This document shows, piece by piece, positions 1 through 63,172 of a stretch of 63,172 bases of DNA. The notes under the pieces were generated by a model. It was given only the letters and a program-made list of their open reading frames with translations, was not told the origin of the DNA and searched no databases. The stretch comes from Eubacteriales bacterium OttesenSCG-928-K08 (lineage in GTDB: Bacteria; Bacillota; Clostridia; Christensenellales; CAG-138), in assembly GCA_030266105.1 (NCBI GenBank), contig JAJDHH010000008.1, positions 1 to 63,172 on the forward strand, given 5' to 3'. Position 1 is the first letter of the stretch; each line of letters starts with the position of its first letter. The translations under genes were made by a program, and so were the position numbers.

Positions 1-1734
1 CTGCGGCATACTCTTGGAATACTCAAACGCAAGGAAGGGTAGTGTTCGGTTAGCGGGGGTCATAAGCACGGCGATAAGGTCCAGCTCTTTTGTGATGGAT
101 ATGAACACCAGAATGAAGCCGGAAATAAAGCCGTTCTTAGCAAGGGGAATTATGATGCTGCGTATCCTGCGCCAGAAGCCTGCGCCAGCAATTTCGGCAG
201 CTTCCTCCAGCTCAGAGCTTATTTGCAGCATACTGGCGGTGCCTGAGCGGCTTGCAAACGGGAAATGCTTAACCACGGAAACCAATACGATAAGCGTAAA
301 GGTTCCGTATAAGGATGGAATTAGCCCGCCCAACCTTGGCTGCGAGAACATCGCCAGATAGATTGCACCAAACGCAACACCGGGCATCAGATAGGGGATA
401 AACACCAGCTGCTCAGTCAGCCTGCCATACCATTTTCCGCGCCCGTGCGTGGTGATGTAGCCCAGGAACTGGCCGGAAAACGCCGTAAAGATGGAAGCGA
501 TGATTGAGAGCTTTGCAGTGTTCCACAGCGCCTTCATAAAGTCCGCATTTTTAAATATACCGTCATACGCAAGGTATTCCATCGGCCGGTTTTCCCAGGT
601 TCCAACCCAGGCGTAGAGGGTGAGGTTTTCGCGCCCATAGCCTCCGCCGGTTCTTAGCTGGAAGCTTTCCATAACAAGCGCAAACATTGGCAGCACCATG
701 GCCGCAAACAGGAATATGATCAGGAATGCCATTAGCGGATACTTTGCCCAGCCAATGTGCATCAGGTTGCTGCGCGTGCCTTTGCCGCCGATAGTCGCAT
801 AGCTTTTGCGCACTCCGATGAACTTCTGGTTTGCAAAAATTGTGCCGGATGCCATGATGATGAGCAGTATGCTAATAACATAACCCACACGCTGAGGTGT
901 GCCGTTTAAGAAGTATTTTAAAAGAGTGGATAGCACTTGATAGCCGGTAAACTGGCCAAGGTTGGCCGCAACGCCATATGAGCCGAGGGATTTGGAAATA
1001 GTCATAATAGCGGCTGAAAGCAGAGCGGGCAGCACCAATGGTAATGTGATGCTCTTTAATATCTGAACCTTGTTCGCCCCTTGAATTTCGCCCATTTCCT
1101 CCAGCTCCGAGTTGATTGAGCGAAGAGAGCCGGACACCATGATATACGCAAATGCGTAATAGTGAAGCGTCATGACCGATATAATGGCGATTGGGCCATA
1201 TGCCAGCCAGTCAGGTACAGGTATGCCCATGCCTGCAAGCAAGCCAAGGTTGCCTGCCGTTTCGTTTCTGAACACCGCCAGCCACGCAAGCGACTTGCAC
1301 CAGGATGGAATCATGTAAGGAATGACAATAAGCATGCTGAGCAGCTTTTTGCCGGGGATATCCGAGCGCACCATCAGCCACGCCAGCACTGCGCCCAGCG
1401 GCATTGAAATGATCGTCACAAAAAAACCTATCATCAGCGAATGCCCCAGAGCAGGCAAAAACACGCTGGTTCCCAACACGGTTGCAAAAAGATACTTCCA
1501 ATAGTAAAGCGTAGGATCTCCGATTTGAGCGCCGGGCAATTGGCGCAGCTCCGATTTGGCGACCGTGAATGTGTTGCTCACCATGGAGAGCAACGGAATC
1601 ACGATCAGGCAGAACAACATAATCAGGCAAATGAATACGATAACATTAAACGGATTGCTTAATGTGCCCCTGATTTGGTTGTTCAGCCTTTTCCATGAAA
1701 ACGGTTTTTTCTGTAGCTTCAATTTTTTTGCCAT
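1..1734 (-). CDS. Iron(III)-type ABC transporter permease, two fused MetI-like domains (3' end outside window)
   Basis: The reading frame is open from the ATG at 1734 to the window edge (578 codons) and lacks only its C-terminus. It encodes a long membrane permease of the FbpB/ThiP type with two MetI-like halves. Each half has an EAA loop: EMGEIQGANK followed by a LP motif near residue 240, and EEAAEIAGAG near residue 535. The first transmembrane segment follows a basic N-terminus (about residues 25-50). The start is set by GGAGG about 7 bases upstream. Fused permeases of this kind carry Fe(III), thiamine, spermidine, 2-aminoethylphosphonate or similar solutes in an ABC importer; the substrate here is not known. 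The permease is the first gene after the promoter, so ATPase and binding-protein genes may lie beyond the window edge. Family assignment is firm, substrate is not. Confidence 0.88.
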   Translation of the reverse strand, partial: MAKKLKLQKKPFSWKRLNNQIRGTLSNPFNVIVFICLIMLFCLIVIPLLSMVSNTFTVAKSELRQLPGAQIGDPTLYYWKYLFATVLGTSVFLPALGHSLMIGFFVTIISMPLGAVLAWLMVRSDIPGKKLLSMLIVIPYMIPSWCKSLAWLAVFRNETAGNLGLLAGMGIPVPDWLAYGPIAIISVMTLHYYAFAYIMVSGSLRSINSELEEMGEIQGANKVQILKSITLPLVLPALLSAAIMTISKSLGSYGVAANLGQFTGYQVLSTLLKYFLNGTPQRVGYVISILLIIMASGTIFANQKFIGVRKSYATIGGKGTRSNLMHIGWAKYPLMAFLIIFLFAAMVLPMFALVMESFQLRTGGGYGRENLTLYAWVGTWENRPMEYLAYDGIFKNADFMKALWNTAKLSIIASIFTAFSGQFLGYITTHGRGKWYGRLTEQLVFIPYLMPGVAFGAIYLAMFSQPRLGGLIPSLYGTFTLIVLVSVVKHFPFASRSGTASMLQISSELEEAAEIAGAGFWRRIRSIIIPLAKNGFISGFILVFISITKELDLIAVLMTPANRTLPFLAFEYSKSMPQ

Positions 1735-1878
1735 CGTTTTACCTCCAAGCTAATTGCTTAATGAATCCCGATATTAGAATTACGCCGCTTTAAACATACC
1801 AGCTCTGTTGCATCTTTAGTAAGCAGCTCTTGTTTCGAAATGGTGTAGTCATGTAGATGGCGAATGTCATGTAATTGA

Positions 1879-1894
1879 CCGTAAACGTTTACGG
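1879..1894. promoter_or_regulatory. LacI-family type operator, perfect 16-bp palindrome
   Basis: CCGTAAACGTTTACGG is a perfect palindrome with the central AAACGTTT typical of LacI/GalR/CcpA-family sites. It lies about 7 to 22 bases downstream of the predicted transcription start of the ABC permease gene, where a bound repressor would block RNA polymerase. It differs from a canonical cre site at the outer TG/CA positions, so a dedicated LacI-family regulator is more likely than CcpA. Confidence 0.75.
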
Positions 1895-1907
1895 ATACTC
1901 TATTTAG

Positions 1908-1936
1908 ATTTTATGCTCAATAGTTACGTTTGTCAA
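1908..1936 (-). promoter_or_regulatory. Sigma-A promoter of the ABC permease gene
   Basis: On the minus strand TTGACA (1936-1931) is followed after exactly 17 bases by TAAAAT (1913-1908). This near-consensus promoter would start transcription near 1901, about 165 bases upstream of the permease ATG. The leader contains the palindromic operator. Confidence 0.8.
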
Positions 1937-2412
1937 GTAATTGTGCAAAATATATGTCGGATAATTGAACGGAATGTGTATTGGCGAAGTATGAAGAGTT
2001 AGTTATGGCGAAAAATGCCTGAAACCGAACAGTTAAGGCGGTTTGTACACAATAAAACATGGCTTGTTTTCTTACTATTATATTGCTATATTGAGCATAT
2101 AACAACGAAAATATGATAAATTGTCGATAAAAAGTTTTAATGCAAAACAAAATACCGGGTAGCATTTGCATGAAACAGGTAAGCGTCCATGATATTTGCA
2201 CGATTAGGTGCAAGAGATAATGAGTGGTTTGCGTAAAAAAAACAGCGCGCCAATAGTTTTTAAAATGGCAAAAGTCCGTAAACGATTGCAGAACTTGCAC
2301 ATTTTGTGCACCTTAATGACTTAGCCAAAGCAACAGCGCATTGCTTTTAATGGGAAATGAGTTTATTATCAAATAAATCGAAGTCGGCAAGTTAATTGCC
2401 GGTTGCCAAAGG
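1937..2412. other. AT-rich intergenic region with several dyads, no convincing gene
   Basis: No reading frame here has a ribosome binding site or recognisable product. It holds short inverted repeats: TTGCAC-N6-GTGCAA (2196-2213), TGCACA-TTT-TGTGCA (2296-2310), a second LacI/cre-like site CGTAAACGATTGCA (2277-2290), and CGGCAA-N5-TTGCCG (2385-2401). The last lies where the -35 box of hypB is expected and could be an operator. The region separates two divergent genes, so most of these are probably control sites. Confidence 0.5.
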
Positions 2413-2428
2413 TATAATACAGTGGAGG
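2413..2428 (+). promoter_or_regulatory. hypB -10 box and ribosome binding site
   Basis: A consensus TATAAT (2413-2418) is followed by GTGGAGG (2422-2428), placed 6 bases before the ATG at 2435. No good -35 box is seen. The perfect dyad CGGCAA/TTGCCG sits in that place, which may mean activator dependence or repression. If this -10 is used, the leader is very short. Confidence 0.5.
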
Positions 2429-2434
2429 TCGGTT

Positions 2435-3103
2435 ATGGAAAAAATGCGGATTATTGAAGTGAAAGAAAGTGTGTTTGCAAATAATGACGCACAAGCTGAA
2501 AAACTCAGAAATGAATTAAAGGCCCAAAAAACATTTCTGCTTAACCTTATGAGCGGGCCGGGAGCGGGCAAAACAACAACTTTGATGCGTACGATCGAGG
2601 CGCTCAAAAATGATTTTAACATCGGCGTTATGGAGGCGGATATCGACTCCGCAGTTGACGCAGAAAAAATTCAAACAACTGGCGTGCGGACAATACAGTT
2701 GCATACAGGCGGCATGTGCCACCTTGATGCCGATATGACAAAGCAGGGCCTTTTGGAGCTTAACACGCAGGGGCTGGATCTTGTTGTGCTCGAAAATGTC
2801 GGAAACCTTGTGTGTCCTGCTGAATTTGATACGGGCGCTGCAAAGAACGTGATGATCTTGTCGGTGCCTGAGGGGCATGATAAGCCGCTTAAATATCCCT
2901 TGATTTTTACAGTTTGTGATGCGCTGATAATAAACAAAATTGATGTGCTGCCTTATTTTGATTTTGACATGGAAAAGGTTGTGGAATATGCGCACATGCG
3001 TAACCCAAACCTGAAAATATTCCCCGTTTGCGCGAAAACCGGCGAAGGAATACCACAATGGACTCAATGGCTGGCATCGCAGGTGCGTTCATGGCAAAGC
3101 TAA
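2435..3103 (+). CDS. hypB: Hydrogenase nickel-incorporation GTPase HypB
   Basis: SIMIBI-class GTPase of 222 residues that helps load nickel into [NiFe] hydrogenase. The P-loop GPGAGKTT is at residues 41-48, followed by EADIDS near 67 and the guanine-specificity motif NKID at 167-170. The conserved metal-site residues are present as Cys95-His96 (GGMCH) and Cys127 (NLVCPAE). The histidine-rich N-terminal nickel store of some HypB proteins is absent. The start at 2435 is chosen because GTGGAGG precedes it; an in-frame upstream start at 2396 has no such site and lies upstream of the -10 box. No hypA, hypC-F or hydrogenase genes are next to it, so it acts with partners encoded elsewhere. Confidence 0.93.
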   Translation: MEKMRIIEVKESVFANNDAQAEKLRNELKAQKTFLLNLMSGPGAGKTTTLMRTIEALKNDFNIGVMEADIDSAVDAEKIQTTGVRTIQLHTGGMCHLDADMTKQGLLELNTQGLDLVVLENVGNLVCPAEFDTGAAKNVMILSVPEGHDKPLKYPLIFTVCDALIINKIDVLPYFDFDMEKVVEYAHMRNPNLKIFPVCAKTGEGIPQWTQWLASQVRSWQS

Positions 3104-3119
3104 AGGCAACTGCATAATA

Positions 3120-3172
3120 TTTTTGACAGTAAGACAGGCGCGTGAACTCACGCGCCTGTGTCAAATTTGGGC
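3120..3172. terminator. Bidirectional terminator between hypB and the exporter operon
   Basis: A strong GC-rich stem, ACAGGCGCGTGA (3134-3145) against TCACGCGCCTGT (3148-3159), is extended by outer TTTGACA and TGTCAAA arms. It lies between the convergent ends of hypB and the FtsX permease gene and can serve both. Confidence 0.8.
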
Positions 3173-3191
3173 TTATTTGCTTTTTGAATTA

Positions 3192-4457
3192 TTACTCATA
3201 TCTGAGCGCATCGATGGGGTCAAGCTTGGCAGCTTTGTTTGCTGGATAGTAGCCAAAGAATATGCCAATCGCCATCGAGAAGCTTACCGCAAGCGCGATT
3301 GAGCCGCCAGTTGGCATACTTGTCGCCCCTAACAAAGAGCTCCCCCAGTAGCCAAGCAATCCGCCAACCACAACGCCAATTGCGCCGCCAATCAGGCAAA
3401 TGATTATGCTTTCCACAACAAACTGGAAACGGATGTTGCCGTTTGTTGCGCCGAGCGCTTTTCGGGTGCCAATCTCGCGTGTGCGCTCCGTTACGGACAC
3501 GAGCATGATGTTCATGACCCCAATGCCACCAACAAGCAGCGATATTCCCGCAATTATTGCAAGCCCTGTGCTAAGGCTGCTCATCATGGTGTTCACCTGC
3601 TCGGTGATGCTTTCCATGCTCATTGTGTATATGCCAAATTTATCGTTGCTTTGATAGTAGCGGGAGAAAAACACGTTTACTACCTCGGCAAAAGCCTTGC
3701 TGTCCTGCGAGGAATCCGCCGTTACAGTAAAGGAATAGTATCCATCCGCGGCGCCGTTTAATCTTTTTGCGCTGGTCACAGGAATATAGAGGCTGGTGTT
3801 GATATCCTTATCTGCAGCAAAGGACATGTTCATCATGTTTTGTTCATAACGGTATACGCCGATGATCCTGAAAACATGCACCTCGTTGCCAACGCGTGTT
3901 TTGATCTCCTTACCAAGCGCCGCCTGAGCGTCGCCCCCGAACATATTGTTCACCAGCTTATCCGACACTAACGCAACGCTGCGCTGGCCATCAAGGTCGC
4001 GCGCCTCAATGTTTCGGCCCTGCAGGATTTCAATGTTATTGACAGCCAGGTAATCCTCATTTATTCCTGTGAGGGATACGTTTGCGTATAACCTTCCATC
4101 CTGCACCTTGCCGCTGCCTGCGGATTCAGAGATTGCTACGCCCACCAGCTGGTCGGAATAACGTTGCCTGAAGGCATCAATCATGTCGTCAGTAATAAGG
4201 TCGTCGTCGCTTACTTCAATATAGGTGGCGTTTCCATTTGCGTAATCATCGCCCTTTTGCTGGAGCATAACCATAATGTTGGATGCGCCAAGCGAGCTCA
4301 TGGAACTGGTTACTGTGGAGGAAAGGCCGTTGCCCACAGTTAAAATGCCGATTACCGAACCAATGCCTATGATTATGCCGAGCATTGTTAGCAGCGCGCG
4401 CATTTTGTTGGCCATTAGCCCTTCCCACGCAACGCGGATACTTTCGCCTAAATTCAC
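3192..4457 (-). CDS. MacB-type FtsX family ABC export permease
   Basis: This 421-residue membrane protein has the MacB layout: an N-terminal membrane helix (about residues 20-45), a large extracytoplasmic MacB_PCD domain (about 50-270), and three C-terminal helices of the FtsX domain. The conserved stretch VTERTREIGTRKALGA lies between the first two helices of that domain. Such permeases work as mechanotransmitters with a LolD-like ATPase rather than opening a classical pore. It is the last gene of a three-gene minus-strand operon. Its ATG overlaps the ATPase stop in an ATGA, so translation is coupled. Bacillota homologues commonly export antimicrobial peptides or envelope-active compounds; the substrate here is unknown. 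Confidence 0.92.
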   Translation of the reverse strand: MNLGESIRVAWEGLMANKMRALLTMLGIIIGIGSVIGILTVGNGLSSTVTSSMSSLGASNIMVMLQQKGDDYANGNATYIEVSDDDLITDDMIDAFRQRYSDQLVGVAISESAGSGKVQDGRLYANVSLTGINEDYLAVNNIEILQGRNIEARDLDGQRSVALVSDKLVNNMFGGDAQAALGKEIKTRVGNEVHVFRIIGVYRYEQNMMNMSFAADKDINTSLYIPVTSAKRLNGAADGYYSFTVTADSSQDSKAFAEVVNVFFSRYYQSNDKFGIYTMSMESITEQVNTMMSSLSTGLAIIAGISLLVGGIGVMNIMLVSVTERTREIGTRKALGATNGNIRFQFVVESIIICLIGGAIGVVVGGLLGYWGSSLLGATSMPTGGSIALAVSFSMAIGIFFGYYPANKAAKLDPIDALRYE

Positions 4458-5152
4458 GCAACCACCTCCCGATCCTCAGAAAGGTAACCATCGCGCATGT
4501 GGAGTATCCGCCCTGTTTCTGCGGAAAGTTCCCTGTTGTGCGTGATAAGCACGATCGTTTTGCCCTGCTCCTTGTTCAGCTTGTGGAAAATATCCATTAC
4601 CATGCGGCCGGTTTTGCTATCAAGCGCGCCGGTTGGTTCATCCGCAAGCAAAATCGCAGGGTCATTTGCCATCGCCCGGGCGATGGCGCAGCGCTGCTTT
4701 TGCCCGCCGGAAAGTTCGTTGGGCTGGTGAGTGAACCGATCCTGCATGCCGACCATCGCTAAAAGCTCCTTTGCGCGTGCAGTGCGCTCGCGCATGGGTA
4801 CGCCTGCGTACATCATGGGCAGCTCCACATTTTTAAGCGCGTTTGTGCGGGGGATCAGGTTAAAGTTTTGGAACACAAAACCAACCTTACGGTTTCGGAT
4901 GGAGGAAAGCTCATGGTCGTCAGCTTCCTCCACAACGGTGCCATCCAGAGTGTAGTGGCCAAGGGTTGGGCGATCCAGCGCGCCAATCAGGTTCATAAGC
5001 GTGGATTTTCCGGAGCCGGACGCGCCAACTATGGAAATAAACTCGCCCTTTTTAACAGTCAGGCTTATGCCATGCAAAATTTCAAGCTCGTTGGGCTCAC
5101 CAATGTAGAACCGCTTGATGATGTCCTCCATTTGAATAATCGTATCATTCAT
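4454..5152 (-). CDS. MacB/LolD-type ABC transporter ATPase
   Basis: This 232-residue cytoplasmic ATPase powers the FtsX permease encoded downstream. It shows Walker [10 protein letters not shown] (about residues 42-50), the signature LSGGQKQR (about 144-151) and Walker B ILLADEPTGALDS with the catalytic Glu. The switch His is in VLITHN. The LADEPTGALDS pattern and overall length are typical of the LolD/MacB family. It starts 15 bases after the adaptor gene with a GAGG site upstream, and it shares the 4-base ATGA overlap with the permease, so the three proteins are made as a unit. Confidence 0.95.
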   Translation of the reverse strand: MNDTIIQMEDIIKRFYIGEPNELEILHGISLTVKKGEFISIVGASGSGKSTLMNLIGALDRPTLGHYTLDGTVVEEADDHELSSIRNRKVGFVFQNFNLIPRTNALKNVELPMMYAGVPMRERTARAKELLAMVGMQDRFTHQPNELSGGQKQRCAIARAMANDPAILLADEPTGALDSKTGRMVMDIFHKLNKEQGKTIVLITHNRELSAETGRILHMRDGYLSEDREVVA

Positions 5153-5167
5153 ATTAGAACCTCATTC

Positions 5168-6883
5168 TTAGCCTACGCCAAACATCATCATCCCCGTGCC
5201 GCCGGAATAGACGCGATGTTCAGTAACAGGTATGCTCTGGCCAATCAACATCCGGTAATCGGTAGGCGCGTTGATTATGCGCAGCCCCTCAACCACACCT
5301 TCGCCATAAATCTCAACATCCAGGTCGTTTTCCATGCCGGTTTCAACTGGAAGCTCGCCTATGAGGTAATTTCCATCCGCCTGGGGTGTGATTATGAGCA
5401 CGCACTTTTGCCCCTGTGCGTTGGTGTACACAGCATCGTAAGGCACCTTTAGCACGTTTTCCCTGTGCTCGATAATGTAGTTAAGGCGCACGCTCATGCC
5501 TATGCGCAGGCGGTTATCCTTTGAAAGTATGGTCACCTCTGTGGGGAACACAACATCTGAGGAGCTTGTGGAGGACTTTGAGGATGTGGGTGCAATATGC
5601 GTGATTTCACCCTCATACACATCATCCCCGGTTGCATCCGACTTAATTGTAACAGGCATCCCCTCGGTGACGAGGTTCATGTCGTATTCCTTAACGGTGG
5701 TGTCTACCAGCAGGTTTTTAGTGTCCTCAATTACAAAGAGCAGGCCGGAGCCGGATTCGCCCTCTTTTGCGTAAACTGCAGTAACTGTGCCTGAAATAGG
5801 CGCTCTGATAACGGTATCCTCCAGGCTTTCCTGCAATGCTGCAAGCTCATAGAGCGCAAGCTCGTTGTTTGCGCCAAGCTGAGCTGTTTTGTAGGAGTTT
5901 AAGTTGGATTGCAGCTGCTGGTTAATGCTGGCTTCCGTTGCGGTGAGGCTTGTTTTAGCGCGGTCGTAAGCAGTTTGCGCGTTTTCAACAGCCTTTTCAT
6001 AGTCTTCCTCGGTCGAGTCCTTTGCCGCTTTTAGCGCATCGTAGGCATCGTTGTATGTTTCCAGCGCAGCATCAAGCGCACGCCTTGCGGTCGTTAGCTT
6101 GTGGTCGTAATCATCCGGCTTTGTGTCTCCAGGTGCAAGCACTGCATTTGCAAGCGAGTTATAGGTCGCCTTTGCGTTATCCAGTGCGGTTTGCGCCGAA
6201 CGCAGCGTCGCTTCCGCCTGTGCAATTAATGACACACGCTTGCCCGCCTTAAAATCAGCATAATTTTGCTGTGCGGTTTCCAGCTTTTCCTTTGCGTCCT
6301 GCACGGTGTTTTGTGCGGAGTTTAGCGTGGAGTTGAGGCCACTATCCAGCGCATCCTTGCTGGCGTTATAGCTATCCCTCGCACTTTTTACCTGCTGAGC
6401 AGCGCTTTTTGCTGAAATATTGATGGAAAGTTCCTTTTTCTCGATCTGGTCGCGCAGTGATTTTGAATCCAGCGTGCAAAGCGGATCGCCTTCATTAACA
6501 TAATCGCCCCGCTCAACATGTATTTCTTCTACATTATATGTTTGTGAGGAGTGCACATTTCGGCCCTGCGCTGTGATTACAGTACCTGTGGCGCCTACTG
6601 AATATTCAAGGTTACCATATGCAAGCACGGTTGTGTCGTCAAATGCAAGCAGGTTGCCAAGCACATTTTGTGCGGCGTTGCGGCATGTTATAAACACAAC
6701 GGCAATCACAATTACAATCACGCCAAGCACAATCCAGCGCGCTTTAATCTTTTTGCGCTTTTTCTTTTGCCCTGGCTGAGTTTTTTCGCGCTTGGCGCCC
6801 TTTTTAGGTTTGACTTTTTTCGGGTCGGCCACGACCTGTGCATCTGTTTGCTCAAGGGGCATGGTATTGATATCTTGATCCAT
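5168..6883 (-). CDS. HlyD/MacA-like adaptor protein with long coiled coil
   Basis: First gene of the exporter operon, 571 residues. It has a lysine-rich cytoplasmic tail (about residues 22-48), one membrane helix (about 49-70, starting RWIVLG), a biotinyl-lipoyl-like half motif, a long Ala/Gln/Lys-rich coiled-coil hairpin (about 150-330), the second lipoyl half with APISGTVT, and beta-barrel domains. This is the membrane-fusion layout used by MacA and HlyD. The coiled coil is long for a Gram-positive adaptor. The ATG at 6883 is preferred over in-frame ATGs at 6892 and 6910: AAAGGA lies correctly spaced before it, and the predicted promoter start near 6902 would leave the 6910 ATG untranscribed. 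Confidence 0.88.
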   Translation of the reverse strand: MDQDINTMPLEQTDAQVVADPKKVKPKKGAKREKTQPGQKKKRKKIKARWIVLGVIVIVIAVVFITCRNAAQNVLGNLLAFDDTTVLAYGNLEYSVGATGTVITAQGRNVHSSQTYNVEEIHVERGDYVNEGDPLCTLDSKSLRDQIEKKELSINISAKSAAQQVKSARDSYNASKDALDSGLNSTLNSAQNTVQDAKEKLETAQQNYADFKAGKRVSLIAQAEATLRSAQTALDNAKATYNSLANAVLAPGDTKPDDYDHKLTTARRALDAALETYNDAYDALKAAKDSTEEDYEKAVENAQTAYDRAKTSLTATEASINQQLQSNLNSYKTAQLGANNELALYELAALQESLEDTVIRAPISGTVTAVYAKEGESGSGLLFVIEDTKNLLVDTTVKEYDMNLVTEGMPVTIKSDATGDDVYEGEITHIAPTSSKSSTSSSDVVFPTEVTILSKDNRLRIGMSVRLNYIIEHRENVLKVPYDAVYTNAQGQKCVLIITPQADGNYLIGELPVETGMENDLDVEIYGEGVVEGLRIINAPTDYRMLIGQSIPVTEHRVYSGGTGMMMFGVG

Positions 6884-6908
6884 GTGTTCCATTCCTTTCC
6901 ATATGCGC

Positions 6909-6937
6909 ATTATAAAGCGGTCGCCCGCATCTGTTTA
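6909..6937 (-). promoter_or_regulatory. Promoter of the MacA-MacB-like export operon
   Basis: On the minus strand TAAACA (6937-6932) is followed after 17 bases by a consensus TATAAT (6914-6909). Transcription would begin near 6902, giving a leader of about 19 bases that still contains the AAAGGA ribosome binding site. Confidence 0.6.
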
Positions 6938-7104
6938 CGGTTCCTAATCATAGAGCACAAATATGTAGAAAATATGAACACAATAAAACACTTAGCAGCA
7001 CAAAGATGCACAAATAGTGAAAAATATAGGCATAACTTCCACGTGCATCCAAACGAAAATTTTTGCACAGAATAGTAAGGCAAAATCGTTTATAAGGAGC
7101 GCCT

Positions 7105-7836
7105 ATGTTTGTTTTGTTTTTGCGCGCAATAATACTCTATGTTGTGGTGTTTTGTATAATCCGGCTTATGGGAAAACGCCAAATCAGCCAGCTGCAGCCA
7201 TTCGATCTTATCTTTACATTGCTTGTCGCCGACCTTGCAAGCAACCCAATTGGCGACACGAGCGTGCCGCTTATGTATGGCATTATTCCCATATTAGCGC
7301 TGTTTTTAATGCAGCAGTTAATTGCCTACCTTTCGCTAAAGAGCGGGAGGGCGCGCAGGGTGCTATCGGGAAAACCGCAGATTGTTATTGCGCGGGGTGT
7401 ACTGCAGGAGGATGTGATGCGAAATGCGCGCTACACAATTAACGACTTGATGGAGCAACTAAGAGGCAAGGATATATTTGATATTTCTGAGGTATCCTAC
7501 GCGATCATTGAAACAGATGGCGACTTGAGCGTGTTGCTCAATGGGGATATGCAAGCGCCAAGGTTAAAAGATTTTAAGCTTAAGGCGCATGATGATGAGC
7601 TTGGGGAGTTAGTTGTGCTTGATGGCAAGCTGCATGCTGAAGCGCTCGCCTCTTTTGGAAAAACAGAACAGTGGCTTTGTGCTGAGTTAAAGGAAATGGG
7701 CTTTTCGGATGCAAAGCAGCTTTTTTTAGCGAGCCTTTCCCCGGGAGGCAAGCTTTTTGTGCAGACACACAAAAAATATGGCTCAGTTACCCGTTCAAGG
7801 CAAACTGCTGCAAAGGCAGGAAGGCAGCATGGCTAG
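7105..7836 (+). CDS. DUF421 (YetF-like) membrane protein
   Basis: This 243-residue protein belongs to the DUF421/YetF family. Three N-terminal membrane helices (about residues 3-75) carry the family hallmark RLMGKRQISQLQPFD and are followed by a cytoplasmic alpha/beta domain with ARYTINDLMEQLR and the conserved turn around DGDLSVL. The molecular role of the family is not settled; in Bacillus it is common in spore-forming species. AAGGAG lies 6 bases before the ATG. The 3' end overlaps the next gene by 8 bases, and that gene encodes the family's frequent partner DUF4363, so the two probably act together at the membrane. Confidence 0.9.
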   Translation: MFVLFLRAIILYVVVFCIIRLMGKRQISQLQPFDLIFTLLVADLASNPIGDTSVPLMYGIIPILALFLMQQLIAYLSLKSGRARRVLSGKPQIVIARGVLQEDVMRNARYTINDLMEQLRGKDIFDISEVSYAIIETDGDLSVLLNGDMQAPRLKDFKLKAHDDELGELVVLDGKLHAEALASFGKTEQWLCAELKEMGFSDAKQLFLASLSPGGKLFVQTHKKYGSVTRSRQTAAKAGRQHG

Positions 7837-8209
7837 AAGAATAGCTACAATTGTTTGCGTGCTGATGCTTGCTTTCCTGTTCACCTATCCGCGCACACGG
7901 CTGGAAAAGTGCTGCAACCAAGTAGAAGCGCTTGCAGAAGAAGCGGTGGAGCTTATTATTGAAAAAGACTGGCAAGAGGCGCAGCAGCATTTTCACAAAA
8001 TGCGCGAGGCGTATTTGCAGGATAGAGCGTTTATGCACCTAATGCTCAGCCACACATATATTGCGCAGCTTGAAGCATCCATGCTCAGTTGCATCGAGCT
8101 GATAAAAGTGGAGGAGCAGGCGCAAACGCTTGTGGAGCTGGAGTTTATAATTACGCATGTGCGGTTTTTGCGATCCATTGAGGAATTTAAGCTAACGACG
8201 CTGCTTTAA
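7829..8209 (+). CDS. DUF4363-like membrane-anchored protein
   Basis: The protein has 126 residues. An N-terminal hydrophobic segment (about residues 4-20) precedes an all-helical extracytoplasmic domain rich in Glu, Gln and His. Size, helix pattern and position directly after a DUF421 gene match DUF4363. The start at 7829 is set by GGAAGG 5 bases upstream and gives an 8-base overlap with the DUF421 gene, implying translational coupling. Earlier in-frame starts would extend far back into that gene. The function is unknown; a regulatory or stabilising role for the DUF421 protein is only inferred from context. Confidence 0.72.
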   Translation: MARRIATIVCVLMLAFLFTYPRTRLEKCCNQVEALAEEAVELIIEKDWQEAQQHFHKMREAYLQDRAFMHLMLSHTYIAQLEASMLSCIELIKVEEQAQTLVELEFIITHVRFLRSIEEFKLTTLL

Positions 8210-8213
8210 GCCA

Positions 8214-8642
8214 TTACTCCTGCTGCACTAAATCCCCCGCATTAACCGTGCCACCTGAAAGTACCTTTGCAAAAAGGCATGTGTGAAGTGGGCAGTCGGC
8301 CGAAGTTCCCTCCTGCACCTGCACGCATTCATCAAAGCAGCGCTTGCCAACCTGGGTGATTTGCACACGGGCCTGGCCTATGCGCAGCACATCGCCTTTT
8401 TTAAGCATTCCGCCCTCAAGGCCATCGATCACAATGTTTGCGTAATATCGGTGCATGCAAAGCCCTCGTTTGCCCATTTGCTCCACCTGATCAAGCGCGC
8501 TTGCTCCGATCAGGCTGAGCTGGCGTTCGCTGTTTTGGTGAGGTTCATCCTTCATGCCAATGCCCTCAACAAGCTCGGTTTTATTTAGTTGCTCTGGTTT
8601 TGTGCCTTTACCATGGCTAATAAACAGGGTTTTGATCAACAT
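8214..8642 (-). CDS. MOSC domain protein
   Basis: A stand-alone MOSC domain of 142 residues, the sulfur-carrier domain related to the C-terminus of molybdenum cofactor sulfurase. Seen are the central beta-barrel region and a Cys-rich C-terminus with GKRCFDEC and CPLHTC (about residues 97-122), the area holding the conserved Cys proposed to carry persulfide. Stand-alone clostridial MOSC proteins are often linked to molybdopterin biosynthesis, but no moa/moe genes are nearby. GGAGGAA precedes the ATG. The gene is convergent with the DUF4363 gene with only 4 bases between the stops and no visible terminator. Confidence 0.85.
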   Translation of the reverse strand: MLIKTLFISHGKGTKPEQLNKTELVEGIGMKDEPHQNSERQLSLIGASALDQVEQMGKRGLCMHRYYANIVIDGLEGGMLKKGDVLRIGQARVQITQVGKRCFDECVQVQEGTSADCPLHTCLFAKVLSGGTVNAGDLVQQE

Positions 8643-8761
8643 GGGATGTTCCTCCTGGCATCTTTTTTAATGTCACAAAATGAATTTCTACGCTCAGTTT
8701 ACTTGTTGGACATAATTTAATATTATACTATAAACAACCAAAAAGTTGGAGGAAATAGAAT

Positions 8762-9778
8762 ATGGGGAGAAGCGGAGGCGGCGGGGGCCGCTCAGGCGGT
8801 GGAGGCTCGCGCGGGTTTAGCGGGGGCGGGGGCCGAGGTTTTGGTGGGCGCTCCGGCTCAAGCGGTGGGTTTGGCAGCCCAAATCGTGCCGGCGCGCGCC
8901 CCGGAGGATCGGGCGGCTTTGGCGGCGGGCCACGGCCGGGCGGATATAGGCCGCCACCACCCAGGTATGGTGGATTTTGGGGGTTTGGCCCACGCAGGAG
9001 CGGCTGCGGCACGGGCTGCCTTTTTCCATCGGTGATTGTGGCAGTAGTGCTTATTTTCGTTGTACTCTTAATGTTTTCGAGCCTGGCATCCTGCGGCTCC
9101 GGCATAACGGGTTCATCCTCGGATGTGACTGCGTCAACAATCGAGCGGCAGCCATTGCCCGCAGGCTCGGTCAACGAAACATCATATTATACGGACAATT
9201 TGGGCTGGATTGGCAACCAGACCAAGCTTGTTGCAGGCCTTCGCAATTTTTATAATAAAACCGGCGTGCAGCCATACCTGTATCTTACAGACTCGATAAA
9301 CGGCAATCATTATCCCACCGATGGCGAGGCGGAAAGCTACATGAACACGCTTTACGATGAGCTGTTCACCGATGAGGCGCACCTGCTGCTGGTGTTTATG
9401 GAATACAACGATACCTACCACACGTGGTATCTTACGGGCACGCAGGCAAAAACGGTGATCGATCAGGAGGCGGCAGATATACTGCTCGATTACATCGATA
9501 AATATTATTATTACGAAAATCTTTCCGACGAGGAATATTTCTCCAAAGCATTTGATGATGCTTCAACGCGCATCATGGAGGTAACACGCTCACCATGGAT
9601 AATGGTATGGATCATTGTGGGTGTGATTGTGATATTGATACTGGTTTTTGTTTGGTGGAAAAAGTCCAAGGAGCAAAAAAACAAGGAAGCTGAACAAACG
9701 GAGCGTATACTCAAAACACCGCTTAACAAATTTGGGGATGGCGACCTAAACGAACGCGAGAAAAAGTACGATAAATAA
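8762..9778 (+). CDS. Glycine-rich membrane protein with TPM-like extracytoplasmic domain
   Basis: The protein has 338 residues. Residues 1-80 are extremely rich in Gly, Arg, Ser and Pro with RGG-like repeats. A membrane helix (about 85-108) with Cys residues on both sides follows, then an extracytoplasmic domain (about 130-265) resembling the TPM/TLP18.3/Psb32 fold, a second helix (about 275-298), and a charged Lys/Glu tail. The coding GC content of the first 240 bases is far above its neighbours because of the Gly codons. TTGTTG-N17-TACTAT at 8703-8731 is a plausible promoter and TTGGAGG a ribosome binding site. It is followed after 17 bases by pspA, so it is likely part of an envelope-stress module. 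No enzymatic activity can be claimed. Confidence 0.75.
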   Translation: MGRSGGGGGRSGGGGSRGFSGGGGRGFGGRSGSSGGFGSPNRAGARPGGSGGFGGGPRPGGYRPPPPRYGGFWGFGPRRSGCGTGCLFPSVIVAVVLIFVVLLMFSSLASCGSGITGSSSDVTASTIERQPLPAGSVNETSYYTDNLGWIGNQTKLVAGLRNFYNKTGVQPYLYLTDSINGNHYPTDGEAESYMNTLYDELFTDEAHLLLVFMEYNDTYHTWYLTGTQAKTVIDQEAADILLDYIDKYYYYENLSDEEYFSKAFDDASTRIMEVTRSPWIMVWIIVGVIVILILVFVWWKKSKEQKNKEAEQTERILKTPLNKFGDGDLNEREKKYDK

Positions 9779-9795
9779 AATACGGAGGTAGGAAA

Positions 9796-10476
9796 ATGGG
9801 TATTCTTTCACGTTTCTCTGACATTATTTCGTCCAACATCAACGCACTGCTGGATAAGGCGGAAGACCCCGCAAAAATGATCGATCAATATTTGCGCAAC
9901 CTCACCAACGACCTCGCGGAAGTCAAAAAAGAAACCGCAAATGTGATGGCTGAAGAAAGCCGCACAAAACGTTTGGTGGATGAAAACGCAAAAGAGGTTG
10001 CCAAATACGGCGAGCTTGCTAAACGCGCCGTGTTGGAAGGCAACGATGATGATGCGCGTGTGTTTCTTTCCAAAAAGCAGGGGCTTGAGGAAATTGGCGC
10101 AGGATTGGAGACTGCTTATGCAGCCGCGCATGAAAACGCCATCAAAATGCGTCAGCTGCACGATAAGCTGGTGAGCGACATCAATACGCTTAACTCCCGC
10201 CGCGATGCTATTAAAGCAAAGGTTGCGGTAGCAAAAACGCAGGAGAGGGTCAACAAAATCGGCTCATCTACCGATAAGCTGCAAAACACGATGGGCGCGT
10301 TTGACCGCATGGAGCAAAGGGTTGATAAAATGCTCGATTCCGCCAATGCAATGGCCGAATTAAACTCTGCGCCTAAGGATGACGCTTCTGCTTTGGAGGA
10401 AAAATACCGCGCTGGCACTGCGAACGCTTCCGTGGAGGATGAGCTGGCGGCGCTAAAGGAGAAGCTGGGTAAATAA
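9796..10476 (+). CDS. pspA: PspA/IM30 family envelope stress protein
   Basis: This 226-residue, almost entirely alpha-helical coiled-coil protein begins with the amphipathic membrane-binding helix MGILSRFSDIISSNINALL and continues with the family landmark EDPAKMIDQYLRNL. PspA/IM30 proteins form ESCRT-III-like rods and rings that stabilise damaged membranes. GGAGG precedes the ATG, and the gap from the Gly-rich TPM-like gene is 17 bases, so both are probably on one transcript. Pairing of PspA with a membrane-anchored TPM-like or Gly-rich partner occurs in several bacterial stress modules. A stem-loop follows the gene. Confidence 0.92.
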   Translation: MGILSRFSDIISSNINALLDKAEDPAKMIDQYLRNLTNDLAEVKKETANVMAEESRTKRLVDENAKEVAKYGELAKRAVLEGNDDDARVFLSKKQGLEEIGAGLETAYAAAHENAIKMRQLHDKLVSDINTLNSRRDAIKAKVAVAKTQERVNKIGSSTDKLQNTMGAFDRMEQRVDKMLDSANAMAELNSAPKDDASALEEKYRAGTANASVEDELAALKEKLGK

Positions 10477-10492
10477 CAGTTTAGGTAAATGC

Positions 10493-10527
10493 AAGCGGAA
10501 CCGCACAATTTTGTGACGGTTCCGCTT
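10493..10527. terminator. Stem-loop after pspA
   Basis: AAGCGGAACCG (10493-10503) pairs perfectly with CGGTTCCGCTT (10517-10527), with an inner CACAA/TTGTG stem. There is no strong T run after it, so it may terminate inefficiently or act as an mRNA-stabilising hairpin before the small gene at 10577. Confidence 0.55.
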
Positions 10528-10576
10528 ATATGTTCAAAACATTATACGCGTTGATAAAGTGGGAGGATAGTGCCAC

Positions 10577-10771
10577 ATGAGTGAATACCAATTAGAGGAA
10601 TTGCAAGAGGCGCTAAGGGCCATCGTTTCTACAATTCACAAATGCGAAAAGGTGCAACCCAAACTCAGGCCGGGCACATCGCAGCACACATTGCTTGTGC
10701 GCAGGATTAAAGCGCTAAAAATCTCGCAGGAGCTTATCGAAAGAGAATTAGCTACTTTCCAAACACATTAG
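10577..10771 (+). CDS. Small helical protein of unknown function (64 aa)
   Basis: A predicted 64-residue, highly charged, helical protein with no membrane segment and one Cys (in IHKCEK). The GGGAGG site upstream of the ATG and the placement in a gap between genes favour a real gene. Its 3' end overlaps the convergent aldo/keto reductase gene by 20 bases. No family is recognised; a pair of helices joined by a turn at RPGTS is the likely fold. Confidence 0.55.
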   Translation: MSEYQLEELQEALRAIVSTIHKCEKVQPKLRPGTSQHTLLVRRIKALKISQELIERELATFQTH

Positions 10772-11900
10772 CCGCTTTTTTCATGTTCTCAATGATGGGC
10801 ACATCAAAGGGGCAGCGCTCTTCGCAAGCGCCGCACTCTAAGCACTCGCCAGCATGGTGCTGCAAAACCGCATAGTGCTCACGCACGGTTTCCGGCACTT
10901 CGCCTTGAGCAGTTGTCAGGTTAAAAAATTTGGTAACGCTTGCAATATCGATGCCGGATGGGCAGGGTGCACAATGCCCGCAATACATGCAATGCCCCTT
11001 CCAGCTGATTTTGGGGAGTTGAGCAAAAGCCTCTGCGTAATCTTTTTTATGCTCCGGTGCGCTTTCATAAGCTATGCTTTCTTTAAGGTCCTCTATCGTT
11101 CTCGCGCCAACAAGCACGCTTGAAACCCCCGGCCTTGTCAGCGCGTAGTGAATGCACTGGTAGGCAGTCAGTGCCTTTCCTGCGGGGGATAGCTCATCGC
11201 TTAACAAGTCGCCGCCGCCAAAAGCCTTCATCACCGTGATGCCTATGCCTAAGCGCTGGCAGGTTTCATATAGCTGCTGGCGTTGTGGTTCCATGTTCAC
11301 AAGGTCGTTTTCATAGTTTTTCCCATCCCAAAGCGCTTCGACATCTTCGTTAGCGGGCTGCAAATCGTAGCATGGGTTAATGCTGAACATAAGGACATCA
11401 ATCAGGCCGCTGTTTACTGCGGCTAAAGCCGCTTCGGGATTATGGCTGGATAGACCGATTGTAAGTATTTTACCGGATTTTTTGAGTTCCTGTGCGTATT
11501 GCATTACAGGCCCGTTTTTTACTTCGTTCCAGTCCGAAATAGAATCAACATAATGAATCATGCCGATTTCAACATGATCCGTTTGCAGCCTGAAAAGCTG
11601 ATCATCGAAGCTTTCACGCACCTCCTTGATGTCGCGGGTGCGTTTATATTGCCCATCCTGCCAGATCGAGCATAGATGAGCTTGAAGCACAAACTTTTCT
11701 CTTCGGCCTTGCAGGGCTTGGCCAAGCGATGAGCGCAATTCAGGGTTAGGCGTGTATAAATCGATGCAGTTTACGCCTTCATTTTCCATTAAATCCACAT
11801 ATGCTTTGACTTGTTCGTAGGGTTTATCAACAAATCCTTCACAACCCATGCCGATTTCACTTACGCGAATGCCCGTTTTGCCTAGCTCGCGGTAAACCAT
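10752..11900 (-). CDS. Aldo/keto reductase with C-terminal 4Fe-4S ferredoxin domain
   Basis: This 382-residue oxidoreductase has an aldo/keto reductase barrel at about residues 1-280 (start MVYRELGKTGIRVSEIGMGCEG, Asp-Tyr region near IDLYTP) fused to a ferredoxin-like domain. Two Cys clusters, CMYCGHCAPCP and CLECGACEERCP, are set to bind two 4Fe-4S centres. This architecture is widespread in anaerobic Clostridia, where it may couple NAD(P)H and ferredoxin to carbonyl reduction; the substrate is unknown. GGGGGAAG lies before the ATG at 11900. The gene is transcribed alone. Confidence 0.92.
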   Translation of the reverse strand: MVYRELGKTGIRVSEIGMGCEGFVDKPYEQVKAYVDLMENEGVNCIDLYTPNPELRSSLGQALQGRREKFVLQAHLCSIWQDGQYKRTRDIKEVRESFDDQLFRLQTDHVEIGMIHYVDSISDWNEVKNGPVMQYAQELKKSGKILTIGLSSHNPEAALAAVNSGLIDVLMFSINPCYDLQPANEDVEALWDGKNYENDLVNMEPQRQQLYETCQRLGIGITVMKAFGGGDLLSDELSPAGKALTAYQCIHYALTRPGVSSVLVGARTIEDLKESIAYESAPEHKKDYAEAFAQLPKISWKGHCMYCGHCAPCPSGIDIASVTKFFNLTTAQGEVPETVREHYAVLQHHAGECLECGACEERCPFDVPIIENMKKAANVFGK

Positions 11901-11950
11901 AAAGCTTCCCCCTCTGCATTTAAACTATTTTGGTCAATCAAATTAAGGCA

Positions 11951-11979
11951 ATTATACACCGGTATTATTGAGCAAACAA
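11951..11979 (-). promoter_or_regulatory. Probable promoter of the aldo/keto reductase gene
   Basis: On the minus strand TTGTTT (11979-11974) and TATAAT (11956-11951) are separated by 17 bases. The -10 is consensus and the -35 is weak. The rest of the gap to 12135 shows no gene or RNA element that I recognise. Confidence 0.5.
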
Positions 11980-12135
11980 CTAAATATGTTTGGTTTTTAT
12001 TTTCTAAAACCGGGAATTGCACCGCTGTTTCACAACATAAAACTATTGCGACTTAATAAGACAAAATAAGCAGTTTTAACAGATAAGTTTCAGGTTGAAT
12101 TTACCAAAAATTAATATTGTGCATTATGGTTACGA

Positions 12136-12164
12136 TTGTCTTTAGGGGAGAAATAGTTTACAAT
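12136..12164 (+). promoter_or_regulatory. Promoter of the PASTA protein gene
   Basis: TTGTCT (12136-12141) and TACAAT (12159-12164) are separated by 17 bases. The leader runs about 65 bases to the ATG at 12234, which has GGAGGGAGG just upstream. Confidence 0.65.
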
Positions 12165-12233
12165 GTTCATGCAGCGGAGGTTTTCGCGCAATAGTAATGG
12201 ATTATTCAGAACGCCTGGAGGGAGGCAACCCTG

Positions 12234-13115
12234 ATGAAAAATATGAGAAAAACGACACAAACATTAATTCTAGTGGGCATATTGGCGCTTGTTGTTATGG
12301 CGCTTGTGCTCACGATGATGGTTTTAGGCCGTGGCGCAACAAAAAGGGAAGCTTATGTGAGAGTGCCGGATTTTGAGGGCCTCAGTGATAAAGAAGCCCA
12401 GCGTCTTGCAGACACCAATATGCTGCAAATAATATTTGATAACGAAAGCGTTTCACACGAAACTGCGCCGAAGGATACCATAGCGGAGCAGTCCCCGATA
12501 GCAGGGTTATACGTTTCGCCGGGCACAACAGTTGAATTAACACGTAGCGCCGGGCAGGGTAATATTGTTGCATCGGGTGATAATGAAGTTATTCAGCTTA
12601 TTGTCGATGATGGAAGCAACGATGAACAAACCGGGCAAAATGGCCCCACGATGCCCGATTTGCTTTCCATGAGCAAAAACGAAGCTATTGCGGCTATGGC
12701 GGAGCTTGGTATAAGTGTATCGGTTGAGTATGTTGATAGCGTAACTAAGCCTCATGATACGGTAATAGCACAGGGGATATCTCAGGGAAGCAGTCTTTCT
12801 GGGGTATCGAGCATCGTGCTTGTGATGAGTAAAAATTTGAGCGCTGAGTCTACAAATCCGCCAGCCTCAACACCCACCACAACGCCAACAACTAAGCCAA
12901 GTGCAACGGTTAAACCCAAACCCACGCCAACACCTACGCCCACGCCAACACCGGAGCCGCCTACACCCACGCCCGTGCCAACCCCCACGCCGGATCTTTA
13001 CCCTAAGTTTTCACCGTCAAGTGGGAGCCCAACACCAAAACCGACAAACAGGCCACGCCCCACAACAACACCGAATATGGGAGCGGTGACACCTATCCCA
13101 CCATCGTTTGGTTAA
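12234..13115 (+). CDS. PASTA-domain membrane protein with Pro/Thr-rich tail, no kinase domain
   Basis: A single-pass membrane protein of 293 residues. A short basic N-terminus and one helix (about residues 11-34) lead to two PASTA repeats outside the cell (about 40-105, beginning [15 protein letters not shown], and about 138-200, beginning [13 protein letters not shown]). A low-complexity Pro/Thr tail (about 205-293) rich in TPTP repeats follows and may span or contact the wall. PASTA domains bind muropeptides or beta-lactams in PrkC-type kinases and penicillin-binding proteins. Here neither a kinase nor a transpeptidase domain is present, so it is probably a wall-binding adaptor or sensor. 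It appears monocistronic with its own promoter and terminator. Confidence 0.85.
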
Positions 13116-13144
13116 GTGGTTGAAGATATATTCTGGACATTAAA

Positions 13145-13175
13145 CGCCCCGGCATTATGCCGGGGCGTGAGTTTT
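13145..13175. terminator. Terminator after the PASTA gene
   Basis: CGCCCCGGCA (13145-13154) pairs perfectly with TGCCGGGGCG (13158-13167) around a TTA loop, followed by a T-rich stretch. It sits between the convergent PASTA and repressor genes. Confidence 0.82.
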
Positions 13176-13191
13176 ATATGAGGAGCGAATT

Positions 13192-13788
13192 TTATGGGAA
13201 AGGTATTCGAACTTCAATAATTCGACCGATAATCTGCGCGTCGCCACTGGAAATGATCATTGGTTCATATGCGGGGTTTGCCGGATAGAGAATTAGTTGG
13301 TTTTTTAGCCACTTCACTTTTCGCAGCACAACTTCATCCTCAACACGGACAACGACGATATCGCCGTTATTAACATCGGATTGGGCATGAACCAATACAA
13401 GAGCGCCTTCCACAATGTGCGCATCGGTCATGCAATCGCCAACAACCTCCATAAAAAAATATTCGCCGCTGCGGATTTGACTGTTAGATACGGGAATATA
13501 ATCCTCAATGTTTTCTTGCGCAAAAATTGGGAGCCCTGCGTGCACCCGCCCCAGCAGCGGAACTGTTGAGTACTGCTCATGAGGGGTCGATGAATAGGAA
13601 TCGCTGCGACCAAGAATATAGTCAACGCTAACGCAAAACAGATCTGCAATGCGCAATAAGTGCTCTTGCGGAATGTTGGTGCGGCCGGTTTCATATTTGC
13701 ACACGGCGGCTTTTTGAATGCCCAGAAAATTACCCAGCATTTCTTGAGTGTATCCACATTGAATGCGCAACTCTTTTAAGCGGTTCAT
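13192..13788 (-). CDS. CI/LexA-like repressor: HTH plus S24 domain with altered catalytic dyad
   Basis: A 198-residue regulator with an N-terminal XRE helix-turn-helix (about residues 2-60) and a C-terminal S24 LexA-fold domain (about 76-195). The Ala-Gly cleavage bond is present at residues 84-85 (VHAGLP). The usual nucleophile motif GDSM reads GDCM, giving Cys119, and the catalytic Lys position reads Arg156 (EVVLRK) with a Lys at 157. Both changes were checked in the DNA (TGC and CGA codons). Self-cleavage is therefore doubtful, or uses an unusual chemistry. TTGCAT-N17-TACAAT (13842-13814) is its promoter, divergent from a strong promoter facing the small gene at 14024. The region between holds an inverted repeat, so autoregulation is likely. 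Confidence 0.9.
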   Translation of the reverse strand: MNRLKELRIQCGYTQEMLGNFLGIQKAAVCKYETGRTNIPQEHLLRIADLFCVSVDYILGRSDSYSSTPHEQYSTVPLLGRVHAGLPIFAQENIEDYIPVSNSQIRSGEYFFMEVVGDCMTDAHIVEGALVLVHAQSDVNNGDIVVVRVEDEVVLRKVKWLKNQLILYPANPAYEPMIISSGDAQIIGRIIEVRIPFP

Positions 13789-13813
13789 TGTCAGGCCCCC
13801 TTACTTGATTAAC

Positions 13814-13842
13814 ATTGTATCTCAAAAAGAAACGACATGCAA
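13814..13842 (-). promoter_or_regulatory. Promoter of the CI-like repressor gene
   Basis: On the minus strand TTGCAT (13842-13837) and TACAAT (13819-13814) are separated by 17 bases. The -35 end abuts the inverted repeat at 13849-13880. Confidence 0.7.
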
Positions 13843-13848
13843 GCGATT

Positions 13849-13880
13849 TTTAGAAATATTGTCTATTGACAGTTTCTAAA
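13849..13880. promoter_or_regulatory. Inverted-repeat operator between divergent promoters
   Basis: TTTAGAAA (13849-13856) and TTTCTAAA (13873-13880) form a perfect inverted repeat with a 16-base centre that itself holds TGTC-TATT-GACA. It overlaps the -35 box of the forward promoter and abuts that of the repressor gene. The best candidate binder is the CI-like repressor. Confidence 0.6.
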
Positions 13881-13894
13881 GAAGATACTATAAT
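13866..13894 (+). promoter_or_regulatory. Consensus sigma-A promoter facing the small gene at 14024
   Basis: TTGACA (13866-13871), 17 bases, then TATAAT (13889-13894): both boxes are perfect. Such strength suggests the promoter is normally held in check by a repressor. The leader to 14024 is about 120 bases. Confidence 0.85.
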
Positions 13895-14023
13895 GCAAAT
13901 ATAGCAGAATGAAGTGCGGAATTTAAGGCTGATTGTGGTTAAAAACCATGGTGACGAGAGATTTGCCGCGTCTGCTTTTTATATGCATTTTTAGTATCCT
14001 ATTGAGAAACAGGAGGGGTTGCA

Positions 14024-14215
14024 ATGTTTGGAATGGTGTTATGTTTTGTTTTGCCGGGTGTTTTAGTGGGCATTTTGCTTTCCACCGCAACGCAGGAAGC
14101 GAAAAAACGTGCGCGCATACATAAAATGAAGCGCGCACATTCAACAAAAAAGAATCTTTACATCCACGATATGCAGGCAGATCATTCGCCGAGCAATCGC
14201 CCAAATGCTGCGTAA
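14024..14215 (+). CDS. Small membrane protein with basic tail (63 aa)
   Basis: A predicted 63-residue protein with one hydrophobic helix at residues 3-22 (MFGMVLCFVLPGVLVGILLS) and a Lys/Arg/His-rich cytoplasmic tail. AGGAGGGG lies 8 bases before the ATG and the gene is behind a perfect-consensus promoter controlled from the CI-like repressor's side. No family is recognised. Small basic membrane peptides under such repressors can be stress peptides, toxins or regulators of membrane enzymes; none of these can be proved here. The stop is immediately followed by the convergent stop of the binding-protein gene at 14216. Confidence 0.6.
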   Translation: MFGMVLCFVLPGVLVGILLSTATQEAKKRARIHKMKRAHSTKKNLYIHDMQADHSPSNRPNAA

Positions 14216-15211
14216 TTATTCGCTCATGATCTTTATGGCGATGCTGTTGTTAACAAGATCCGTAAATTCAACGGGCGCTTTAAGCTCGCCGGCTTCATCC
14301 ATGATATCCAGCAGCCGCTGGAAATCTTCCTCAAGCATGATGGGGTCTGTTTTCCACGAATCTGTTGAGCGATAGTTTTTTGCAACGGAGGTTAACACTT
14401 CAATGTTAGAGTCAGGGAAGTAGGGCTGCATCGCCTTTGCAACCTCTTCATCTGTTGCGGTCACGATCCATTGCTGCGCTTTATAAATTGCGCGGATAAA
14501 CCTCTCCGCCAAGTCCGGGTCGTTTTTGAGTGTGCTTTGGCTGACCATAAATGTTGTGTATGGCACTTCGCCGGATGCTTCGCCGATATTAGCGATTATG
14601 TGGCCTTTTCCTTCCAGCTCGAATTGAGAGGCGGTAGGTTCAAAAAGGGTAACAAAATCACCTTCGCCGCCTTCAAATGCGCCACCCATCAGGTTGAATT
14701 GAATGTGGTCAAGCACTTCGACATTTTCGCCGGGCGTGAGTCCATGTTGCTTGAGCACATACTCAAGGGTCATGAGAGGCATGCCTCCTCTTCGGCCGCC
14801 AATTATGGTTGAGCCTTCAAGGCTTTCCCAAGTGAAGTCATCATCAGGCGTGCGCGAAACAAGGAACGAGCCATCGCGCTTGGTTAGCTGCCCAATAATA
14901 ATCGGATGATCCTCTTTTCCTTCATTAACTACGTAAACACCTGTTTCAGGGCCCATTAATCCAATGTCGGCCTGCCCGGCAAGCAGTGCGGTCATTGTTT
15001 TGTCGGAACCGCCGCCAGTGGTGATTTCAACATCCAGCCCTTCCTTCTCAAAAAAACCAAGTGATGCAGCGATGTATTGTGGTGCGTAGAAGACAGAACG
15101 AGTTACTTCATTTAGTTGAACTTTTCGGAGTTTATCTGTGGGTTCTTTGCAGCCAACAAAAAATGCTGCCATTAACGCCACCAACAACAGAACGGACAAA
15201 ACTTTTTTCAT
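14216..15211 (-). CDS. NMT1/SsuA-like ABC solute-binding lipoprotein (orphan)
   Basis: A 331-residue lipoprotein with signal peptide and lipobox FFVGC (Cys near residue 21), followed by a periplasmic-binding fold of the NMT1/THI5/SsuA type (VFYAPQYIAASLGFFEKEGL, then GQADIGLMGPE). Relatives bind thiamine pyrimidine, riboflavin, alkylsulfonates or similar small molecules. No permease or ATPase is adjacent. The ATG at 15211 is preferred because GGAGGG lies 7 bases upstream; an earlier in-frame start at 15226 lies before that site. It follows bioY on the same strand after 121 bases without an obvious terminator, so it could share BirA control. The substrate is unknown. Confidence 0.87.
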   Translation of the reverse strand: MKKVLSVLLLVALMAAFFVGCKEPTDKLRKVQLNEVTRSVFYAPQYIAASLGFFEKEGLDVEITTGGGSDKTMTALLAGQADIGLMGPETGVYVVNEGKEDHPIIIGQLTKRDGSFLVSRTPDDDFTWESLEGSTIIGGRRGGMPLMTLEYVLKQHGLTPGENVEVLDHIQFNLMGGAFEGGEGDFVTLFEPTASQFELEGKGHIIANIGEASGEVPYTTFMVSQSTLKNDPDLAERFIRAIYKAQQWIVTATDEEVAKAMQPYFPDSNIEVLTSVAKNYRSTDSWKTDPIMLEEDFQRLLDIMDEAGELKAPVEFTDLVNNSIAIKIMSE

Positions 15212-15332
15212 ACATTTACCCTCCATATTGGTCGAATATGACTAGTAACTTGCATCATTTGGGACATTGATTTGGGTGCCGCAAGATACTAGAATACAAT
15301 ATGCGGGCGGTGAGTTTTGTGTGCTGCTTAAG

Positions 15333-15911
15333 CTATTTTGGCAAGGCTGTGCTGGGTGAAAATATGGCGGGCGCGCTTTTGCGCAGCCGCAATGCGAGTA
15401 TAGTCGCCACAAATAACTTTATTACGTCCAACGGAATAAAGATCGTTGCTATATAAAAAACCTTGGAAAATGATAGTGGAGAAGCTAGATGCTGAGAATA
15501 AACTAGTGACATATACGCAACGCCCAGCACCTGCACCCCTAATATAATAGCAAGGCAACCAGCGGAAAAGGCAACACGCCTTCCCTTATATAATGTTTGC
15601 TCAGCCAGTTTGCTCATCAAAGGCGCACATGCTAAAAAGGCAAGCAGGTAGCCAAATGTTGGGTCAAGCAGATAAGCAATTCCGCCGCCGTTGGTAAAAA
15701 TGGGAATTCCGATAAGGCCCAGCAGCACATAAACTAGCTGAGAATAAAATGCCGTGCGTGCGGGTAAAAGCAGGCCAGATAAAAAAACGAACATGGTCTG
15801 CAAGGTCATAGGGACAGGATAGGGCGGCATGGGGATTTTAATAAATGCGCCGATTGCAGTCAGTGCGCTGAACATTGATGCAAGAAGCATTTGTTGTGTT
15901 TTTGTTTTCAT
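15333..15911 (-). CDS. bioY: Biotin transporter substrate-binding component BioY
   Basis: A 192-residue membrane S-component of an ECF-type biotin importer, with about six helices. The family signature is seen in KIPMPPYPVPMTLQTMFVFL (about residues 25-44) and in the GIPIF-GGG-YLLDPTFGYLLAF stretch. The ATG at 15911 has AAGGAG correctly spaced; a GTG six bases earlier is too close. No ecfA/ecfT genes are adjacent, so it probably uses a shared energising module encoded elsewhere or works alone. A BirA box directly upstream supports biotin as the substrate. Confidence 0.95.
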   Translation of the reverse strand: MKTKTQQMLLASMFSALTAIGAFIKIPMPPYPVPMTLQTMFVFLSGLLLPARTAFYSQLVYVLLGLIGIPIFTNGGGIAYLLDPTFGYLLAFLACAPLMSKLAEQTLYKGRRVAFSAGCLAIILGVQVLGVAYMSLVYSQHLASPLSFSKVFYIATIFIPLDVIKLFVATILALRLRKSAPAIFSPSTALPK

Positions 15912-15924
15912 AAGCACTCCTTAA

Positions 15925-15954
15925 TGTAAACCAAATGCGATTATTAAGTTTACA
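15925..15954 (-). promoter_or_regulatory. BirA biotin operator upstream of bioY
   Basis: TGTAAAC (15925-15931), 16 bases, GTTTACA (15948-15954): a perfect dyad that matches the Bacillota BirA operator. It lies 14 bases upstream of the bioY start codon. On the minus strand TTGCAC-N17-TAAACT is a possible promoter overlapped by the box. Biotinyl-AMP-loaded BirA bound here would repress transcription. Confidence 0.9.
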
Positions 15955-16060
15955 ATATACTATACTATTGTGCAAGCTCATTTTTTCGCAATGCTTGCAT
16001 CCTGCCAAATTTGCAGTAGAATAGATATGGAAATCATTGATGATATGGAAAGGTAACGGT

Positions 16061-16957
16061 ATGTTGGAATTTCAACCCTTTTTGATTGAGCACAAGGAAA
16101 TTATCGATCAATATGTAAGGCCACATGGTTTTTATTGTTCGGAACTTACATTTACAAATATGATTATCTGGGGTCAGGATGACAAAATTCAGTGGGCTGA
16201 GCAGGACGATGTTTTGTATGTCAGGCTGACATTTGGCTCATACCCTATGTTTATGTTCCCGCCGGTTATGAAAGATTGGGATCAGGATTATAAGCGCGCG
16301 TTGGATGGAGCGCTTGAATATTTTTATGCGCAAGGTGAGTTCCCGAGATTTCGTTCGGTAAGTGGACAGTTTGTGCCCTTGTTCAGGAAACATGCGCCGC
16401 AGTTTACACTCTCACCGGAGAGGGATACATTTGATTATGTTTATCGGGTGGAGGATCTGCTTAATCTTGCGGGCAGAAAATATCACTCAAAGCGCAACCA
16501 TATCCACCAATTCACATCGCAATACGAGTTCGAGTATCAGGAGCTTAGCCCGCAGGATAGCGAGGAATGTATGGAGCTCTATCTAAGCTGGCTGAGTGAA
16601 AAGGATGTTCTTGCACCTGGAATTCTTGGTGAAATGAATGCCATTCGTTTCCTTCTTCCTAATATGGACAAGCTTGGCGTTCGTGGCGCAGGCATAAGGG
16701 TCGGGGGGAAGCTTGTCGCGTTTACTATTGGCGAGCAGATTAACTCCGATGCGGCGGTTATTCATATTGAAAAGGCGGATGCGTCCTATATGGGGCTGTA
16801 TGCGGTGATCAACCAGCAGTTTGTTAAAAACACCTGGTCACATCTTTCATATATAAATCGTGAGGAGGATATGGGAATACTAGGAATGAGAAAAGCGAAG
16901 CTTTCTTACCGGCCCGCCTTTATGGTGGAAAAATTCGATGCGGTGTTACGCCCATAG
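16061..16957 (+). CDS. DUF2156 protein (GNAT-like, lysyltransferase-related)
   Basis: A cytosolic protein of 298 residues matching DUF2156, the double-GNAT fold shared with the C-terminal half of phosphatidylglycerol lysyltransferase (MprF). Family landmarks are the N-terminal ELTFTNMIIW (about residues 30-39), the RKYHSKRNHIHQF region in the middle and the C-terminal YINREEDMG...LRKAKLSYRP-like motif, here GMRKAKLSY. The membrane flippase part of MprF is absent, so the soluble domain works alone on an unknown acceptor. The ATG at 16061 has GGAAAGG 7 bases upstream; an in-frame upstream ATG at 16037 lacks a site. Confidence 0.88.
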   Translation: MLEFQPFLIEHKEIIDQYVRPHGFYCSELTFTNMIIWGQDDKIQWAEQDDVLYVRLTFGSYPMFMFPPVMKDWDQDYKRALDGALEYFYAQGEFPRFRSVSGQFVPLFRKHAPQFTLSPERDTFDYVYRVEDLLNLAGRKYHSKRNHIHQFTSQYEFEYQELSPQDSEECMELYLSWLSEKDVLAPGILGEMNAIRFLLPNMDKLGVRGAGIRVGGKLVAFTIGEQINSDAAVIHIEKADASYMGLYAVINQQFVKNTWSHLSYINREEDMGILGMRKAKLSYRPAFMVEKFDAVLRP

Positions 16958-17074
16958 TTCCAAACAAGTCACATTTGCGCCCTATTTTTCGGCTGGCCGC
17001 TATTGACGAGCCAGCCGTTTTCGGCTAAACTTTACACTGTTAAGTTAATAAACATGAAAAGGAAGGTAACATAC

Positions 17075-17383
17075 ATGTCCGAGCAACTCTCAGGAATTTT
17101 ACCACTAATTTTAATAATGGTCGCCATGTTTGCCGTGATGATCATTCCCCAACGCAGGCGCGATAAGAAAGTTAAAGAAATGCTCGGCAACCTTAAGCCG
17201 GGTGATCGTGTGCGCACAATTGGCGGTATCTACGGCACGATCAGCGCGATTAAGGATGATGTTGTCTACCTTGTTGTAGGGCCGGACAAGGTTCGTCTGG
17301 TTTTCACAAAGGGTGCGATTTCAACCGTTGAAGATGTAGCGGTTGAAAATGAAATGAGCGAAGAGGTTAAAGAGCTGCAGTAG
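17075..17383 (+). CDS. yajC: Sec translocon accessory protein YajC
   Basis: A 102-residue membrane protein. One N-terminal helix (about residues 7-26, ending in IIPQRRRDKK) leads to a small beta domain with LKPGDRVRTIGGIYGTI, the YajC signature. YajC associates with SecDF-YidC and SecYEG. Here it stands alone between a DUF2156 gene and a terminator, without secD/secF. AAGGAAGG lies 8 bases before the ATG at 17075, so this start is preferred over in-frame ones further upstream. Confidence 0.93.
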   Translation: MSEQLSGILPLILIMVAMFAVMIIPQRRRDKKVKEMLGNLKPGDRVRTIGGIYGTISAIKDDVVYLVVGPDKVRLVFTKGAISTVEDVAVENEMSEEVKELQ

Positions 17384-17443
17384 CTTTGCAGTTTTGCGCA
17401 CAGAATGGCAGTAGCATGAAATTTTGTGTTTAATACCGTATGC

Positions 17444-17473
17444 AAAAAAGCGCCTGAATAAGGCGCTTTTTTT
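17444..17473 (+). terminator. Rho-independent terminator after yajC
   Basis: AGCGCCT (17449-17455) pairs with AGGCGCT (17461-17467), flanked by an A run and a run of seven T. A textbook terminator. Confidence 0.93.
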
Positions 17474-17852
17474 CGTACAAAGCCGGATTGTCAAATATCA
17501 GCACATAGAATATTTCAAATATGAGCGCTTGCAGATATGGACAATTTCTAAAAACAGTATATGATCGTAGGGTGCTCAGGCGCATAATCATTGCTTTTCA
17601 CACTTTGGATACATGTGTTAAAAAAGCGTTGCGCTTGATATATATTCTTAATGAAACGTTTATGAAAAGTTTATTTGATACGCTTTACTTGCTGGCGTAT
17701 AATAGCAACGGGCGCATTTTTGGCAAGAATGAAACTTTTCTGTTAATACATGCGTTCTTTGATTAAGGCGTTATATAGCATTGATCAAGTATGGCCGTTT
17801 GCGGCTGCGCATACGATTAAAATAATAATTTTTGAGGGTATTGGGGGGCATA
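17474..17852 (+). other. Leader and intergenic region of the second export operon
   Basis: TTGATA (17675-17680), 17 bases, TATAAT (17698-17703) is a strong promoter. It leaves a leader of about 140 bases before the ATPase ATG at 17853. An 81-codon frame at 17521-17766 has no ribosome binding site and runs across the promoter, so it is not called. No riboswitch fold is recognised in the leader. Confidence 0.7.
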
Positions 17853-18599
17853 ATGGAACAAGCTTACGAAATCGCCGGCGCGGCTGCGTCCACTACCAAA
17901 AAAGAAATCATCATTGATATTCGAGACCTTAAAAAAACGTACCGCGTGGGTTCTGTAAACGTACATGCGCTTAGCGGCATAAACTTTTCCCTAAACCGTG
18001 GGGAGATTTGCTGCGTTGTGGGGCGTTCAGGTTCGGGCAAATCAACGCTTTTGAACCTTATGGCGGGTCTTGAAGGCCCAACCAGCGGCGAAATTGTAAT
18101 TGCACGCCAGCATGTTGAAAAAATGAATCAAAGCGAGCTGATTTTGTTCCGGCAGCAGCATGTGGGTTTTATTTTCCAATCGTTTAACCTCATGCCATAT
18201 TATACTGCGCTTGAAAATGTCGCCTTCCCGCTTGTGTTTAGGGGAATGAGTAAGAGAAAGCGCATGAAGCTTGCTAGAGAAATGCTTTGCTCAGTTGGCT
18301 TGGAAACCCACCTTAAGCACAAACCAACACAAATGAGCGGAGGGCAGCAGCAGCGCGTGGGTATTGCAAGGGCGCTTGTGACCAACCCGGAAATCGTATT
18401 TGCGGATGAACCCACAGGCAACCTTGACAGCAAAACATCCGATGAGGTTATGAACCTTATTTGCGATATAGCACGCACACAGAATAAAACATTGGTAATG
18501 GTCACCCATGACCCTAATATGGCCGCTTTTACGGATAAGGCGGTGCATCTGTTGGATGGCCAGGTAGTCAAAATAGATGAAAACACTAGGGAAATATAG
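17853..18599 (+). CDS. LolD/MacB-type ABC transporter ATPase
   Basis: A 248-residue ATPase, the first gene of a three-gene export cluster. It has Walker A GRSGSGKST (about residues 57-65), signature MSGGQQQR, Walker B IVFADEPTGNLDS and the switch His in VMVTHD. A short N-terminal extension of about 20 residues precedes the ATPase core. GGGGGG lies before the ATG at 17853; a TTG seven codons earlier is less likely. It is followed by an envelope protein and an FtsX permease, which it should energise. Confidence 0.94.
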   Translation: MEQAYEIAGAAASTTKKEIIIDIRDLKKTYRVGSVNVHALSGINFSLNRGEICCVVGRSGSGKSTLLNLMAGLEGPTSGEIVIARQHVEKMNQSELILFRQQHVGFIFQSFNLMPYYTALENVAFPLVFRGMSKRKRMKLAREMLCSVGLETHLKHKPTQMSGGQQQRVGIARALVTNPEIVFADEPTGNLDSKTSDEVMNLICDIARTQNKTLVMVTHDPNMAAFTDKAVHLLDGQVVKIDENTREI

Positions 18600-18610
18600 G
18601 AGGACGGGTT

Positions 18611-20434
18611 ATGAGGGGCAAAAAACTATTAGCGGTTGTTCTGTGCGCAGCGGTGGCGCTTTCACTTTTGCCGACGGTGGCGTTGGCGGCGCACGCGACT
18701 GTTTCGGCCAAGCTGACCAATGGGAACATTGCCGTGATTGCTACCAGTCAGACGGTATATTTTAATGTTGAGTTTAAAAATACCGGTACAGAGGCTAAAA
18801 AAGTGCTGGCAAAGGCAGATGTGAGCGCATCCACCAACTTAATGGCCGCGAACATTGTTTCAGGATATTTGATAGTATCTGCGGGCGACACAGTTGTTGA
18901 GGAGGTTCGTGCCACCGTAAAATCAGGAGTTATTGAAGCAAACAACAACGAGACAATCAGCTTTTCTGTTGAAGGCGATACGGATGCGGTGGTGCTCAAT
19001 TTCCCATTTGCAGCCAATATTTCCACAGGCTCGAACAACAACAACAACAATAACAACTCCGGTGGCGTAGACAATGGCAACAATGGCGGCACAACCGGAG
19101 AAACACTGCCCATACTGACCCTTTCCGCCACAGGCGCAAACGGCAGCGCGGTTGCCGCGCCTTCGGGCAACGCCGGAAACAACGTTCAGGTGCGCCTGCC
19201 GATCTACAACCGCGGCTCAAAATCCACCGAGCGGGCAACCGATATCCGTGTCACGCCGGTGCTTTCAGCTTCGCTGGATAGCTTCCCATTTGAAATCAGC
19301 GAGGTGGATTATTCGCGCAAGGTGCCGGATATGAGGCCGGGCAACACGCAGGAAATCGTATACAATTTCAAGCTCTCCAAAAATGTCACAAGCGGCGTAA
19401 AGGAAGTTAAGTTCAACGTGGTTTATTACAACCGCGCAACCTCGGCTTACGAAAGCAACACCTTCTCCGTTTTCGTAACGGTAGTGAAGGGCGCAAGCGA
19501 AAGCCTGACAAACTCGGATGGCGAGCTTATCACAACCACGCCCAAGGTGATAATCGAAGGTTCAACATTAAAGGCGCTAAGCCCTGAGGAAGGCGACGAT
19601 GCCGATAGGCTGTTTGCAGGCGAGCCATTCTCGCTAACCATGAAGTTTAGGAACACCTCTGAGGAGGCTGTCAAAAACATTCAGATCACGCTGAGCAACG
19701 ATGGCAGCGTAATCATGCCCGCAAACAATGGCAGCAACTCGCTCTATATCGATAAGATTGGCGCGGGTGAGGTGGTTGAGCGCACTGTGGAGCTGCAGTC
19801 CACACCGGATGCCGACCCCAAACCACAGGTGATATCCGTCAAGTTTGCGTATGAAAGCGCAAAGACACTAAAATCCTACGATGTTACGGAAACCATCTCC
19901 GTGCCGATTTCACAGCGTATGCGCGTGCGGGTGGATGATCCTGTTATGTATGATTCGTCCACTATGCAGGATAGTCCAACTCCGCTGTATGTCAGCTTAT
20001 ATAACATGGGCAAGTCCCAGCTATACAACTGCATGGTGAGCATTGAGGGCGAGGGCCTTCGCATGGAGGAAACATATTTCCACGGAACAGTTTCGTCCGG
20101 CGGCACAATGCGTGCAGATTTTAACATAATCCCATCTGTGGCGGGCAGCATTGACGCGATCATAGTGATAACCTATGAAGATGCTTATGGCACGCCAATC
20201 CGCATCGAAAAGCCCATGACTGTTGAGGTTATGGAAGCATATGACCCCGGAGACATGATGGAAGACCCGACATTTGGCGGCGAAATAATAATGGATCCCG
20301 ATCAAAATGGCGCTTCGGGAATGCCCACGTGGTTGATTATAACCTTGGTGGCTGCCGGCCTGATTGCGGTGGCGGTGGTTATTACTTTAATCAGGCGCAA
20401 AAAGCGCAAGGCGGAATTGACGGAGGGTTTATGA
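18611..20434 (+). CDS. Secreted CARDB/S-layer-like (COG1361) protein in the adaptor position of an ABC exporter
   Basis: A type I membrane protein of 607 residues. A signal peptide (cleavage after about residue 26, VALA-AHA) is followed by a beta-sandwich domain, an Asn/Gly linker with a run of eight Asn (about 140-160), more immunoglobulin-like CARDB-type domains up to about 565, one membrane helix (about 572-592) and a short basic tail RRKKRK. These domains resemble the archaeal and bacterial COG1361 S-layer-like family. It sits between the ATPase gene (12-base gap) and the permease gene (ATGA overlap), the place normally held by a HlyD/MacA adaptor. An extracytoplasmic partner role for the exporter is inferred. 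Confidence 0.82.
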   Translation: MRGKKLLAVVLCAAVALSLLPTVALAAHATVSAKLTNGNIAVIATSQTVYFNVEFKNTGTEAKKVLAKADVSASTNLMAANIVSGYLIVSAGDTVVEEVRATVKSGVIEANNNETISFSVEGDTDAVVLNFPFAANISTGSNNNNNNNNSGGVDNGNNGGTTGETLPILTLSATGANGSAVAAPSGNAGNNVQVRLPIYNRGSKSTERATDIRVTPVLSASLDSFPFEISEVDYSRKVPDMRPGNTQEIVYNFKLSKNVTSGVKEVKFNVVYYNRATSAYESNTFSVFVTVVKGASESLTNSDGELITTTPKVIIEGSTLKALSPEEGDDADRLFAGEPFSLTMKFRNTSEEAVKNIQITLSNDGSVIMPANNGSNSLYIDKIGAGEVVERTVELQSTPDADPKPQVISVKFAYESAKTLKSYDVTETISVPISQRMRVRVDDPVMYDSSTMQDSPTPLYVSLYNMGKSQLYNCMVSIEGEGLRMEETYFHGTVSSGGTMRADFNIIPSVAGSIDAIIVITYEDAYGTPIRIEKPMTVEVMEAYDPGDMMEDPTFGGEIIMDPDQNGASGMPTWLIITLVAAGLIAVAVVITLIRRKKRKAELTEGL

Positions 20435-21747
20435 GCATAAAGGATATGCTATCCATCGCCGCGATGAACCTGCGCAGGCGAAAGCTGCGCACGTTCCTAA
20501 CGGTGCTGGGCATGGCAATTGGCACAGCTTCCATTGTGGTCATGGTTTCTCTGGGCATAGGCATGCAGGAGGTTACCAAAGAAATCTTCGAAGGGTACGG
20601 AAGCCTGACGCTGATTAATGTTTACAATTATAGCTATCAGGATCCATCACAAACGAGCAATTCAATGGTTTGGAGCTCCGGCAGCGAGGTAACTTTGGAT
20701 GCTAAAAAGGTGGATGAGTTTAAGCGCATCCCCGGCGTGCAGGCAGTTATGCCGCTTGTGCAGGTGTATGGTTATCTCAAAAGCGGCCAGTATGTGAGCG
20801 GCATACAGATTATGGGTGTTGATGCCGCAAGCGCTGAACAATTTGGTTTTGTGCTGGATCAGGGGCGGCTGCCAAACACCAGCACAGGCTCAAACTATGA
20901 GCTGACGTTGGGGAACTACGTGCTCTATAATTTTTATAATCCCAAAACCTACAGGCAGGCGGTGGATAACGAGGGGAACCCGCGTGTTTCACTGGATAAA
21001 TCCCGCTTCCAGCTCACATTTGATCACCGCAACATATATGAGTATGAGGATTATGGCGGGGAGTCAACGCCCAAGGGAAAGATGTACAAGGTTAATGTTG
21101 TGGGTGCGCTCTCACAGGAAGGCGGCATGAACGCGTATTATACACTTATGGATATAAATGCCCTCAACCGCCTGTACCGCGAAAATAAGGATAATATGTA
21201 CGGCTTGGAAACTGGCAAGTATCAAGAGGTGTGGGTCAAATGTGAAAGCACTGATGATGTTGTTGCCGTGCAGGAAAAGATCAACTCCATGGGCTATGCA
21301 GCCTACAGCGTGCAGGAGGGGCTGCAAACCCAGCAGGAAATGCAGCGGCAAACCCAAATGCTGCTTGGCGCAATCGGCGGCGTAGCGCTGCTTGTAGCGG
21401 CAATTGGCATTATGAACACGATGATGATGAGCATTTACGAGCGCACGAAGGAAATTGGCATCATAAAGGTGCTCGGCTGCAGAATGGGCAATATCGCCGG
21501 GCTGTTCCTCACAGAATCGGCCTTTATCGGCCTGATCGGCGGCGCTGTTGGCCTTGGCGTGAGCTATGCTTTATCATATGTGCTTAATACGCAGATTATG
21601 GAGACTGCGGGTATCCGCAGCATTATCCCGCTCTATCTTTCACTTGGCGCCGTGGTGTTCTCCATGGGTGTGGCGCTAATTTCGGGCATGTATCCCGCAT
21701 TTAGAGCGATGCGCCTTTCAGCGTTGACGGCGATCCGTGCTGAATAA
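20431..21747 (+). CDS. MacB-type FtsX family ABC export permease
   Basis: A 438-residue permease. An N-terminal helix (about residues 20-45, LRTFLTVLGMAIGTASIVVM), a large extracytoplasmic MacB_PCD-like domain (about 50-300) and three C-terminal helices with the conserved IYERTKEIGIIKVLGC segment define the family. GGAGGG lies 3-4 bases before the ATG at 20431, which overlaps the stop of the CARDB-like gene as ATGA. It should form the membrane core of the complex with the ATPase at 17853 and the secreted protein at 18611. The exported substrate is unknown. Confidence 0.93.
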   Translation: MSIKDMLSIAAMNLRRRKLRTFLTVLGMAIGTASIVVMVSLGIGMQEVTKEIFEGYGSLTLINVYNYSYQDPSQTSNSMVWSSGSEVTLDAKKVDEFKRIPGVQAVMPLVQVYGYLKSGQYVSGIQIMGVDAASAEQFGFVLDQGRLPNTSTGSNYELTLGNYVLYNFYNPKTYRQAVDNEGNPRVSLDKSRFQLTFDHRNIYEYEDYGGESTPKGKMYKVNVVGALSQEGGMNAYYTLMDINALNRLYRENKDNMYGLETGKYQEVWVKCESTDDVVAVQEKINSMGYAAYSVQEGLQTQQEMQRQTQMLLGAIGGVALLVAAIGIMNTMMMSIYERTKEIGIIKVLGCRMGNIAGLFLTESAFIGLIGGAVGLGVSYALSYVLNTQIMETAGIRSIIPLYLSLGAVVFSMGVALISGMYPAFRAMRLSALTAIRAE

Positions 21748-21772
21748 TAATTCTATAGAATATATTCTATTG

Positions 21773-21800
21773 CGGATCGGCGTTTTACGCCGATCCGTTT
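21773..21800 (+). terminator. Terminator after the second export operon
   Basis: CGGATCGGCGT (21773-21783) pairs perfectly with ACGCCGATCCG (21787-21797) around a TTT loop, followed by TTT. Confidence 0.82.
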
Positions 21801-21889
21801 ATGTAATCGCGTTGTTTTGATGGGCGGATTGTGCTATATTTTAGTTGTGGCTGCGGGCCTATGTGCAGCTACAGCATGGGAGGTTTAAT

Positions 21890-22318
21890 ATGCTTTACGA
21901 TTATATGAAAAACGAATTTCTTTATAAAGAGGATTGGAACTGTGCTGAGCACATACTGATTGGCGCAAACCGTGTGTACAAGCTTGGCTTGGATGCAAAC
22001 GCGATCAAAGTGGCCGCAGGTTTTGGCGGCGGTATTTCAACGGGGGATATTTGCGGCGCGCTTACGGGTGCGGTCATGGCGCTGGGCCTTCTTTTTGTTG
22101 AGGAACGTGCGCATGAAAGCAACATTAAAAGCCTTACTGCGGAGCTTATTAACCGATATTCGGAAAAAATGGGGGCTATCGATTGCCAGCCGCTAAAGGA
22201 CCGCTACCATAATGACGAAATAAAATGTCGCGATGTCATATTGGAAGCGGCAAGCATACTCGACAGCATCGTTTTGAGGGAGCGGCCAGAATTGTTTGAA
22301 GCGAAAAAAGCGCAATAA
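21890..22318 (+). CDS. C_GCAxxG_C_C family protein
   Basis: A cytosolic protein of 142 residues in the C_GCAxxG_C_C family, small redox-active or metal-binding proteins common in anaerobes. The conserved Cys and Gly residues are seen in order: NCAE (about residue 18), GFGGGIS...GDICGALTGA (about 44-63), DCQPLKDRY (about 101) and KCRDVI (about 115). The C-terminus lacks a membrane segment. Its reaction is unknown. GGGAGG lies just before the ATG at 21890; an in-frame start at 21845 is rejected for lack of such a site. Confidence 0.88.
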   Translation: MLYDYMKNEFLYKEDWNCAEHILIGANRVYKLGLDANAIKVAAGFGGGISTGDICGALTGAVMALGLLFVEERAHESNIKSLTAELINRYSEKMGAIDCQPLKDRYHNDEIKCRDVILEAASILDSIVLRERPELFEAKKAQ

Positions 22319-22470
22319 GGCGCTGTGCCGCTTAAAATAATAATTGCTTCACATCAGGGACACAGGGCGTTCGTTGCAAATGCGGGGTAATTCTGTTATC
22401 CTATGTGGGTATCCCGCAAATGCAATAAAAACGCACTGCAGGAAAATAAAAAAAGGGGGGAACTCAAGAA

Positions 22471-23706
22471 ATGATGGAAAGAAACGCATTTGATGTGCTG
22501 GATGAACGCGGCTTTATCAAGCAGGTGTCGCATCCTGAGGAGCTGCGCGAGCTTATGGGTAAGGAGCCTATCACGTTTTATATTGGGTTTGACCCCACTG
22601 CGGATAGCCTGCACATCGGCCACTATGTGGCGCTGATGTCCATGGCGCACATGCAACGCTGCGGCCATAGGCCCATCGCGCTGCTGGGTGGCGGCACAAC
22701 CATGATTGGCGATCCTTCGGGCAAAACCGATATGCGCCGCATGATGACCAAGGAAGAGATTAACCATAACGCTGATCGTTTCCAGGCGCAGATGTCGCGC
22801 GTGCTGGATTTTGGCGAGGGCGGAGCGCTTATCCGCAACAACGCGGACTGGCTGCTGCCACTTAACTACCTTGAGTTTATGCGCGATATAGGTTCGCTTT
22901 TTTCAGTCAATAGAATGCTTGCGGCGGACTGCTACAAAAACCGTATGGAGCAAGGCCTGACATTCTTCGAAATGGGCTACATGCTCCTGCAAAGCTATGA
23001 CTTTTTGCACCTGCACCGCACGGATGGTTGTGTGCTGCAAATGGGCGGCGATGATCAGTGGAGCAACATACTCTCGGGGGCGGATCTTATCCGCCGCAAG
23101 GAGCAGCGCCCGGCATTCGCTTTGACTTGTGCGCTTTTAACAACAAGCGCGGGTGTCAAAATGGGCAAAACCGAAAAGGGCGCTGTGTGGCTCGATAAGG
23201 AAAAGTGCAGCGTATTCGATTTTTACCAATACTGGCGCAATGTGGACGATGCGGATGTTGAAAAATGCCTGTCGCTGCTCACGTTCCTGCCAATGGATGA
23301 GGTTAGAAGGTTGGGCCGGCTTGAGGGTTCCGCTATAAATGAAGCTAAGCGCAAGCTCGCGTTTGAGCTGACCCAGCAGGTGCATGGCACGGAAGAAGCA
23401 GAGCGCGCCATGGCGGCGGCGGAAGCGCTTTTTGCAGGCGGCGGCGATTTGGAGCATATGCCCACAATCACGCTTGGAAGTGCCGAAATTGAAGAAAGTG
23501 GCCTGCGCATAGTGGACATTCTTGTGCTGGGCAACCTTGCAAAATCCAAGAGTGATGGAAGAAGGCTCGTGCAAAGCGGCGCGGTGTTTGTGGAGGATGA
23601 GAAGGTTGAGGCTCTCGACGCAACGTTGACGCTTGAGCAGCTTGCAGGCGAGGGAATTATATTGCGCAAGGGCAAAAAAGGCTATTTGAGGGTGCGTGGA
23701 GGCTGA
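22471..23706 (+). CDS. tyrS: Tyrosyl-tRNA synthetase
   Basis: A class I aminoacyl-tRNA synthetase of 411 residues that charges tRNA-Tyr. It has the HIGH motif as HIGH (residues 49-52), GDPSGKTDMR, the tyrosine-binding YML.QSYD region, GGDDQWSN, and KMSKS as KMGKT (about residue 230). A C-terminal S4 RNA-binding domain (about 345-405) contains KSKSDGRRLVQSGAV. GGGGGG lies 10 bases before the ATG pair. No T-box leader is visible in the 150 bases upstream; only a modest TTGCAA-N17-TATCCT promoter is. The stop overlaps the next start by one base (TGATG). Confidence 0.97.
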   Translation: MMERNAFDVLDERGFIKQVSHPEELRELMGKEPITFYIGFDPTADSLHIGHYVALMSMAHMQRCGHRPIALLGGGTTMIGDPSGKTDMRRMMTKEEINHNADRFQAQMSRVLDFGEGGALIRNNADWLLPLNYLEFMRDIGSLFSVNRMLAADCYKNRMEQGLTFFEMGYMLLQSYDFLHLHRTDGCVLQMGGDDQWSNILSGADLIRRKEQRPAFALTCALLTTSAGVKMGKTEKGAVWLDKEKCSVFDFYQYWRNVDDADVEKCLSLLTFLPMDEVRRLGRLEGSAINEAKRKLAFELTQQVHGTEEAERAMAAAEALFAGGGDLEHMPTITLGSAEIEESGLRIVDILVLGNLAKSKSDGRRLVQSGAVFVEDEKVEALDATLTLEQLAGEGIILRKGKKGYLRVRGG

Positions 23707-24329
23707 TGCAGGCCTACCGTACGGTTAAAAGCGATGCCGTTGTTGAGTTTACGATCAACAAATCCCGCTTTATTGGCCGATGCTTTAAGGTGGAAACCGA
23801 GGAGGATGCGCTAAAAAGGTTGGAGCAGGTTCGTAAAAACCACCGGGACGCAACGCATAATTGTTATGCCTATTCCATTGGCCCGCAGGGTGGGGCTGCA
23901 CGCTTTTCGGATGATGGAGAGCCGGGCGGCACAGCGGGACAGCCCATGATGGAAACACTGCGGCACAAAAATGTGACCAACATTATTTGCGTTGCTACCC
24001 GCTATTTTGGCGGTGTGCTGTTAGGCGCGGGCGGGCTTGTGCGGGCTTACTCCCGTGCGGCGGCGGATGCTATCGAAGCGGCGCAGCCGGTATGGATGCG
24101 GCCATGCACGTTGTTTGAGCTAAATTGCGACTATTCGCGCTGGGGTATGCTTGAGCCTTTGCTCCGTGAGCAGGGCGAGCTGCAAAATGTAAGCTATACA
24201 GATACTGTGTCTGTGCAAATAGCAGTTTTGCAGGATAGGGCAAACGCATTTGAGGCCTTGGTTGTTGACCGAACCGATGGAAAGGTAATGCCAGTGTCGG
24301 CCGGTTTTCAATACGGTGAATTTCCCTGA
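23706..24329 (+). CDS. YigZ/IMPACT family protein (UPF0029 plus DUF1949)
   Basis: A 207-residue protein with an N-terminal IMPACT/UPF0029 domain (about residues 1-125), showing KSRFIG, AYSIG...RFSDDGEPGGTAGQPM and TRYFGGVLLGAGGLVRAYS, and a C-terminal DUF1949 domain with a ferredoxin-like fold. Family members bind nucleic acid or ribosomes in several systems; the exact bacterial role is unclear. Its ATG overlaps the tyrS stop, so it is translationally coupled to tyrS. Confidence 0.93.
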   Translation: MQAYRTVKSDAVVEFTINKSRFIGRCFKVETEEDALKRLEQVRKNHRDATHNCYAYSIGPQGGAARFSDDGEPGGTAGQPMMETLRHKNVTNIICVATRYFGGVLLGAGGLVRAYSRAAADAIEAAQPVWMRPCTLFELNCDYSRWGMLEPLLREQGELQNVSYTDTVSVQIAVLQDRANAFEALVVDRTDGKVMPVSAGFQYGEFP

Positions 24330-24381
24330 AAAGAACAATGAATTGGGCTGCGGCCCCGAAAAAGAACAGGAGGAATGCATT

Positions 24382-25446
24382 ATGAACTTCGACATCCAAA
24401 AAACGACCTCTCCCAAGGCAAAACCACAGGACGAAAGTAAGCTTGGTTTTGGCCGAATTTTCTCTGACCATATGTTCATTATGGAATATGAAAAGGGCAA
24501 GGGATGGTACAATGCCCGCATTCAACCCTATCAAAACCTCAGTTTGGATCCGGCCAGCCCTGTGCTGCACTATGGCCAGGAAATTTTCGAGGGCCTGAAG
24601 GCATATCGTGCCGACAACGATGATATTTTGCTATTCCGCGCGAAGGAAAACGCAAAGCGCCTTAACAGGAGCGCAGAGCGTATGTGTATGGCACAAGTTG
24701 ATGTGGACCTCAACTATGAGGCAATCCGAGCCATTGTGGATTGTGAGCGCGATTGGGTACCCCACAACCCGGGCACATCGCTTTACCTGCGCCCGACACT
24801 GATTGCCGATGGCAACGCATTGGGCGTGCACGCCGCGCATAAGTATATTTACTACATCATTTGCGCACCATCAGGCGCGTATTATGCAAACGGCCTTGCG
24901 CCCATCCGCATTTATGTGGAGGATAAATACGTCCGCGCTGTTGCAGGCGGAACTGGTTATGCAAAAACCGGCGGCAACTATGCCTCCAGCCTTAAAGCTG
25001 CCGAAGAAGCAGAAGCAAAGGGTTATGCTCAGGTGCTGTGGATGGATGGCCTCGAGCGCAAGTATGTTGAAGAAGTTGGCGCAATGAACATGATGTTTGT
25101 TGTGGGCGACACACTTATCACAGCCGCTTTGGAAGGCAGCATACTTCCCGGCATCACCCGCATGAGCATTTTGCAGCTGGCGCGTGACATGGGCATAAAG
25201 GTGGAAGAACGCAAGGTTTCCATTGCGGAGCTTTTGGATGCTGCGGATAGCGGAGAGCTTAAGGAAGCCTTTGGCACAGGCACAGCGGCGGTTGTTTCAC
25301 CCGTTGGTGAACTGACATATAAGGATAAGACTGTTGTTGTTAACAACAACGAGATCGGCACCCTCACGCAGAAGCTTTATGATACACTTACGGGCATCCA
25401 GACCGGTAAAATCGAGGATAAGTATGGTTGGGTGACTCGCGTGTAG
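24382..25446 (+). CDS. ilvE: Branched-chain amino acid aminotransferase
   Basis: A PLP enzyme of fold type IV, 354 residues, that interconverts Val, Leu and Ile with their 2-oxoacids. It fits the longer BCAT subfamily: the landmarks LHYGQEIFEGLKAYR (about residues 54-68), the PLP-lysine segment GTGYAKTGGNYASS (about 190-203), EEVGAMNMMFV and GTGTAAVVSPV are present. AGGAGG lies before the ATG at 24382; a start 22 codons earlier has no site and overlaps the previous gene. It stands without ilv biosynthetic genes nearby. The T-box-controlled acyl-CoA synthetase at 29990 gives it a possible partner in valine synthesis. Confidence 0.95.
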   Translation: MNFDIQKTTSPKAKPQDESKLGFGRIFSDHMFIMEYEKGKGWYNARIQPYQNLSLDPASPVLHYGQEIFEGLKAYRADNDDILLFRAKENAKRLNRSAERMCMAQVDVDLNYEAIRAIVDCERDWVPHNPGTSLYLRPTLIADGNALGVHAAHKYIYYIICAPSGAYYANGLAPIRIYVEDKYVRAVAGGTGYAKTGGNYASSLKAAEEAEAKGYAQVLWMDGLERKYVEEVGAMNMMFVVGDTLITAALEGSILPGITRMSILQLARDMGIKVEERKVSIAELLDAADSGELKEAFGTGTAAVVSPVGELTYKDKTVVVNNNEIGTLTQKLYDTLTGIQTGKIEDKYGWVTRV

Positions 25447-25499
25447 CGCCTGATGACGCTACAACAATCGTGCCTATAAAAGGCGCATAGTCTGGCTAC

Positions 25500-25533
25500 A
25501 CTTGGCATGGGGGAATTTTCTCCCATGCCAAGT
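25500..25533. terminator. 12-bp perfect hairpin between ilvE and the next gene
   Basis: ACTTGGCATGGG (25500-25511) and CCCATGCCAAGT (25522-25533) are perfectly complementary around a 10-base loop. No T run follows, only GACAAAAA and then the AAGGAGA ribosome binding site of the next gene. It may be a weak terminator or a leader structure acting on the gene at 25556. Confidence 0.5.
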
Positions 25534-25555
25534 GACAAAAAGGAGATGGAATCTC

Positions 25556-27496
25556 ATGAAGAAACTCTTTGCAACCATAGCTGTGTTTTTATTAACACTT
25601 ATGGTTTGCACAACAGCGTATGCCGCAACATTCCAGGCGGTGACCGACCCGGCCACGGTGACAGGCGCGGGCAGGATCATTATGCGCTTTACTGTAACAA
25701 ACGATTCAACAGTCACTATGCGCAACCTGAGCGTTAGCGGTTATGGCATAAGCACATCAACAAATGCGCTTGAAGGCCAGTTTGTGCAGCCTGGCGCTGC
25801 GCTTACATTCTATATTCGCGACCTTAACATAACAGATGATATGCTCGGCGAAACACTGCTTTATACGCTAAGCTGGACTGAAGACGGCCAGGCCTACACA
25901 AAGGATGTGGAGGTTGGCATTGGCGCAGACGCATTGCAGGCTGCGGATATGACAGCAACGCGCACAGTCAGCAAACCGGCTGCGCGTGAAGGTGAAAAGG
26001 TCACTCTTACATACACGCTTAACAACCCGGGATCGGTGGGAATGTCAAACATCACATTGCGTGATGAAGGAATTGCAGGAGCAAATACGATTGCAACAGG
26101 GCTGGTGCTCGATGGTGGCACGAGCCGCACAGTAACATATGAATACACGTTGGGGCAGCAGGATGCAACGAGCAACCCCACAATCACATACACAATAAAT
26201 GACGAAGCAAAAGCCCTCGTGCTGGAGCCTTTGATAATAACGCTTACTAATGTTCACTTGCAGGTGGATGTTAGCCAAACGGCGCCGGCGCAAGATGGGG
26301 TTGTGTTTACGATCATACTCACAAACGATGGTAATCAGGCGATCAATAATTTAACGATCACGGACGATCAGGCAAATAAAGTTACACAATCGCCCATTTC
26401 GGTTGCGCCCGGAGCTACGCAAACGGTCACCTACGCCGTGCAATCCGATGCCGCGCGAAATGTTACATTTAACCTTAAAGGCACGGATGCTTTAAACCAA
26501 CCCTATGAGGATAATACGACCAGCTTCGAGGTTCGCCCTTATGTGGATCCAAGCAATGTTACGCTTTCGCTCCTTGCGCGCTCGGTAGAGGCGCTTTCGC
26601 AAACCGGCCACATGAAGGTTCGTTTTGAGGTGCAAAACGATTCCAGTGTGGATATTACAGGCGTGACCATTGTTGAGGAACAATTGGGAGCAATTATAAC
26701 GAGAGATATTTTGCCGCGAGGGCAAACTATATACGAAGAAGAAATTTATGTTGGCGACCCGCGTGAGCTGAAATTTACGTTGCAGGTGTCCGATCCTTCC
26801 GGCGCTGAGCATAGCTACACAGCCAGCATAACCGCCGCGCATATGGAGCTTGCGACACCTACGCCGGATGGCAGCCTCGTTCAGGAGGATGGTAAGGGCG
26901 GCGGCAGTGTTTTAACAACGGTGCTTGTTGTGCTGGCGTCGCTGCTGGCGCTTGCGGGCATTGCGTTATTGGCATTGTCCGTTTATGAGAAAAAACGCAA
27001 TGCGGGCGCCAAAGAATATGAGTTCGACGATGAAGGTTTTGCGCCCACGCGTGAACAATATTCACGTCAACGAAGGGCTTCTGCTTCAAGTCAGCAAGAG
27101 CAGAGCAACGCCTATTTGGATCGAAACGACACATATGGATTGCACTCAACACCACAAGAGCAGGATACTGTGAGGTTTTCCATGCAGGATGATAATTTGC
27201 GCGATGAAGAACAGCAATGGAAACCACCTGCAAGGCAAAACGTTGGAGCGGGCTATTCACAGCAGCAGGAGTATGTGCAGGAGGACGATGTTAAACCCTA
27301 TGTGCCAACCTATCAGCGTTCCGGGCAAGAATATGTTCCGCCGGAATATGTAGCGCCCGCGCAGGAGCAACCACCTGCAGATTATGATGCGGGCTATGGA
27401 GATGGCAGGAGCGAAGTGGAGCGTCCGCGGCAGCCGGTTCCAAATGTGCGCAACCGTGTTTATCATGTTCGCCCCACAGACGAAAACGAAGAATAA
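25556..27496 (+). CDS. CARDB-like secreted membrane protein with long cytoplasmic tail
   Basis: A 646-residue type I membrane protein. A signal peptide (about residues 1-22, ending TTAYA) precedes four to five repeated beta-sandwich modules of the CARDB/DUF11 type (about 23-430), each with a Thr/Asn-rich ITDD- or LRDE-like strand. One helix (about 452-476) and a disordered tail of about 170 residues rich in Gln, Tyr, Glu and Pro follow (for example EYVPPEYVAPAQEQ). AAGGAGA precedes the ATG. It shares architecture with the exporter-linked protein at 18611 but has a much longer cytoplasmic tail and no transporter gene beside it. Function unknown; an envelope scaffold is the best guess. Confidence 0.8.
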   Translation: MKKLFATIAVFLLTLMVCTTAYAATFQAVTDPATVTGAGRIIMRFTVTNDSTVTMRNLSVSGYGISTSTNALEGQFVQPGAALTFYIRDLNITDDMLGETLLYTLSWTEDGQAYTKDVEVGIGADALQAADMTATRTVSKPAAREGEKVTLTYTLNNPGSVGMSNITLRDEGIAGANTIATGLVLDGGTSRTVTYEYTLGQQDATSNPTITYTINDEAKALVLEPLIITLTNVHLQVDVSQTAPAQDGVVFTIILTNDGNQAINNLTITDDQANKVTQSPISVAPGATQTVTYAVQSDAARNVTFNLKGTDALNQPYEDNTTSFEVRPYVDPSNVTLSLLARSVEALSQTGHMKVRFEVQNDSSVDITGVTIVEEQLGAIITRDILPRGQTIYEEEIYVGDPRELKFTLQVSDPSGAEHSYTASITAAHMELATPTPDGSLVQEDGKGGGSVLTTVLVVLASLLALAGIALLALSVYEKKRNAGAKEYEFDDEGFAPTREQYSRQRRASASSQQEQSNAYLDRNDTYGLHSTPQEQDTVRFSMQDDNLRDEEQQWKPPARQNVGAGYSQQQEYVQEDDVKPYVPTYQRSGQEYVPPEYVAPAQEQPPADYDAGYGDGRSEVERPRQPVPNVRNRVYHVRPTDENEE

Positions 27497-27528
27497 TTGA
27501 GATATACACTTAAGGAGAAAGAAAACGC

Positions 27529-28197
27529 ATGGGCGCTTTCAAGGGATTAACTGAAGATGCGTTTCGCTTTTTCTGGGAAATTAGCTTCCAGAACGAAAAA
27601 AGCTTTTTTGAGGAAAACCGGGAACGATATGAGCGTGAGGTAAAAATACCCATGCGCTTGCTTGCGCAGGATATTGCGGGTTATGCGCAGGATGTTGACC
27701 CCAATTTTATCACCAAACCCACATCCGTGGTTTCGCGCATTTATCGTGACACGCGCTTTTCCAGGGATAAATCACCCTACAGAGATCATGTGTGGCTTGC
27801 GTATAAATACCCCGGGAAACGCCTGGGTGAAAGCTTTGTGCTTTATGCTGAGGTCGAGCGGGATTCTTATGGTTACGGCATGGGAATGTATGCGCCCGAG
27901 CCGGCTTACATGAACGAAATCCGCAAGCGTATATTGGCGCGGCCGCAATTGTTTTTATCGCTTGTGCATGAACCTAAATTGTGTGAGCGCTTTACCCTAT
28001 ATGGCGATGAATATAAGCGGCCTAAGTGCCCGGATGCACCAGAAGAGCTTTGGCCATGGCTAAATAAGCGCAAAATTTCTTATAGTTTTTCTTCGCAGGA
28101 TATTTCGCGCACCATGCGCCCCGAGCTTGTTGATGAAATTAAAGAAGGTTTTGATATAATCAAACCATTGTATCGTTTTATTCAGGGAATAGATTAG
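27529..28197 (+). CDS. DUF2461 family protein
   Basis: A cytosolic protein of 222 residues matching DUF2461. The family core is seen as FFWEISFQNEKSFFEENRERYE (about residues 13-34), SRIYRDTRFSRDKSPYRDH (about 69-87) and the SYGYGMGMY...P stretch. Its biochemical role is unknown. GGAGAAAG lies before the ATG, 32 bases after the CARDB-like gene, so the two may be cotranscribed. A stem-loop follows the stop. Confidence 0.88.
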   Translation: MGAFKGLTEDAFRFFWEISFQNEKSFFEENRERYEREVKIPMRLLAQDIAGYAQDVDPNFITKPTSVVSRIYRDTRFSRDKSPYRDHVWLAYKYPGKRLGESFVLYAEVERDSYGYGMGMYAPEPAYMNEIRKRILARPQLFLSLVHEPKLCERFTLYGDEYKRPKCPDAPEELWPWLNKRKISYSFSSQDISRTMRPELVDEIKEGFDIIKPLYRFIQGID

Positions 28198-28232
28198 CCG
28201 TTATTTTTAAAACACATTTTAAGATTGTTAAT

Positions 28233-28268
28233 GCCCCGCCTCCCAAAATGTATGGGATGCGGGGCGTT
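28233..28268 (+). terminator. Stem-loop terminator after DUF2461 gene
   Basis: GCCCCGCCTCCCA (28233-28245) pairs with TGGGATGCGGGGC (28253-28265) with one mismatch, followed by GTTT. Confidence 0.7.
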
Positions 28269-28334
28269 TGGGCATATATAAAACGATGAATTTCTTAAAA
28301 TGGCCACATGTATTGTGTTTTTGGAGGTAACGGA

Positions 28335-28904
28335 ATGTCTTGGATCAAACAAAACATCCGCATGGTAACGGGCGTAGCGCTTGCGCTTGTGCTGGGGTTG
28401 GGTGGAGGTTATGGCCTGCGCGCTGCAACAGTAAAAGCACCGGCATCACCAAGCCCTGAACCTGTGGATAGTGCGCAGCCTGTGGGACAGATTGGGCAGG
28501 TGAGCATTTTGCCAACCACACAGGTGGAAATTCGTTATACGTTTTTGCTTTGCGGGCACGAGCTTGAAGAAGTGGAGATTGACGGATCGCTGACAGGCTG
28601 CACATTAAACGAAGTATATACGCGCTTGCCCGATGCACGCGTGGTGCGTTTGGATGCAGAACGCGCGATTATCGAGCGTGAACTCGAATGCTACTGCCCA
28701 AAGCATTATGTGCTTTATTTGAATGGTGAGGATGCGCTTTGTGTATCCCACACGGATGAAACAGACTTGGGCGAAGAAAATGTACAGACGCTTAATTATG
28801 ATTGTTCTGCGCTACCATTCGATGTGATATCCGAATTGGAGATGGGGCTTGTTTTTGATGGCCTTGAGCAGATCAACGCATATTTGGAGGATGTTGAAAG
28901 TTAA
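28335..28904 (+). CDS. Membrane-anchored BofC C-terminal-domain-like protein
   Basis: A 189-residue protein with an N-terminal signal anchor (about residues 8-28). It has a paired-Cys region TFLLCGHELEE and ELECYCPKHYVLYL, then a C-terminal module (LPFDVISELEMGLVFDGLEQINAYLED) that matches the BofC C-terminal domain pattern of an Lp..i...L..Gl...s.e....LED ending. In Bacillus BofC restrains the SpoIVB signal that leads to SpoIVFB activation. The assignment here rests on the C-terminal pattern and a spore-former context, so it is moderate. GGAGG lies 8 bases before the ATG at 28335. It overlaps the convergent queA gene by 4 bases. Confidence 0.62.
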   Translation: MSWIKQNIRMVTGVALALVLGLGGGYGLRAATVKAPASPSPEPVDSAQPVGQIGQVSILPTTQVEIRYTFLLCGHELEEVEIDGSLTGCTLNEVYTRLPDARVVRLDAERAIIERELECYCPKHYVLYLNGEDALCVSHTDETDLGEENVQTLNYDCSALPFDVISELEMGLVFDGLEQINAYLEDVES

Positions 28905-29923
28905 ACAATCAACATCGCATCTCCAAAGCTAAAGAAACGATACTTTTCGCGTACCGCATGGCGGTACGCGTTTAACATATCCTCACGGCTTGAAAGTGCG
29001 CTCACAAGCATGAGCAAGGTGGATTCTGGCAGGTGAAAGTTTGTGATTAACGCATCCACAGCTTTAAATTGGTAACCGGGGGTTATAAAAATGTCAGTCC
29101 AGCCAGCTTGGGGGTTAATAATGCCGCCTTTGTCAGCTACGCTTTCAAGCACCCGGCAGGAGGTTGTGCCAACCGCAAAAACTCTCCCGCCATTTTTGCG
29201 GGCATTGTTGATTGCATTTGCGGCGGCCTCGTTTACTTCGTAATACTCCGAGTGCATGTGGTGATCCTCCAAAAGCTTGGCGGATACGGGCCTGAATGTA
29301 CCCAAACCAACATGCAAAAGCACATCAACAATCTCCACGCCCTTTTTGTGGATTTCTTCAAGGAGCTCTTGAGTAAAATGCAGCCCTGCGGTAGGGGCGG
29401 CAGCAGAGCCTGCTTCTTGCGCATAAACCGTTTGGTAACGTTCGCTATCATCAAGCCTTTGTGTGATGTATGGCGGCAATGGCATTTGGCCAACACGATC
29501 AAGTATCTCTTCAAAAACGCCATCGTAGGCAAGGCGAACAATACGTTCGCCTGATTGTGTGCTGCCCAAAATGGTAATCGAAAGTTCATCCGACACATGG
29601 AATTTTAAGCCGGTTTTTGCGCGTCTGCCGGGGCGCACAAGCGCTTCCCAATTATCGCCATCGAGTCGCTTTAGCAGGAGAAACTCCATCGAGCCCCCGC
29701 TGCCCTCCCGCTTGCCAAAAAGGCGGGCGGGCAACACACGGGTCGTGTTGCGCACAAGCACATCGCCTTTTTGAAGATAGTCCACCAGTGAAGAGAACAC
29801 CGTATCTTTTATGCTTGAACCATCCCTTGCACACACAAGCAAGCGCGAGGCGCTGCGGTTTTGAATGGGTGTTTGGGCAATCAGCTCAGGCGGTAAATCG
29901 TAAAAAAAGTCGCTTGTTTTCAT
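28901..29923 (-). CDS. queA: S-adenosylmethionine:tRNA ribosyltransferase-isomerase QueA
   Basis: A 340-residue enzyme that transfers the ribosyl part of SAM to preQ1 in tRNA to make epoxyqueuosine. It has the N-terminal FFYDLPPELIAQTP (about residues 6-19), RLLVCARD, AAPTAGLHFT (about 174-183), VGLGTFRPV, and NFHLPESTLLMLVSA near the C-terminus. AAGGAT lies before the ATG. It has its own strong promoter (29952-29980), so it is separate from the upstream acyl-CoA synthetase gene. No tgt or yajC neighbour, although yajC is elsewhere in the window. Confidence 0.97.
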   Translation of the reverse strand: MKTSDFFYDLPPELIAQTPIQNRSASRLLVCARDGSSIKDTVFSSLVDYLQKGDVLVRNTTRVLPARLFGKREGSGGSMEFLLLKRLDGDNWEALVRPGRRAKTGLKFHVSDELSITILGSTQSGERIVRLAYDGVFEEILDRVGQMPLPPYITQRLDDSERYQTVYAQEAGSAAAPTAGLHFTQELLEEIHKKGVEIVDVLLHVGLGTFRPVSAKLLEDHHMHSEYYEVNEAAANAINNARKNGGRVFAVGTTSCRVLESVADKGGIINPQAGWTDIFITPGYQFKAVDALITNFHLPESTLLMLVSALSSREDMLNAYRHAVREKYRFFSFGDAMLIV

Positions 29924-29951
29924 GGGCTATCCTTAACTTTATAATGGACTT

Positions 29952-29980
29952 ATTATAATAAACAAGGCGCATTATGGCAA
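29952..29980 (-). promoter_or_regulatory. queA promoter
   Basis: On the minus strand TTGCCA (29980-29975) and a consensus TATAAT (29957-29952) are separated by 17 bases, about 28 bases upstream of the queA ATG. It shows that the T-box gene upstream is probably monocistronic. Confidence 0.72.
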
Positions 29981-29989
29981 TCAGACTCT

Positions 29990-31639
29990 TTAGTTTGCCC
30001 GCCTGATTTCGGCCCTTTTAATTTTGCCGCTCACTGTTTTGGGCAGTGCATCCACAAAATAAATGATTCTGGGATACTTGTAGGGCGCCGTTAGGGATTT
30101 AACATGGTTCTGCAGCTCGCGCTTAAGAAGGTCGCTGCCTTCGTAGCCCGGCTTTAGCACGATAGTCGCCTGCACCACCTGCCCGCGCACGGGGTCGGGT
30201 GCGCCCGTCACTGCAGCTTCAAGCACTGCGGGGTGCTCAAGCAGCACGCTTTCCACTTCAAAAGGCCCAATGCGATATCCTGAGCTTTTGATGATATCGT
30301 CCGCGCGGCCAACATACCAGAAATAACCATCCTCATCGATTAACGCAGTGTCGCCTGTGTGGTAGAGGCCATCGCACCAAACCTTTTTTGTTAACTCCTC
30401 ATCACGGAAGTATTCTAGGAAAAGCCCTGTTGGCGCACCCTGATCAACACAAACGCAGATTTCACCAATCTCGCCGGGGCGGCAGCGGCGGCCCTTTTTA
30501 TCCGCGAGAATGATATCATAGCCGGGTAAGGGGCGCCCCATCGAGCCAAGCTTGATGGGCATGCCGGGTAATGTGCCCAAGCAGCAAGTGGTTTCGGATT
30601 GCCCAAAACCTTCATGAATCTCGTGCCCTGTCATGCGTTTCCAGTCGGAAAACACCTCGGGCGTGAGCGGTTCGCCGGCGCTGCAGCAATGCTTTAGTGC
30701 GCTAAGATCGTAAGCATGCACCGGCTCCTGGGTGATCATGCGATACATGGTTGGCGGAGCGCAAAATGTCGTGATATTGTATTGCTCCAGCTTGCTTAGC
30801 ACCTCTTTTGCGTTAAAGCGATCAAAGTCATAAACAAACACCGAACTTTCACACAACCACTGGCCATAAAGCTTACCCCAGGCAGCTTTTGCCCAGCCTG
30901 TGTCCGAAATGGTGAAGTGCAGCCCTCCGGGTTCGTTTGTGTGCCAAAAGCGTGCCGTTACGATGTGACCCAGCGGATACAGAAAATTATGCAGCGCCAT
31001 TTTGGGGTGACCTGTGGTGCCGGATGTAAAATAGATCAACATCGGGTCGGTTGCGAGCATGCGCTCATCAGCTTCCGGGCGCGGGAAAGAATCGCTCATG
31101 GAGCTTAACCCGCGATCAAAATCCAGCCAACCCTTGCGTTCGGGGCCAACAAGCGCCGTAAACATCACGGTGGGGGAGTTAGGCATTGCGTTTTCGACTG
31201 CGTAGATAGTGTCCGCATCGTTTGCGCAGATAATCATTTTTACACCTGCAGCGTTGCAGCGGTATGTGATATCGGATGCGCTAAGCTGCACTGTTGCAGG
31301 AATGACAACTGCGCCCAGCTTGCAAATGCCCATGCTTGCGAACCAGTATTGATAGTTGCGTTTCATGATGAGCATAACTCTGTCGCCCTTTTTAATGCCC
31401 AGCCCCTTAAAATAGTTGGCGGCACGGTTGCTGTTTTTGCTCATCTGCTCAAATGTGAAACGTTTTTCCTCGCCTGCCGGGTTGGTGTATAAAAGCGCAA
31501 GGCTGTTGGGGCAGGTTTTGGAAAGCTCATCCAGCACATCAAAGCCATAGTTAAAATCTTCCAGCGCAGTGATCTTGAATGTTTTGTGGAAAGCCTCGTA
31601 GCTGGAAGTATCCGCCTTAATAAACCGTTCGTACAACAT
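29990..31639 (-). CDS. AMP-forming acyl-CoA synthetase under T-box control
   Basis: An adenylate-forming ligase of 549 residues that joins a carboxylic acid to CoA. Present are the P-loop-like YFTSGTTGHPKMALH (about residues 200-214), the adenine motif EGFGQSETT, GDTALIDEDGYFWYVGRADDIIKSSGYRIGPFEVE, and the catalytic Lys in LPKTVSGKIKR at the C-terminus. The overall pattern resembles the medium-chain (ACSM) group, which includes enzymes for branched short acids; the acid cannot be read from sequence. The ATG at 31639 with GGAG upstream is preferred over one at 31654. The only gene behind the T-box leader, it is likely induced when charged tRNA (probably tRNA-Val) runs low. Confidence 0.93.
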   Translation of the reverse strand: MLYERFIKADTSSYEAFHKTFKITALEDFNYGFDVLDELSKTCPNSLALLYTNPAGEEKRFTFEQMSKNSNRAANYFKGLGIKKGDRVMLIMKRNYQYWFASMGICKLGAVVIPATVQLSASDITYRCNAAGVKMIICANDADTIYAVENAMPNSPTVMFTALVGPERKGWLDFDRGLSSMSDSFPRPEADERMLATDPMLIYFTSGTTGHPKMALHNFLYPLGHIVTARFWHTNEPGGLHFTISDTGWAKAAWGKLYGQWLCESSVFVYDFDRFNAKEVLSKLEQYNITTFCAPPTMYRMITQEPVHAYDLSALKHCCSAGEPLTPEVFSDWKRMTGHEIHEGFGQSETTCCLGTLPGMPIKLGSMGRPLPGYDIILADKKGRRCRPGEIGEICVCVDQGAPTGLFLEYFRDEELTKKVWCDGLYHTGDTALIDEDGYFWYVGRADDIIKSSGYRIGPFEVESVLLEHPAVLEAAVTGAPDPVRGQVVQATIVLKPGYEGSDLLKRELQNHVKSLTAPYKYPRIIYFVDALPKTVSGKIKRAEIRRAN

Positions 31640-31665
31640 TTTGCTCCACCTCATAAATAATTTTT

Positions 31666-31944
31666 GAAAAACAAAAAGCCCGTCTCAATCGCTTGAGACG
31701 GGCATAATCCCGCGGTACCACTCAAATTGATGATGCTATGATCATCCAACTCAACAGGGTTCAATCAAACCCTTCGTCTGTAACGGGACTTCCCGTTGAC
31801 TCCTACTTCCTTATGGTTTGAGAGTCCCTGCTCTGGAGTGACCGCAATAAACTTTTGCTGCCGGTTTACACCAACCACCGGCTCTCTAAAAGCATCCACT
31901 TAAAGCTATTTCCATCATCGCATTTAATGGCTTTTGAAATTTTA
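31666..31944 (-). ncRNA. T-box leader RNA, likely tRNA-Val (GUC) specific
   Basis: A complete T-box riboswitch on the minus strand. From 5' to 3' it has a stem I with GATGA kink-turn (about 31918-31914), the AGAGAG and GGTTGGTG distal-loop motifs (31887-31867), and a specifier loop reading G-GTC-AC before TCCAGAGC (about 31845-31830). Then come stem III, the T-box proper GAGTGGTACCGCGG (about 31722-31709) and a terminator, GCCCGTCTC with a matching arm (31703-31678), followed by T runs. The TGGT acceptor bulge pairs with a tRNA whose base 73 is A. That fits tRNA-Val and argues against tRNA-Gly, whose base 73 is usually U. Specifier assignment by eye, about 75% sure; T-box identity near certain. 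Confidence 0.95.
31678..31703 (-). terminator. T-box regulated terminator
   Basis: GCCCGTCTCAA and TTGAGACGGGC arms with a GCGA loop on the minus strand, followed by TTTTTGTTTTT. The 5' arm competes with the anti-terminator formed around the T-box sequence. Confidence 0.93.
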
Positions 31945-31947
31945 TTC

Positions 31948-31976
31948 ATTGTAACCGTATATTGAACAATTGTCAA
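31948..31976 (-). promoter_or_regulatory. Promoter of the T-box/acyl-CoA synthetase transcript
   Basis: On the minus strand a perfect TTGACA (31976-31971), 17 bases, then TACAAT (31953-31948). It starts just 4 bases beyond the stop codon of the deformylase gene and drives a leader of about 300 bases. Confidence 0.88.
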
Positions 31977-31979
31977 ACA

Positions 31980-32474
31980 TTATTTTTTGTCAAATGTTCC
32001 TTTTAAGAAATATGAGCGGTTATCGATTGCTCGCATCGTAGCTAATACGCCGTCAAGATGGTCGGCCTCGTGCTGCAAAAGCTCGCTAAGGTTGCCCTCA
32101 AGCTCCAAAAAGCACTCTTGCCACTCCATATCGCGGTAGTCAATGCGCATACGCTTGTGCCGCAGCACCTTTACATAAAGGGTTGGGAATGACATACAAT
32201 CATCCATAACCTCCATCATTTCATCATCCGGGAAAGTCAGCACAGGGTTGATGAAAACAAACGGCTTATCAATGCACATATATAGCAGGCGCTTTTGAAT
32301 GCCAATCTGCGGCGCGGCAATCGCCCGCCCCGCACCATATGTGGCGCGAAATTGCATCAGAGTGTCGTGAAGGTCACAAACAGCGTCTGTAAGGTTGGGC
32401 GCTTCTTCGGGAAGAACCTCCGGACAAATTTCATAAAGCCTTGGGTCGCCAAGCAGCAGTATTTCTCTGACCAT
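31980..32474 (-). CDS. def: Peptide deformylase-like protein with variant motif II
   Basis: A 164-residue metalloenzyme-like protein of the polypeptide deformylase family, which removes formyl groups from new proteins. Motif I is GAGRAIAAPQIG (residues 47-58), motif III is QHEADHLDG with the two His ligands and the catalytic Glu (135-139), and the Cys ligand is kept at residue 93. Motif II, normally EGCLS, reads DDCMS, so the enzyme belongs to a divergent clostridial subgroup and could act on an unusual substrate. It is not linked to fmt. The stop codon abuts the promoter of the T-box transcript on the same strand. Confidence 0.88.
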   Translation of the reverse strand: MVREILLLGDPRLYEICPEVLPEEAPNLTDAVCDLHDTLMQFRATYGAGRAIAAPQIGIQKRLLYMCIDKPFVFINPVLTFPDDEMMEVMDDCMSFPTLYVKVLRHKRMRIDYRDMEWQECFLELEGNLSELLQHEADHLDGVLATMRAIDNRSYFLKGTFDKK

Positions 32475-32610
32475 GTTTAACCCTCCAATATGAGTTTTAG
32501 AATATATAATTCATATCACAACATTTGTATGTTTGCAAGGCGTTGATCTTATGTTCACTTCCAATATGTTGAGCTTGAAGCCGGGGGCAATAAGGGTATA
32601 TGATATCCAT

Positions 32611-33456
32611 ATGAGTAACAGTAATTTTATTCCCGCAGCTGCGGTCGATTTAGAAGCATCCTTGTTTTGCGGGCAAAGCTTTTCCTGGCAAAAGGTAGAA
32701 GAAGGTTATTTGGGCTGTGTTGACGGCCGGGCGATACTTTTAACGCGGGCAGGGGAGGGGCATTTGGTGCTGTGTGATAATTCCGGGCCGGAGTGGGGCT
32801 GGCAGGAGTATTTTGACATGCACCGCGACTATTTGGGCGTGTTTGCGCCCTTGCAAAATGATAAATATGTATGTGAGGCATATGCTGCGTATAATAAAAT
32901 ACATGTGCTTAAGCAGCCTGTGTGGGAAACTTTATGCTCATTTATAATATCGGCGAACAATAATATTGCGCGCATAACCCGCATTGTGCGGGCCCTTTGC
33001 TTTGAGCTTGGCGAAGAACGAAGCGTTGAGGGCCATGTGGTGCACACATTTCCTTCGCCAGAGAATATTGTTGAAGCAGGAGAAGCCCGCCTGCTTTCAC
33101 TTGGGCTTGGTTATCGTGCGCCATATCTTTATGAAACCGCGCAGCGAGCGTTAAATTACGATTGGGATGCTTTGCTGGCTTCGGATTATGATCAGGCGTT
33201 GGACGAGCTAAAAAACTTTAAGGGTGTGGGGGATAAGGTCGCCGATTGTGTTCTGCTGTTCTCCTGCAATCAGGATAGTGCCTTCCCGGTTGATACCTGG
33301 GTTCAGCGTGTCATGAATGAATTGTATGGAATAAAGGGCGGCCACCGGCACATGAGGTCGGAGGCCGCGAGATTGTTTGGAGAAAAGGCGGGCATTGTGC
33401 AGCAAACACTTTTTCATGCCGCGCGTATGGGCTTGTTCAAACAATATTTAACATGA
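32611..33456 (+). CDS. OGG1-type 8-oxoguanine DNA glycosylase
   Basis: A HhH-GPD base-excision repair glycosylase/lyase of 281 residues from the start chosen here. It follows the eukaryotic/bacterial OGG1 pattern: N-terminal domain with LFCGQSFSWQ, then SFIISANNNIARITRIV, the helix-hairpin-helix FKGVGDKVADCV with the catalytic Lys, and AFPVDTWVQRVM with the catalytic Asp. The product should cut 8-oxoG paired with C. In-frame starts at 32533, 32551 and 32569 lack ribosome binding sites. ATG 32611 fits homologue length and has TTGAAG-N18-TATGAT ending 6 bases before it, which would make a leaderless mRNA. The start is uncertain. Confidence 0.9.
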   Translation: MSNSNFIPAAAVDLEASLFCGQSFSWQKVEEGYLGCVDGRAILLTRAGEGHLVLCDNSGPEWGWQEYFDMHRDYLGVFAPLQNDKYVCEAYAAYNKIHVLKQPVWETLCSFIISANNNIARITRIVRALCFELGEERSVEGHVVHTFPSPENIVEAGEARLLSLGLGYRAPYLYETAQRALNYDWDALLASDYDQALDELKNFKGVGDKVADCVLLFSCNQDSAFPVDTWVQRVMNELYGIKGGHRHMRSEAARLFGEKAGIVQQTLFHAARMGLFKQYLT

Positions 33457-33483
33457 TACTCACCGGAATTTTGCCGCGCTGCA

Positions 33484-35358
33484 TTACGATGCCTGCTCGA
33501 ACTGACTGTTGTAAAGCTCCGCGTAGAAGCCATTATTGCCGAGCAGATCCTCGTGATTGCCGCTTTCAATGATATCTCCATCACGCAAAACAAGTATGAG
33601 ATCCGCATTGCGGATTGTGGAAAGCCTGTGCGCAATAACAAATGAAGTTCTGTCCTGCGTGAGCCTATCCATCGCTTCTTGCACAATTCGTTCTGTGCGG
33701 GTGTCAACTGAGCTTGTTGCCTCATCCAATATCAACAACGGCGCGTCTTGTATCATAGCCCGGGCGATTGTCACAAGCTGCTTTTGCCCTGTGGACAAGC
33801 TTGCCTTGTCGTTTAGCACGGTATCGTAACCTTCCGGCAGTGTTCGTATAAAGTGATGCAGCCACACGGCCTTGCAAGCGTTTATCACCTGTTCATCAGT
33901 AACGCCCGGCTTGCTAAATATGATATTTTCCTTGATTGTTCCCTCAAATATCCATGTATCCTGCAGCACCATGCAAAACTGCTCATGCAGGTTTTCACGT
34001 GTAACCTCGCTTATTGGTGTGCCATCCAACAAAATTTCGCCGCTATCAAGCTCATAAAACCGCATCAGCAGGTTGACGATTGTTGTTTTCCCTGCACCCG
34101 TTGGCCCAACGATTGCAATTTTTTGCCCGGCCTTAACATCGGCGGAGAAATTATGGATGATCGTTTTCTCCTTGTCATATCCGAATCGGACATTTTTGAA
34201 TGTAACATCCCCGCGTATGTTATCAAGCCGCTTGACCTTTTCACTCTCGTCGCTTAGTTCAGTTTCTTCTAAAAATTCAAACACACGCTCGCTTGCGGCC
34301 GATGTTCTTTGCAGAGTTTGCATGGATTGGGCAAGCTGCGATAAAGGCTGCGTAAACAGGCGAATATACATCATAAACGCTACGATTACGCCGAATGAAA
34401 TTGTGCCGTTCATTGCAAGCACCGCGCCAACAACACAAACCGCAACATAACCAAAGTTGCCTATAAAGCTCATAATGGGCATCATAAGGCCCGACAAAAA
34501 CTGCGATTTCCAGCCGCTTTCGTATAGATTTCCATTTATGCGCTCAAATACACTTTTTGCGCTCTTTCCGCCATTGTAAGCCTTAACAACATTGTGGCCG
34601 GAATAAACTTCCTCAATATGGCCGTTGATGTCGCCCAGGCCCTGTTGCTGCGCCTGGAAATACTTTTGAGATTTTGACATAATCAACATCATAAACACAA
34701 AACCGATTATTGTGGAGGCAATTCCTGTTAGCGCAAGTATCCAGTTTGTGTAAAACATCATAACTATGGAGCCAAGGAACATAACTATTGCCTTTAATAA
34801 AGTGTCAACGCTTTGATTTAGGGTTTGCCCAATCGTATCCACATCGTTTGTAACGCGGCTTAGCACATCGCCATAGCTGGTGGTGTCAAAATATTTAAGC
34901 GGCAGGCGGTTGATCTTTTTAGAAATGTCGCCCCTCATGTTCTGCGATATTTTTGCTGTTGCTGTTGCCATTATGTAATTTTCGGCCAGGCTGAACAGCG
35001 CAGACCCCGCATAAAGGAAAAGCAAAAGTGTTGCCGTGCTGATTACAGCCTGCATATCGATTGCCCCCATAACTGACTGGCCGTTAACAAGCGCCGGGAG
35101 TCCCTGACTGATCTGGTTGGTCATATCCTTCAAATAGTCCGGGCCGATTATTTGCAAAAGTGTGCCAATAACCGCCAGCACAAGCGCAACTATGATAGCT
35201 GGGAGATATCGCTTGCAGTAACGTATAAGCTGCCCCCAGGTTTTTGTTGAGTTTTTTGCCTTTTCACCACTGCCCATGCCGGCACCGCGGCCGCCGGGGC
35301 CGCCCATGCCATGACCACCCATGCCGGGGCCTCGCCTTGCTGTATTTTGTTCGCTCAT
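33484..35358 (-). CDS. ABC exporter half-transporter, MdlB-like
   Basis: A 624-residue fusion of six membrane helices and an ATPase. It forms the second half of a heterodimeric exporter with the product of the upstream gene. A Gly/Met/Arg-rich N-terminal tail of about 30 residues precedes the first helix. The ATPase has GPTGAGKTT, LSTGQKQLVTIARA and LILDEATSSVDTRTE. The signature is LSTGQ rather than LSGGQ, as in many asymmetric pairs. Its ATG overlaps the stop of the partner gene as ATGA. Drug or lipid export is typical of the family; the substrate is not known. Confidence 0.92.
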   Translation of the reverse strand: MSEQNTARRGPGMGGHGMGGPGGRGAGMGSGEKAKNSTKTWGQLIRYCKRYLPAIIVALVLAVIGTLLQIIGPDYLKDMTNQISQGLPALVNGQSVMGAIDMQAVISTATLLLFLYAGSALFSLAENYIMATATAKISQNMRGDISKKINRLPLKYFDTTSYGDVLSRVTNDVDTIGQTLNQSVDTLLKAIVMFLGSIVMMFYTNWILALTGIASTIIGFVFMMLIMSKSQKYFQAQQQGLGDINGHIEEVYSGHNVVKAYNGGKSAKSVFERINGNLYESGWKSQFLSGLMMPIMSFIGNFGYVAVCVVGAVLAMNGTISFGVIVAFMMYIRLFTQPLSQLAQSMQTLQRTSAASERVFEFLEETELSDESEKVKRLDNIRGDVTFKNVRFGYDKEKTIIHNFSADVKAGQKIAIVGPTGAGKTTIVNLLMRFYELDSGEILLDGTPISEVTRENLHEQFCMVLQDTWIFEGTIKENIIFSKPGVTDEQVINACKAVWLHHFIRTLPEGYDTVLNDKASLSTGQKQLVTIARAMIQDAPLLILDEATSSVDTRTERIVQEAMDRLTQDRTSFVIAHRLSTIRNADLILVLRDGDIIESGNHEDLLGNNGFYAELYNSQFEQAS

Positions 35359-37115
35359 GACGCTAATTCCTCCTCGCTTAATTGTGATGCGGCAATTTCT
35401 CTATATACATCGCAGCTTGAAAGTAGCTCCTTATGTGTGCCCTTGCCGACGATTTTGCCTTCATCCAGCACGATAATCTGATCCGCATCCATAATGGTTC
35501 CTATCCTCTGGGCAACAATCAGGCTTGTTACTCCCGAGGTTTCTTTTTTCAGCTCGCTGCGCAATACGCGGTCGGTTTTATAATCGAGCGCCGAAAAAGA
35601 GTCGTCGAATATATAAACCTCGGGCTTGCGGCATAATGCGCGCGCAATAGCGATGCGCTGCTTTTGTCCGCCTGAAACGTTCGTGCCACCCTGTGCGACT
35701 AATGCCTCGTATGTGCCATCCATCTTCTCCACAAAATCGGCGCCCTGCGCTATGCTTAGCGCTTTTTTCACCTCATCGGCGGTATATTCCTCGCCACCGT
35801 TATCGCCATAAGCAACATTGGAGGATATTGTGCCTTTAAAAAGCACGGCCTTTTGAGGAACATAGCCAATTTTATTGTAAAGCGCATCGAGTGTATAATC
35901 CTTCACATTTACACCATCCAACAGAATTTCACCTTCGGTTGCATCAAAAAAGCGGGGGAGGAGGTTAATAAGTGTGGATTTTCCGCTTCCGGTCGAGCCT
36001 ATGAAGGCCACTGTCTCACCTTTTTTGGCTGCAAAGCTTATGTCCTCAAGCACATATTCCGCCGCATCAGGGTACTTAAAGCTTACGTGGTTAAACACAA
36101 CCTCGCCAGCTTGTCCGGGTTTTCCGTTTGTTAAATGTCCATCCAAAATAGTCGGCTCAGTGTCGAGCACCTCGTTTATGCGCTTTGCCGAAACGCTGGC
36201 TCGTGGGAACATTATAAATATCATAACGAGCATCATAAATGCCATTATTACCTGCATGGCGTACTGTGAAAACACCACCATATTGGAGAACAGCATCAGC
36301 CGCTCGGGCGCAAGCGCAGCGTCAATTAAATATGCGCCTATCCAATAGATCGCAAGCGAAAGCCCGCTCATAATCATGTTCATAAACGGCATCATGATTG
36401 CCATTGCACGGTTTGTAAAAAGGTTAGTGTCAGTGAGTTCGTTATTGGCGGACTCGAACTTTTTCTCCTGATAGGCCTCAGCGTTGTAAGCACGAACAAC
36501 ACGCAAGCCAAGCAGGTTTTCGCGGGTTACACGGGTCAGGTTATCAGTCAGCGTTTGCATTTTGCGGAATTTAGGCATAACAAATATCATGACCAATGCT
36601 ACGAGCGCAATCAAAACCAAGACTGCAACGCCGGTTGCAAGCGTCCACTCAAAGCCCTTGCCGGAAATTTTAAAAATCGCCCACACAGCCATAATTGGCG
36701 CCTTAACTACAAGCTGCAGGCTCATTGTAACGAGCATTTGCACCTGAGTAACATCGTTTGTGGAGCGTGTGATAAGGCTGGATGTTGAGAAACGGTTGAT
36801 CTCATCCATCGAAAATGATTCGACCTTGTTAAACATCATGCTGCGAAGCCGCTGTGAAAACGAAGCGCCTATCTTTGCCGCAAAAAAGCCAACAATAAAT
36901 GAGCATATTACGCTGCCGATAGCGCAAAGCAGCATCCATCCGCCGGCAGCCCAAATGTCGCTCATGGTGCTGCCTTGCGTTTGCACAAGCGTTGTAATTT
37001 CGGACATATAGTCGGGCAATTTCAGATCCAGCCAAACCTGTGAAATGATGAACAAGAGGCTCACGCCCGCTTGCGCCCACTCCTTGGGATTGAGGTACTT
37101 AAAAATTTTGAGCAT
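35355..37115 (-). CDS. ABC exporter half-transporter, MdlA-like
   Basis: A 586-residue ABC exporter half with six membrane helices and a C-terminal ATPase. Walker A is GSTGSGKST, the signature VSGGQKQR is canonical, and the Walker B reads VYIFDDSFSALDYKTD. An Asp (DD) therefore stands in the catalytic Glu position, marking this as the degenerate ATP site of a heterodimer. The D-loop motif SALD is present. It lies 72 bases after marR and overlaps the second half-transporter gene by 4 bases, so marR-mdlA-mdlB form one operon. Confidence 0.93.
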   Translation of the reverse strand: MLKIFKYLNPKEWAQAGVSLLFIISQVWLDLKLPDYMSEITTLVQTQGSTMSDIWAAGGWMLLCAIGSVICSFIVGFFAAKIGASFSQRLRSMMFNKVESFSMDEINRFSTSSLITRSTNDVTQVQMLVTMSLQLVVKAPIMAVWAIFKISGKGFEWTLATGVAVLVLIALVALVMIFVMPKFRKMQTLTDNLTRVTRENLLGLRVVRAYNAEAYQEKKFESANNELTDTNLFTNRAMAIMMPFMNMIMSGLSLAIYWIGAYLIDAALAPERLMLFSNMVVFSQYAMQVIMAFMMLVMIFIMFPRASVSAKRINEVLDTEPTILDGHLTNGKPGQAGEVVFNHVSFKYPDAAEYVLEDISFAAKKGETVAFIGSTGSGKSTLINLLPRFFDATEGEILLDGVNVKDYTLDALYNKIGYVPQKAVLFKGTISSNVAYGDNGGEEYTADEVKKALSIAQGADFVEKMDGTYEALVAQGGTNVSGGQKQRIAIARALCRKPEVYIFDDSFSALDYKTDRVLRSELKKETSGVTSLIVAQRIGTIMDADQIIVLDEGKIVGKGTHKELLSSCDVYREIAASQLSEEELAS

Positions 37116-37187
37116 ACTTAAAAATCCTCCATAGAATTTAATAATCTTAGAGCGTTATAGGGGAAATATTATATTTTTATTGTGCGT

Positions 37188-37628
37188 TTACATTGGTGGC
37201 GGCGGTGACTTTTGAGGAAACATTTCGGATAATCTGCGGATGATGCGCACAAATTCCGTGGCATCGTGTTCGCCCAGCGCCATGAGCATTTTTGTCACCT
37301 CATCATGCACAAACTTGTGGTGCGCCTTTGCGGCAGCTTCACCCTGCGGTGTCAGGCTGACGAGGATTTTCCTGCGATCGTCTTTGTTGATTTCCCTGCG
37401 AACATAACCCTTTTTTTCAAGGCTGTTGAGTGTTGTCGCAACCCTCGCGGAGCTTACGCCTAAGCCATTGCTGATTTCGCCGGGCATCACGCTGCAGTTA
37501 AGGTGGTAAATGTACTGCAATGCGTGCGTTTCGCCCTGCATAGTGCTGGTTATGTTTTTGTGCCCGCCCATTCGGCGGGATTTGTGCATCTCCAACAAAA
37601 ACGTGTTTGCAAGCTCAGAGTAATCCAT
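37188..37628 (-). CDS. MarR family transcriptional regulator
   Basis: A 146-residue winged-helix dimeric repressor. The DNA-binding region includes GVSSARVATTLNSLEKKGYVRRE (about residues 55-77), and the wing is DDRRKILVSLT. MarR proteins usually release DNA on binding a small phenolic or xenobiotic ligand. It is the first gene of an operon with two ABC exporter halves and has an operator-like TAACATTGTTA just downstream of its own -10, so autorepression that also controls the exporter is likely. GGAGA precedes the ATG. Confidence 0.94.
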   Translation of the reverse strand: MDYSELANTFLLEMHKSRRMGGHKNITSTMQGETHALQYIYHLNCSVMPGEISNGLGVSSARVATTLNSLEKKGYVRREINKDDRRKILVSLTPQGEAAAKAHHKFVHDEVTKMLMALGEHDATEFVRIIRRLSEMFPQKSPPPPM

Positions 37629-37653
37629 CTGCAGTCTCCAAATCTTTAATATC

Positions 37654-37664
37654 TAACATTGTTA
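37654..37664. promoter_or_regulatory. Likely MarR operator
   Basis: TAACATTGTTA is a perfect 11-bp dyad (central T) directly after the -10 box of marR, a usual place for MarR operators. Confidence 0.6.
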
Positions 37665-37665
37665 A

Positions 37666-37694
37666 ATTATATGCCTGTTAGAATAAACTGTCCA
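37666..37694 (-). promoter_or_regulatory. marR-exporter operon promoter
   Basis: On the minus strand TGGACA (37694-37689) and a consensus TATAAT (37671-37666) are separated by 17 bases. Confidence 0.75.
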
Positions 37695-37854
37695 TAGGTG
37701 TTTTTGACATTTGTGAAACTCTTCTATGTCCTTTTTATGAAACATATTGAACAAAAAGCAAACATGGCCAATTTGCGCATTAATATAAACGCTTTGGCCA
37801 TGCAGGTTTTGTTTTTATACGGTTTTTTTAATGCAAGACTAATTTCGCTGACAT

Positions 37855-38613
37855 TCAGCTCAAAAAGCGGGTTAAGAATTCGCGCAGGCGTTCGCTTTTG
37901 GGGTTTGTGAAAATGCCTGCGGGCTCTCCTTCTTCTGCGATCACACCATCGTCCATAAAAAGCACACGGTCGCTCACATCCCGCGCAAATGCCATCTCAT
38001 GGGTAACAACCATTAGCGTTAAGCCCGTGTGTGCAAGATCGGTGATAACCTTAAGAACCTCGCCCACCATTTCCGGGTCGAGCGCGCTTGTGGGTTCATC
38101 AAAAAGCAGCGCTTCGGGTTCCATGCACAGCGCCCGGGCGATAGCGACACGCTGCTGCTGCCCGCCGGAAAGCTGGCGTGGTTTAGCGTGAATGTATTGC
38201 GCAAGGCCGACCTTTTCAAGGTAGTCCATTGCGGTAAGGCGCGCTTCCTCTTTGCTTTTTCGCCCAACCTTAATTTGGCCAACCATACAGTTTTGCAGCA
38301 CGTTCATGTTTGAAAAAAGGTTGAACTGCTGAAAAACCATGCCAACCTTTTCGCGGTAGGCTGGGATATTATAGCCACGCTCAAGCACGTTTTCGCCTTG
38401 GAAAAGTATTTCCCCGCTTGTGGGCCATTCAAGAAGGTTGATGCAACGCAAAAATGTGGATTTGCCCGAACCGCTTGCACCTATGATGCTAACCACCTCA
38501 CCTGCGGAAACCTGCAGATCGATGCCCTTAAGAATAGGGTTATCCCCAAAGCTTTTGTGCAGCCCGCGCACTTCTATGACATGCTGTGACAATGCATCTT
38601 TTTGGTGGGGCAT
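37855..38613 (-). CDS. Polar amino acid ABC importer ATPase (GlnQ/HisP-like)
   Basis: A 252-residue ATPase, last gene of a three-gene amino acid import operon. It has Walker [10 protein letters not shown], signature [15 protein letters not shown], Walker [14 protein letters not shown] and the switch His in VVTHEM. The [18 protein letters not shown] string is typical of the polar amino acid importer subfamily. AAGGAG precedes the ATG. It follows the permease gene by 37 bases. Confidence 0.95.
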
Positions 38614-38650
38614 AAAGTTTCTCCTTAAATAAAAGTAATGGGGCAGGGGA

Positions 38651-39448
38651 TTAGCGGCGGCGCGTTGCGCCTGCTTGATAGCGCCTGTTTTGTTTAAGCA
38701 GCTCCGGTGTTGTTGCCGAGGAAATCAGCGTATAGTTGGAGGGCCCATCCATGCGCTTTTCCAGCAGCCGCAAAAGGCGCGAAGAGGTAAATGTAAAAAA
38801 CAGATATATGGTGGCGGCGATCAAAAATGGTTCGTATGTGCGATAATAAATGCTCTTAATCACTTGTGTTGAGTAGAAAAGCTCGCTTACCATAATGACG
38901 CTTAGCACCGAAGAGTCCTTCAGATTTACGATAAACTCATTGCCGGTCGCCGGGAGAATGTTTCGGATCGTTTGTGGCAAAACCACATTTAGCATTGTTT
39001 GCCAGTGGGTCATGCCGATTGCCTTTGAAGCCTCTGTTTGGCCGGGATCAACAGATTGTATGCCGCCACGCACAATTTCCGCCATGTATGCGCCGGTGTT
39101 CAGCGTGATAACAAGCATACCTGCAGCGGATGATGTAATATCTATACCCGCAAATTCCATAAGCCCATAAAAAACAAGCACGGCTTGCACCATCATGGGC
39201 GTGCCTCTTAGCACTTCGATATACACTGCGAGTATGGCGTTTACTATTTTAAGCAACACGCTTCGCAAAGAACGCCTCTTTTGCCCACCGGAATATAATG
39301 GGGTGGTGCGGACAACCCCAATTAGCAGGCCAATCACAAAACCGCCAACCGTGCCAATGATTGCAAGCAGCAAGGTCCAGCCTGCGCCTTTGAGGAATTG
39401 CGGCCAGTATAGCTGTAAAAACCGTTCAATCCAATCCCAGGTGGTCAT
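38651..39448 (-). CDS. Polar amino acid ABC importer permease (HisM/GlnP-like)
   Basis: A 265-residue permease with about five membrane helices and the HEQRO/HisM-type domain: [12 protein letters not shown] (about residues 93-104), [23 protein letters not shown] and [16 protein letters not shown] carry the conserved EAA-like loop. The C-terminus is a short basic tail. As a single permease it probably forms a homodimer served by the ATPase at 37855 and the binding protein at 39550. GGGGGAG precedes the ATG. Confidence 0.94.
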
Positions 39449-39489
39449 TAAAAAACTCCCCCAAACGTAAATTTAACCAAATAACCAGC

Positions 39490-39525
39490 ATGCCCGTATT
39501 GATGATGCTGCAACAATACGGGCAT
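39490..39525 (-). repeat. Intercistronic hairpin between binding protein and permease genes
   Basis: ATGCCCGTATTG (39490-39501) and CAATACGGGCAT (39514-39525) are perfectly complementary over 12 bp. No T run follows on the minus strand. It sits between the binding-protein and permease genes, where such hairpins stabilise the upstream mRNA so that the binding protein is made in excess. Confidence 0.7.
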
Positions 39526-39549
39526 ACGATTTAGTTTGTTGCGCAAAAA

Positions 39550-40404
39550 TTATTCTTCGCTGAGCGGCTGGTTTTTGACGGCGCTTTCCATATACTGCGC
39601 GCGTTCTTCGGCAGTGATCTGGTTAAGCGCTGCATTAAGGCTGGCCTTAAAATCCGCCTCGTTTTGGCGGATGCCAATTGCGATTGAAACATCGCCTGTG
39701 GAATAATCAAAACCATTGTCTCCCTCAAAGCCAACGAATGTCAGCCCGGGGTTGGAAGCGGCTGCGGAGATTGCGCCTGGGCGCTCCGAAACATAACCAT
39801 CGATTTTGCCGGAAGAGAGGGCAACAACCATTGTGGGGAAATCCTTCATGGCCTGCTGCTTGTCCACCCCAACGATCTGGTCGATTACATCGTAATGCAG
39901 CGTTGCAAGCTGGCCTGTGACTTTAGCGCCGGAAAACTCCTGTATGTTTGTTGCGTTTGCGTATGGGCCATCCTTAAGCACAACAATAACAAGATCGCTC
40001 GTGTAATAATCGTCAGTAAAGTCGATCGTTTCGCGGCGCTCAGCAGTGTTTGTCATGCCCGCGATGATAGCGTCGATTTTGCCGGATGTTAAGCTGGGCG
40101 GCAGGCCATCCCATTCGGTTTTTACGATCTGCAGCTCCATGCCCATGATCTCCGCCACACGCTTGGCTATTTCAACATCGTAGCCGCCCGCATAGGTTCC
40201 ATCGCCCAGCGCCACGGCGCCGTTTGAATCATCCACCTGTGTCCAGTTAAAAGGAGCATAGGCGCATTCCATTCCAACGCGCAGGATTTTTGTTTCAACT
40301 TCGGGTTCAGGGGTTGTGCCACCCTTGTTACCACAGGCAACAAGAAGCATGCAGCAGGCAAGCATCAAAGCGATACTCAAGGTGATTAAAGAATACTTTT
40401 TCAC
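39550..40404 (-). CDS. Family 3 amino acid-binding lipoprotein of the ABC importer
   Basis: A 284-residue extracellular solute-binding protein with a lipoprotein signal (lipobox LLVACG, Cys near residue 24) and a family 3 fold: RVGMECAYAPFNW, GYDVEIAKRVAEIMG, DAIIAGMTNTAERRETIDFTDDYY. It captures a polar amino acid; the exact one is not clear. The start is GTG at 40404 (GGAGGA about 8 bases upstream) and the lipoprotein signal begins there. Longer in-frame starts have no site and add non-signal sequence. It is the first gene of the import operon. Confidence 0.92.
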   Translation of the reverse strand: MKKYSLITLSIALMLACCMLLVACGNKGGTTPEPEVETKILRVGMECAYAPFNWTQVDDSNGAVALGDGTYAGGYDVEIAKRVAEIMGMELQIVKTEWDGLPPSLTSGKIDAIIAGMTNTAERRETIDFTDDYYTSDLVIVVLKDGPYANATNIQEFSGAKVTGQLATLHYDVIDQIVGVDKQQAMKDFPTMVVALSSGKIDGYVSERPGAISAAASNPGLTFVGFEGDNGFDYSTGDVSIAIGIRQNEADFKASLNAALNQITAEERAQYMESAVKNQPLSEE

Positions 40405-40561
40405 TGATCTTTTCCTCCATATTTTAGCAGCTGATAAAAAACCGCCAATTTGTAAAACTACAACTTGAATTATAATATTATACAAACCCGATATTTTCAA
40501 CAGAAACATACTATTTTCCGCATATTTATGAATAAAATTTCATATAATGCGGGTTAACAAA

Positions 40562-41548
40562 TCAGTATCCGTTGGGGTGTGTGGAATGCCAGGCCCATGC
40601 TGAGGCCACGATGGCCTCTATATCCGGCATTTTAGGCTGCCAGTTAAGCATGCGAATAATCTTTTCGCTTGAAGCGACAAGCTGCGCCGGGTCGCCCGCC
40701 CGGCGTGGAGAGATTATTTGGTTGATGGGGTGGCCAACAACCCGCTCGGCAGCCTCAATAACCTCTTTAACGGTGAAACCAAGGCCATTGCCAAGGTTGA
40801 AGATTTCGCTTGAGCCGTTGTTTAGCAAATGCTCCATCGCCAGAATATGCGCCTGTGCAAGATCATCCACATGAATATAATCGCGCACGCAGGTGCCATC
40901 CCGTGTGGGGTAGTCATCGCCATAGATTGCGATATTTTCCCGCTTGCCAAGCGCCGCCTGGAGTATTATGGGGATAAGATGTGTTTCCGGGTTATGTGCT
41001 TCGCCTATTTTTCCGCCGGGCAACGCGCCGCACGCATTAAAATAACGAAGGGAGACGTATTTTAAGCCATGCGCGGCTTGTGTCCAATAAAACATGCGCT
41101 CCATTGCGAGCTTTGTTTCGCCATATGTGTTTGTTGGGTTGGTTCTGTGTGTTTCGAGTATGGGGATACGCTCAGGCTCGCCATATGTGGCCGCGGTGGA
41201 TGAAAACACGATGCGCTTGATTTCGTGCTTGAGCATTGCGTCAAGCAGCACGCGTGTGCCGTGCAGGTTATTGTCGTAGTATTTTAGCGGATTTGTCATG
41301 CTTTCGCCCACCAAAGAGTTGGCGGCAAAATGAATGACAGCGTCAATATGCTCATTATCAAGCACGCTGTTTATAAAAGCGCTATCCCGAATATCACCAT
41401 GATAGAAAACCGCGTCCGGGTGGATGGCCTGCTTAAAGCCTGTTTCAAGATTATCAACAACAATAACTTTGTAGCCGCTGTTAATCAGCGCATATACTGT
41501 GTGGGAGCCGATGTAACCCGCGCCGCCGGGGACTAACACATGCTTCAT
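40562..41548 (-). CDS. galE: UDP-glucose 4-epimerase
   Basis: A 328-residue short-chain dehydrogenase-type epimerase that interconverts UDP-glucose and UDP-galactose. It has the NAD-binding GGAGYIGSHT (residues 8-17), the catalytic Ser-Tyr-Lys region with SSTAATYG (about 123-130) and the YxxxK motif as YGETK (about 147-151), and LRYFNACGA. Length and motifs are standard. It stands alone and would feed cell-surface polysaccharide or galactose use. GAGG lies before the ATG. Confidence 0.96.
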   Translation of the reverse strand: MKHVLVPGGAGYIGSHTVYALINSGYKVIVVDNLETGFKQAIHPDAVFYHGDIRDSAFINSVLDNEHIDAVIHFAANSLVGESMTNPLKYYDNNLHGTRVLLDAMLKHEIKRIVFSSTAATYGEPERIPILETHRTNPTNTYGETKLAMERMFYWTQAAHGLKYVSLRYFNACGALPGGKIGEAHNPETHLIPIILQAALGKRENIAIYGDDYPTRDGTCVRDYIHVDDLAQAHILAMEHLLNNGSSEIFNLGNGLGFTVKEVIEAAERVVGHPINQIISPRRAGDPAQLVASSEKIIRMLNWQPKMPDIEAIVASAWAWHSTHPNGY

Positions 41549-41682
41549 GACGAATACCTCGCTTTATACTATGCGTTTAGTAAACCATTCCATTTTTAAT
41601 CGCAGTTTCACTTTAGTTCAAGGGAAAACGGATGTCAAGCATACGTTTTTGCAGTGGGGCGGCCTTCGAATATTTCCAATGT

Positions 41683-41710
41683 TTGATTTTTATTCCGCTT
41701 GCGATATACT
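41683..41710 (+). promoter_or_regulatory. Promoter of the Eis-like acetyltransferase gene
   Basis: TTGATT (41683-41688) and TATACT (41705-41710) with a 16-base spacer, about 35 bases before the ATG. A TATAAT three bases further on may contribute. Confidence 0.5.
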
Positions 41711-41748
41711 ATAATTAATATATAAAAAGTATATCGCAGGGGGACTAT

Positions 41749-42864
41749 ATGAATATTGAGGTTCGTGCCGCCAGCATGCAGGATAAAGACGATATACGGG
41801 AGCTTTGGTTCACCTGTTTTGGGGATTCAAAGTCTTTTATGGATTGGTTTTTTTCAGAGCGCTATTTTCCGGAGCTTTCATCATGCCTTCTTGAGGATGG
41901 AAAAGTAAAAAGCGCCATGCAAAGCTATCCTTTGCACATAAACATTCGGGGCAAAATTTTGCCTGTGGCAATGGTTGCGGGCGTTTCAACGCATCCTGCC
42001 AGCCAGGGCAAGGGCTACATGAGAAAAATATTCGAAAAGTATATGCAGCTTGTGCGTGATGCGGGCCTGCCGCTGGTTGTGCACACGCCTGTTAATATGA
42101 ACACATTTTTGTCGTTGGGGCATAAGCCTGCCACGGACACATTGCGCGTAACTTTCGAAGGCATAAAGGAAGAAACATTTCCGCCAAATGTAGAATTTGC
42201 GCCAATGGATGCATCGCTTATTCCGCTGTATTTATGCTATAAAAAGCAAAGCGAAGCTTACTCGGGCTGCATTTCCCGCTCGATTGCGGACTTTGCCTAT
42301 AAGTTTAGGGATTATTCATCGGATAAGGCAAGATGTTTTGTTTACAAAAAGGATGGACAGGCAAGCGGCTATTGCGTGTTTTTTTCGCCGGAGGATTATT
42401 TGCACGCGGAGGAATGTGTGTTTGCGGATGAAGAGGCGGCGCTTGCGCTTACGCGCGCCTTGCTTTACGAAGCAAAGGGTAAAAAGCTCAGCATGAAGCT
42501 GCCGCCGGATGCACCTGTGCCTCACCCAGCAGCGGTGCATGAGGTTAGCCCGCAGGGCGCAATGGGCGTGGCGGATGTATCCAAGGCGCTGCGCCTTATC
42601 GTTAACGATTGCTCCTTTGTGTTTGAGGTGGAGGATAAAACCGTGCCGCAAAATGTTGGAGTTTGGGATGGGGAAGGAGAAAAGACCGATCGTGCGCCAC
42701 AGGTTCGCCTGCAGGCTGGTTTTCTGGGACAATTCCTGTGTGGGTATCATTCCATGGAGGCGCTGATTGAGGCCGGGCAAGCGCAGGGGTTTGATATGGC
42801 GGCAGTGAAAAAAATGGATGAGTGCCTTCCAAAGCAAACCTGCTTTATTGTTGATGAGTACTAA
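41749..42864 (+). CDS. Eis-like GNAT acetyltransferase
   Basis: A 371-residue protein with an N-terminal GNAT domain (about residues 3-140), whose acetyl-CoA loop is read as VSTHPASQGKGYMRKI, then a second GNAT-like region and a C-terminal sterol-carrier-like domain. This tripartite layout is that of the Eis family, which acetylates amines such as aminoglycosides or peptides. The natural substrate is unknown. GGGGG lies before the ATG. The glycogen operon starts 65 bases downstream. Confidence 0.88.
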   Translation: MNIEVRAASMQDKDDIRELWFTCFGDSKSFMDWFFSERYFPELSSCLLEDGKVKSAMQSYPLHINIRGKILPVAMVAGVSTHPASQGKGYMRKIFEKYMQLVRDAGLPLVVHTPVNMNTFLSLGHKPATDTLRVTFEGIKEETFPPNVEFAPMDASLIPLYLCYKKQSEAYSGCISRSIADFAYKFRDYSSDKARCFVYKKDGQASGYCVFFSPEDYLHAEECVFADEEAALALTRALLYEAKGKKLSMKLPPDAPVPHPAAVHEVSPQGAMGVADVSKALRLIVNDCSFVFEVEDKTVPQNVGVWDGEGEKTDRAPQVRLQAGFLGQFLCGYHSMEALIEAGQAQGFDMAAVKKMDECLPKQTCFIVDEY

Positions 42865-42875
42865 GCACAAAATGG

Positions 42876-42890
42876 CATACTAAAACGAAC
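42876..42890 (+). promoter_or_regulatory. Sporulation-sigma-like -10 motif upstream of glgB
   Basis: CATACTA (42876-42882), inside the 15-mer CATACTAAAACGAAC, lies 54 bases before the glgB start. The same 15-mer stands 50 bases before gpr. The CATACTA core matches the -10 of sigma-G/sigma-E promoters. No good -35 is seen, and no sigma-A promoter either. Confidence 0.35.
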
Positions 42891-42929
42891 GATTGTGAAA
42901 AAAACTATTCGTTAAAGGAGTGAATTTGT

Positions 42930-44876
42930 ATGCGCGGAAAGCCTGACCCTACCTCGTTATACTACTTTAATATTGGGGAAAGCGATAGCGCCTACGAAAT
43001 CCTGGGGGCGCACCCTGATCGTTTAGGCTGCAACTTTACAGTCTGGGCGCCTAGCGCTCAAGCTGTTCACCTTGCGGGCGGCTTTAACGAATTTAATCCA
43101 ACGCATACGGCTATGCAACCCATTGGAGAAACCGGAGTTTGGGAAGTTTATGTGCCGGGCATAAAGCGCGGCGAAATTTATAAATATGTCATTACTGGGC
43201 CGGATGGCGCTGTTCACTGGCGTACCGATCCTTATGCGATGTGTGCAGAGCCAAGGCCAGGCACGGCATCAATGGTTTGGGGCATTCCAAAGCATAAGTG
43301 GGAAGATGCAGAGTATTTTAAGCTAAAAAAAGCGCAAAACGTTAACAAGGAGCCCATGAGTGTTTATGAGGTGCACCTTGGTTCTTTTAGTGATGGGCTG
43401 AGTTATCGGGAGCTTGCGCATCAGCTTGTAGACTACGTTGCGGATATGGGCTATACGCATATTGAACTGATGCCGCTTTGCGAGTATCCGCTGGATATGA
43501 GCTGGGGTTATCAAATCACCAGCTATTTTGCCGTAACCTCCCGCTATGGCACCCCCGAGGACTTGATGTATTTTGTGGATTGTGCCCACCAAAAGGGTTT
43601 AGGTGTTTTGCTCGATTGGGTGCCAGCACATTTTCCAAGGGATGAACATGGCCTGCGGTTGTATGATGGAACTGCGCTTTATGAGCATCCCGATCCGCGC
43701 CGGGGCGAGCAAACTCAATGGGGGACGATGCTTTTTGATTATGGCCGCACGCAGGTGCACAGCTTTTTGCTCTCCAATGCGTTTTTCTGGCTCAAGGAGT
43801 TTCATTTTGATGGCCTGCGCGTGGATGCTGTTAGCTGCATACTCTACCTTGATTATGGCAAGCAGGATGGGCAGTGGCTGCCTAATGAGTTTGGCGGCAG
43901 AGAAAACCTCAACGCGATTGAGTTTTTTCGCAAGCTTTCCAAACGTGTTGTTAAAAAGTGGCCAAACATGGGAAGAATACTCGTTGCGGAGGAAAGCACG
44001 GCGTTTCCCTACGTTACCGCCCCGGCCGATGAAGGCGGGCTTGGGTTTAACTACAAATGGAACATGGGTTGGATGAACGATACTCTCAACTACATGCAAA
44101 AAAATCCCGTGCACCGCAAATGGCACCATAGCGAAATGACATTTTCGCTTTGTTATGCTTTTTCCGAAAACTATGTGCTGCCTTTTTCTCATGACGAAGT
44201 TGTGCATGGCAAGCATTCAATGCTTGATAAAATGCCGGGGGATTATTGGGATAAGTTTGCGCAGCTGCGCTTGACGCTAAGCTACCAATTTGCTCACCCG
44301 GGCAAAAAGCTCAACTTTATGGGCACCGAATTTGGGCAGTTTATCGAATGGCGCTATGATGAAGGTTTGGATTGGCTGCTGCTGGATTATCCCATGCACA
44401 AATCCATGCAGGAGTTTATGCGTGCGCTTAACGAGTTTTATAAATCCCAAACCCCGCTTTATCAGCGCGATGGGGATTGGGGCGGGTTCTCGTGGGTTAG
44501 CGTGGATGATAGCATAAATTCCGTGCTTGCGTTTTTGCGCTGGGATGATGGCGGCAACGGCCTGCTTTGTGCGTTTAACTTTACGCCCAACCCTTGGGAA
44601 GAGTACGCTTTGTCGCTGCCCGTAAAGGGAACGCTTACGGAAGTATTCTCATCCGATATGAAAAAGTATGGAGGCACGGGCGACTGGCATAATAATAAGA
44701 CTAAGCTGTCAGAACGTCCAACGGTCAAGCTGCCGCCGTTAGGCGCAGTGTTTTTCAAGCTTGACCGATCAAAAAAAGAGAGCGTGGCCGCAAAAAAAGA
44801 CAACGATTCGAGCAAGGCGGAAGCAAAGAAGACCACAAAGAAAAAGCCGGCACAAATGGTTGCAAAAGAAGGCTAA
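42930..44876 (+). CDS. glgB: 1,4-alpha-glucan branching enzyme with Lys-rich tail
   Basis: A 648-residue GH13 glycogen branching enzyme, first gene of the glycogen operon. It has an N-terminal CBM48 domain (about residues 15-110), the catalytic barrel with DWVPAHFP, DGLRVDAVSC (nucleophile Asp), the acid Glu in VAEEST, and FSHDEVVHGKHS, then a C-terminal all-beta domain. The final 36 residues are unusually rich in Lys, Ala and Ser (KKTTKKKPAQ) and have no place in the standard fold. AAAGGAG lies before the ATG. glgC follows 38 bases after the stop. Confidence 0.97.
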   Translation: MRGKPDPTSLYYFNIGESDSAYEILGAHPDRLGCNFTVWAPSAQAVHLAGGFNEFNPTHTAMQPIGETGVWEVYVPGIKRGEIYKYVITGPDGAVHWRTDPYAMCAEPRPGTASMVWGIPKHKWEDAEYFKLKKAQNVNKEPMSVYEVHLGSFSDGLSYRELAHQLVDYVADMGYTHIELMPLCEYPLDMSWGYQITSYFAVTSRYGTPEDLMYFVDCAHQKGLGVLLDWVPAHFPRDEHGLRLYDGTALYEHPDPRRGEQTQWGTMLFDYGRTQVHSFLLSNAFFWLKEFHFDGLRVDAVSCILYLDYGKQDGQWLPNEFGGRENLNAIEFFRKLSKRVVKKWPNMGRILVAEESTAFPYVTAPADEGGLGFNYKWNMGWMNDTLNYMQKNPVHRKWHHSEMTFSLCYAFSENYVLPFSHDEVVHGKHSMLDKMPGDYWDKFAQLRLTLSYQFAHPGKKLNFMGTEFGQFIEWRYDEGLDWLLLDYPMHKSMQEFMRALNEFYKSQTPLYQRDGDWGGFSWVSVDDSINSVLAFLRWDDGGNGLLCAFNFTPNPWEEYALSLPVKGTLTEVFSSDMKKYGGTGDWHNNKTKLSERPTVKLPPLGAVFFKLDRSKKESVAAKKDNDSSKAEAKKTTKKKPAQMVAKEG

Positions 44877-44914
44877 AACATTTGAAGGAATGATAAAGCA
44901 AGGGGGCATGTACG

Positions 44915-46162
44915 TTGAGAAAAAAGCAAATTGTCGCTATGCTGCTTGCGGGCGGGCAAGGGAGCCGTTTGGGAATACTAACCTCGAATATGGCAAAGCC
45001 TGCCGTGCCATTTGGCGGAAAATACCGAATAATCGATTTTCCGCTCTCTAACTGTGTGAACTCCGATATAGATACTGTTGGTGTGCTAACGCAATACCAG
45101 CCGCTGGAGCTTAACTCTTACATTGGCAATGGCCAGCACTGGGATCTGGATCGAAACTCAGGCGGGGTGTTTGTTTTGCCTCCATTTGTTAAGGGAAAAA
45201 GTGGGCAATGGTATTCGGGAACGGCGAACGCGATTTTCCAAAACCAAATGTTTGTCGATCAATACGAGCCTAAATATGTGCTTATACTTTCGGGCGATCA
45301 TATTTACAAAATGGATTATGCGCGTATGCTGCGATACCATATTGACCAGCAGGCGGGCGCTACAATCGCCGTGCTTCAGGTGCCGATGGATGAAGCGCAC
45401 CGCTTTGGCATTATGAATACTGATGCTCAGGGCCGCATCTATTCATTTGAAGAAAAGCCCAAACAGCCCAAAAGCAATTTGGCAAGCATGGGTGTTTATA
45501 TATTCGATTGGCCTATGCTTAAGCGTTACATGCAGGCGGACGCGGAGGATCCTTCATCCGAGAATGACTTTGGGCACGACATAATTCCTGCGATGCTTCG
45601 TGAAGGCGAAAAGCTTTGCGCCTATGCCTTTGATGGATATTGGAAGGATGTGGGAACGATACGCAGCCTCTGGGAAGCAAACATGGATTTGCTGGAGAGC
45701 CCACCGCTGCTTGATTTATACGATCCAAAATGGCGAATATACAGCCGCAACCCAATTAGGCCGCCGCATTATATTTCGCCAAGCGCAAGCGTGGAAAATT
45801 GCCTTATAACCGAGGGGAGCGAGGTTTATGGCAATGTTGAGCACAGCATACTGTTTTCAGGGGTTTATGTTGGGCCAGGCGCGGTTGTTAAGGATAGTAT
45901 CGTGATGCCCGGCGCAAGAATTCAAGCAGGCGCAAAAATATACAAATCGATAATTGATGAACGTGCGGAAATAGGTGCAAACACAATTGTGGGCGATGAG
46001 CTGCGCGAAGGCGTGACGGTTGATAACTCGCTCACGGGAGATATCACGCTCGTTGGGTACGATATGGAAATTCCCGATCATGCGTCGCTGCCGCGCGGCA
46101 TGGTTGCAACCCGCGAAACACTTGGATACCTCTATAAAAAGAAGGGAGGGGAGACAAAATGA
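44915..46162 (+). CDS. glgC: Glucose-1-phosphate adenylyltransferase, catalytic subunit
   Basis: A 415-residue ADP-glucose pyrophosphorylase making the glucosyl donor for glycogen. It has [10 protein letters not shown]...[19 protein letters not shown] (about residues 11-44), the catalytic Asp region [21 protein letters not shown] and [12 protein letters not shown], then a C-terminal left-handed beta-helix. The start is TTG at 44915: AGGGGG lies 8 bases before it, whereas the nearby ATG at 44908 is out of frame. Its stop overlaps the glgD start as ATGA, consistent with a GlgC/GlgD heteromer. Confidence 0.97.
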
Positions 46163-47286
46163 TCTCAAACGCGTTTGGCATCATATACACCGGCGGGGAC
46201 AGTATGCGCCTTAAGGATCTTGCGTATTCACGCTCGACTGCGGCTGTTCCTTTTGGCGGGAGATACCGCTGCATCGATTTTATCATGAGCAGCATGGTTA
46301 ATTCCGGCTTTACAAACGTTGGCATAATCGCGCAAAAGAACTATCATTCTTTGATGGATCATCTTGGCTCTGGCAAGGAGTGGGATCTCAACCGAAAGAG
46401 GGATGGACTTTTTATGCTGCCCCCCTTTGTAACGAGGGATAATGTCGGCCTTTATCGGGGAACCGTGGAGGCGCTAAAAAATGTATCAGGTTATGTTAGG
46501 CGAAGCTCGCAGCGCTATGCCTTTGTAGCGGGCAGCTATACTATATTTAACACCACATTTAACGACATGCTCGAGCAGCACATTAAAAGCGGCGCGGAAA
46601 TTACAATCATGTGCAATGACGATGGTTCAACAGAAAGGCCGGAGGATCAATACGAGGATTTGCGGGTTAAGGTGGATGATAATGGCCGTGTGACGGATAT
46701 GGAATACAATCCATATCACCCAACCAGCACGCTAAGAAGCTGCAATGTTTTTTTAATGGAAAAAACGCTGCTTGAGTTTCTGGTGGAAGAAGCCGTGGCG
46801 CATGGGAAATACGATTTATCTTTGGATGTGCTGATGCCCAATGTTAAAAAGCTGCGCATATACAGCTATCTGTATCGCGGTTTTGTAGCCAGGCTTAATT
46901 CGCCAAACTCGTTTTTTGCGAGCAACATGGCACTGCTTGATCATAATGTGCGAGAGGATCTTTTTAACGAGGAGCATCCGATTTACACAAAAGTTAAAGA
47001 TGAAGTCCCTGCGCGTTATGGGCGCGGCGCCCGCCCGCGAAACAGCATTGTTGCGGATGGCTGCATCATCGAAGGCGAGGTTGAGGACAGCATATTGTTC
47101 CGTGGTGTGCAGGTGGCAAAGGGCGCAAAGGTTAAAAACTGCATATTGATGCAGGGAACGCAGATACAGGAAAACGCCGAGCTTAATTATGCTGTGCTTG
47201 ATAAATCCGTGATTGTGCAGCAAGGCAGGCAGTTAAGCGGCCATGAAACATTCCCGCTGCTTATTAGAAAGGCAAGTATGGTATGA
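46159..47286 (+). CDS. glgD: ADP-glucose pyrophosphorylase regulatory subunit GlgD
   Basis: A 375-residue GlgC paralogue. The GlgC P-loop GGQGSRLG is changed to [12 protein letters not shown], and the catalytic Asp motif is altered (AGSYTIFNT), so it is the regulatory partner rather than an active enzyme. The beta-helix is kept. GlgD occurs with GlgC in Bacillota and makes the enzyme more active. It is translationally coupled on both sides by ATGA overlaps with glgC and glgA. Confidence 0.96.
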
Positions 47287-49061
47287 ACCAGGATAACACA
47301 AAAGAAAAGCAAACAACAAAGGCAACAACGGCTAAAAAGAGCGTTAAGCAAGCGGACAAGCCCGCCAAAAAAGAAACGCCTGCTAAGCTGACGGCCGAGC
47401 CTGCAAAAAAACAGGCCACCAAAGCAGCAGATGTGCCCAAGCGGGCAACCAAACCCGCCGCTAAAAAAGATAGTTCGGCAGCGGGGCAGGCGAGCGCGCC
47501 AAAACCCAAAAAGGAAACCGTAACGGTTGCTAAAAAAGCACAAGAGCCACCGGAAGAAAAACAAACGCTTAAGCTTCCGGAAGAAAAGCAAATGCCGGAG
47601 CTCACTGTTCAGCCTGCGGCGCCGTTGCGTGTGCTATTTGCGGCATCGGAGGCAGCGCCGTTTGTTAAAACCGGCGGGCTTGCGGATGTTGTTGGCACAC
47701 TGCCTGTTGCGCTCAAAAAGCTTGAGGTGGATGTGCGTGTAATACTCCCGAAATACCGCGACATTCCCGCTGAGTGGAAGGCAAAAATGCAGTATTTGAC
47801 ACATTTTTATGTTTCGATGGGCTGGCGCAAGCAGTATTGCGGGATTCAGTTTGTTAAGCATGAGAATGTAACGTTCTATTTTGTTGATAATGAGTTTTAT
47901 TTCGCGAGGGACGCCGTGTACGCCGATGGCCCTGAGGAAGGGGAACGTTTTGGCTTCTTTTGCCGCGCGGTGCTTGAGGCTTTGCCTAAAATAGACTTTT
48001 TCCCGGATGTGCTGCATTGCAACGATTGGCAAACAGGCATGATATCTGTGCTTTTGAAGCTGCAGTATATGCATTTGCAGCAGTATGCCAACATACGCAC
48101 GCTATATACTATACACAACCTCAAGTTCCAGGGCGTGTTCGATTATAAACAGATTGACGACTTTTTTGGCTTGGGGATGCGTTATTTCACGCCTGAGTTT
48201 TTAGAGTTTTTTGGGGATATCAGCTTCCTTAAGGGTGGCATAGTGTTTTCGGATAGGGTAAGCACGGTTAGCCCAACCTATGCACGTGAAATTCAATCCC
48301 CCTACTATGGGGAAAGGATGGATGGCCTGCTTCGCCAGCGTTCGGACACACTGAGCGGAATATTAAACGGCATTGATTATGATATATGGAACCCCGCAAG
48401 CGACCCGCATATAGCAGCCGCATACGATCCGCAAAACATTGAGGGTAAGGCCGAATGCAAACGCAGGCTGCAGCGCGAGCTGTGGCTGCCTGAGCAGGAT
48501 GATGTGATGGTGGTTGCGTTAGTATCCCGTTTGACCGAGCAAAAAGGCCTCAGCCTAATCGAGCGTGTGCTTAACGAAATGATGCAGATGCCAATTCAGC
48601 TTGTTGTGGTTGGTCAGGGGGATAGCCACTTTTGCGAAATGTTCACATGGGCGCAATGGCGCTATCAGGGTAAGGTGGCTGTACGTTTTGAGCAAAACGA
48701 ATGGCTTGCGCACAATGTGTATGCGGGTGCGGATGTTTATTTGATGCCGTCGCGCTTCGAACCCTGTGGGATTTCACAGCTAATTGCGCTGCGTTATGGC
48801 GCCGTGCCGCTTGTGCGTGAAACGGGCGGCCTTATGGATACCGTGGAATCCTACAATAAATACACCGATGAGGGAACAGGCTTTTCGTTTTCAAATTATA
48901 ACGCGCATGAGATGCTCTATACATTGGAGCGCGCTTATAAATACTTCCTCGATAAAAAGCTTTGGCAGCGCCTGCGTGCGCGTGGCATGAACGCTCAATT
49001 TGGCTGGTCCCAATCCGCATTGGAATACAAACAGCTTTATGAAACTATGGCTGGGCGTTAA
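47283..49061 (+). CDS. glgA: Glycogen synthase with long Lys/Ala-rich N-terminal extension
   Basis: A 592-residue GT5 glycogen/starch synthase that elongates alpha-1,4-glucan from ADP-glucose. The catalytic core begins near residue 114 with RVLFAASEAAPFVKTGGLADV, followed by YRDIP, HCNDWQTG, YTIHNLKFQG and, in the C-terminal half, SRLTEQKGL and MPSRFEPCG. Residues 1-113 are low-complexity, basic and rich in Lys, Ala, Thr and Pro (AKKETPAK, TKAADVPK), resembling histone H1-like tails; typical GlgA proteins start at the core. The ATG overlaps the glgD stop (ATGA), so the extension is truly translated from a coupled start. It is the last gene of the operon. Confidence 0.95.
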   Translation: MNQDNTKEKQTTKATTAKKSVKQADKPAKKETPAKLTAEPAKKQATKAADVPKRATKPAAKKDSSAAGQASAPKPKKETVTVAKKAQEPPEEKQTLKLPEEKQMPELTVQPAAPLRVLFAASEAAPFVKTGGLADVVGTLPVALKKLEVDVRVILPKYRDIPAEWKAKMQYLTHFYVSMGWRKQYCGIQFVKHENVTFYFVDNEFYFARDAVYADGPEEGERFGFFCRAVLEALPKIDFFPDVLHCNDWQTGMISVLLKLQYMHLQQYANIRTLYTIHNLKFQGVFDYKQIDDFFGLGMRYFTPEFLEFFGDISFLKGGIVFSDRVSTVSPTYAREIQSPYYGERMDGLLRQRSDTLSGILNGIDYDIWNPASDPHIAAAYDPQNIEGKAECKRRLQRELWLPEQDDVMVVALVSRLTEQKGLSLIERVLNEMMQMPIQLVVVGQGDSHFCEMFTWAQWRYQGKVAVRFEQNEWLAHNVYAGADVYLMPSRFEPCGISQLIALRYGAVPLVRETGGLMDTVESYNKYTDEGTGFSFSNYNAHEMLYTLERAYKYFLDKKLWQRLRARGMNAQFGWSQSALEYKQLYETMAGR

Positions 49062-49084
49062 AACAATTAAAAATCACAGCTCAT

Positions 49085-49118
49085 AAAAAATATCCCCCGG
49101 CTTGCCGGGGGATATTTT
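49085..49118. terminator. Bidirectional terminator after glgA
   Basis: AATATCCCCCGG (49089-49100) pairs perfectly with CCGGGGGATATT (49105-49116) around CTTG, with A and T runs on the two sides. It serves both glgA and the convergent sulfhydrylase gene. Confidence 0.92.
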
Positions 49119-49133
49119 ACACTTAGTTTAGTA

Positions 49134-50396
49134 TTAGATTTTATCCAGCGCCTGTTTGAGGTCTGCAATTATATCATCGATACCTTCCAAACCGATAGAA
49201 ACGCGAACCTGGCCGGGGTTAATTCCCGCGGCGACAAGCTGCTCATCAGTAAGCTGCCTGTGTGTTGCACTGGCAGGGTGCAATACGCAGGTGTGGATAT
49301 CCGCAACGTGCACTTCGTTGGAGGCAAGCTTGAGCGCATCCATAAAACGAATGGCGTTTTGTTTGCCGCCCTTAATCGTGATTGAAATTACACCGCTGCA
49401 GCCTGATAGATATTTTTTGCCGAGCTCATAGTATTTATCTGTGGGAAGGCCGGGGTAGGAAACCGATTCGACCTTATCGGACGCCTGCAGGAACTCAGCT
49501 GCTGTTTGGGCGTTTTTGCAGAAGCGCTCCATACGAACCGCAAGCGTGTCAATGCCAATGCTAAGCAAAAATGCCGAGTGCGCGGAAGGATAGCAGCCAA
49601 AGTCGCGCATGAGCTGCATCCTGGCTTTGATTATAAATGCTTGCTTGCCATATGTTTCAGTGTAGGTAAGGCCATGATAGCTTTCGTCAGGCTCGGTAAA
49701 TTCAGGGAAATTACCGTTTGTCCAATCAAAATTGCCGCTGTCAACAACCACGCCGCCAACCTGCAGCGCATGGCCATCCATGTATTTTGATGTGGAGTGA
49801 ACCACTATGTCCGCGCCAAATTCAAATGGGCGGCAATGTATTGGTGTTGCAAATGTGTTATCGATAATGAGCGGCACGCCATGCTTATGCGCGGCGTCTG
49901 CCCATTTTTTAATATCCAGCACCGAGAGCGCCGGGTTTGCAAGCGTTTCGCCAAAAACGGCTTTTGTGTTGGGCAAAAACGCTTCGTCGATCGTTTTTTC
50001 ATCCGCATCACAATCCAGTAATATGCATTGGATGCCAAGCTTTTTTAAAGTTGTGGAGAACAGATTATATGTTCCGCCATAAATCTGGTTGGTGCTGATT
50101 ATGCTATCGCCTGCGCTGCAAAGGTTAAGCACGCTCATTAGTGTTGCTGCCTGGCCGGAGGAGGTGCACATCGCGCCTACACCGCCTTCGAGTGCGGCGA
50201 TTTTCCCTTCCACCGCCATAACTGTTGGGTTGGCGAAGCGTGAATAGATCAGCGCTTTTGTGGGGTCATCAAACACCGCGCCGATGTCTTCGGTTGAATC
50301 AAAAACATATGTTGTGCTCTGCACGATCGGCATGACGCGCGGCTCGGTGTTTTTGGGCGTATACCCAGCGTGGATACATTTGGTTTCTAGTTGCAT
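49134..50396 (-). CDS. O-acetylhomoserine aminocarboxypropyltransferase / sulfhydrylase
   Basis: A 420-residue PLP enzyme of the Cys/Met metabolism family. It uses O-acetylhomoserine and sulfide or methanethiol to make homocysteine or methionine. It begins with KCIHAGYTP and QSTTYVF; the PLP Lys lies in HSTSKYMDGHA (about residue 206), with ALEGG, SGQAATLM, and the phosphate-binding YGGTYNLF. Length and N-terminus fit the MetY group better than cystathionine gamma-lyase. No SAM riboswitch or T-box is visible in the 190 bases upstream. It is not clustered with met genes. Confidence 0.9.
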   Translation of the reverse strand: MQLETKCIHAGYTPKNTEPRVMPIVQSTTYVFDSTEDIGAVFDDPTKALIYSRFANPTVMAVEGKIAALEGGVGAMCTSSGQAATLMSVLNLCSAGDSIISTNQIYGGTYNLFSTTLKKLGIQCILLDCDADEKTIDEAFLPNTKAVFGETLANPALSVLDIKKWADAAHKHGVPLIIDNTFATPIHCRPFEFGADIVVHSTSKYMDGHALQVGGVVVDSGNFDWTNGNFPEFTEPDESYHGLTYTETYGKQAFIIKARMQLMRDFGCYPSAHSAFLLSIGIDTLAVRMERFCKNAQTAAEFLQASDKVESVSYPGLPTDKYYELGKKYLSGCSGVISITIKGGKQNAIRFMDALKLASNEVHVADIHTCVLHPASATHRQLTDEQLVAAGINPGQVRVSIGLEGIDDIIADLKQALDKI

Positions 50397-50549
50397 GTGA
50401 ACTTAACCTCCTCGTCTTGATTTTTATATTTTAACCGCAGCATGCGGATTTTTATCTTGATTATGCAACCTACTTTAACATAATGGAAACGCTTTGCATA
50501 GCGCAAACTGACGCGAAAACTTTATAAAATGTTTTACGCCTGCTTTGGT

Positions 50550-50564
50550 CATACTAAAACGAAC
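50550..50564 (+). promoter_or_regulatory. Candidate sigma-G-type -10 motif upstream of gpr
   Basis: CATACTA (50550-50556), inside CATACTAAAACGAAC, lies 50 bases before the gpr ATG, a sensible place for a forespore sigma factor. The -10 fits the sigma-G consensus; the -35 region is not convincing. The same 15-mer occurs before glgB. Confidence 0.45.
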
Positions 50565-50599
50565 ATAGTTAATTTTATTGAACGCAGTTGGAGGTTGTG

Positions 50600-51517
50600 A
50601 TGGGCATATATACGGATCTTGCACGCGAAGCGCGCGAAATCAACCCGGATATACTAGGAGTTACCGAGCAGGAGGAACAGATTGGTGATGTAAACATTTC
50701 GAGGATAGAGGTGCAGTCGCAGCAGGCGTCTGACGAGCTGCAAAAACCCTGCGGGCGATACATCACAATCGAAGCGCCAACGCTTAGCAACAGGGATACA
50801 CAGGTTTTTAAGCAGGTGGGCGAGCTTATTTCAAAAGAGTTTATGTCACTCCTGCCTAATCAGGGGCAAAACATAAGTGTGCTTGTTGTTGGCCTGGGCA
50901 ACCGTGGGATTACTGCTGATGCGCTTGGCCCGCGTGTTGTGGAAAAAATATTTGTAACCCGGCACATAACTGAGCACCTGCCGGATATAATTGGCAAACC
51001 CATGCGTGCCGTTGCCGCTGTTGCGCCGGGTGTGCTTGGAACAACCGGCGTTGAAACGCTGGAAATGCTGCGCGGTTTGGTCGAACGTGTAAAGCCAGAT
51101 GCTGTGGTTGCTGTGGATGCGCTTGCATCAAGAAGAGCCGCGCGAATTAGCACGGCCATTCAGTTAACCGACACGGGCATTCACCCCGGCTCTGGTGTGG
51201 GAAACAGCAGGATGGGGCTCACTAAGGAGAGCCTGGGTGTGCCAGTTGTGGCTATTGGTGTGCCCACGGTGGTTTACGCTTCTACAATTTCTCAGGATAC
51301 CATTCAACTGATTGCCCAGGAGGCGGGCATGAATGAAGAAGCTGAAAAAATGCTTAACCTTGCCGATCAGGTGATAAGCGAGCACTATGGGCCGATGATC
51401 GTAACGCCAAAAGATATTGATACTGTGATAAACGATATGGCCGGAATAATTGCGGATGGAATTAACATTGGCCTTCATAGAGAATACTATTCGCAGGTTG
51501 AAGAATTGCTGGCTTGA
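50600..51517 (+). CDS. gpr: Germination protease Gpr
   Basis: A 305-residue A25-family aspartic-type protease that degrades small acid-soluble spore proteins at germination. It has the N-terminal YTDLAREAREI, similar to the self-processing and SASP cleavage consensus, GLGNRGITADALGPRVV and VVAVDALASR with the catalytic Asp candidates, and HPGSGVGNSR. The ATG at 50600 follows GGAGG and is preferred over a TTG four codons earlier. spoIIP follows 62 bases downstream, the usual gpr-spoIIP order in spore formers. This gene is direct evidence that the organism makes endospores. Confidence 0.96.
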   Translation: MGIYTDLAREAREINPDILGVTEQEEQIGDVNISRIEVQSQQASDELQKPCGRYITIEAPTLSNRDTQVFKQVGELISKEFMSLLPNQGQNISVLVVGLGNRGITADALGPRVVEKIFVTRHITEHLPDIIGKPMRAVAAVAPGVLGTTGVETLEMLRGLVERVKPDAVVAVDALASRRAARISTAIQLTDTGIHPGSGVGNSRMGLTKESLGVPVVAIGVPTVVYASTISQDTIQLIAQEAGMNEEAEKMLNLADQVISEHYGPMIVTPKDIDTVINDMAGIIADGINIGLHREYYSQVEELLA

Positions 51518-51545
51518 TTTGTTGGTGAGCACAAGAATTAGCAAA

Positions 51546-51574
51546 GCATAGTTCGCCATAGCTTAGCATACTCT
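51546..51574 (+). promoter_or_regulatory. Candidate sigma-E promoter of spoIIP
   Basis: GCATAGT (51546-51552), 14 bases, CATACTCT (51567-51574) closely matches the sigma-E consensus KMATATT-N14-CATACAHT. spoIIP is sigma-E dependent in Bacillus. Transcription would start close to the spoIIP start codon. Confidence 0.55.
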
Positions 51575-51579
51575 TAAGC

Positions 51580-52626
51580 ATGGACAGGACATGGACAAAG
51601 CGCAAAAAGCTTCGTATAAACAAAAAAAAATCGCCCCGCAGGGCGGCACGAACGCATCGGGTTAGCGAGTTGGGTTTGCGCCTGATTACTGCGGGCGCAC
51701 TTGTTGCTTGCCTTATTGGGGTGATGCTGTTGTCAAGCGGCTCTGCCTCGCAGCGGGTTGTGCAGGCGGCAATGCCTATTTCAAAAATGCTGCCCGTCGG
51801 CTCGGATGCCGACAGTGGTGCACAAAAATCCGGTATTGAAATATCGCTTGTGGATGTTGATGAGGGTGTGGGCGAGCAAATGCGCATCGAAGTGCTTTCG
51901 CCCAAAACCCCGCAGGCAGTTGCGCTAGGCGGAAACGAGCCGCGCATTTTAATTTACCATACGCACACAACGGAAGCATATACACAGACCAGCTCTTCAA
52001 AATATGTGGAAAGCGGAGAGTGGCGAACCTATGAGCAAGATAAAAGCATCGTTGCTGTAGGGGCGCTGCTTGCTAAAATTTTGCGTGAGCAGTATGGCTG
52101 CAATGTCATTCACGACACAACAGATCATGAACCGCCTAAGCTTGCAACATCATATAGTCGCTCCGAAGAAACGATGAAGGCGTACAAGAAAAAGTATCCT
52201 TCCATAACGATGTTTATTGATGTGCACCGCGATTCCGGCGGCGAGCAAAAATATGCCGTGGCGGATGGCAAGCAGGTTGCAAGGCTCATGTTTGTGGTTG
52301 GCACAGGCGAGGGGGCGACGGGCACAGGCTTTAAAGAAATGCCGGATTTTGAGAGCAATTATGCGCTTGCAAACGCCATTACCCAGCGAATTGCGCTCGT
52401 GAATGCGGATATGGTTCGAAACATTCGCATAAAAACTGGGCGCTACAACCAGCACATTTCCAGCCAGTGCCTTTTGGTGGAGGTGGGCGATAACATGAGC
52501 ACGCTTGAGCAGGCGCTCAATGCCATGCCATATCTTGCAAAAGCGATTATTGAGAGCACCACGGAAGGCGGAGCGCCCGAGGTTAACCAAAACACGGGCC
52601 TGTTCTGGGTGCCACAGGGGCAATAA
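51580..52626 (+). CDS. spoIIP: Stage II sporulation protein P (SpoIIP)
   Basis: A 348-residue membrane-anchored peptidoglycan amidase/endopeptidase needed for engulfment. A basic N-terminus and one helix (about residues 37-57) precede the catalytic domain (about 115-335) with ILIYHTHTTEAYT, FIDVHRDS and the Glu in CLLVEVGDN, matching the His and Glu zinc-site residues of SpoIIP. It acts outside the mother-cell membrane, with SpoIID and SpoIIM as partners in Bacillus. The start is uncertain: ATG 51580 has no Shine-Dalgarno site and lies almost at the predicted sigma-E start site, so a downstream TTG or GTG could be used. Confidence 0.94.
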   Translation: MDRTWTKRKKLRINKKKSPRRAARTHRVSELGLRLITAGALVACLIGVMLLSSGSASQRVVQAAMPISKMLPVGSDADSGAQKSGIEISLVDVDEGVGEQMRIEVLSPKTPQAVALGGNEPRILIYHTHTTEAYTQTSSSKYVESGEWRTYEQDKSIVAVGALLAKILREQYGCNVIHDTTDHEPPKLATSYSRSEETMKAYKKKYPSITMFIDVHRDSGGEQKYAVADGKQVARLMFVVGTGEGATGTGFKEMPDFESNYALANAITQRIALVNADMVRNIRIKTGRYNQHISSQCLLVEVGDNMSTLEQALNAMPYLAKAIIESTTEGGAPEVNQNTGLFWVPQGQ

Positions 52627-52761
52627 AACAGATAAAATCGAACATAAACGCTTATTCACTTCAGTAAACAACACGGAGCAAAACGCGGCTCGTATTGATA
52701 GCGCCGTGCCAAAATGTTATTATGAAAAAATAGAATACAAGCGGCGCATGAGGTGAAAACG

Positions 52762-54129
52762 ATGAAAACGGATTTGATCGTAATTGGCGGAGGGCCCGGT
52801 GGATACCTTGCGGCGGAGCGGGCCGCGCAGGGTGGAATGAGTGTGAAATTATTTGAGGAAGCCTCTTTGGGTGGGGTTTGCCTCAATGAGGGTTGCATAC
52901 CCAGCAAGGCGCTTTTGCACAGCGCAAAGGTGTATGATTATGCTTTGTTTGGCGAGGCATATGGCGTTAAATCGCAAGGTGTCACTTTTGACATGGGCGC
53001 GGTTGTTAAGCGCAAGGATAAGGTTGTGAGAACACTGGTGGCAGGCGTGCGTTCTGCGCTTAAAAGCAATGGTGTTGAGGTTATACTTAAGCGCGCAAGC
53101 ATTGTGGGAAAAACGCAGGATGGTTTTGCCGTGGAGGCGGATGGTGAGCGCTATGTGGCGGACAGGCTCCTGATCGCTTCCGGCTCCAAACCGGCCATTC
53201 CGCCTATCACGGGCTTAAGGGAGGGGATGGATAGAGGTTTTGTGCTGACAAACCGCGAAGTGCTCAACCTTAGCGAGCCGCCCGCAAATTTTGTTGTTAT
53301 TGGCGGCGGGGTAATAGGCCTGGAAATGGCAAGCTATTATCGTTCTGCAGGTTCTGCCGTTACTGTAATAGAAATGCTGGAGAACATCGCCGGGCAGACT
53401 GAAAGCGAAATTGCATCGCTGCTTTTGAAGGAATATCAAAAAAAAGGCGTTGTTTTTAAGCTGGGGGCAAAGGTTGTTGAGGTTGTCGATGGTGGCCTCA
53501 TAATAGAAATTGCTGGGGAGCGGGAGCGCATAGAGGCGGATGTGGTTTTGCTCAGCGCAGGAAGAAAACCCGTGATCGATGGCTTGGGCCTTGAAACGCT
53601 GGATGTCAAAACAGAACGGGGTGCGATTGTGACTGATACACACATGCGCACTAACATTAAAAATGTATATGCTGTGGGCGATTGTAACGGTAAAAGCATG
53701 CTAGCGCATACTGCATACCGCGAGGCTGAGGTTGCGGTTAATCACATGCTAAACAATCCGGATTGCATGCGTTACTCGGCGGTGCCGGCGGTTATTTACA
53801 CCAACCCGGAGGTCGCTTGCGTAGGCGAAACAGAGGAGTCTGCGCTTGAAAAAGGCATTCAGGTTAAGGTTGTTAAGCTGTCGATGCGCTATTCGGGACG
53901 CTATGTTGCCGAAAACGCGGATGGCAACGGGATTTTTAAGCTTATTGTTCATGAAAAGGAGAACCGTGTGCTGGGCGTGCACATGATAGGCTCATATGCT
54001 TCGGAGATTATCCCCACCGCATCGTTGATGATCGAAAGCCGCGCTCCAGTGAAGGATCTGCAAAAGCTGGTGTTCCCGCACCCAACAGTGAGTGAAATTT
54101 TAAGAGAAGCGCTTTTTGCCGTTAATTAA
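52762..54129 (+). CDS. lpdA: Dihydrolipoyl dehydrogenase
   Basis: A 455-residue FAD disulfide oxidoreductase that reoxidises protein-bound dihydrolipoamide with NAD. It has the FAD site IGGGPGGYLAAE (about residues 8-19), the redox pair in GGVCLNEGCIPSK (about 38-50), the NAD site VIGGGVIGLEMA, AVGDCNG and the His-Glu pair in FPHPTVSE at the dimer interface. GAGGTG lies before the ATG at 52762, three codons after a GTG. No E1/E2 or glycine cleavage genes are adjacent, so its complex is encoded elsewhere. Confidence 0.95.
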   Translation: MKTDLIVIGGGPGGYLAAERAAQGGMSVKLFEEASLGGVCLNEGCIPSKALLHSAKVYDYALFGEAYGVKSQGVTFDMGAVVKRKDKVVRTLVAGVRSALKSNGVEVILKRASIVGKTQDGFAVEADGERYVADRLLIASGSKPAIPPITGLREGMDRGFVLTNREVLNLSEPPANFVVIGGGVIGLEMASYYRSAGSAVTVIEMLENIAGQTESEIASLLLKEYQKKGVVFKLGAKVVEVVDGGLIIEIAGERERIEADVVLLSAGRKPVIDGLGLETLDVKTERGAIVTDTHMRTNIKNVYAVGDCNGKSMLAHTAYREAEVAVNHMLNNPDCMRYSAVPAVIYTNPEVACVGETEESALEKGIQVKVVKLSMRYSGRYVAENADGNGIFKLIVHEKENRVLGVHMIGSYASEIIPTASLMIESRAPVKDLQKLVFPHPTVSEILREALFAVN

Positions 54130-54145
54130 AACCGCGACACAATAG

Positions 54146-54184
54146 CAACACCCCGGGGAAACACTTTGTTTGCCCGGGGTGTTG
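54146..54184. terminator. Terminator after lpdA
   Basis: CAACACCCCGGG (54146-54157) pairs perfectly with CCCGGGGTGTTG (54173-54184) around a 15-base loop. It separates lpdA from the convergent DUF3810 gene. Confidence 0.82.
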
Positions 54185-54199
54185 TCTGTGCCGTATAGT

Positions 54200-55336
54200 T
54201 TAAGAATATAGCCCCTGCAGCTCAAACCATGCAAGCAGCAGATCCACCATTTCACCATAGCTTTTTATGCCGCTTTCCTGGTTATTGTGTTTTAAGTAAC
54301 TGTCGTTTACACGATCCATGCTTTCCTGCACGGGCCCTTCGTATGCTTTCCAGTAGAGGCTATAGTTGGATAAATCCCTGTGCATTGCTTCACTGTAGGT
54401 TTCGTATAGCGCGTAGTATTTTTGTGCATCCGCACGGTAAAGCTGGTTGCCGCAATTTATTAGCGCCAGCATAACGCCGGAGTAGTTCACCGCTTTGTCG
54501 TTTAAAAACGTACATGCAAGATATGAGACGAAATTTGCCTCGTCCTCCCGGGCAATTCCCATTGCGTGGGCGCTTTCGTGCGCGGCGGAGCTTGCAATAA
54601 GCAGCGGCGGCTGATGAGTATTTACATTTGCCTCAGCAGTAAAGGGAATGTATATGCCCGATATTCCCATCCAACTCATACCCTCGCTAAAAAACACCTT
54701 TTTGGGCTGGGCAATGTAACGATCGAACATCGGAAATTCAGCGCTAAGGTTGCGATAGGCGGTTGGAATGGATTTGAAAACATCCTGTATGGGCGCTGTA
54801 TAAATAAAAACGCCGTTTTCATCCTCAGCAAGCTCAACACGCAGCGCGTTTGCGGTTGTTGCAAGGGCATGGCAGGCGGCTTCAAGCTCATCAACAGGCC
54901 GCTCTTTTACATTTAGCGAGAGTGTTTTATCAAGCGTGAGCCTGGAGTAGTTTAACCCCCACAGCAAATAGAACGCATTCCAGGCAACACAGGCGGTTAT
55001 TAAAAGGCTGATGAGGATATGAAAGAATTTAGCCCACCTTGTTTTGTCTTTTATTGCGCGCACTAACGAAAATATGATTAACGTTGGCACACCTAAAACG
55101 AGGCAATATAAAAGAAGTTCCGCAAAGGAGAAAGGAAAAACACCAAATATGGCGTTCCAAACAACACTAACGGCAGGGAAAAGTCCCCGGCTAAACAAAA
55201 CCTCCACGGTTTCGGGGATAAGCGGGGCCAGCTTGTTGAACAGCACAATGGGAATTATCAAAAACAGCCACAAAAGGCGCTTTAGTTCTTTTTTATATCC
55301 GTTTGACTTTTCAAATGATTGCGGTTTGTTTGCCAT
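54200..55336 (-). CDS. DUF3810 membrane protein with zincin-like HExxH motif
   Basis: A 378-residue integral membrane protein with about three N-terminal helices (about residues 20-120) and a C-terminal domain containing AAHESAHAMGIAREDEANFVSYLAC. HESAH is an HExxH zinc motif, and the downstream Glu in EDEANF is the likely third ligand, as in gluzincin-like proteases. This fits DUF3810. The substrate is unknown; membrane-protein processing is possible. No Shine-Dalgarno site is seen for ATG 55336 or in-frame ATG 55342. A TATACT at 55348-55343 would place the transcript start at 55336, so a leaderless mRNA is possible. Confidence 0.85.
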   Translation of the reverse strand: MANKPQSFEKSNGYKKELKRLLWLFLIIPIVLFNKLAPLIPETVEVLFSRGLFPAVSVVWNAIFGVFPFSFAELLLYCLVLGVPTLIIFSLVRAIKDKTRWAKFFHILISLLITACVAWNAFYLLWGLNYSRLTLDKTLSLNVKERPVDELEAACHALATTANALRVELAEDENGVFIYTAPIQDVFKSIPTAYRNLSAEFPMFDRYIAQPKKVFFSEGMSWMGISGIYIPFTAEANVNTHQPPLLIASSAAHESAHAMGIAREDEANFVSYLACTFLNDKAVNYSGVMLALINCGNQLYRADAQKYYALYETYSEAMHRDLSNYSLYWKAYEGPVQESMDRVNDSYLKHNNQESGIKSYGEMVDLLLAWFELQGLYS

Positions 55337-55437
55337 ACGCATAGTATAGCATATACACATTTTTGGCGGAAGAATATTTCTTTAATTCGGCCCTGTGAAA
55401 TGTTATACTTGTTTGGAATTGACTGGAGGATGCAGGT

Positions 55438-56244
55438 TTGCAAATAGGAATTTCAACAGCGAGTTTTTTTAATAAATATGCCTTGGAGGATATACCACAA
55501 ATAATCGCGGGCATGGGCGCAAGCTGTTGCGAAGTGTTCTTGAATACATTTAGCGAATACCAGAGCGAGTATGTTTTATATCTCAAGCAGTGTTTGCAAG
55601 AGGCGAAGCTTGATGTATATAGCGTGCATCCGCTTGGCTCGCAATTTGAATCGCAGCTTTTTTCGCTGCACCCACGCCAGCGGGCGGATGCGTTTAAGAT
55701 GTTTGAGCTTGTTGTAAAAGCGGGCAAGGAGCTTGGGGCGAGCTGTTATGTAATCCACGGCCCTGCAAGCCAAAATGGCGTGGTCAAAAACATGGAGCTA
55801 AAGCGTATTGGCCCGCTCACGCAGGAGCTTTGCGAAATTGCAAAAGAGTATGGATTGACGCTCGCATGGGAAAACGTTAGTTGGTGCCTTTTTAACAAGC
55901 CGGAGTTTGGGCTAAGGCTGCTGGAAGCAACAAAGGCGGATGATTTGCGTTTCACATTGGATATTAAGCAGGCCGCGCGCAGCGGATACCCTCCGCTTGA
56001 ATATTTGCGCTCGGTAGGCGACCATTTGGTAAACCTGCATATTTGTGACTATACCTACTTGGCATCAGGGCAGACAATTCCCCTTTTGCCGGGTGAGGGG
56101 GAATGTGACTTGCTGGCGCTCAAGCAGGCGCTCCATCAGGTGGGTTATGCCGGCCCGGCGTTTGTGGAGGTTTATAGCGATATGTTTGATTCAAATGAAC
56201 AGTTGCAGCAAAGCTTTGAATATGTGCGGCGCTGCATAGGATAA
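55438..56244 (+). CDS. Sugar phosphate isomerase/epimerase-like TIM barrel protein
   Basis: A 268-residue protein of the xylose isomerase-like/AP-endonuclease 2 TIM-barrel superfamily. It shows YVIHGPASQ (about residues 103-111), TLAWENVSW with a Glu metal-ligand candidate, FTLDIKQAARSG and LVNLHICDY, and ends with FVEVYSD carrying another Glu. These fit the metal-binding residues of the sugar phosphate isomerase/epimerase family. The substrate is unknown. The start is TTG at 55438 with GGAGG 9 bases upstream; the ATG at 55431 is out of frame. pgi follows 35 bases later and may be cotranscribed. Confidence 0.87.
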   Translation: MQIGISTASFFNKYALEDIPQIIAGMGASCCEVFLNTFSEYQSEYVLYLKQCLQEAKLDVYSVHPLGSQFESQLFSLHPRQRADAFKMFELVVKAGKELGASCYVIHGPASQNGVVKNMELKRIGPLTQELCEIAKEYGLTLAWENVSWCLFNKPEFGLRLLEATKADDLRFTLDIKQAARSGYPPLEYLRSVGDHLVNLHICDYTYLASGQTIPLLPGEGECDLLALKQALHQVGYAGPAFVEVYSDMFDSNEQLQQSFEYVRRCIG

Positions 56245-56279
56245 ATATAATAAAGCACAACGATTACGGGAGGTTTTTT

Positions 56280-57704
56280 ATGCGGTATGAAGATAAAACT
56301 TGGCAGGATGCCATGCGCCTTCGAGTGGATTTTAACGGCATGATGATAAACGCGCCGGGCAGACCCGGCGTGTGCGAGGAAGATATTAGTGCGCTTGCGG
56401 GCAAAATTGCGGCTGCCACGACTGCCATGAAGGAAAAAAGAGGCCAAATGAAATGGCGGGAGCTTCCATATAATCAGGATGATGTTGTGGAAGAAATAAT
56501 AGAAACTGCGCGCGGCGTATCCGAACGCTTTGAAAACTTTGTTGTGCTTGGCATTGGCGGAAGCGCACTTGGGCCGATTGCGGTGCATCAGGCGCTGCGG
56601 CATTTGCGATACAACGATCTTCCCAAAGAGCAAAGGGGCGGGCCGCGCCTTTTTGTAGAGGACAATGTTGACCCTGAGCGTATGGCGGCGCTGCTTGATG
56701 TGATCGATGTTGAAAAGACGATGTTCAACGTAATCACAAAATCGGGTGGGACAAGCGAGACAATGTCGCAGCTGCTGATTATTGTGTCGCTGCTTGAGCA
56801 GCGCGTGGGCAAAAACAGGATAAACGAGCACATAATCGCCACTACCGACAGGGAAAAAGGAAATCTCATCAAAATTGCACAGAAGCTTAACATTAAAACG
56901 TTTTATGTGCCGGATGGTGTGGGTGGCCGCTTTAGCGAACTATGCCCTGTTGGCCTGCTTGCTGCTGCCGTTTGTGGGATCGACATTAAAGAACTGCTTG
57001 CCGGTGCAAAATATATGGACGAACTTTGCGTAGCGGAAGATGTTTGGAAAAACCCTGCATTTATGCTTGCCGTGCAGCAATATATCGCAATGCAAAAGGG
57101 CTGCAATATTTCAGTTATGATGCCTTATGCGGACTCACTTAAATACATGGCCGATTGGTATGCGCAGCTTTGGGCGGAATCCCTTGGCAAACGTTACGAT
57201 AATCAAGGCAACGAAGTGTTTGTCGGCCAAACCCCTGTTAAAGCGCTTGGGGTTACGGATCAGCATAGTCAGGTGCAATTATATACGCAAGGCCCGTTTG
57301 ATAAGGTGATTACTTTCCTGGGTGTGGATAAATATCGTGCGGAGTTTGCTATTCCGGAAGGTTTTTCTGATATTCCGGATGTGGCGTTTTTAGGCGGACA
57401 CAGCTTAAACGAGCTTATTCGTGCCGAGCAGCTGGCAACAGAGTATGCTGTGCAAAAAAGCGGGCATTTGAGCCACACGATCACCTTACCCGAAGTAAAC
57501 GAGTTTACTGTCGGCCAGCTATTGTACATGTTCGAAGTGCAAACCGCATTTGCGGGTGAGCTGCTGGATATCGATGCTTTTGATCAACCTGGCGTGGAGG
57601 AAGGGAAAAACGCGACATATGCGCTGCTTGGCAAGCCTGGTTTTGAGCAGAAAAAACAGGAGTTGGATTGCAGACCAAAGACAAATGCGAAATATGTAAT
57701 ATAA
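56280..57704 (+). CDS. pgi: Glucose-6-phosphate isomerase
   Basis: A 474-residue glycolytic enzyme that interconverts glucose-6-phosphate and fructose-6-phosphate. It has VVLGIGGSALGPIAV (about residues 89-103), the SIS phosphate site ITKSGGTSETM (about 157-167), DGVGGRFSELCPVGLL, and the C-terminal LPEVNEFTVGQLLYMFE. GGGAGG lies before the ATG. It links central sugar metabolism with the glycogen operon. A perfect terminator follows. Confidence 0.97.
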   Translation: MRYEDKTWQDAMRLRVDFNGMMINAPGRPGVCEEDISALAGKIAAATTAMKEKRGQMKWRELPYNQDDVVEEIIETARGVSERFENFVVLGIGGSALGPIAVHQALRHLRYNDLPKEQRGGPRLFVEDNVDPERMAALLDVIDVEKTMFNVITKSGGTSETMSQLLIIVSLLEQRVGKNRINEHIIATTDREKGNLIKIAQKLNIKTFYVPDGVGGRFSELCPVGLLAAAVCGIDIKELLAGAKYMDELCVAEDVWKNPAFMLAVQQYIAMQKGCNISVMMPYADSLKYMADWYAQLWAESLGKRYDNQGNEVFVGQTPVKALGVTDQHSQVQLYTQGPFDKVITFLGVDKYRAEFAIPEGFSDIPDVAFLGGHSLNELIRAEQLATEYAVQKSGHLSHTITLPEVNEFTVGQLLYMFEVQTAFAGELLDIDAFDQPGVEEGKNATYALLGKPGFEQKKQELDCRPKTNAKYVI

Positions 57705-57716
57705 ACATAGACGATC

Positions 57717-57741
57717 AAAAAAGTGGTTACGCCACTTTTTT
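57717..57741 (+). terminator. Rho-independent terminator after pgi
   Basis: AAAAAAGTGG (57717-57726) pairs with CCACTTTTTT (57732-57741) around a five-base loop; T run included. Confidence 0.93.
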
Positions 57742-57873
57742 GATTATGTATGGGTTGTAAAACTTAATGCCATTTGGATGACACAGGAAGCTTATTGATG
57801 TAAAATAGCAGATATGCCGAGGGACACTCGAATACAGCTTGATTTTATCGCCATAGGCGAGGAGAAGGGCTTG

Positions 57874-59016
57874 ATGAAGATTTCGAAAGTAAGATACATT
57901 GCCGTTTTGCTGGCGATAATTTTGGTGTTGCCTTTGTTTGGCTGCAAACAAAACGAACAACCGGTTAAGACCAACGAAGAACTTCAAAACGAGCAACAGG
58001 AGGGCCTGCAGCAGGAAACGCATAAGCCCATGCTTTCAGTTTCGCAATCGCTTGTCGGGTTTATTGTGCCCAATATTCGTGATGTTGGGCTTTGCACAGT
58101 GCAGCATGGTTTTTTGCGCACAGCGGAAACTATGGGTTACCCCGCCAAGCTTTATTATGCGGCGGAAGGCGCGGCAGCCGTTGAGGCAGTGGACGAGGCG
58201 AAGCTCGAAGGCTGCGTGGGCCTTATTATCTGGAGCCAGAACGACCGTAACGCTCAGGCGGTTGCGCGTGCTGCGCAGGTTGGCCTGCCTGTGGTTGTGC
58301 CGTATTATTCGGCGTCGGGCGAGGGCTTAAGCGCAAATGTGGTTGCCGACCTTCAGGGTTATGTTGAAGAGGTTGCGCTAAGTGTGGCCGAGCGAATGGT
58401 GGAGCGTGAGTGCAAGGCGGGGAAAATATTAGTGTATGGGCGTTCACCTGTGCAAACATACGAAGGTTTTGTTTCAGCGATCGAAACGTATTATCCCCAA
58501 TATAATGTCGCTTATTTTGAGAGAACAGCAACCGATCAGCAAAGCGCCATTGATGAATTGGCGCAGTATATACTGTGGAACAGGGATATTAAAGGGCTAT
58601 TCTGCACGGATGCCGATGGTTCGCTGATTGCCGTTAAGGCGCGCGAGCAGGCGATAAAATTGTTTAAAAGCGGCGCACCCGAGGATAATGCGCAGAACGC
58701 AGAAAACTCGCTGGCAGCAGCGCCAGGGCCTACGCCTATTCCATCGGGGTTAATAAAATCCATCGTTATTTCAGTTGCGGGTTATGGGCTTAATGAGGAT
58801 ACGATTGCACTGATGCGTGATAACGATATTTATGCGATGGTTATTGAGCCATACTATGAAGCGGGTGCGCAATCATTGATGCTGCTGGATAGAATACTAA
58901 ACGGTGAAACCGTTCCTGAGGTCTCTAAGCTGAACATGCCAATCGTGCGCTTAACAACCCTGGATAAATATGTGCAGATCGATCAACAGGTTCGAGCTTG
59001 GTTTGAGCTCAACTGA
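57874..59016 (+). CDS. RbsB-like sugar-binding lipoprotein (orphan)
   Basis: A 380-residue lipoprotein with signal and lipobox LPLFGCKQ (Cys near residue 25) and a periplasmic sugar-binding fold of the type I family (FIVPNIRDVGLCTVQHGFL, LIIWSQNDRNAQAVARAAQ, LFCTDADGS). These proteins bind pentoses, galactose or autoinducer-2. No ABC permease or ATPase is adjacent, so it may be a chemo- or signal receptor or use a distant transporter. The ATG at 57874 is placed after GGAGAAGGG; upstream in-frame starts would add non-signal sequence. rodA follows 47 bases later. Confidence 0.87.
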   Translation: MKISKVRYIAVLLAIILVLPLFGCKQNEQPVKTNEELQNEQQEGLQQETHKPMLSVSQSLVGFIVPNIRDVGLCTVQHGFLRTAETMGYPAKLYYAAEGAAAVEAVDEAKLEGCVGLIIWSQNDRNAQAVARAAQVGLPVVVPYYSASGEGLSANVVADLQGYVEEVALSVAERMVERECKAGKILVYGRSPVQTYEGFVSAIETYYPQYNVAYFERTATDQQSAIDELAQYILWNRDIKGLFCTDADGSLIAVKAREQAIKLFKSGAPEDNAQNAENSLAAAPGPTPIPSGLIKSIVISVAGYGLNEDTIALMRDNDIYAMVIEPYYEAGAQSLMLLDRILNGETVPEVSKLNMPIVRLTTLDKYVQIDQQVRAWFELN

Positions 59017-59062
59017 CGCCGGGGCGGGGGAGGGAAAACCACGGCATTTGGAAGGATAGGCA

Positions 59063-60223
59063 ATGCGAAGTGAGCGTCCTGCAAAGCAAAAAGCAAAAAG
59101 TATAGACTGGATGACAATCATTCTGGTTTTGGTTTTAGTGTTCATTGGCCTTGTTACGATTGCCAATGTAATGGCCGAGCCTTTTACCGGCGAGGAAGTC
59201 GGTTTTGCAGGCATCCGCGAAAAGCTAAATCTTTATTATGTGCAAAAGCAGGTTGTCAACTTCCTAGTCGGCCTTGCTGCAATGCTTGTTCTTGTGGCGA
59301 TCGATTACGAAATTTTCCGCTCGCTGATTAAATACGTTTATCTTGCAAATGTGGCCTTGTTGGCGATATTGTTGCTGACTGAAAAAACAACCCGAGGGGT
59401 GGTGGGCTGGTTCACAATCAGCACCCGCGCCTTCCAGCCCTCCGAAATTTGCAAGATCACGCTTATGGTTATGCTGGCAAAGCTTTCCTCCGACATTGTG
59501 GAAAAGGAAGGCGGGATTAAAACGCTAAAAAGCGTGGGTGTGCTGTGCCTTTATTTTACTCCTCCATTTGTGCTGGTGCTTGCACAGCCGGATTTAGGAA
59601 CGGCGGTTGTTTATTTGGCGATATTTGTCTGCATTCTTTTTATTTCGAAAATCAGCTGGAAGTATATTTTAGCGGCTGTAGGTGCGTTTGCGGCGATCGC
59701 GCCGCTTAGTTATTATTATTTATTCAGCGATGATCAGCGAAACCGCATAAATGTGTTTTTGAACCCCGGTGAGGATTTGCTGGATGCTGGAATGCACGTG
59801 AACAACAGCAAAATCGCTATTGGCTCCGGGCAGATGTATGGTAAGGGCTATTTTACTGAGGGAACACTTGCGCAGCTTAAGCATGTGCCCGAGCGGCATA
59901 CCGATTTTATATTTTCCGGCATAGCGGAAGGTTTTGGCTTTGTTGGCGGAACTGTGCTTATCGTACTATACTTCCTGCTGATATTCCGCTGGTTTTGGGT
60001 GGCCCTTCGCGCAAAGGATCATTTTGGGACTTGCATGGCAATTGGCTGTGTTGGCATGCTGCTGGCGCATGTCTTTGAAAATATCGGCATGACAATTGGG
60101 CTTATGCCGGTAACAGGCATTCCCTTGCCCTTTGTGAGCTATGGGGGTTCAAATATGCTTACAAACATGCTTGCTGTGGGGCTAATCTTAAATGTTTGGA
60201 TGAGACGGCAAGTAAAGCGATAG
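59063..60223 (+). CDS. rodA: RodA/FtsW-type SEDS glycosyltransferase
   Basis: A 386-residue membrane protein with about ten helices and the SEDS peptidoglycan polymerase pattern: FQPSEICKIT, LAQPDLGTA, GSGQMYGKGYF and PERHTDFIFSGIAEGFGFVGG, with the conserved Asp in that last segment, and GIPLPFVSYGGSNML. The pattern fits RodA (elongation) more than FtsW or SpoVE, but a spore role is possible because two spoIVF-like genes follow. GGAAGG lies before the ATG. No penicillin-binding protein gene is adjacent. Confidence 0.93.
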   Translation: MRSERPAKQKAKSIDWMTIILVLVLVFIGLVTIANVMAEPFTGEEVGFAGIREKLNLYYVQKQVVNFLVGLAAMLVLVAIDYEIFRSLIKYVYLANVALLAILLLTEKTTRGVVGWFTISTRAFQPSEICKITLMVMLAKLSSDIVEKEGGIKTLKSVGVLCLYFTPPFVLVLAQPDLGTAVVYLAIFVCILFISKISWKYILAAVGAFAAIAPLSYYYLFSDDQRNRINVFLNPGEDLLDAGMHVNNSKIAIGSGQMYGKGYFTEGTLAQLKHVPERHTDFIFSGIAEGFGFVGGTVLIVLYFLLIFRWFWVALRAKDHFGTCMAIGCVGMLLAHVFENIGMTIGLMPVTGIPLPFVSYGGSNMLTNMLAVGLILNVWMRRQVKR

Positions 60224-60300
60224 CGCAATACAAAATCCGGCGTAATTCCATACGTTCGTGCATATATTTGCATAAAAGCAAACTATATGCGGGGGATAAT

Positions 60301-61041
60301 ATGACGAATGAGCGTATGGGCGTAACGCCATTTACATCGGAAGAAATAGGCGCGGCCAAAAATTTTGCGCCGAGAAAGCAATTTTCATATTCTAAAAGTT
60401 CATATAATGGGCGACGCAGCGGTTATGGGGCAAGGCGCAAACAGGTGCGCGCCTTTTCACAGCGCGATAAGCAAAAAGCCGCAAGAAGGGTGCCGATTTC
60501 AACGGTTGTTAAGGTCGGCATTTGTGTTTTTGCGTGCGCAATGGTGTTCACCATGAAAGCGTTGGATATTCCTGCCGCAGCGGAAATGGTGTCGGGTGTG
60601 CGCGTTGCAGTAAATGAAGAAAGCGACATGACGGAAATTCTCGGCAAGCTCCAGTTTGTGGAGATTCCGGATGTACTGGCGGTGTTCTCCAGCGGATCGA
60701 AAATGGCTGTGCCTGTAATTGCGCCTTATGTTTCGGTGAATGAGGAAACAAACTATGCCGAGTGGGATGGCGCGCCAAACGCGCAGGTGGTTGCCGCCGC
60801 AGCGGGTGAGGTGCGTGCGATTGGCGAAGACACCGTGCTGGGGCAATATGTGCGCATTGCGCATGCCGGTGAGCTTGAGACCATTTATTATGGGCTGGAA
60901 ACAGTTAATGTTGAGCAAGGGCAGCCTATACGCAAGCAGGATACTCTTGGTGCGCTTGGCGAGGAAGGGACATTGCGCGTTTGCTTTTTGCTATCCGGGG
61001 CGCCGCAGCCGCCCGAAACCTATCTTAACATAGTTCAATGA
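60301..61041 (+). CDS. SpoIVFA-like M23-fold membrane protein
   Basis: A 246-residue protein with a basic, disordered N-terminus, one helix (about residues 66-86, VVKVGICVFACAMVF) and an extracytoplasmic LytM/M23-like domain (about 150-246) with GEVRAIGEDTVLGQYVRIAHAGELETIYYGL. The M23 zinc ligands are not all present, so it is likely inactive, as in SpoIVFA, which holds the SpoIVFB protease inactive in the forespore membrane. Its stop overlaps the SpoIVFB-like start by 4 bases (ATGA). GGGGG lies before the ATG at 60301. Identity is inferred mainly from position and fold. Confidence 0.8.
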   Translation: MTNERMGVTPFTSEEIGAAKNFAPRKQFSYSKSSYNGRRSGYGARRKQVRAFSQRDKQKAARRVPISTVVKVGICVFACAMVFTMKALDIPAAAEMVSGVRVAVNEESDMTEILGKLQFVEIPDVLAVFSSGSKMAVPVIAPYVSVNEETNYAEWDGAPNAQVVAAAAGEVRAIGEDTVLGQYVRIAHAGELETIYYGLETVNVEQGQPIRKQDTLGALGEEGTLRVCFLLSGAPQPPETYLNIVQ

Positions 61042-61898
61042 GGCTTTTTTGCATAGGCAAAACGCAAATACGCCTGCACCCATTGCTGATTGTTGTTTTT
61101 GTTGGGGCGGGCCTATTGGGTTTGCTAAAAGAAATCGCGCTTGCTTTTTTGGCGTTGTCGCTGCATGAATTTAGTCACGCGATTGTTGCGCATGCTTTGG
61201 GTTATGGTGTGGATAGTGTGGAGCTGCTTCCGTTTGGGGGAGTTGCAAAATTGTCTAAACAAACACGCTCGCCTTTGGCAGATTTTTTGATTGCGGCATC
61301 AGGGCCGTTGTGCAGCCTGAGCATTGCGGGTGGGGTAGCTGTGGCGCTATTGTATTGGCCAAATCTGCCGCTTGATTATTTTTTGCGCGCTAACATGATA
61401 TTAGCGCTGTTTAATCTTTTGCCGGTGCTGCCGCTTGATGGGGGGAGGATGACAAGGGCCGTTCTTTCAAAAGCAATACGGCTTCGAACGGCCACATTGA
61501 TAACTGCGTGGGCTGGAATAGTTTTGGGCGCTGTGCTGCTGGGGTTTGCGGTTTATTTGGCTATGCTAGGGGCATTTAATCCGTTTTTGTGGATGATGGG
61601 TGTTTTCTTGCCACTATGCGCATTAAAAGAAATGCGAACTCTGCCACAGGCACAGGTAACATCCATTTTGCAAAGGCGTGAAACCCTTGCCCGCGGGGAA
61701 CCCATTGCAATGCGCCAGTTTGTTGTTCAAAAAAACATGCAGGCATATATAGCGCTTAGGCAGCTTAGCGCCTCGGTTTATAACTTGCTGTTGATTGTGG
61801 ATGATGATTTGCGCGTGATAGGCCAGCTGGATGAAGGCAGGCTTATGGAGGGGATTGCGCAAAAGGGGCAGGAAGTGACTGTGGGCGAGCTTATTTAA
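61038..61898 (+). CDS. spoIVFB: SpoIVFB-like M50 site-2 intramembrane protease
   Basis: A 286-residue intramembrane metalloprotease with about six helices. The zinc motif HEFSH is at residues 43-47 and the third ligand Asp is in LPLDGG (about 131-136). A C-terminal CBS-like domain (about 225-286) may sense nucleotides. Size, CBS domain and coupling to a SpoIVFA-like gene match SpoIVFB, which in Bacillus cuts pro-sigma-K. Whether the organism has a pro-form of sigma-K cannot be seen here. The ATGA overlap ties its translation to the gene upstream. A 14-bp terminator follows. Confidence 0.9.
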   Translation: MRLFCIGKTQIRLHPLLIVVFVGAGLLGLLKEIALAFLALSLHEFSHAIVAHALGYGVDSVELLPFGGVAKLSKQTRSPLADFLIAASGPLCSLSIAGGVAVALLYWPNLPLDYFLRANMILALFNLLPVLPLDGGRMTRAVLSKAIRLRTATLITAWAGIVLGAVLLGFAVYLAMLGAFNPFLWMMGVFLPLCALKEMRTLPQAQVTSILQRRETLARGEPIAMRQFVVQKNMQAYIALRQLSASVYNLLLIVDDDLRVIGQLDEGRLMEGIAQKGQEVTVGELI

Positions 61899-61901
61899 TA
61901 T

Positions 61902-61933
61902 AAATAGAACCCGGCTTTTGCCGGGTTCTATTT
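61902..61933. terminator. Bidirectional terminator after spoIVFB-like gene and gap
   Basis: AAATAGAACCCGGC (61902-61915) pairs perfectly over 14 bp with GCCGGGTTCTATTT (61920-61933) around TTTT. It serves both convergent genes. Confidence 0.93.
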
Positions 61934-61945
61934 ATGTTAAATGTT

Positions 61946-62992
<1,047 letters not shown>

Positions 62993-63172
62993 CTACCCAG
63001 CAACCTATTTGGTCACAAAATAACTCCTGCTTATAGTACTGCATTTTATTTGCGGATGCAAGAGTTATTTGAGTTTTATTCAGTATTCTTAGCGATAAGG
63101 CGTATTATATTCGCTTTCCTAATAGCTAAAAAATGCGCGTAGGCATAAGCCTAGCTTTCATGAAGAAGCTCT

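Follow-up and report, generated by a model that had tools for sequence, protein, structure and literature searches.

An ABC transporter unit of Clostridia with a tandem Ig-like protein in the genetic place of HlyD

Type VII ABC transporters pass ATP-driven movement to the outside of the cell and need not carry a substance across the bilayer; FtsEX works as such a relay (PMC5985334, PMC11466899). A review of the MacB family raises the role of adaptors in bacteria without an outer membrane (PMC5985334). In Bacillus subtilis, the operon of the MacB-like permease YtrF, ytrGABCDEF, is induced by cell-wall inhibitors, and its published description contains neither an Ig/CARDB protein nor HlyD (PMC12772383). 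Among the open-access papers searched, none was found that links CARDB, NEW3 or COG1361 proteins with MacB-type operons (PMC5256962, PMC4452783 and PMC3415414 are unrelated to such a pairing), and no published description of an ATPase-Ig protein-permease unit was found. A unit of this kind is described here from a gut-type Clostridia genome that is 59% complete, within an analysed stretch of 63,172 nucleotides (the window).

Layout of the unit and its ATPase and permease

The unit lies on the forward strand and consists, in order, of an ATPase, a tandem Ig-like protein (the Ig protein) and a MacB-type permease, self-contained between two strong hairpins. The first, with a T-run, lies at about 17444-17475 (minimum free energy -18.8 kcal/mol, z -5.0, none of 200 shuffled sequences as stable) and is a probable (bidirectional) terminator separating the unit from an upstream YajC-like gene. 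The second is a GC-rich hairpin 3' of the permease stop, at about 21772-21799 on the forward strand (minimum free energy -21.9 kcal/mol, z -6.6), and is likewise a probable terminator. Between them, a sigma-70-type promoter-like box, TTGATA-17-TATAAT, stands on the forward strand at 17675-17703; it agrees with the consensus at 11 of 12 positions, a consensus match only, and is the best of 23 matches in the region, where weaker ones are common by chance. The ATPase gene (17853-18599, 248 amino acids) begins with ATG 17853, preceded by a GGGGGG run, and its stop is adjoined by AGGAGG. The Ig gene (18611-20434, 607 amino acids) follows on the same strand, and its stop overlaps the permease start, ATG 20431, as ATGA; the permease gene (20431-21747) encodes 438 amino acids with four transmembrane (TM) helices. 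The first-pass annotation had described a promoter followed by a LolD-like ATPase, a CARDB-like protein and a MacB-type permease, with 12-base spacing and an ATGA overlap. The promoter-like box and the three genes were recovered in this order and on this strand, and the overlap stands; the first gap is 11 bases (18600-18610) rather than 12.

The ATPase belongs to the LolD/MacB/FtsE branch and matches Pfam ABC_tran (PF00005, E 6e-35). Its best NCBIfam match is LolD, below the cut-off of that model. Its motifs are intact (Walker A GRSGSGKST, signature MSGGQ, Walker B/D-loop FADEPTGNLD), as expected of the separate or fused LolD/MacB-branch ATPases of type VII systems. The permease (P0003) matches MacB_PCD (PF12704) and FtsX (PF02687) over their cut-offs, and a Foldseek search with its model returned MacB, YtrF and LolE as best matches (about 1e-20 to 1e-19), so that the MacB-type assignment is borne out. 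In this model (pLDDT 92), an extracytoplasmic domain at about 57-293 is framed by long helices (18-56 and 294-337). As modelled, the permease thus has the stalk-and-domain architecture required for the type VII mechanism, namely an FtsX-type protein of four TM helices with a large extracytoplasmic domain carried on helical stalks between TM1 and TM2.

Architecture and conservation of the Ig protein

The Ig protein begins with a Sec signal peptide (about 1-26) that has an AxA cleavage site and is without a lipobox, followed by a variable N-terminal part and an Asn-rich linker (136-165). In the AlphaFold model (m929fa371c339), three confident Ig-like beta-sandwiches are seen at 166-291, 305-434 and 439-541, with pLDDT mostly above 90 over 169-541 and the N-terminal part poorly modelled. 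A further linker leads to a single TM helix (about 573-595) and a cationic tail, RRKKRKAELTEGL. Because a signal peptide is combined with a C-terminal TM helix and tail, a type I membrane topology is predicted, which would place almost the entire protein outside, in keeping with the secreted, C-terminally anchored protein of the first-pass annotation. Of 64 homologues, 61 carry the C-terminal TM helix, and the tail is typically basic. Homologues range in length from about 270 to more than 900 amino acids. Short versions (271-294 amino acids; L151, L167, L168) occur in the same gene order and are apparently a minimal form of the subunit.

The name CARDB-like holds for the family, in which 53 of the 64 homologues match PF07705 (counted at E up to 0.001), 39 match NPCBM_assoc (NEW3) and 21 match Transglut_C; taken by itself, the window's own copy does not show as a plain Pfam CARDB member, PF07705 being unmatched and Transglut_C (E 1e-8) its sole Pfam match. 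No SLH or wall-binding Pfam profile of the S-layer kind is matched by this copy, and its anchor is a TM helix. By sequence, no credible solved relative was found; the antibody Fab matches fall mainly on the signal peptide and on the N-terminal part, where the model is poor. Foldseek matches were to generic Ig chains at TM-scores of about 0.2 and were discarded as a functional clue.

Among the homologues, the two membrane-proximal Ig domains and the cationic tail are the most conserved parts. The strongly conserved columns number 35 and 24 in these two domains, and distally 9, then 1, so that 59 fall in Ig2 and Ig3 against 1 in the N-terminal domain. No HlyD profile is matched by the window protein (Pfam), and none is listed for the 64 family members. 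Lipoyl/barrel-sandwich domains and coiled-coil hairpins are absent from both the sequence and the all-beta Ig model. Because no HlyD feature appears in either, the Ig protein shares the genetic place of HlyD and not its architecture; the suggestion that it is an adaptor of the HlyD kind fails on structure, the anchor also being at the opposite end.

Ig and HlyD proteins beside MacB-like permeases

Lack of conservation of the neighbourhood had been set beforehand as one outcome that would refute the unit; it did not occur, and the triple proved to be conserved far beyond the family. An Ig homologue was found in 25 of 61 genomes from the window's own family and order, where the good matches have the ATPase upstream and the permease downstream of the Ig gene, and in 64 of 291 genomes of a class sample. 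All genomes searched are of one phylum, and the order ATPase-Ig protein-permease was seen in nearly every locus read in the family, class and phylum samples. With gene starts in relatives called mechanically, most loci have the end of the Ig gene overlapping the permease reading frame or separated from it by no more than about 12 bases. Except for unrelated ABC ATPases, no flanking gene recurs in more than a few loci, and the unit is therefore one of exactly three genes. No plasmid-borne relatives were found. One locus (L164, in G553) has the order Ig protein-ATPase-permease, and in two others (L128 in G390, L154 in G407) the permease frame is broken by an in-frame stop or split frames, possibly through decay or misassembly.

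To guard against circularity, 299 genomes of the phylum were searched with a permease profile and without reference to the Ig protein. Besides the window's own, a YtrF/MacB-like permease was present in 44 of them: 34 with an Ig protein (including G574, whose Ig locus is apparently split over two contigs), 8 with HlyD directly downstream and no Ig protein, 2 with neither and none with both. The proposal that the Ig/CARDB protein takes the place of the HlyD adaptor is upheld by these counts. A search of the same genomes with the Ig protein gave 40 positives. The permease was present in 35 of these, against about 6 expected by chance; this co-occurrence (35/40 and 35/45 genomes) has a Fisher value of 3e-31, which overstates the significance because related genomes are not independent. 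When loci were tallied, including those found through the Ig protein, YtrF-type permeases stood beside an Ig protein in 94 cases, HlyD in 5, neither in 2 and both in none; classical permeases stood beside HlyD in 27 cases and an Ig protein in none, with nothing detected in 1 at a contig end. No HlyD match was found near the permease in loci with an Ig protein. In three archaeal control genomes, PF07705 and PF12704 both occur, scored as presence per genome. Correlations between subunit distance matrices (mirror-tree) were 0.72-0.78, including one of r 0.73, and were set aside as a sign of contact because species phylogeny confounds high values.

The window also contains a classical operon on the reverse strand (3192-6910), confirming the HlyD-ATPase-permease operon annotated at 3192-6883. 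It comprises a MacB-type permease (P0004, 3192-4457) and its ATPase (4454-5152), both identified by Pfam, and a HlyD-family adaptor (5168-6910, likely start 6883) with HlyD_3 and HlyD_D23 matches and RND_mfp over the cut-off. In a tree of 73 permeases, the classical HlyD-linked group, including P0004, is split from the YtrF-type group, including P0003, with 100% SH-aLRT support, and P0003 does not group with the MacB and S. pneumoniae MacB permeases. Scores to P0003 drop at this boundary: on one side they are at least 120 bits and span the full length, on the other they reach about 80 bits at most and come mainly from the C-terminal part. In a profile search of solved structures, YtrF came first for the P0003 clade (255 bits, residues 1-435), ahead of MacB entries at 172-185 bits whose best stretch lies in the C-terminal TM region; P0004 comes nearest to the solved MacB and S. 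pneumoniae MacB. The first-pass annotation had seen two adaptor solutions for the same transporter class. Ig protein and HlyD are indeed alternatives, but the two operons do not encode one transporter with two adaptors, because their permeases sit in different clades. A third MacB_PCD-like match of this genome (L204:3877-6305, contig G000:C24) adjoins a weak HlyD match.

Within the YtrF-type clade, HlyD-linked permeases form one subclade (99%), with HlyD downstream instead of upstream. HlyD and the Ig protein are thus alternatives within this clade, probably through one or a few exchanges; with the HlyD-linked permeases confined to one subclade, as few as one or two such events may have taken place. 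Seven loci with a YtrF-type permease and no Ig protein (L158, L159, L160, L161, L163, L195, L196) have the order ATPase-permease-HlyD, which differs from the classical HlyD-ATPase-permease order. Four positions separate Ig-linked from HlyD-linked YtrF-type permeases; they lie in TM2, TM3 and the TM3-TM4 region, with none in the extracytoplasmic domain, and would fit a contact at the level of the membrane, the HlyD-linked set being one clade of small numbers.

Genomes with an Ig protein and without a detected YtrF-type permease were also inspected. The Ig protein follows a long FtsX-type permease in G358 and G541, with an ATPase seen in G541, and the order in G060 is that of G358; in G145, the Ig protein is followed by an ATPase and a long FtsX permease. 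An ATPase, a small hydrophobic protein and the Ig protein follow one another in G408 and in a second copy in G533, the small protein being possibly ABC-2-like by size and position only. In G484, a YtrF-type permease has a damaged end, and in G561 the Ig protein lies at a contig edge beside an ATPase. In the window's own genome, contig G000:C37 carries a second exporter-like cluster (L070:1349-10392). An ABC ATPase and an Ig homologue that is CARDB-positive and cut by the contig end lie there together with two-component-like genes, two hydrophobic genes that match nothing in Pfam and two lipoprotein-like genes, one of them DUF6034 by Pfam. The Ig protein is not bound to permeases of the YtrF-type fold, since relatives of it also stand beside long FtsX-type and ABC-2-like exporters. 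The chances seem evenly balanced that ABC exporters of Clostridia have a general class of subunit that had gone unrecognised, the C-anchored Ig-rod proteins, which would serve three or more unrelated permease architectures (YtrF/MacB-type, long FtsX-type and ABC-2-like) and replace HlyD in the first.

By locus, an Ig/CARDB protein adjoins a long FtsX-type permease in L197, L200, L079 and L165 (about 780 amino acids in L165), the FtsX domain occurring twice where the permease is complete. An ATPase, a small hydrophobic protein and an Ig/CARDB protein stand in a row in L198:1735-5844, where a GntR-like regulator precedes them, and in L202:2691-6377. Clusters like that of G000:C37 occur in the relatives L071, L076 and L077.

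Proposed mechanism and comparison with known systems

The reading favoured here, with moderate confidence, is that the products of the three genes form a single type VII (MacB/YtrF-like, mechanotransmission) ABC complex, with the Ig protein as a dedicated, C-terminally anchored extracytoplasmic subunit in the genetic niche of HlyD. The TM helix and membrane-proximal Ig domains of the Ig protein would bind the permease, and the Ig rod would receive the movement that ATP drives in the stalk and extracytoplasmic domain of the permease, the conserved membrane-proximal domains coupling to the extracytoplasmic domain. Farther out, in the wall zone, the variable distal rod may hold a ligand located in the membrane or wall, or pass it on; the first-pass annotation had suggested that the protein may guide substrates through the thick wall or tie the transporter to surface proteins. 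The Ig protein would then serve as an arm by which a ligand or partner is held, presented or released; its fold makes a sealed channel of the HlyD type unlikely. Weighing against the favoured reading, relatives of the Ig protein stand beside other exporter types too, and the HlyD-linked YtrF-type permeases may go back to as few as one or two exchanges.

Alternatively, there may be no transport at all: the permease would switch the Ig protein, and the latter would bind a cell-wall enzyme or surface protein and activate or position it. Other type VII systems, FtsEX among them, act in this way (PMC5985334, PMC11466899), an Ig rod is an ordinary binding scaffold, and the closest solved permease, YtrF, comes from the operon induced by cell-wall inhibitors. 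However, no cell-wall enzyme gene is among the conserved neighbours, deletion of YtrF in B. subtilis gave no clear autolysis phenotype (PMC12772383), and the exchange with HlyD suggests a pump-like role, so that this alternative appears rather unlikely. Secreted surface proteins commonly have CARDB and Ig repeats, and the Ig gene lies inside a transporter operon, as could be expected if its product were a substrate, a surface protein moved or released by the transporter, instead of a subunit. This is improbable for a protein that has its own Sec signal peptide, is anchored C-terminally in nearly all homologues, replaces HlyD in the operon and, unlike cargo, is most conserved beside the membrane. 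Oligomerisation into a true HlyD-type channel atop the permease would suit the shared operon class and mutual exclusion with HlyD, but is very improbable given the lack of hairpin, lipoyl and barrel-sandwich domains and the variable rod length.

Under the favoured reading of a dedicated subunit, a function would be given to widespread proteins whose present annotation goes no further than CARDB, S-layer or cell-adhesion. Moreover, because the large natural group that has the Ig rod where relatives carry HlyD has sister permeases that keep HlyD, the adaptor question becomes testable by comparison and exchange.

Among described systems, YtrEF of B. subtilis (PDB 9o9x/9o9y) is the closest, with a separate ATPase, a four-TM permease and the nearest solved structure over the full length; the ytr operon as published is without an Ig protein, whereas almost every locus of the present unit includes an Ig subunit. 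FtsEX likewise pairs an ATPase with a four-TM permease that relays motion to extracytoplasmic partners, but the present permease is far from FtsX (about 35-43 bits versus 255 for YtrF), its extracytoplasmic domain is of MacB size, and its partner is an anchored protein of the same operon. Proteins with CARDB, NPCBM-associated (NEW3) or Transglut_C domains, often annotated as S-layer or cell-adhesion proteins, have profiles that match the Ig family; these profiles name a domain fold, for which the papers searched gave no link to MacB-type exporters. With MacAB, YknXYZ and the MacAB-type system of S. pneumoniae, the unit shares a LolD/MacB-branch ATPase, a MacB-type permease and an operon-encoded, membrane-anchored extracytoplasmic third protein. 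There, the third protein is an N-terminally anchored HlyD/MacA adaptor with a hairpin and a lipoyl/barrel-sandwich domain, which the unit does not encode; here, it is a C-terminally anchored Ig rod, and the permease belongs to another clade. Altogether, because it occupies, across the phylum, the spot otherwise held by HlyD in such pumps, the Ig protein looks like an undescribed alternative subunit for YtrF/MacB-like pumps.
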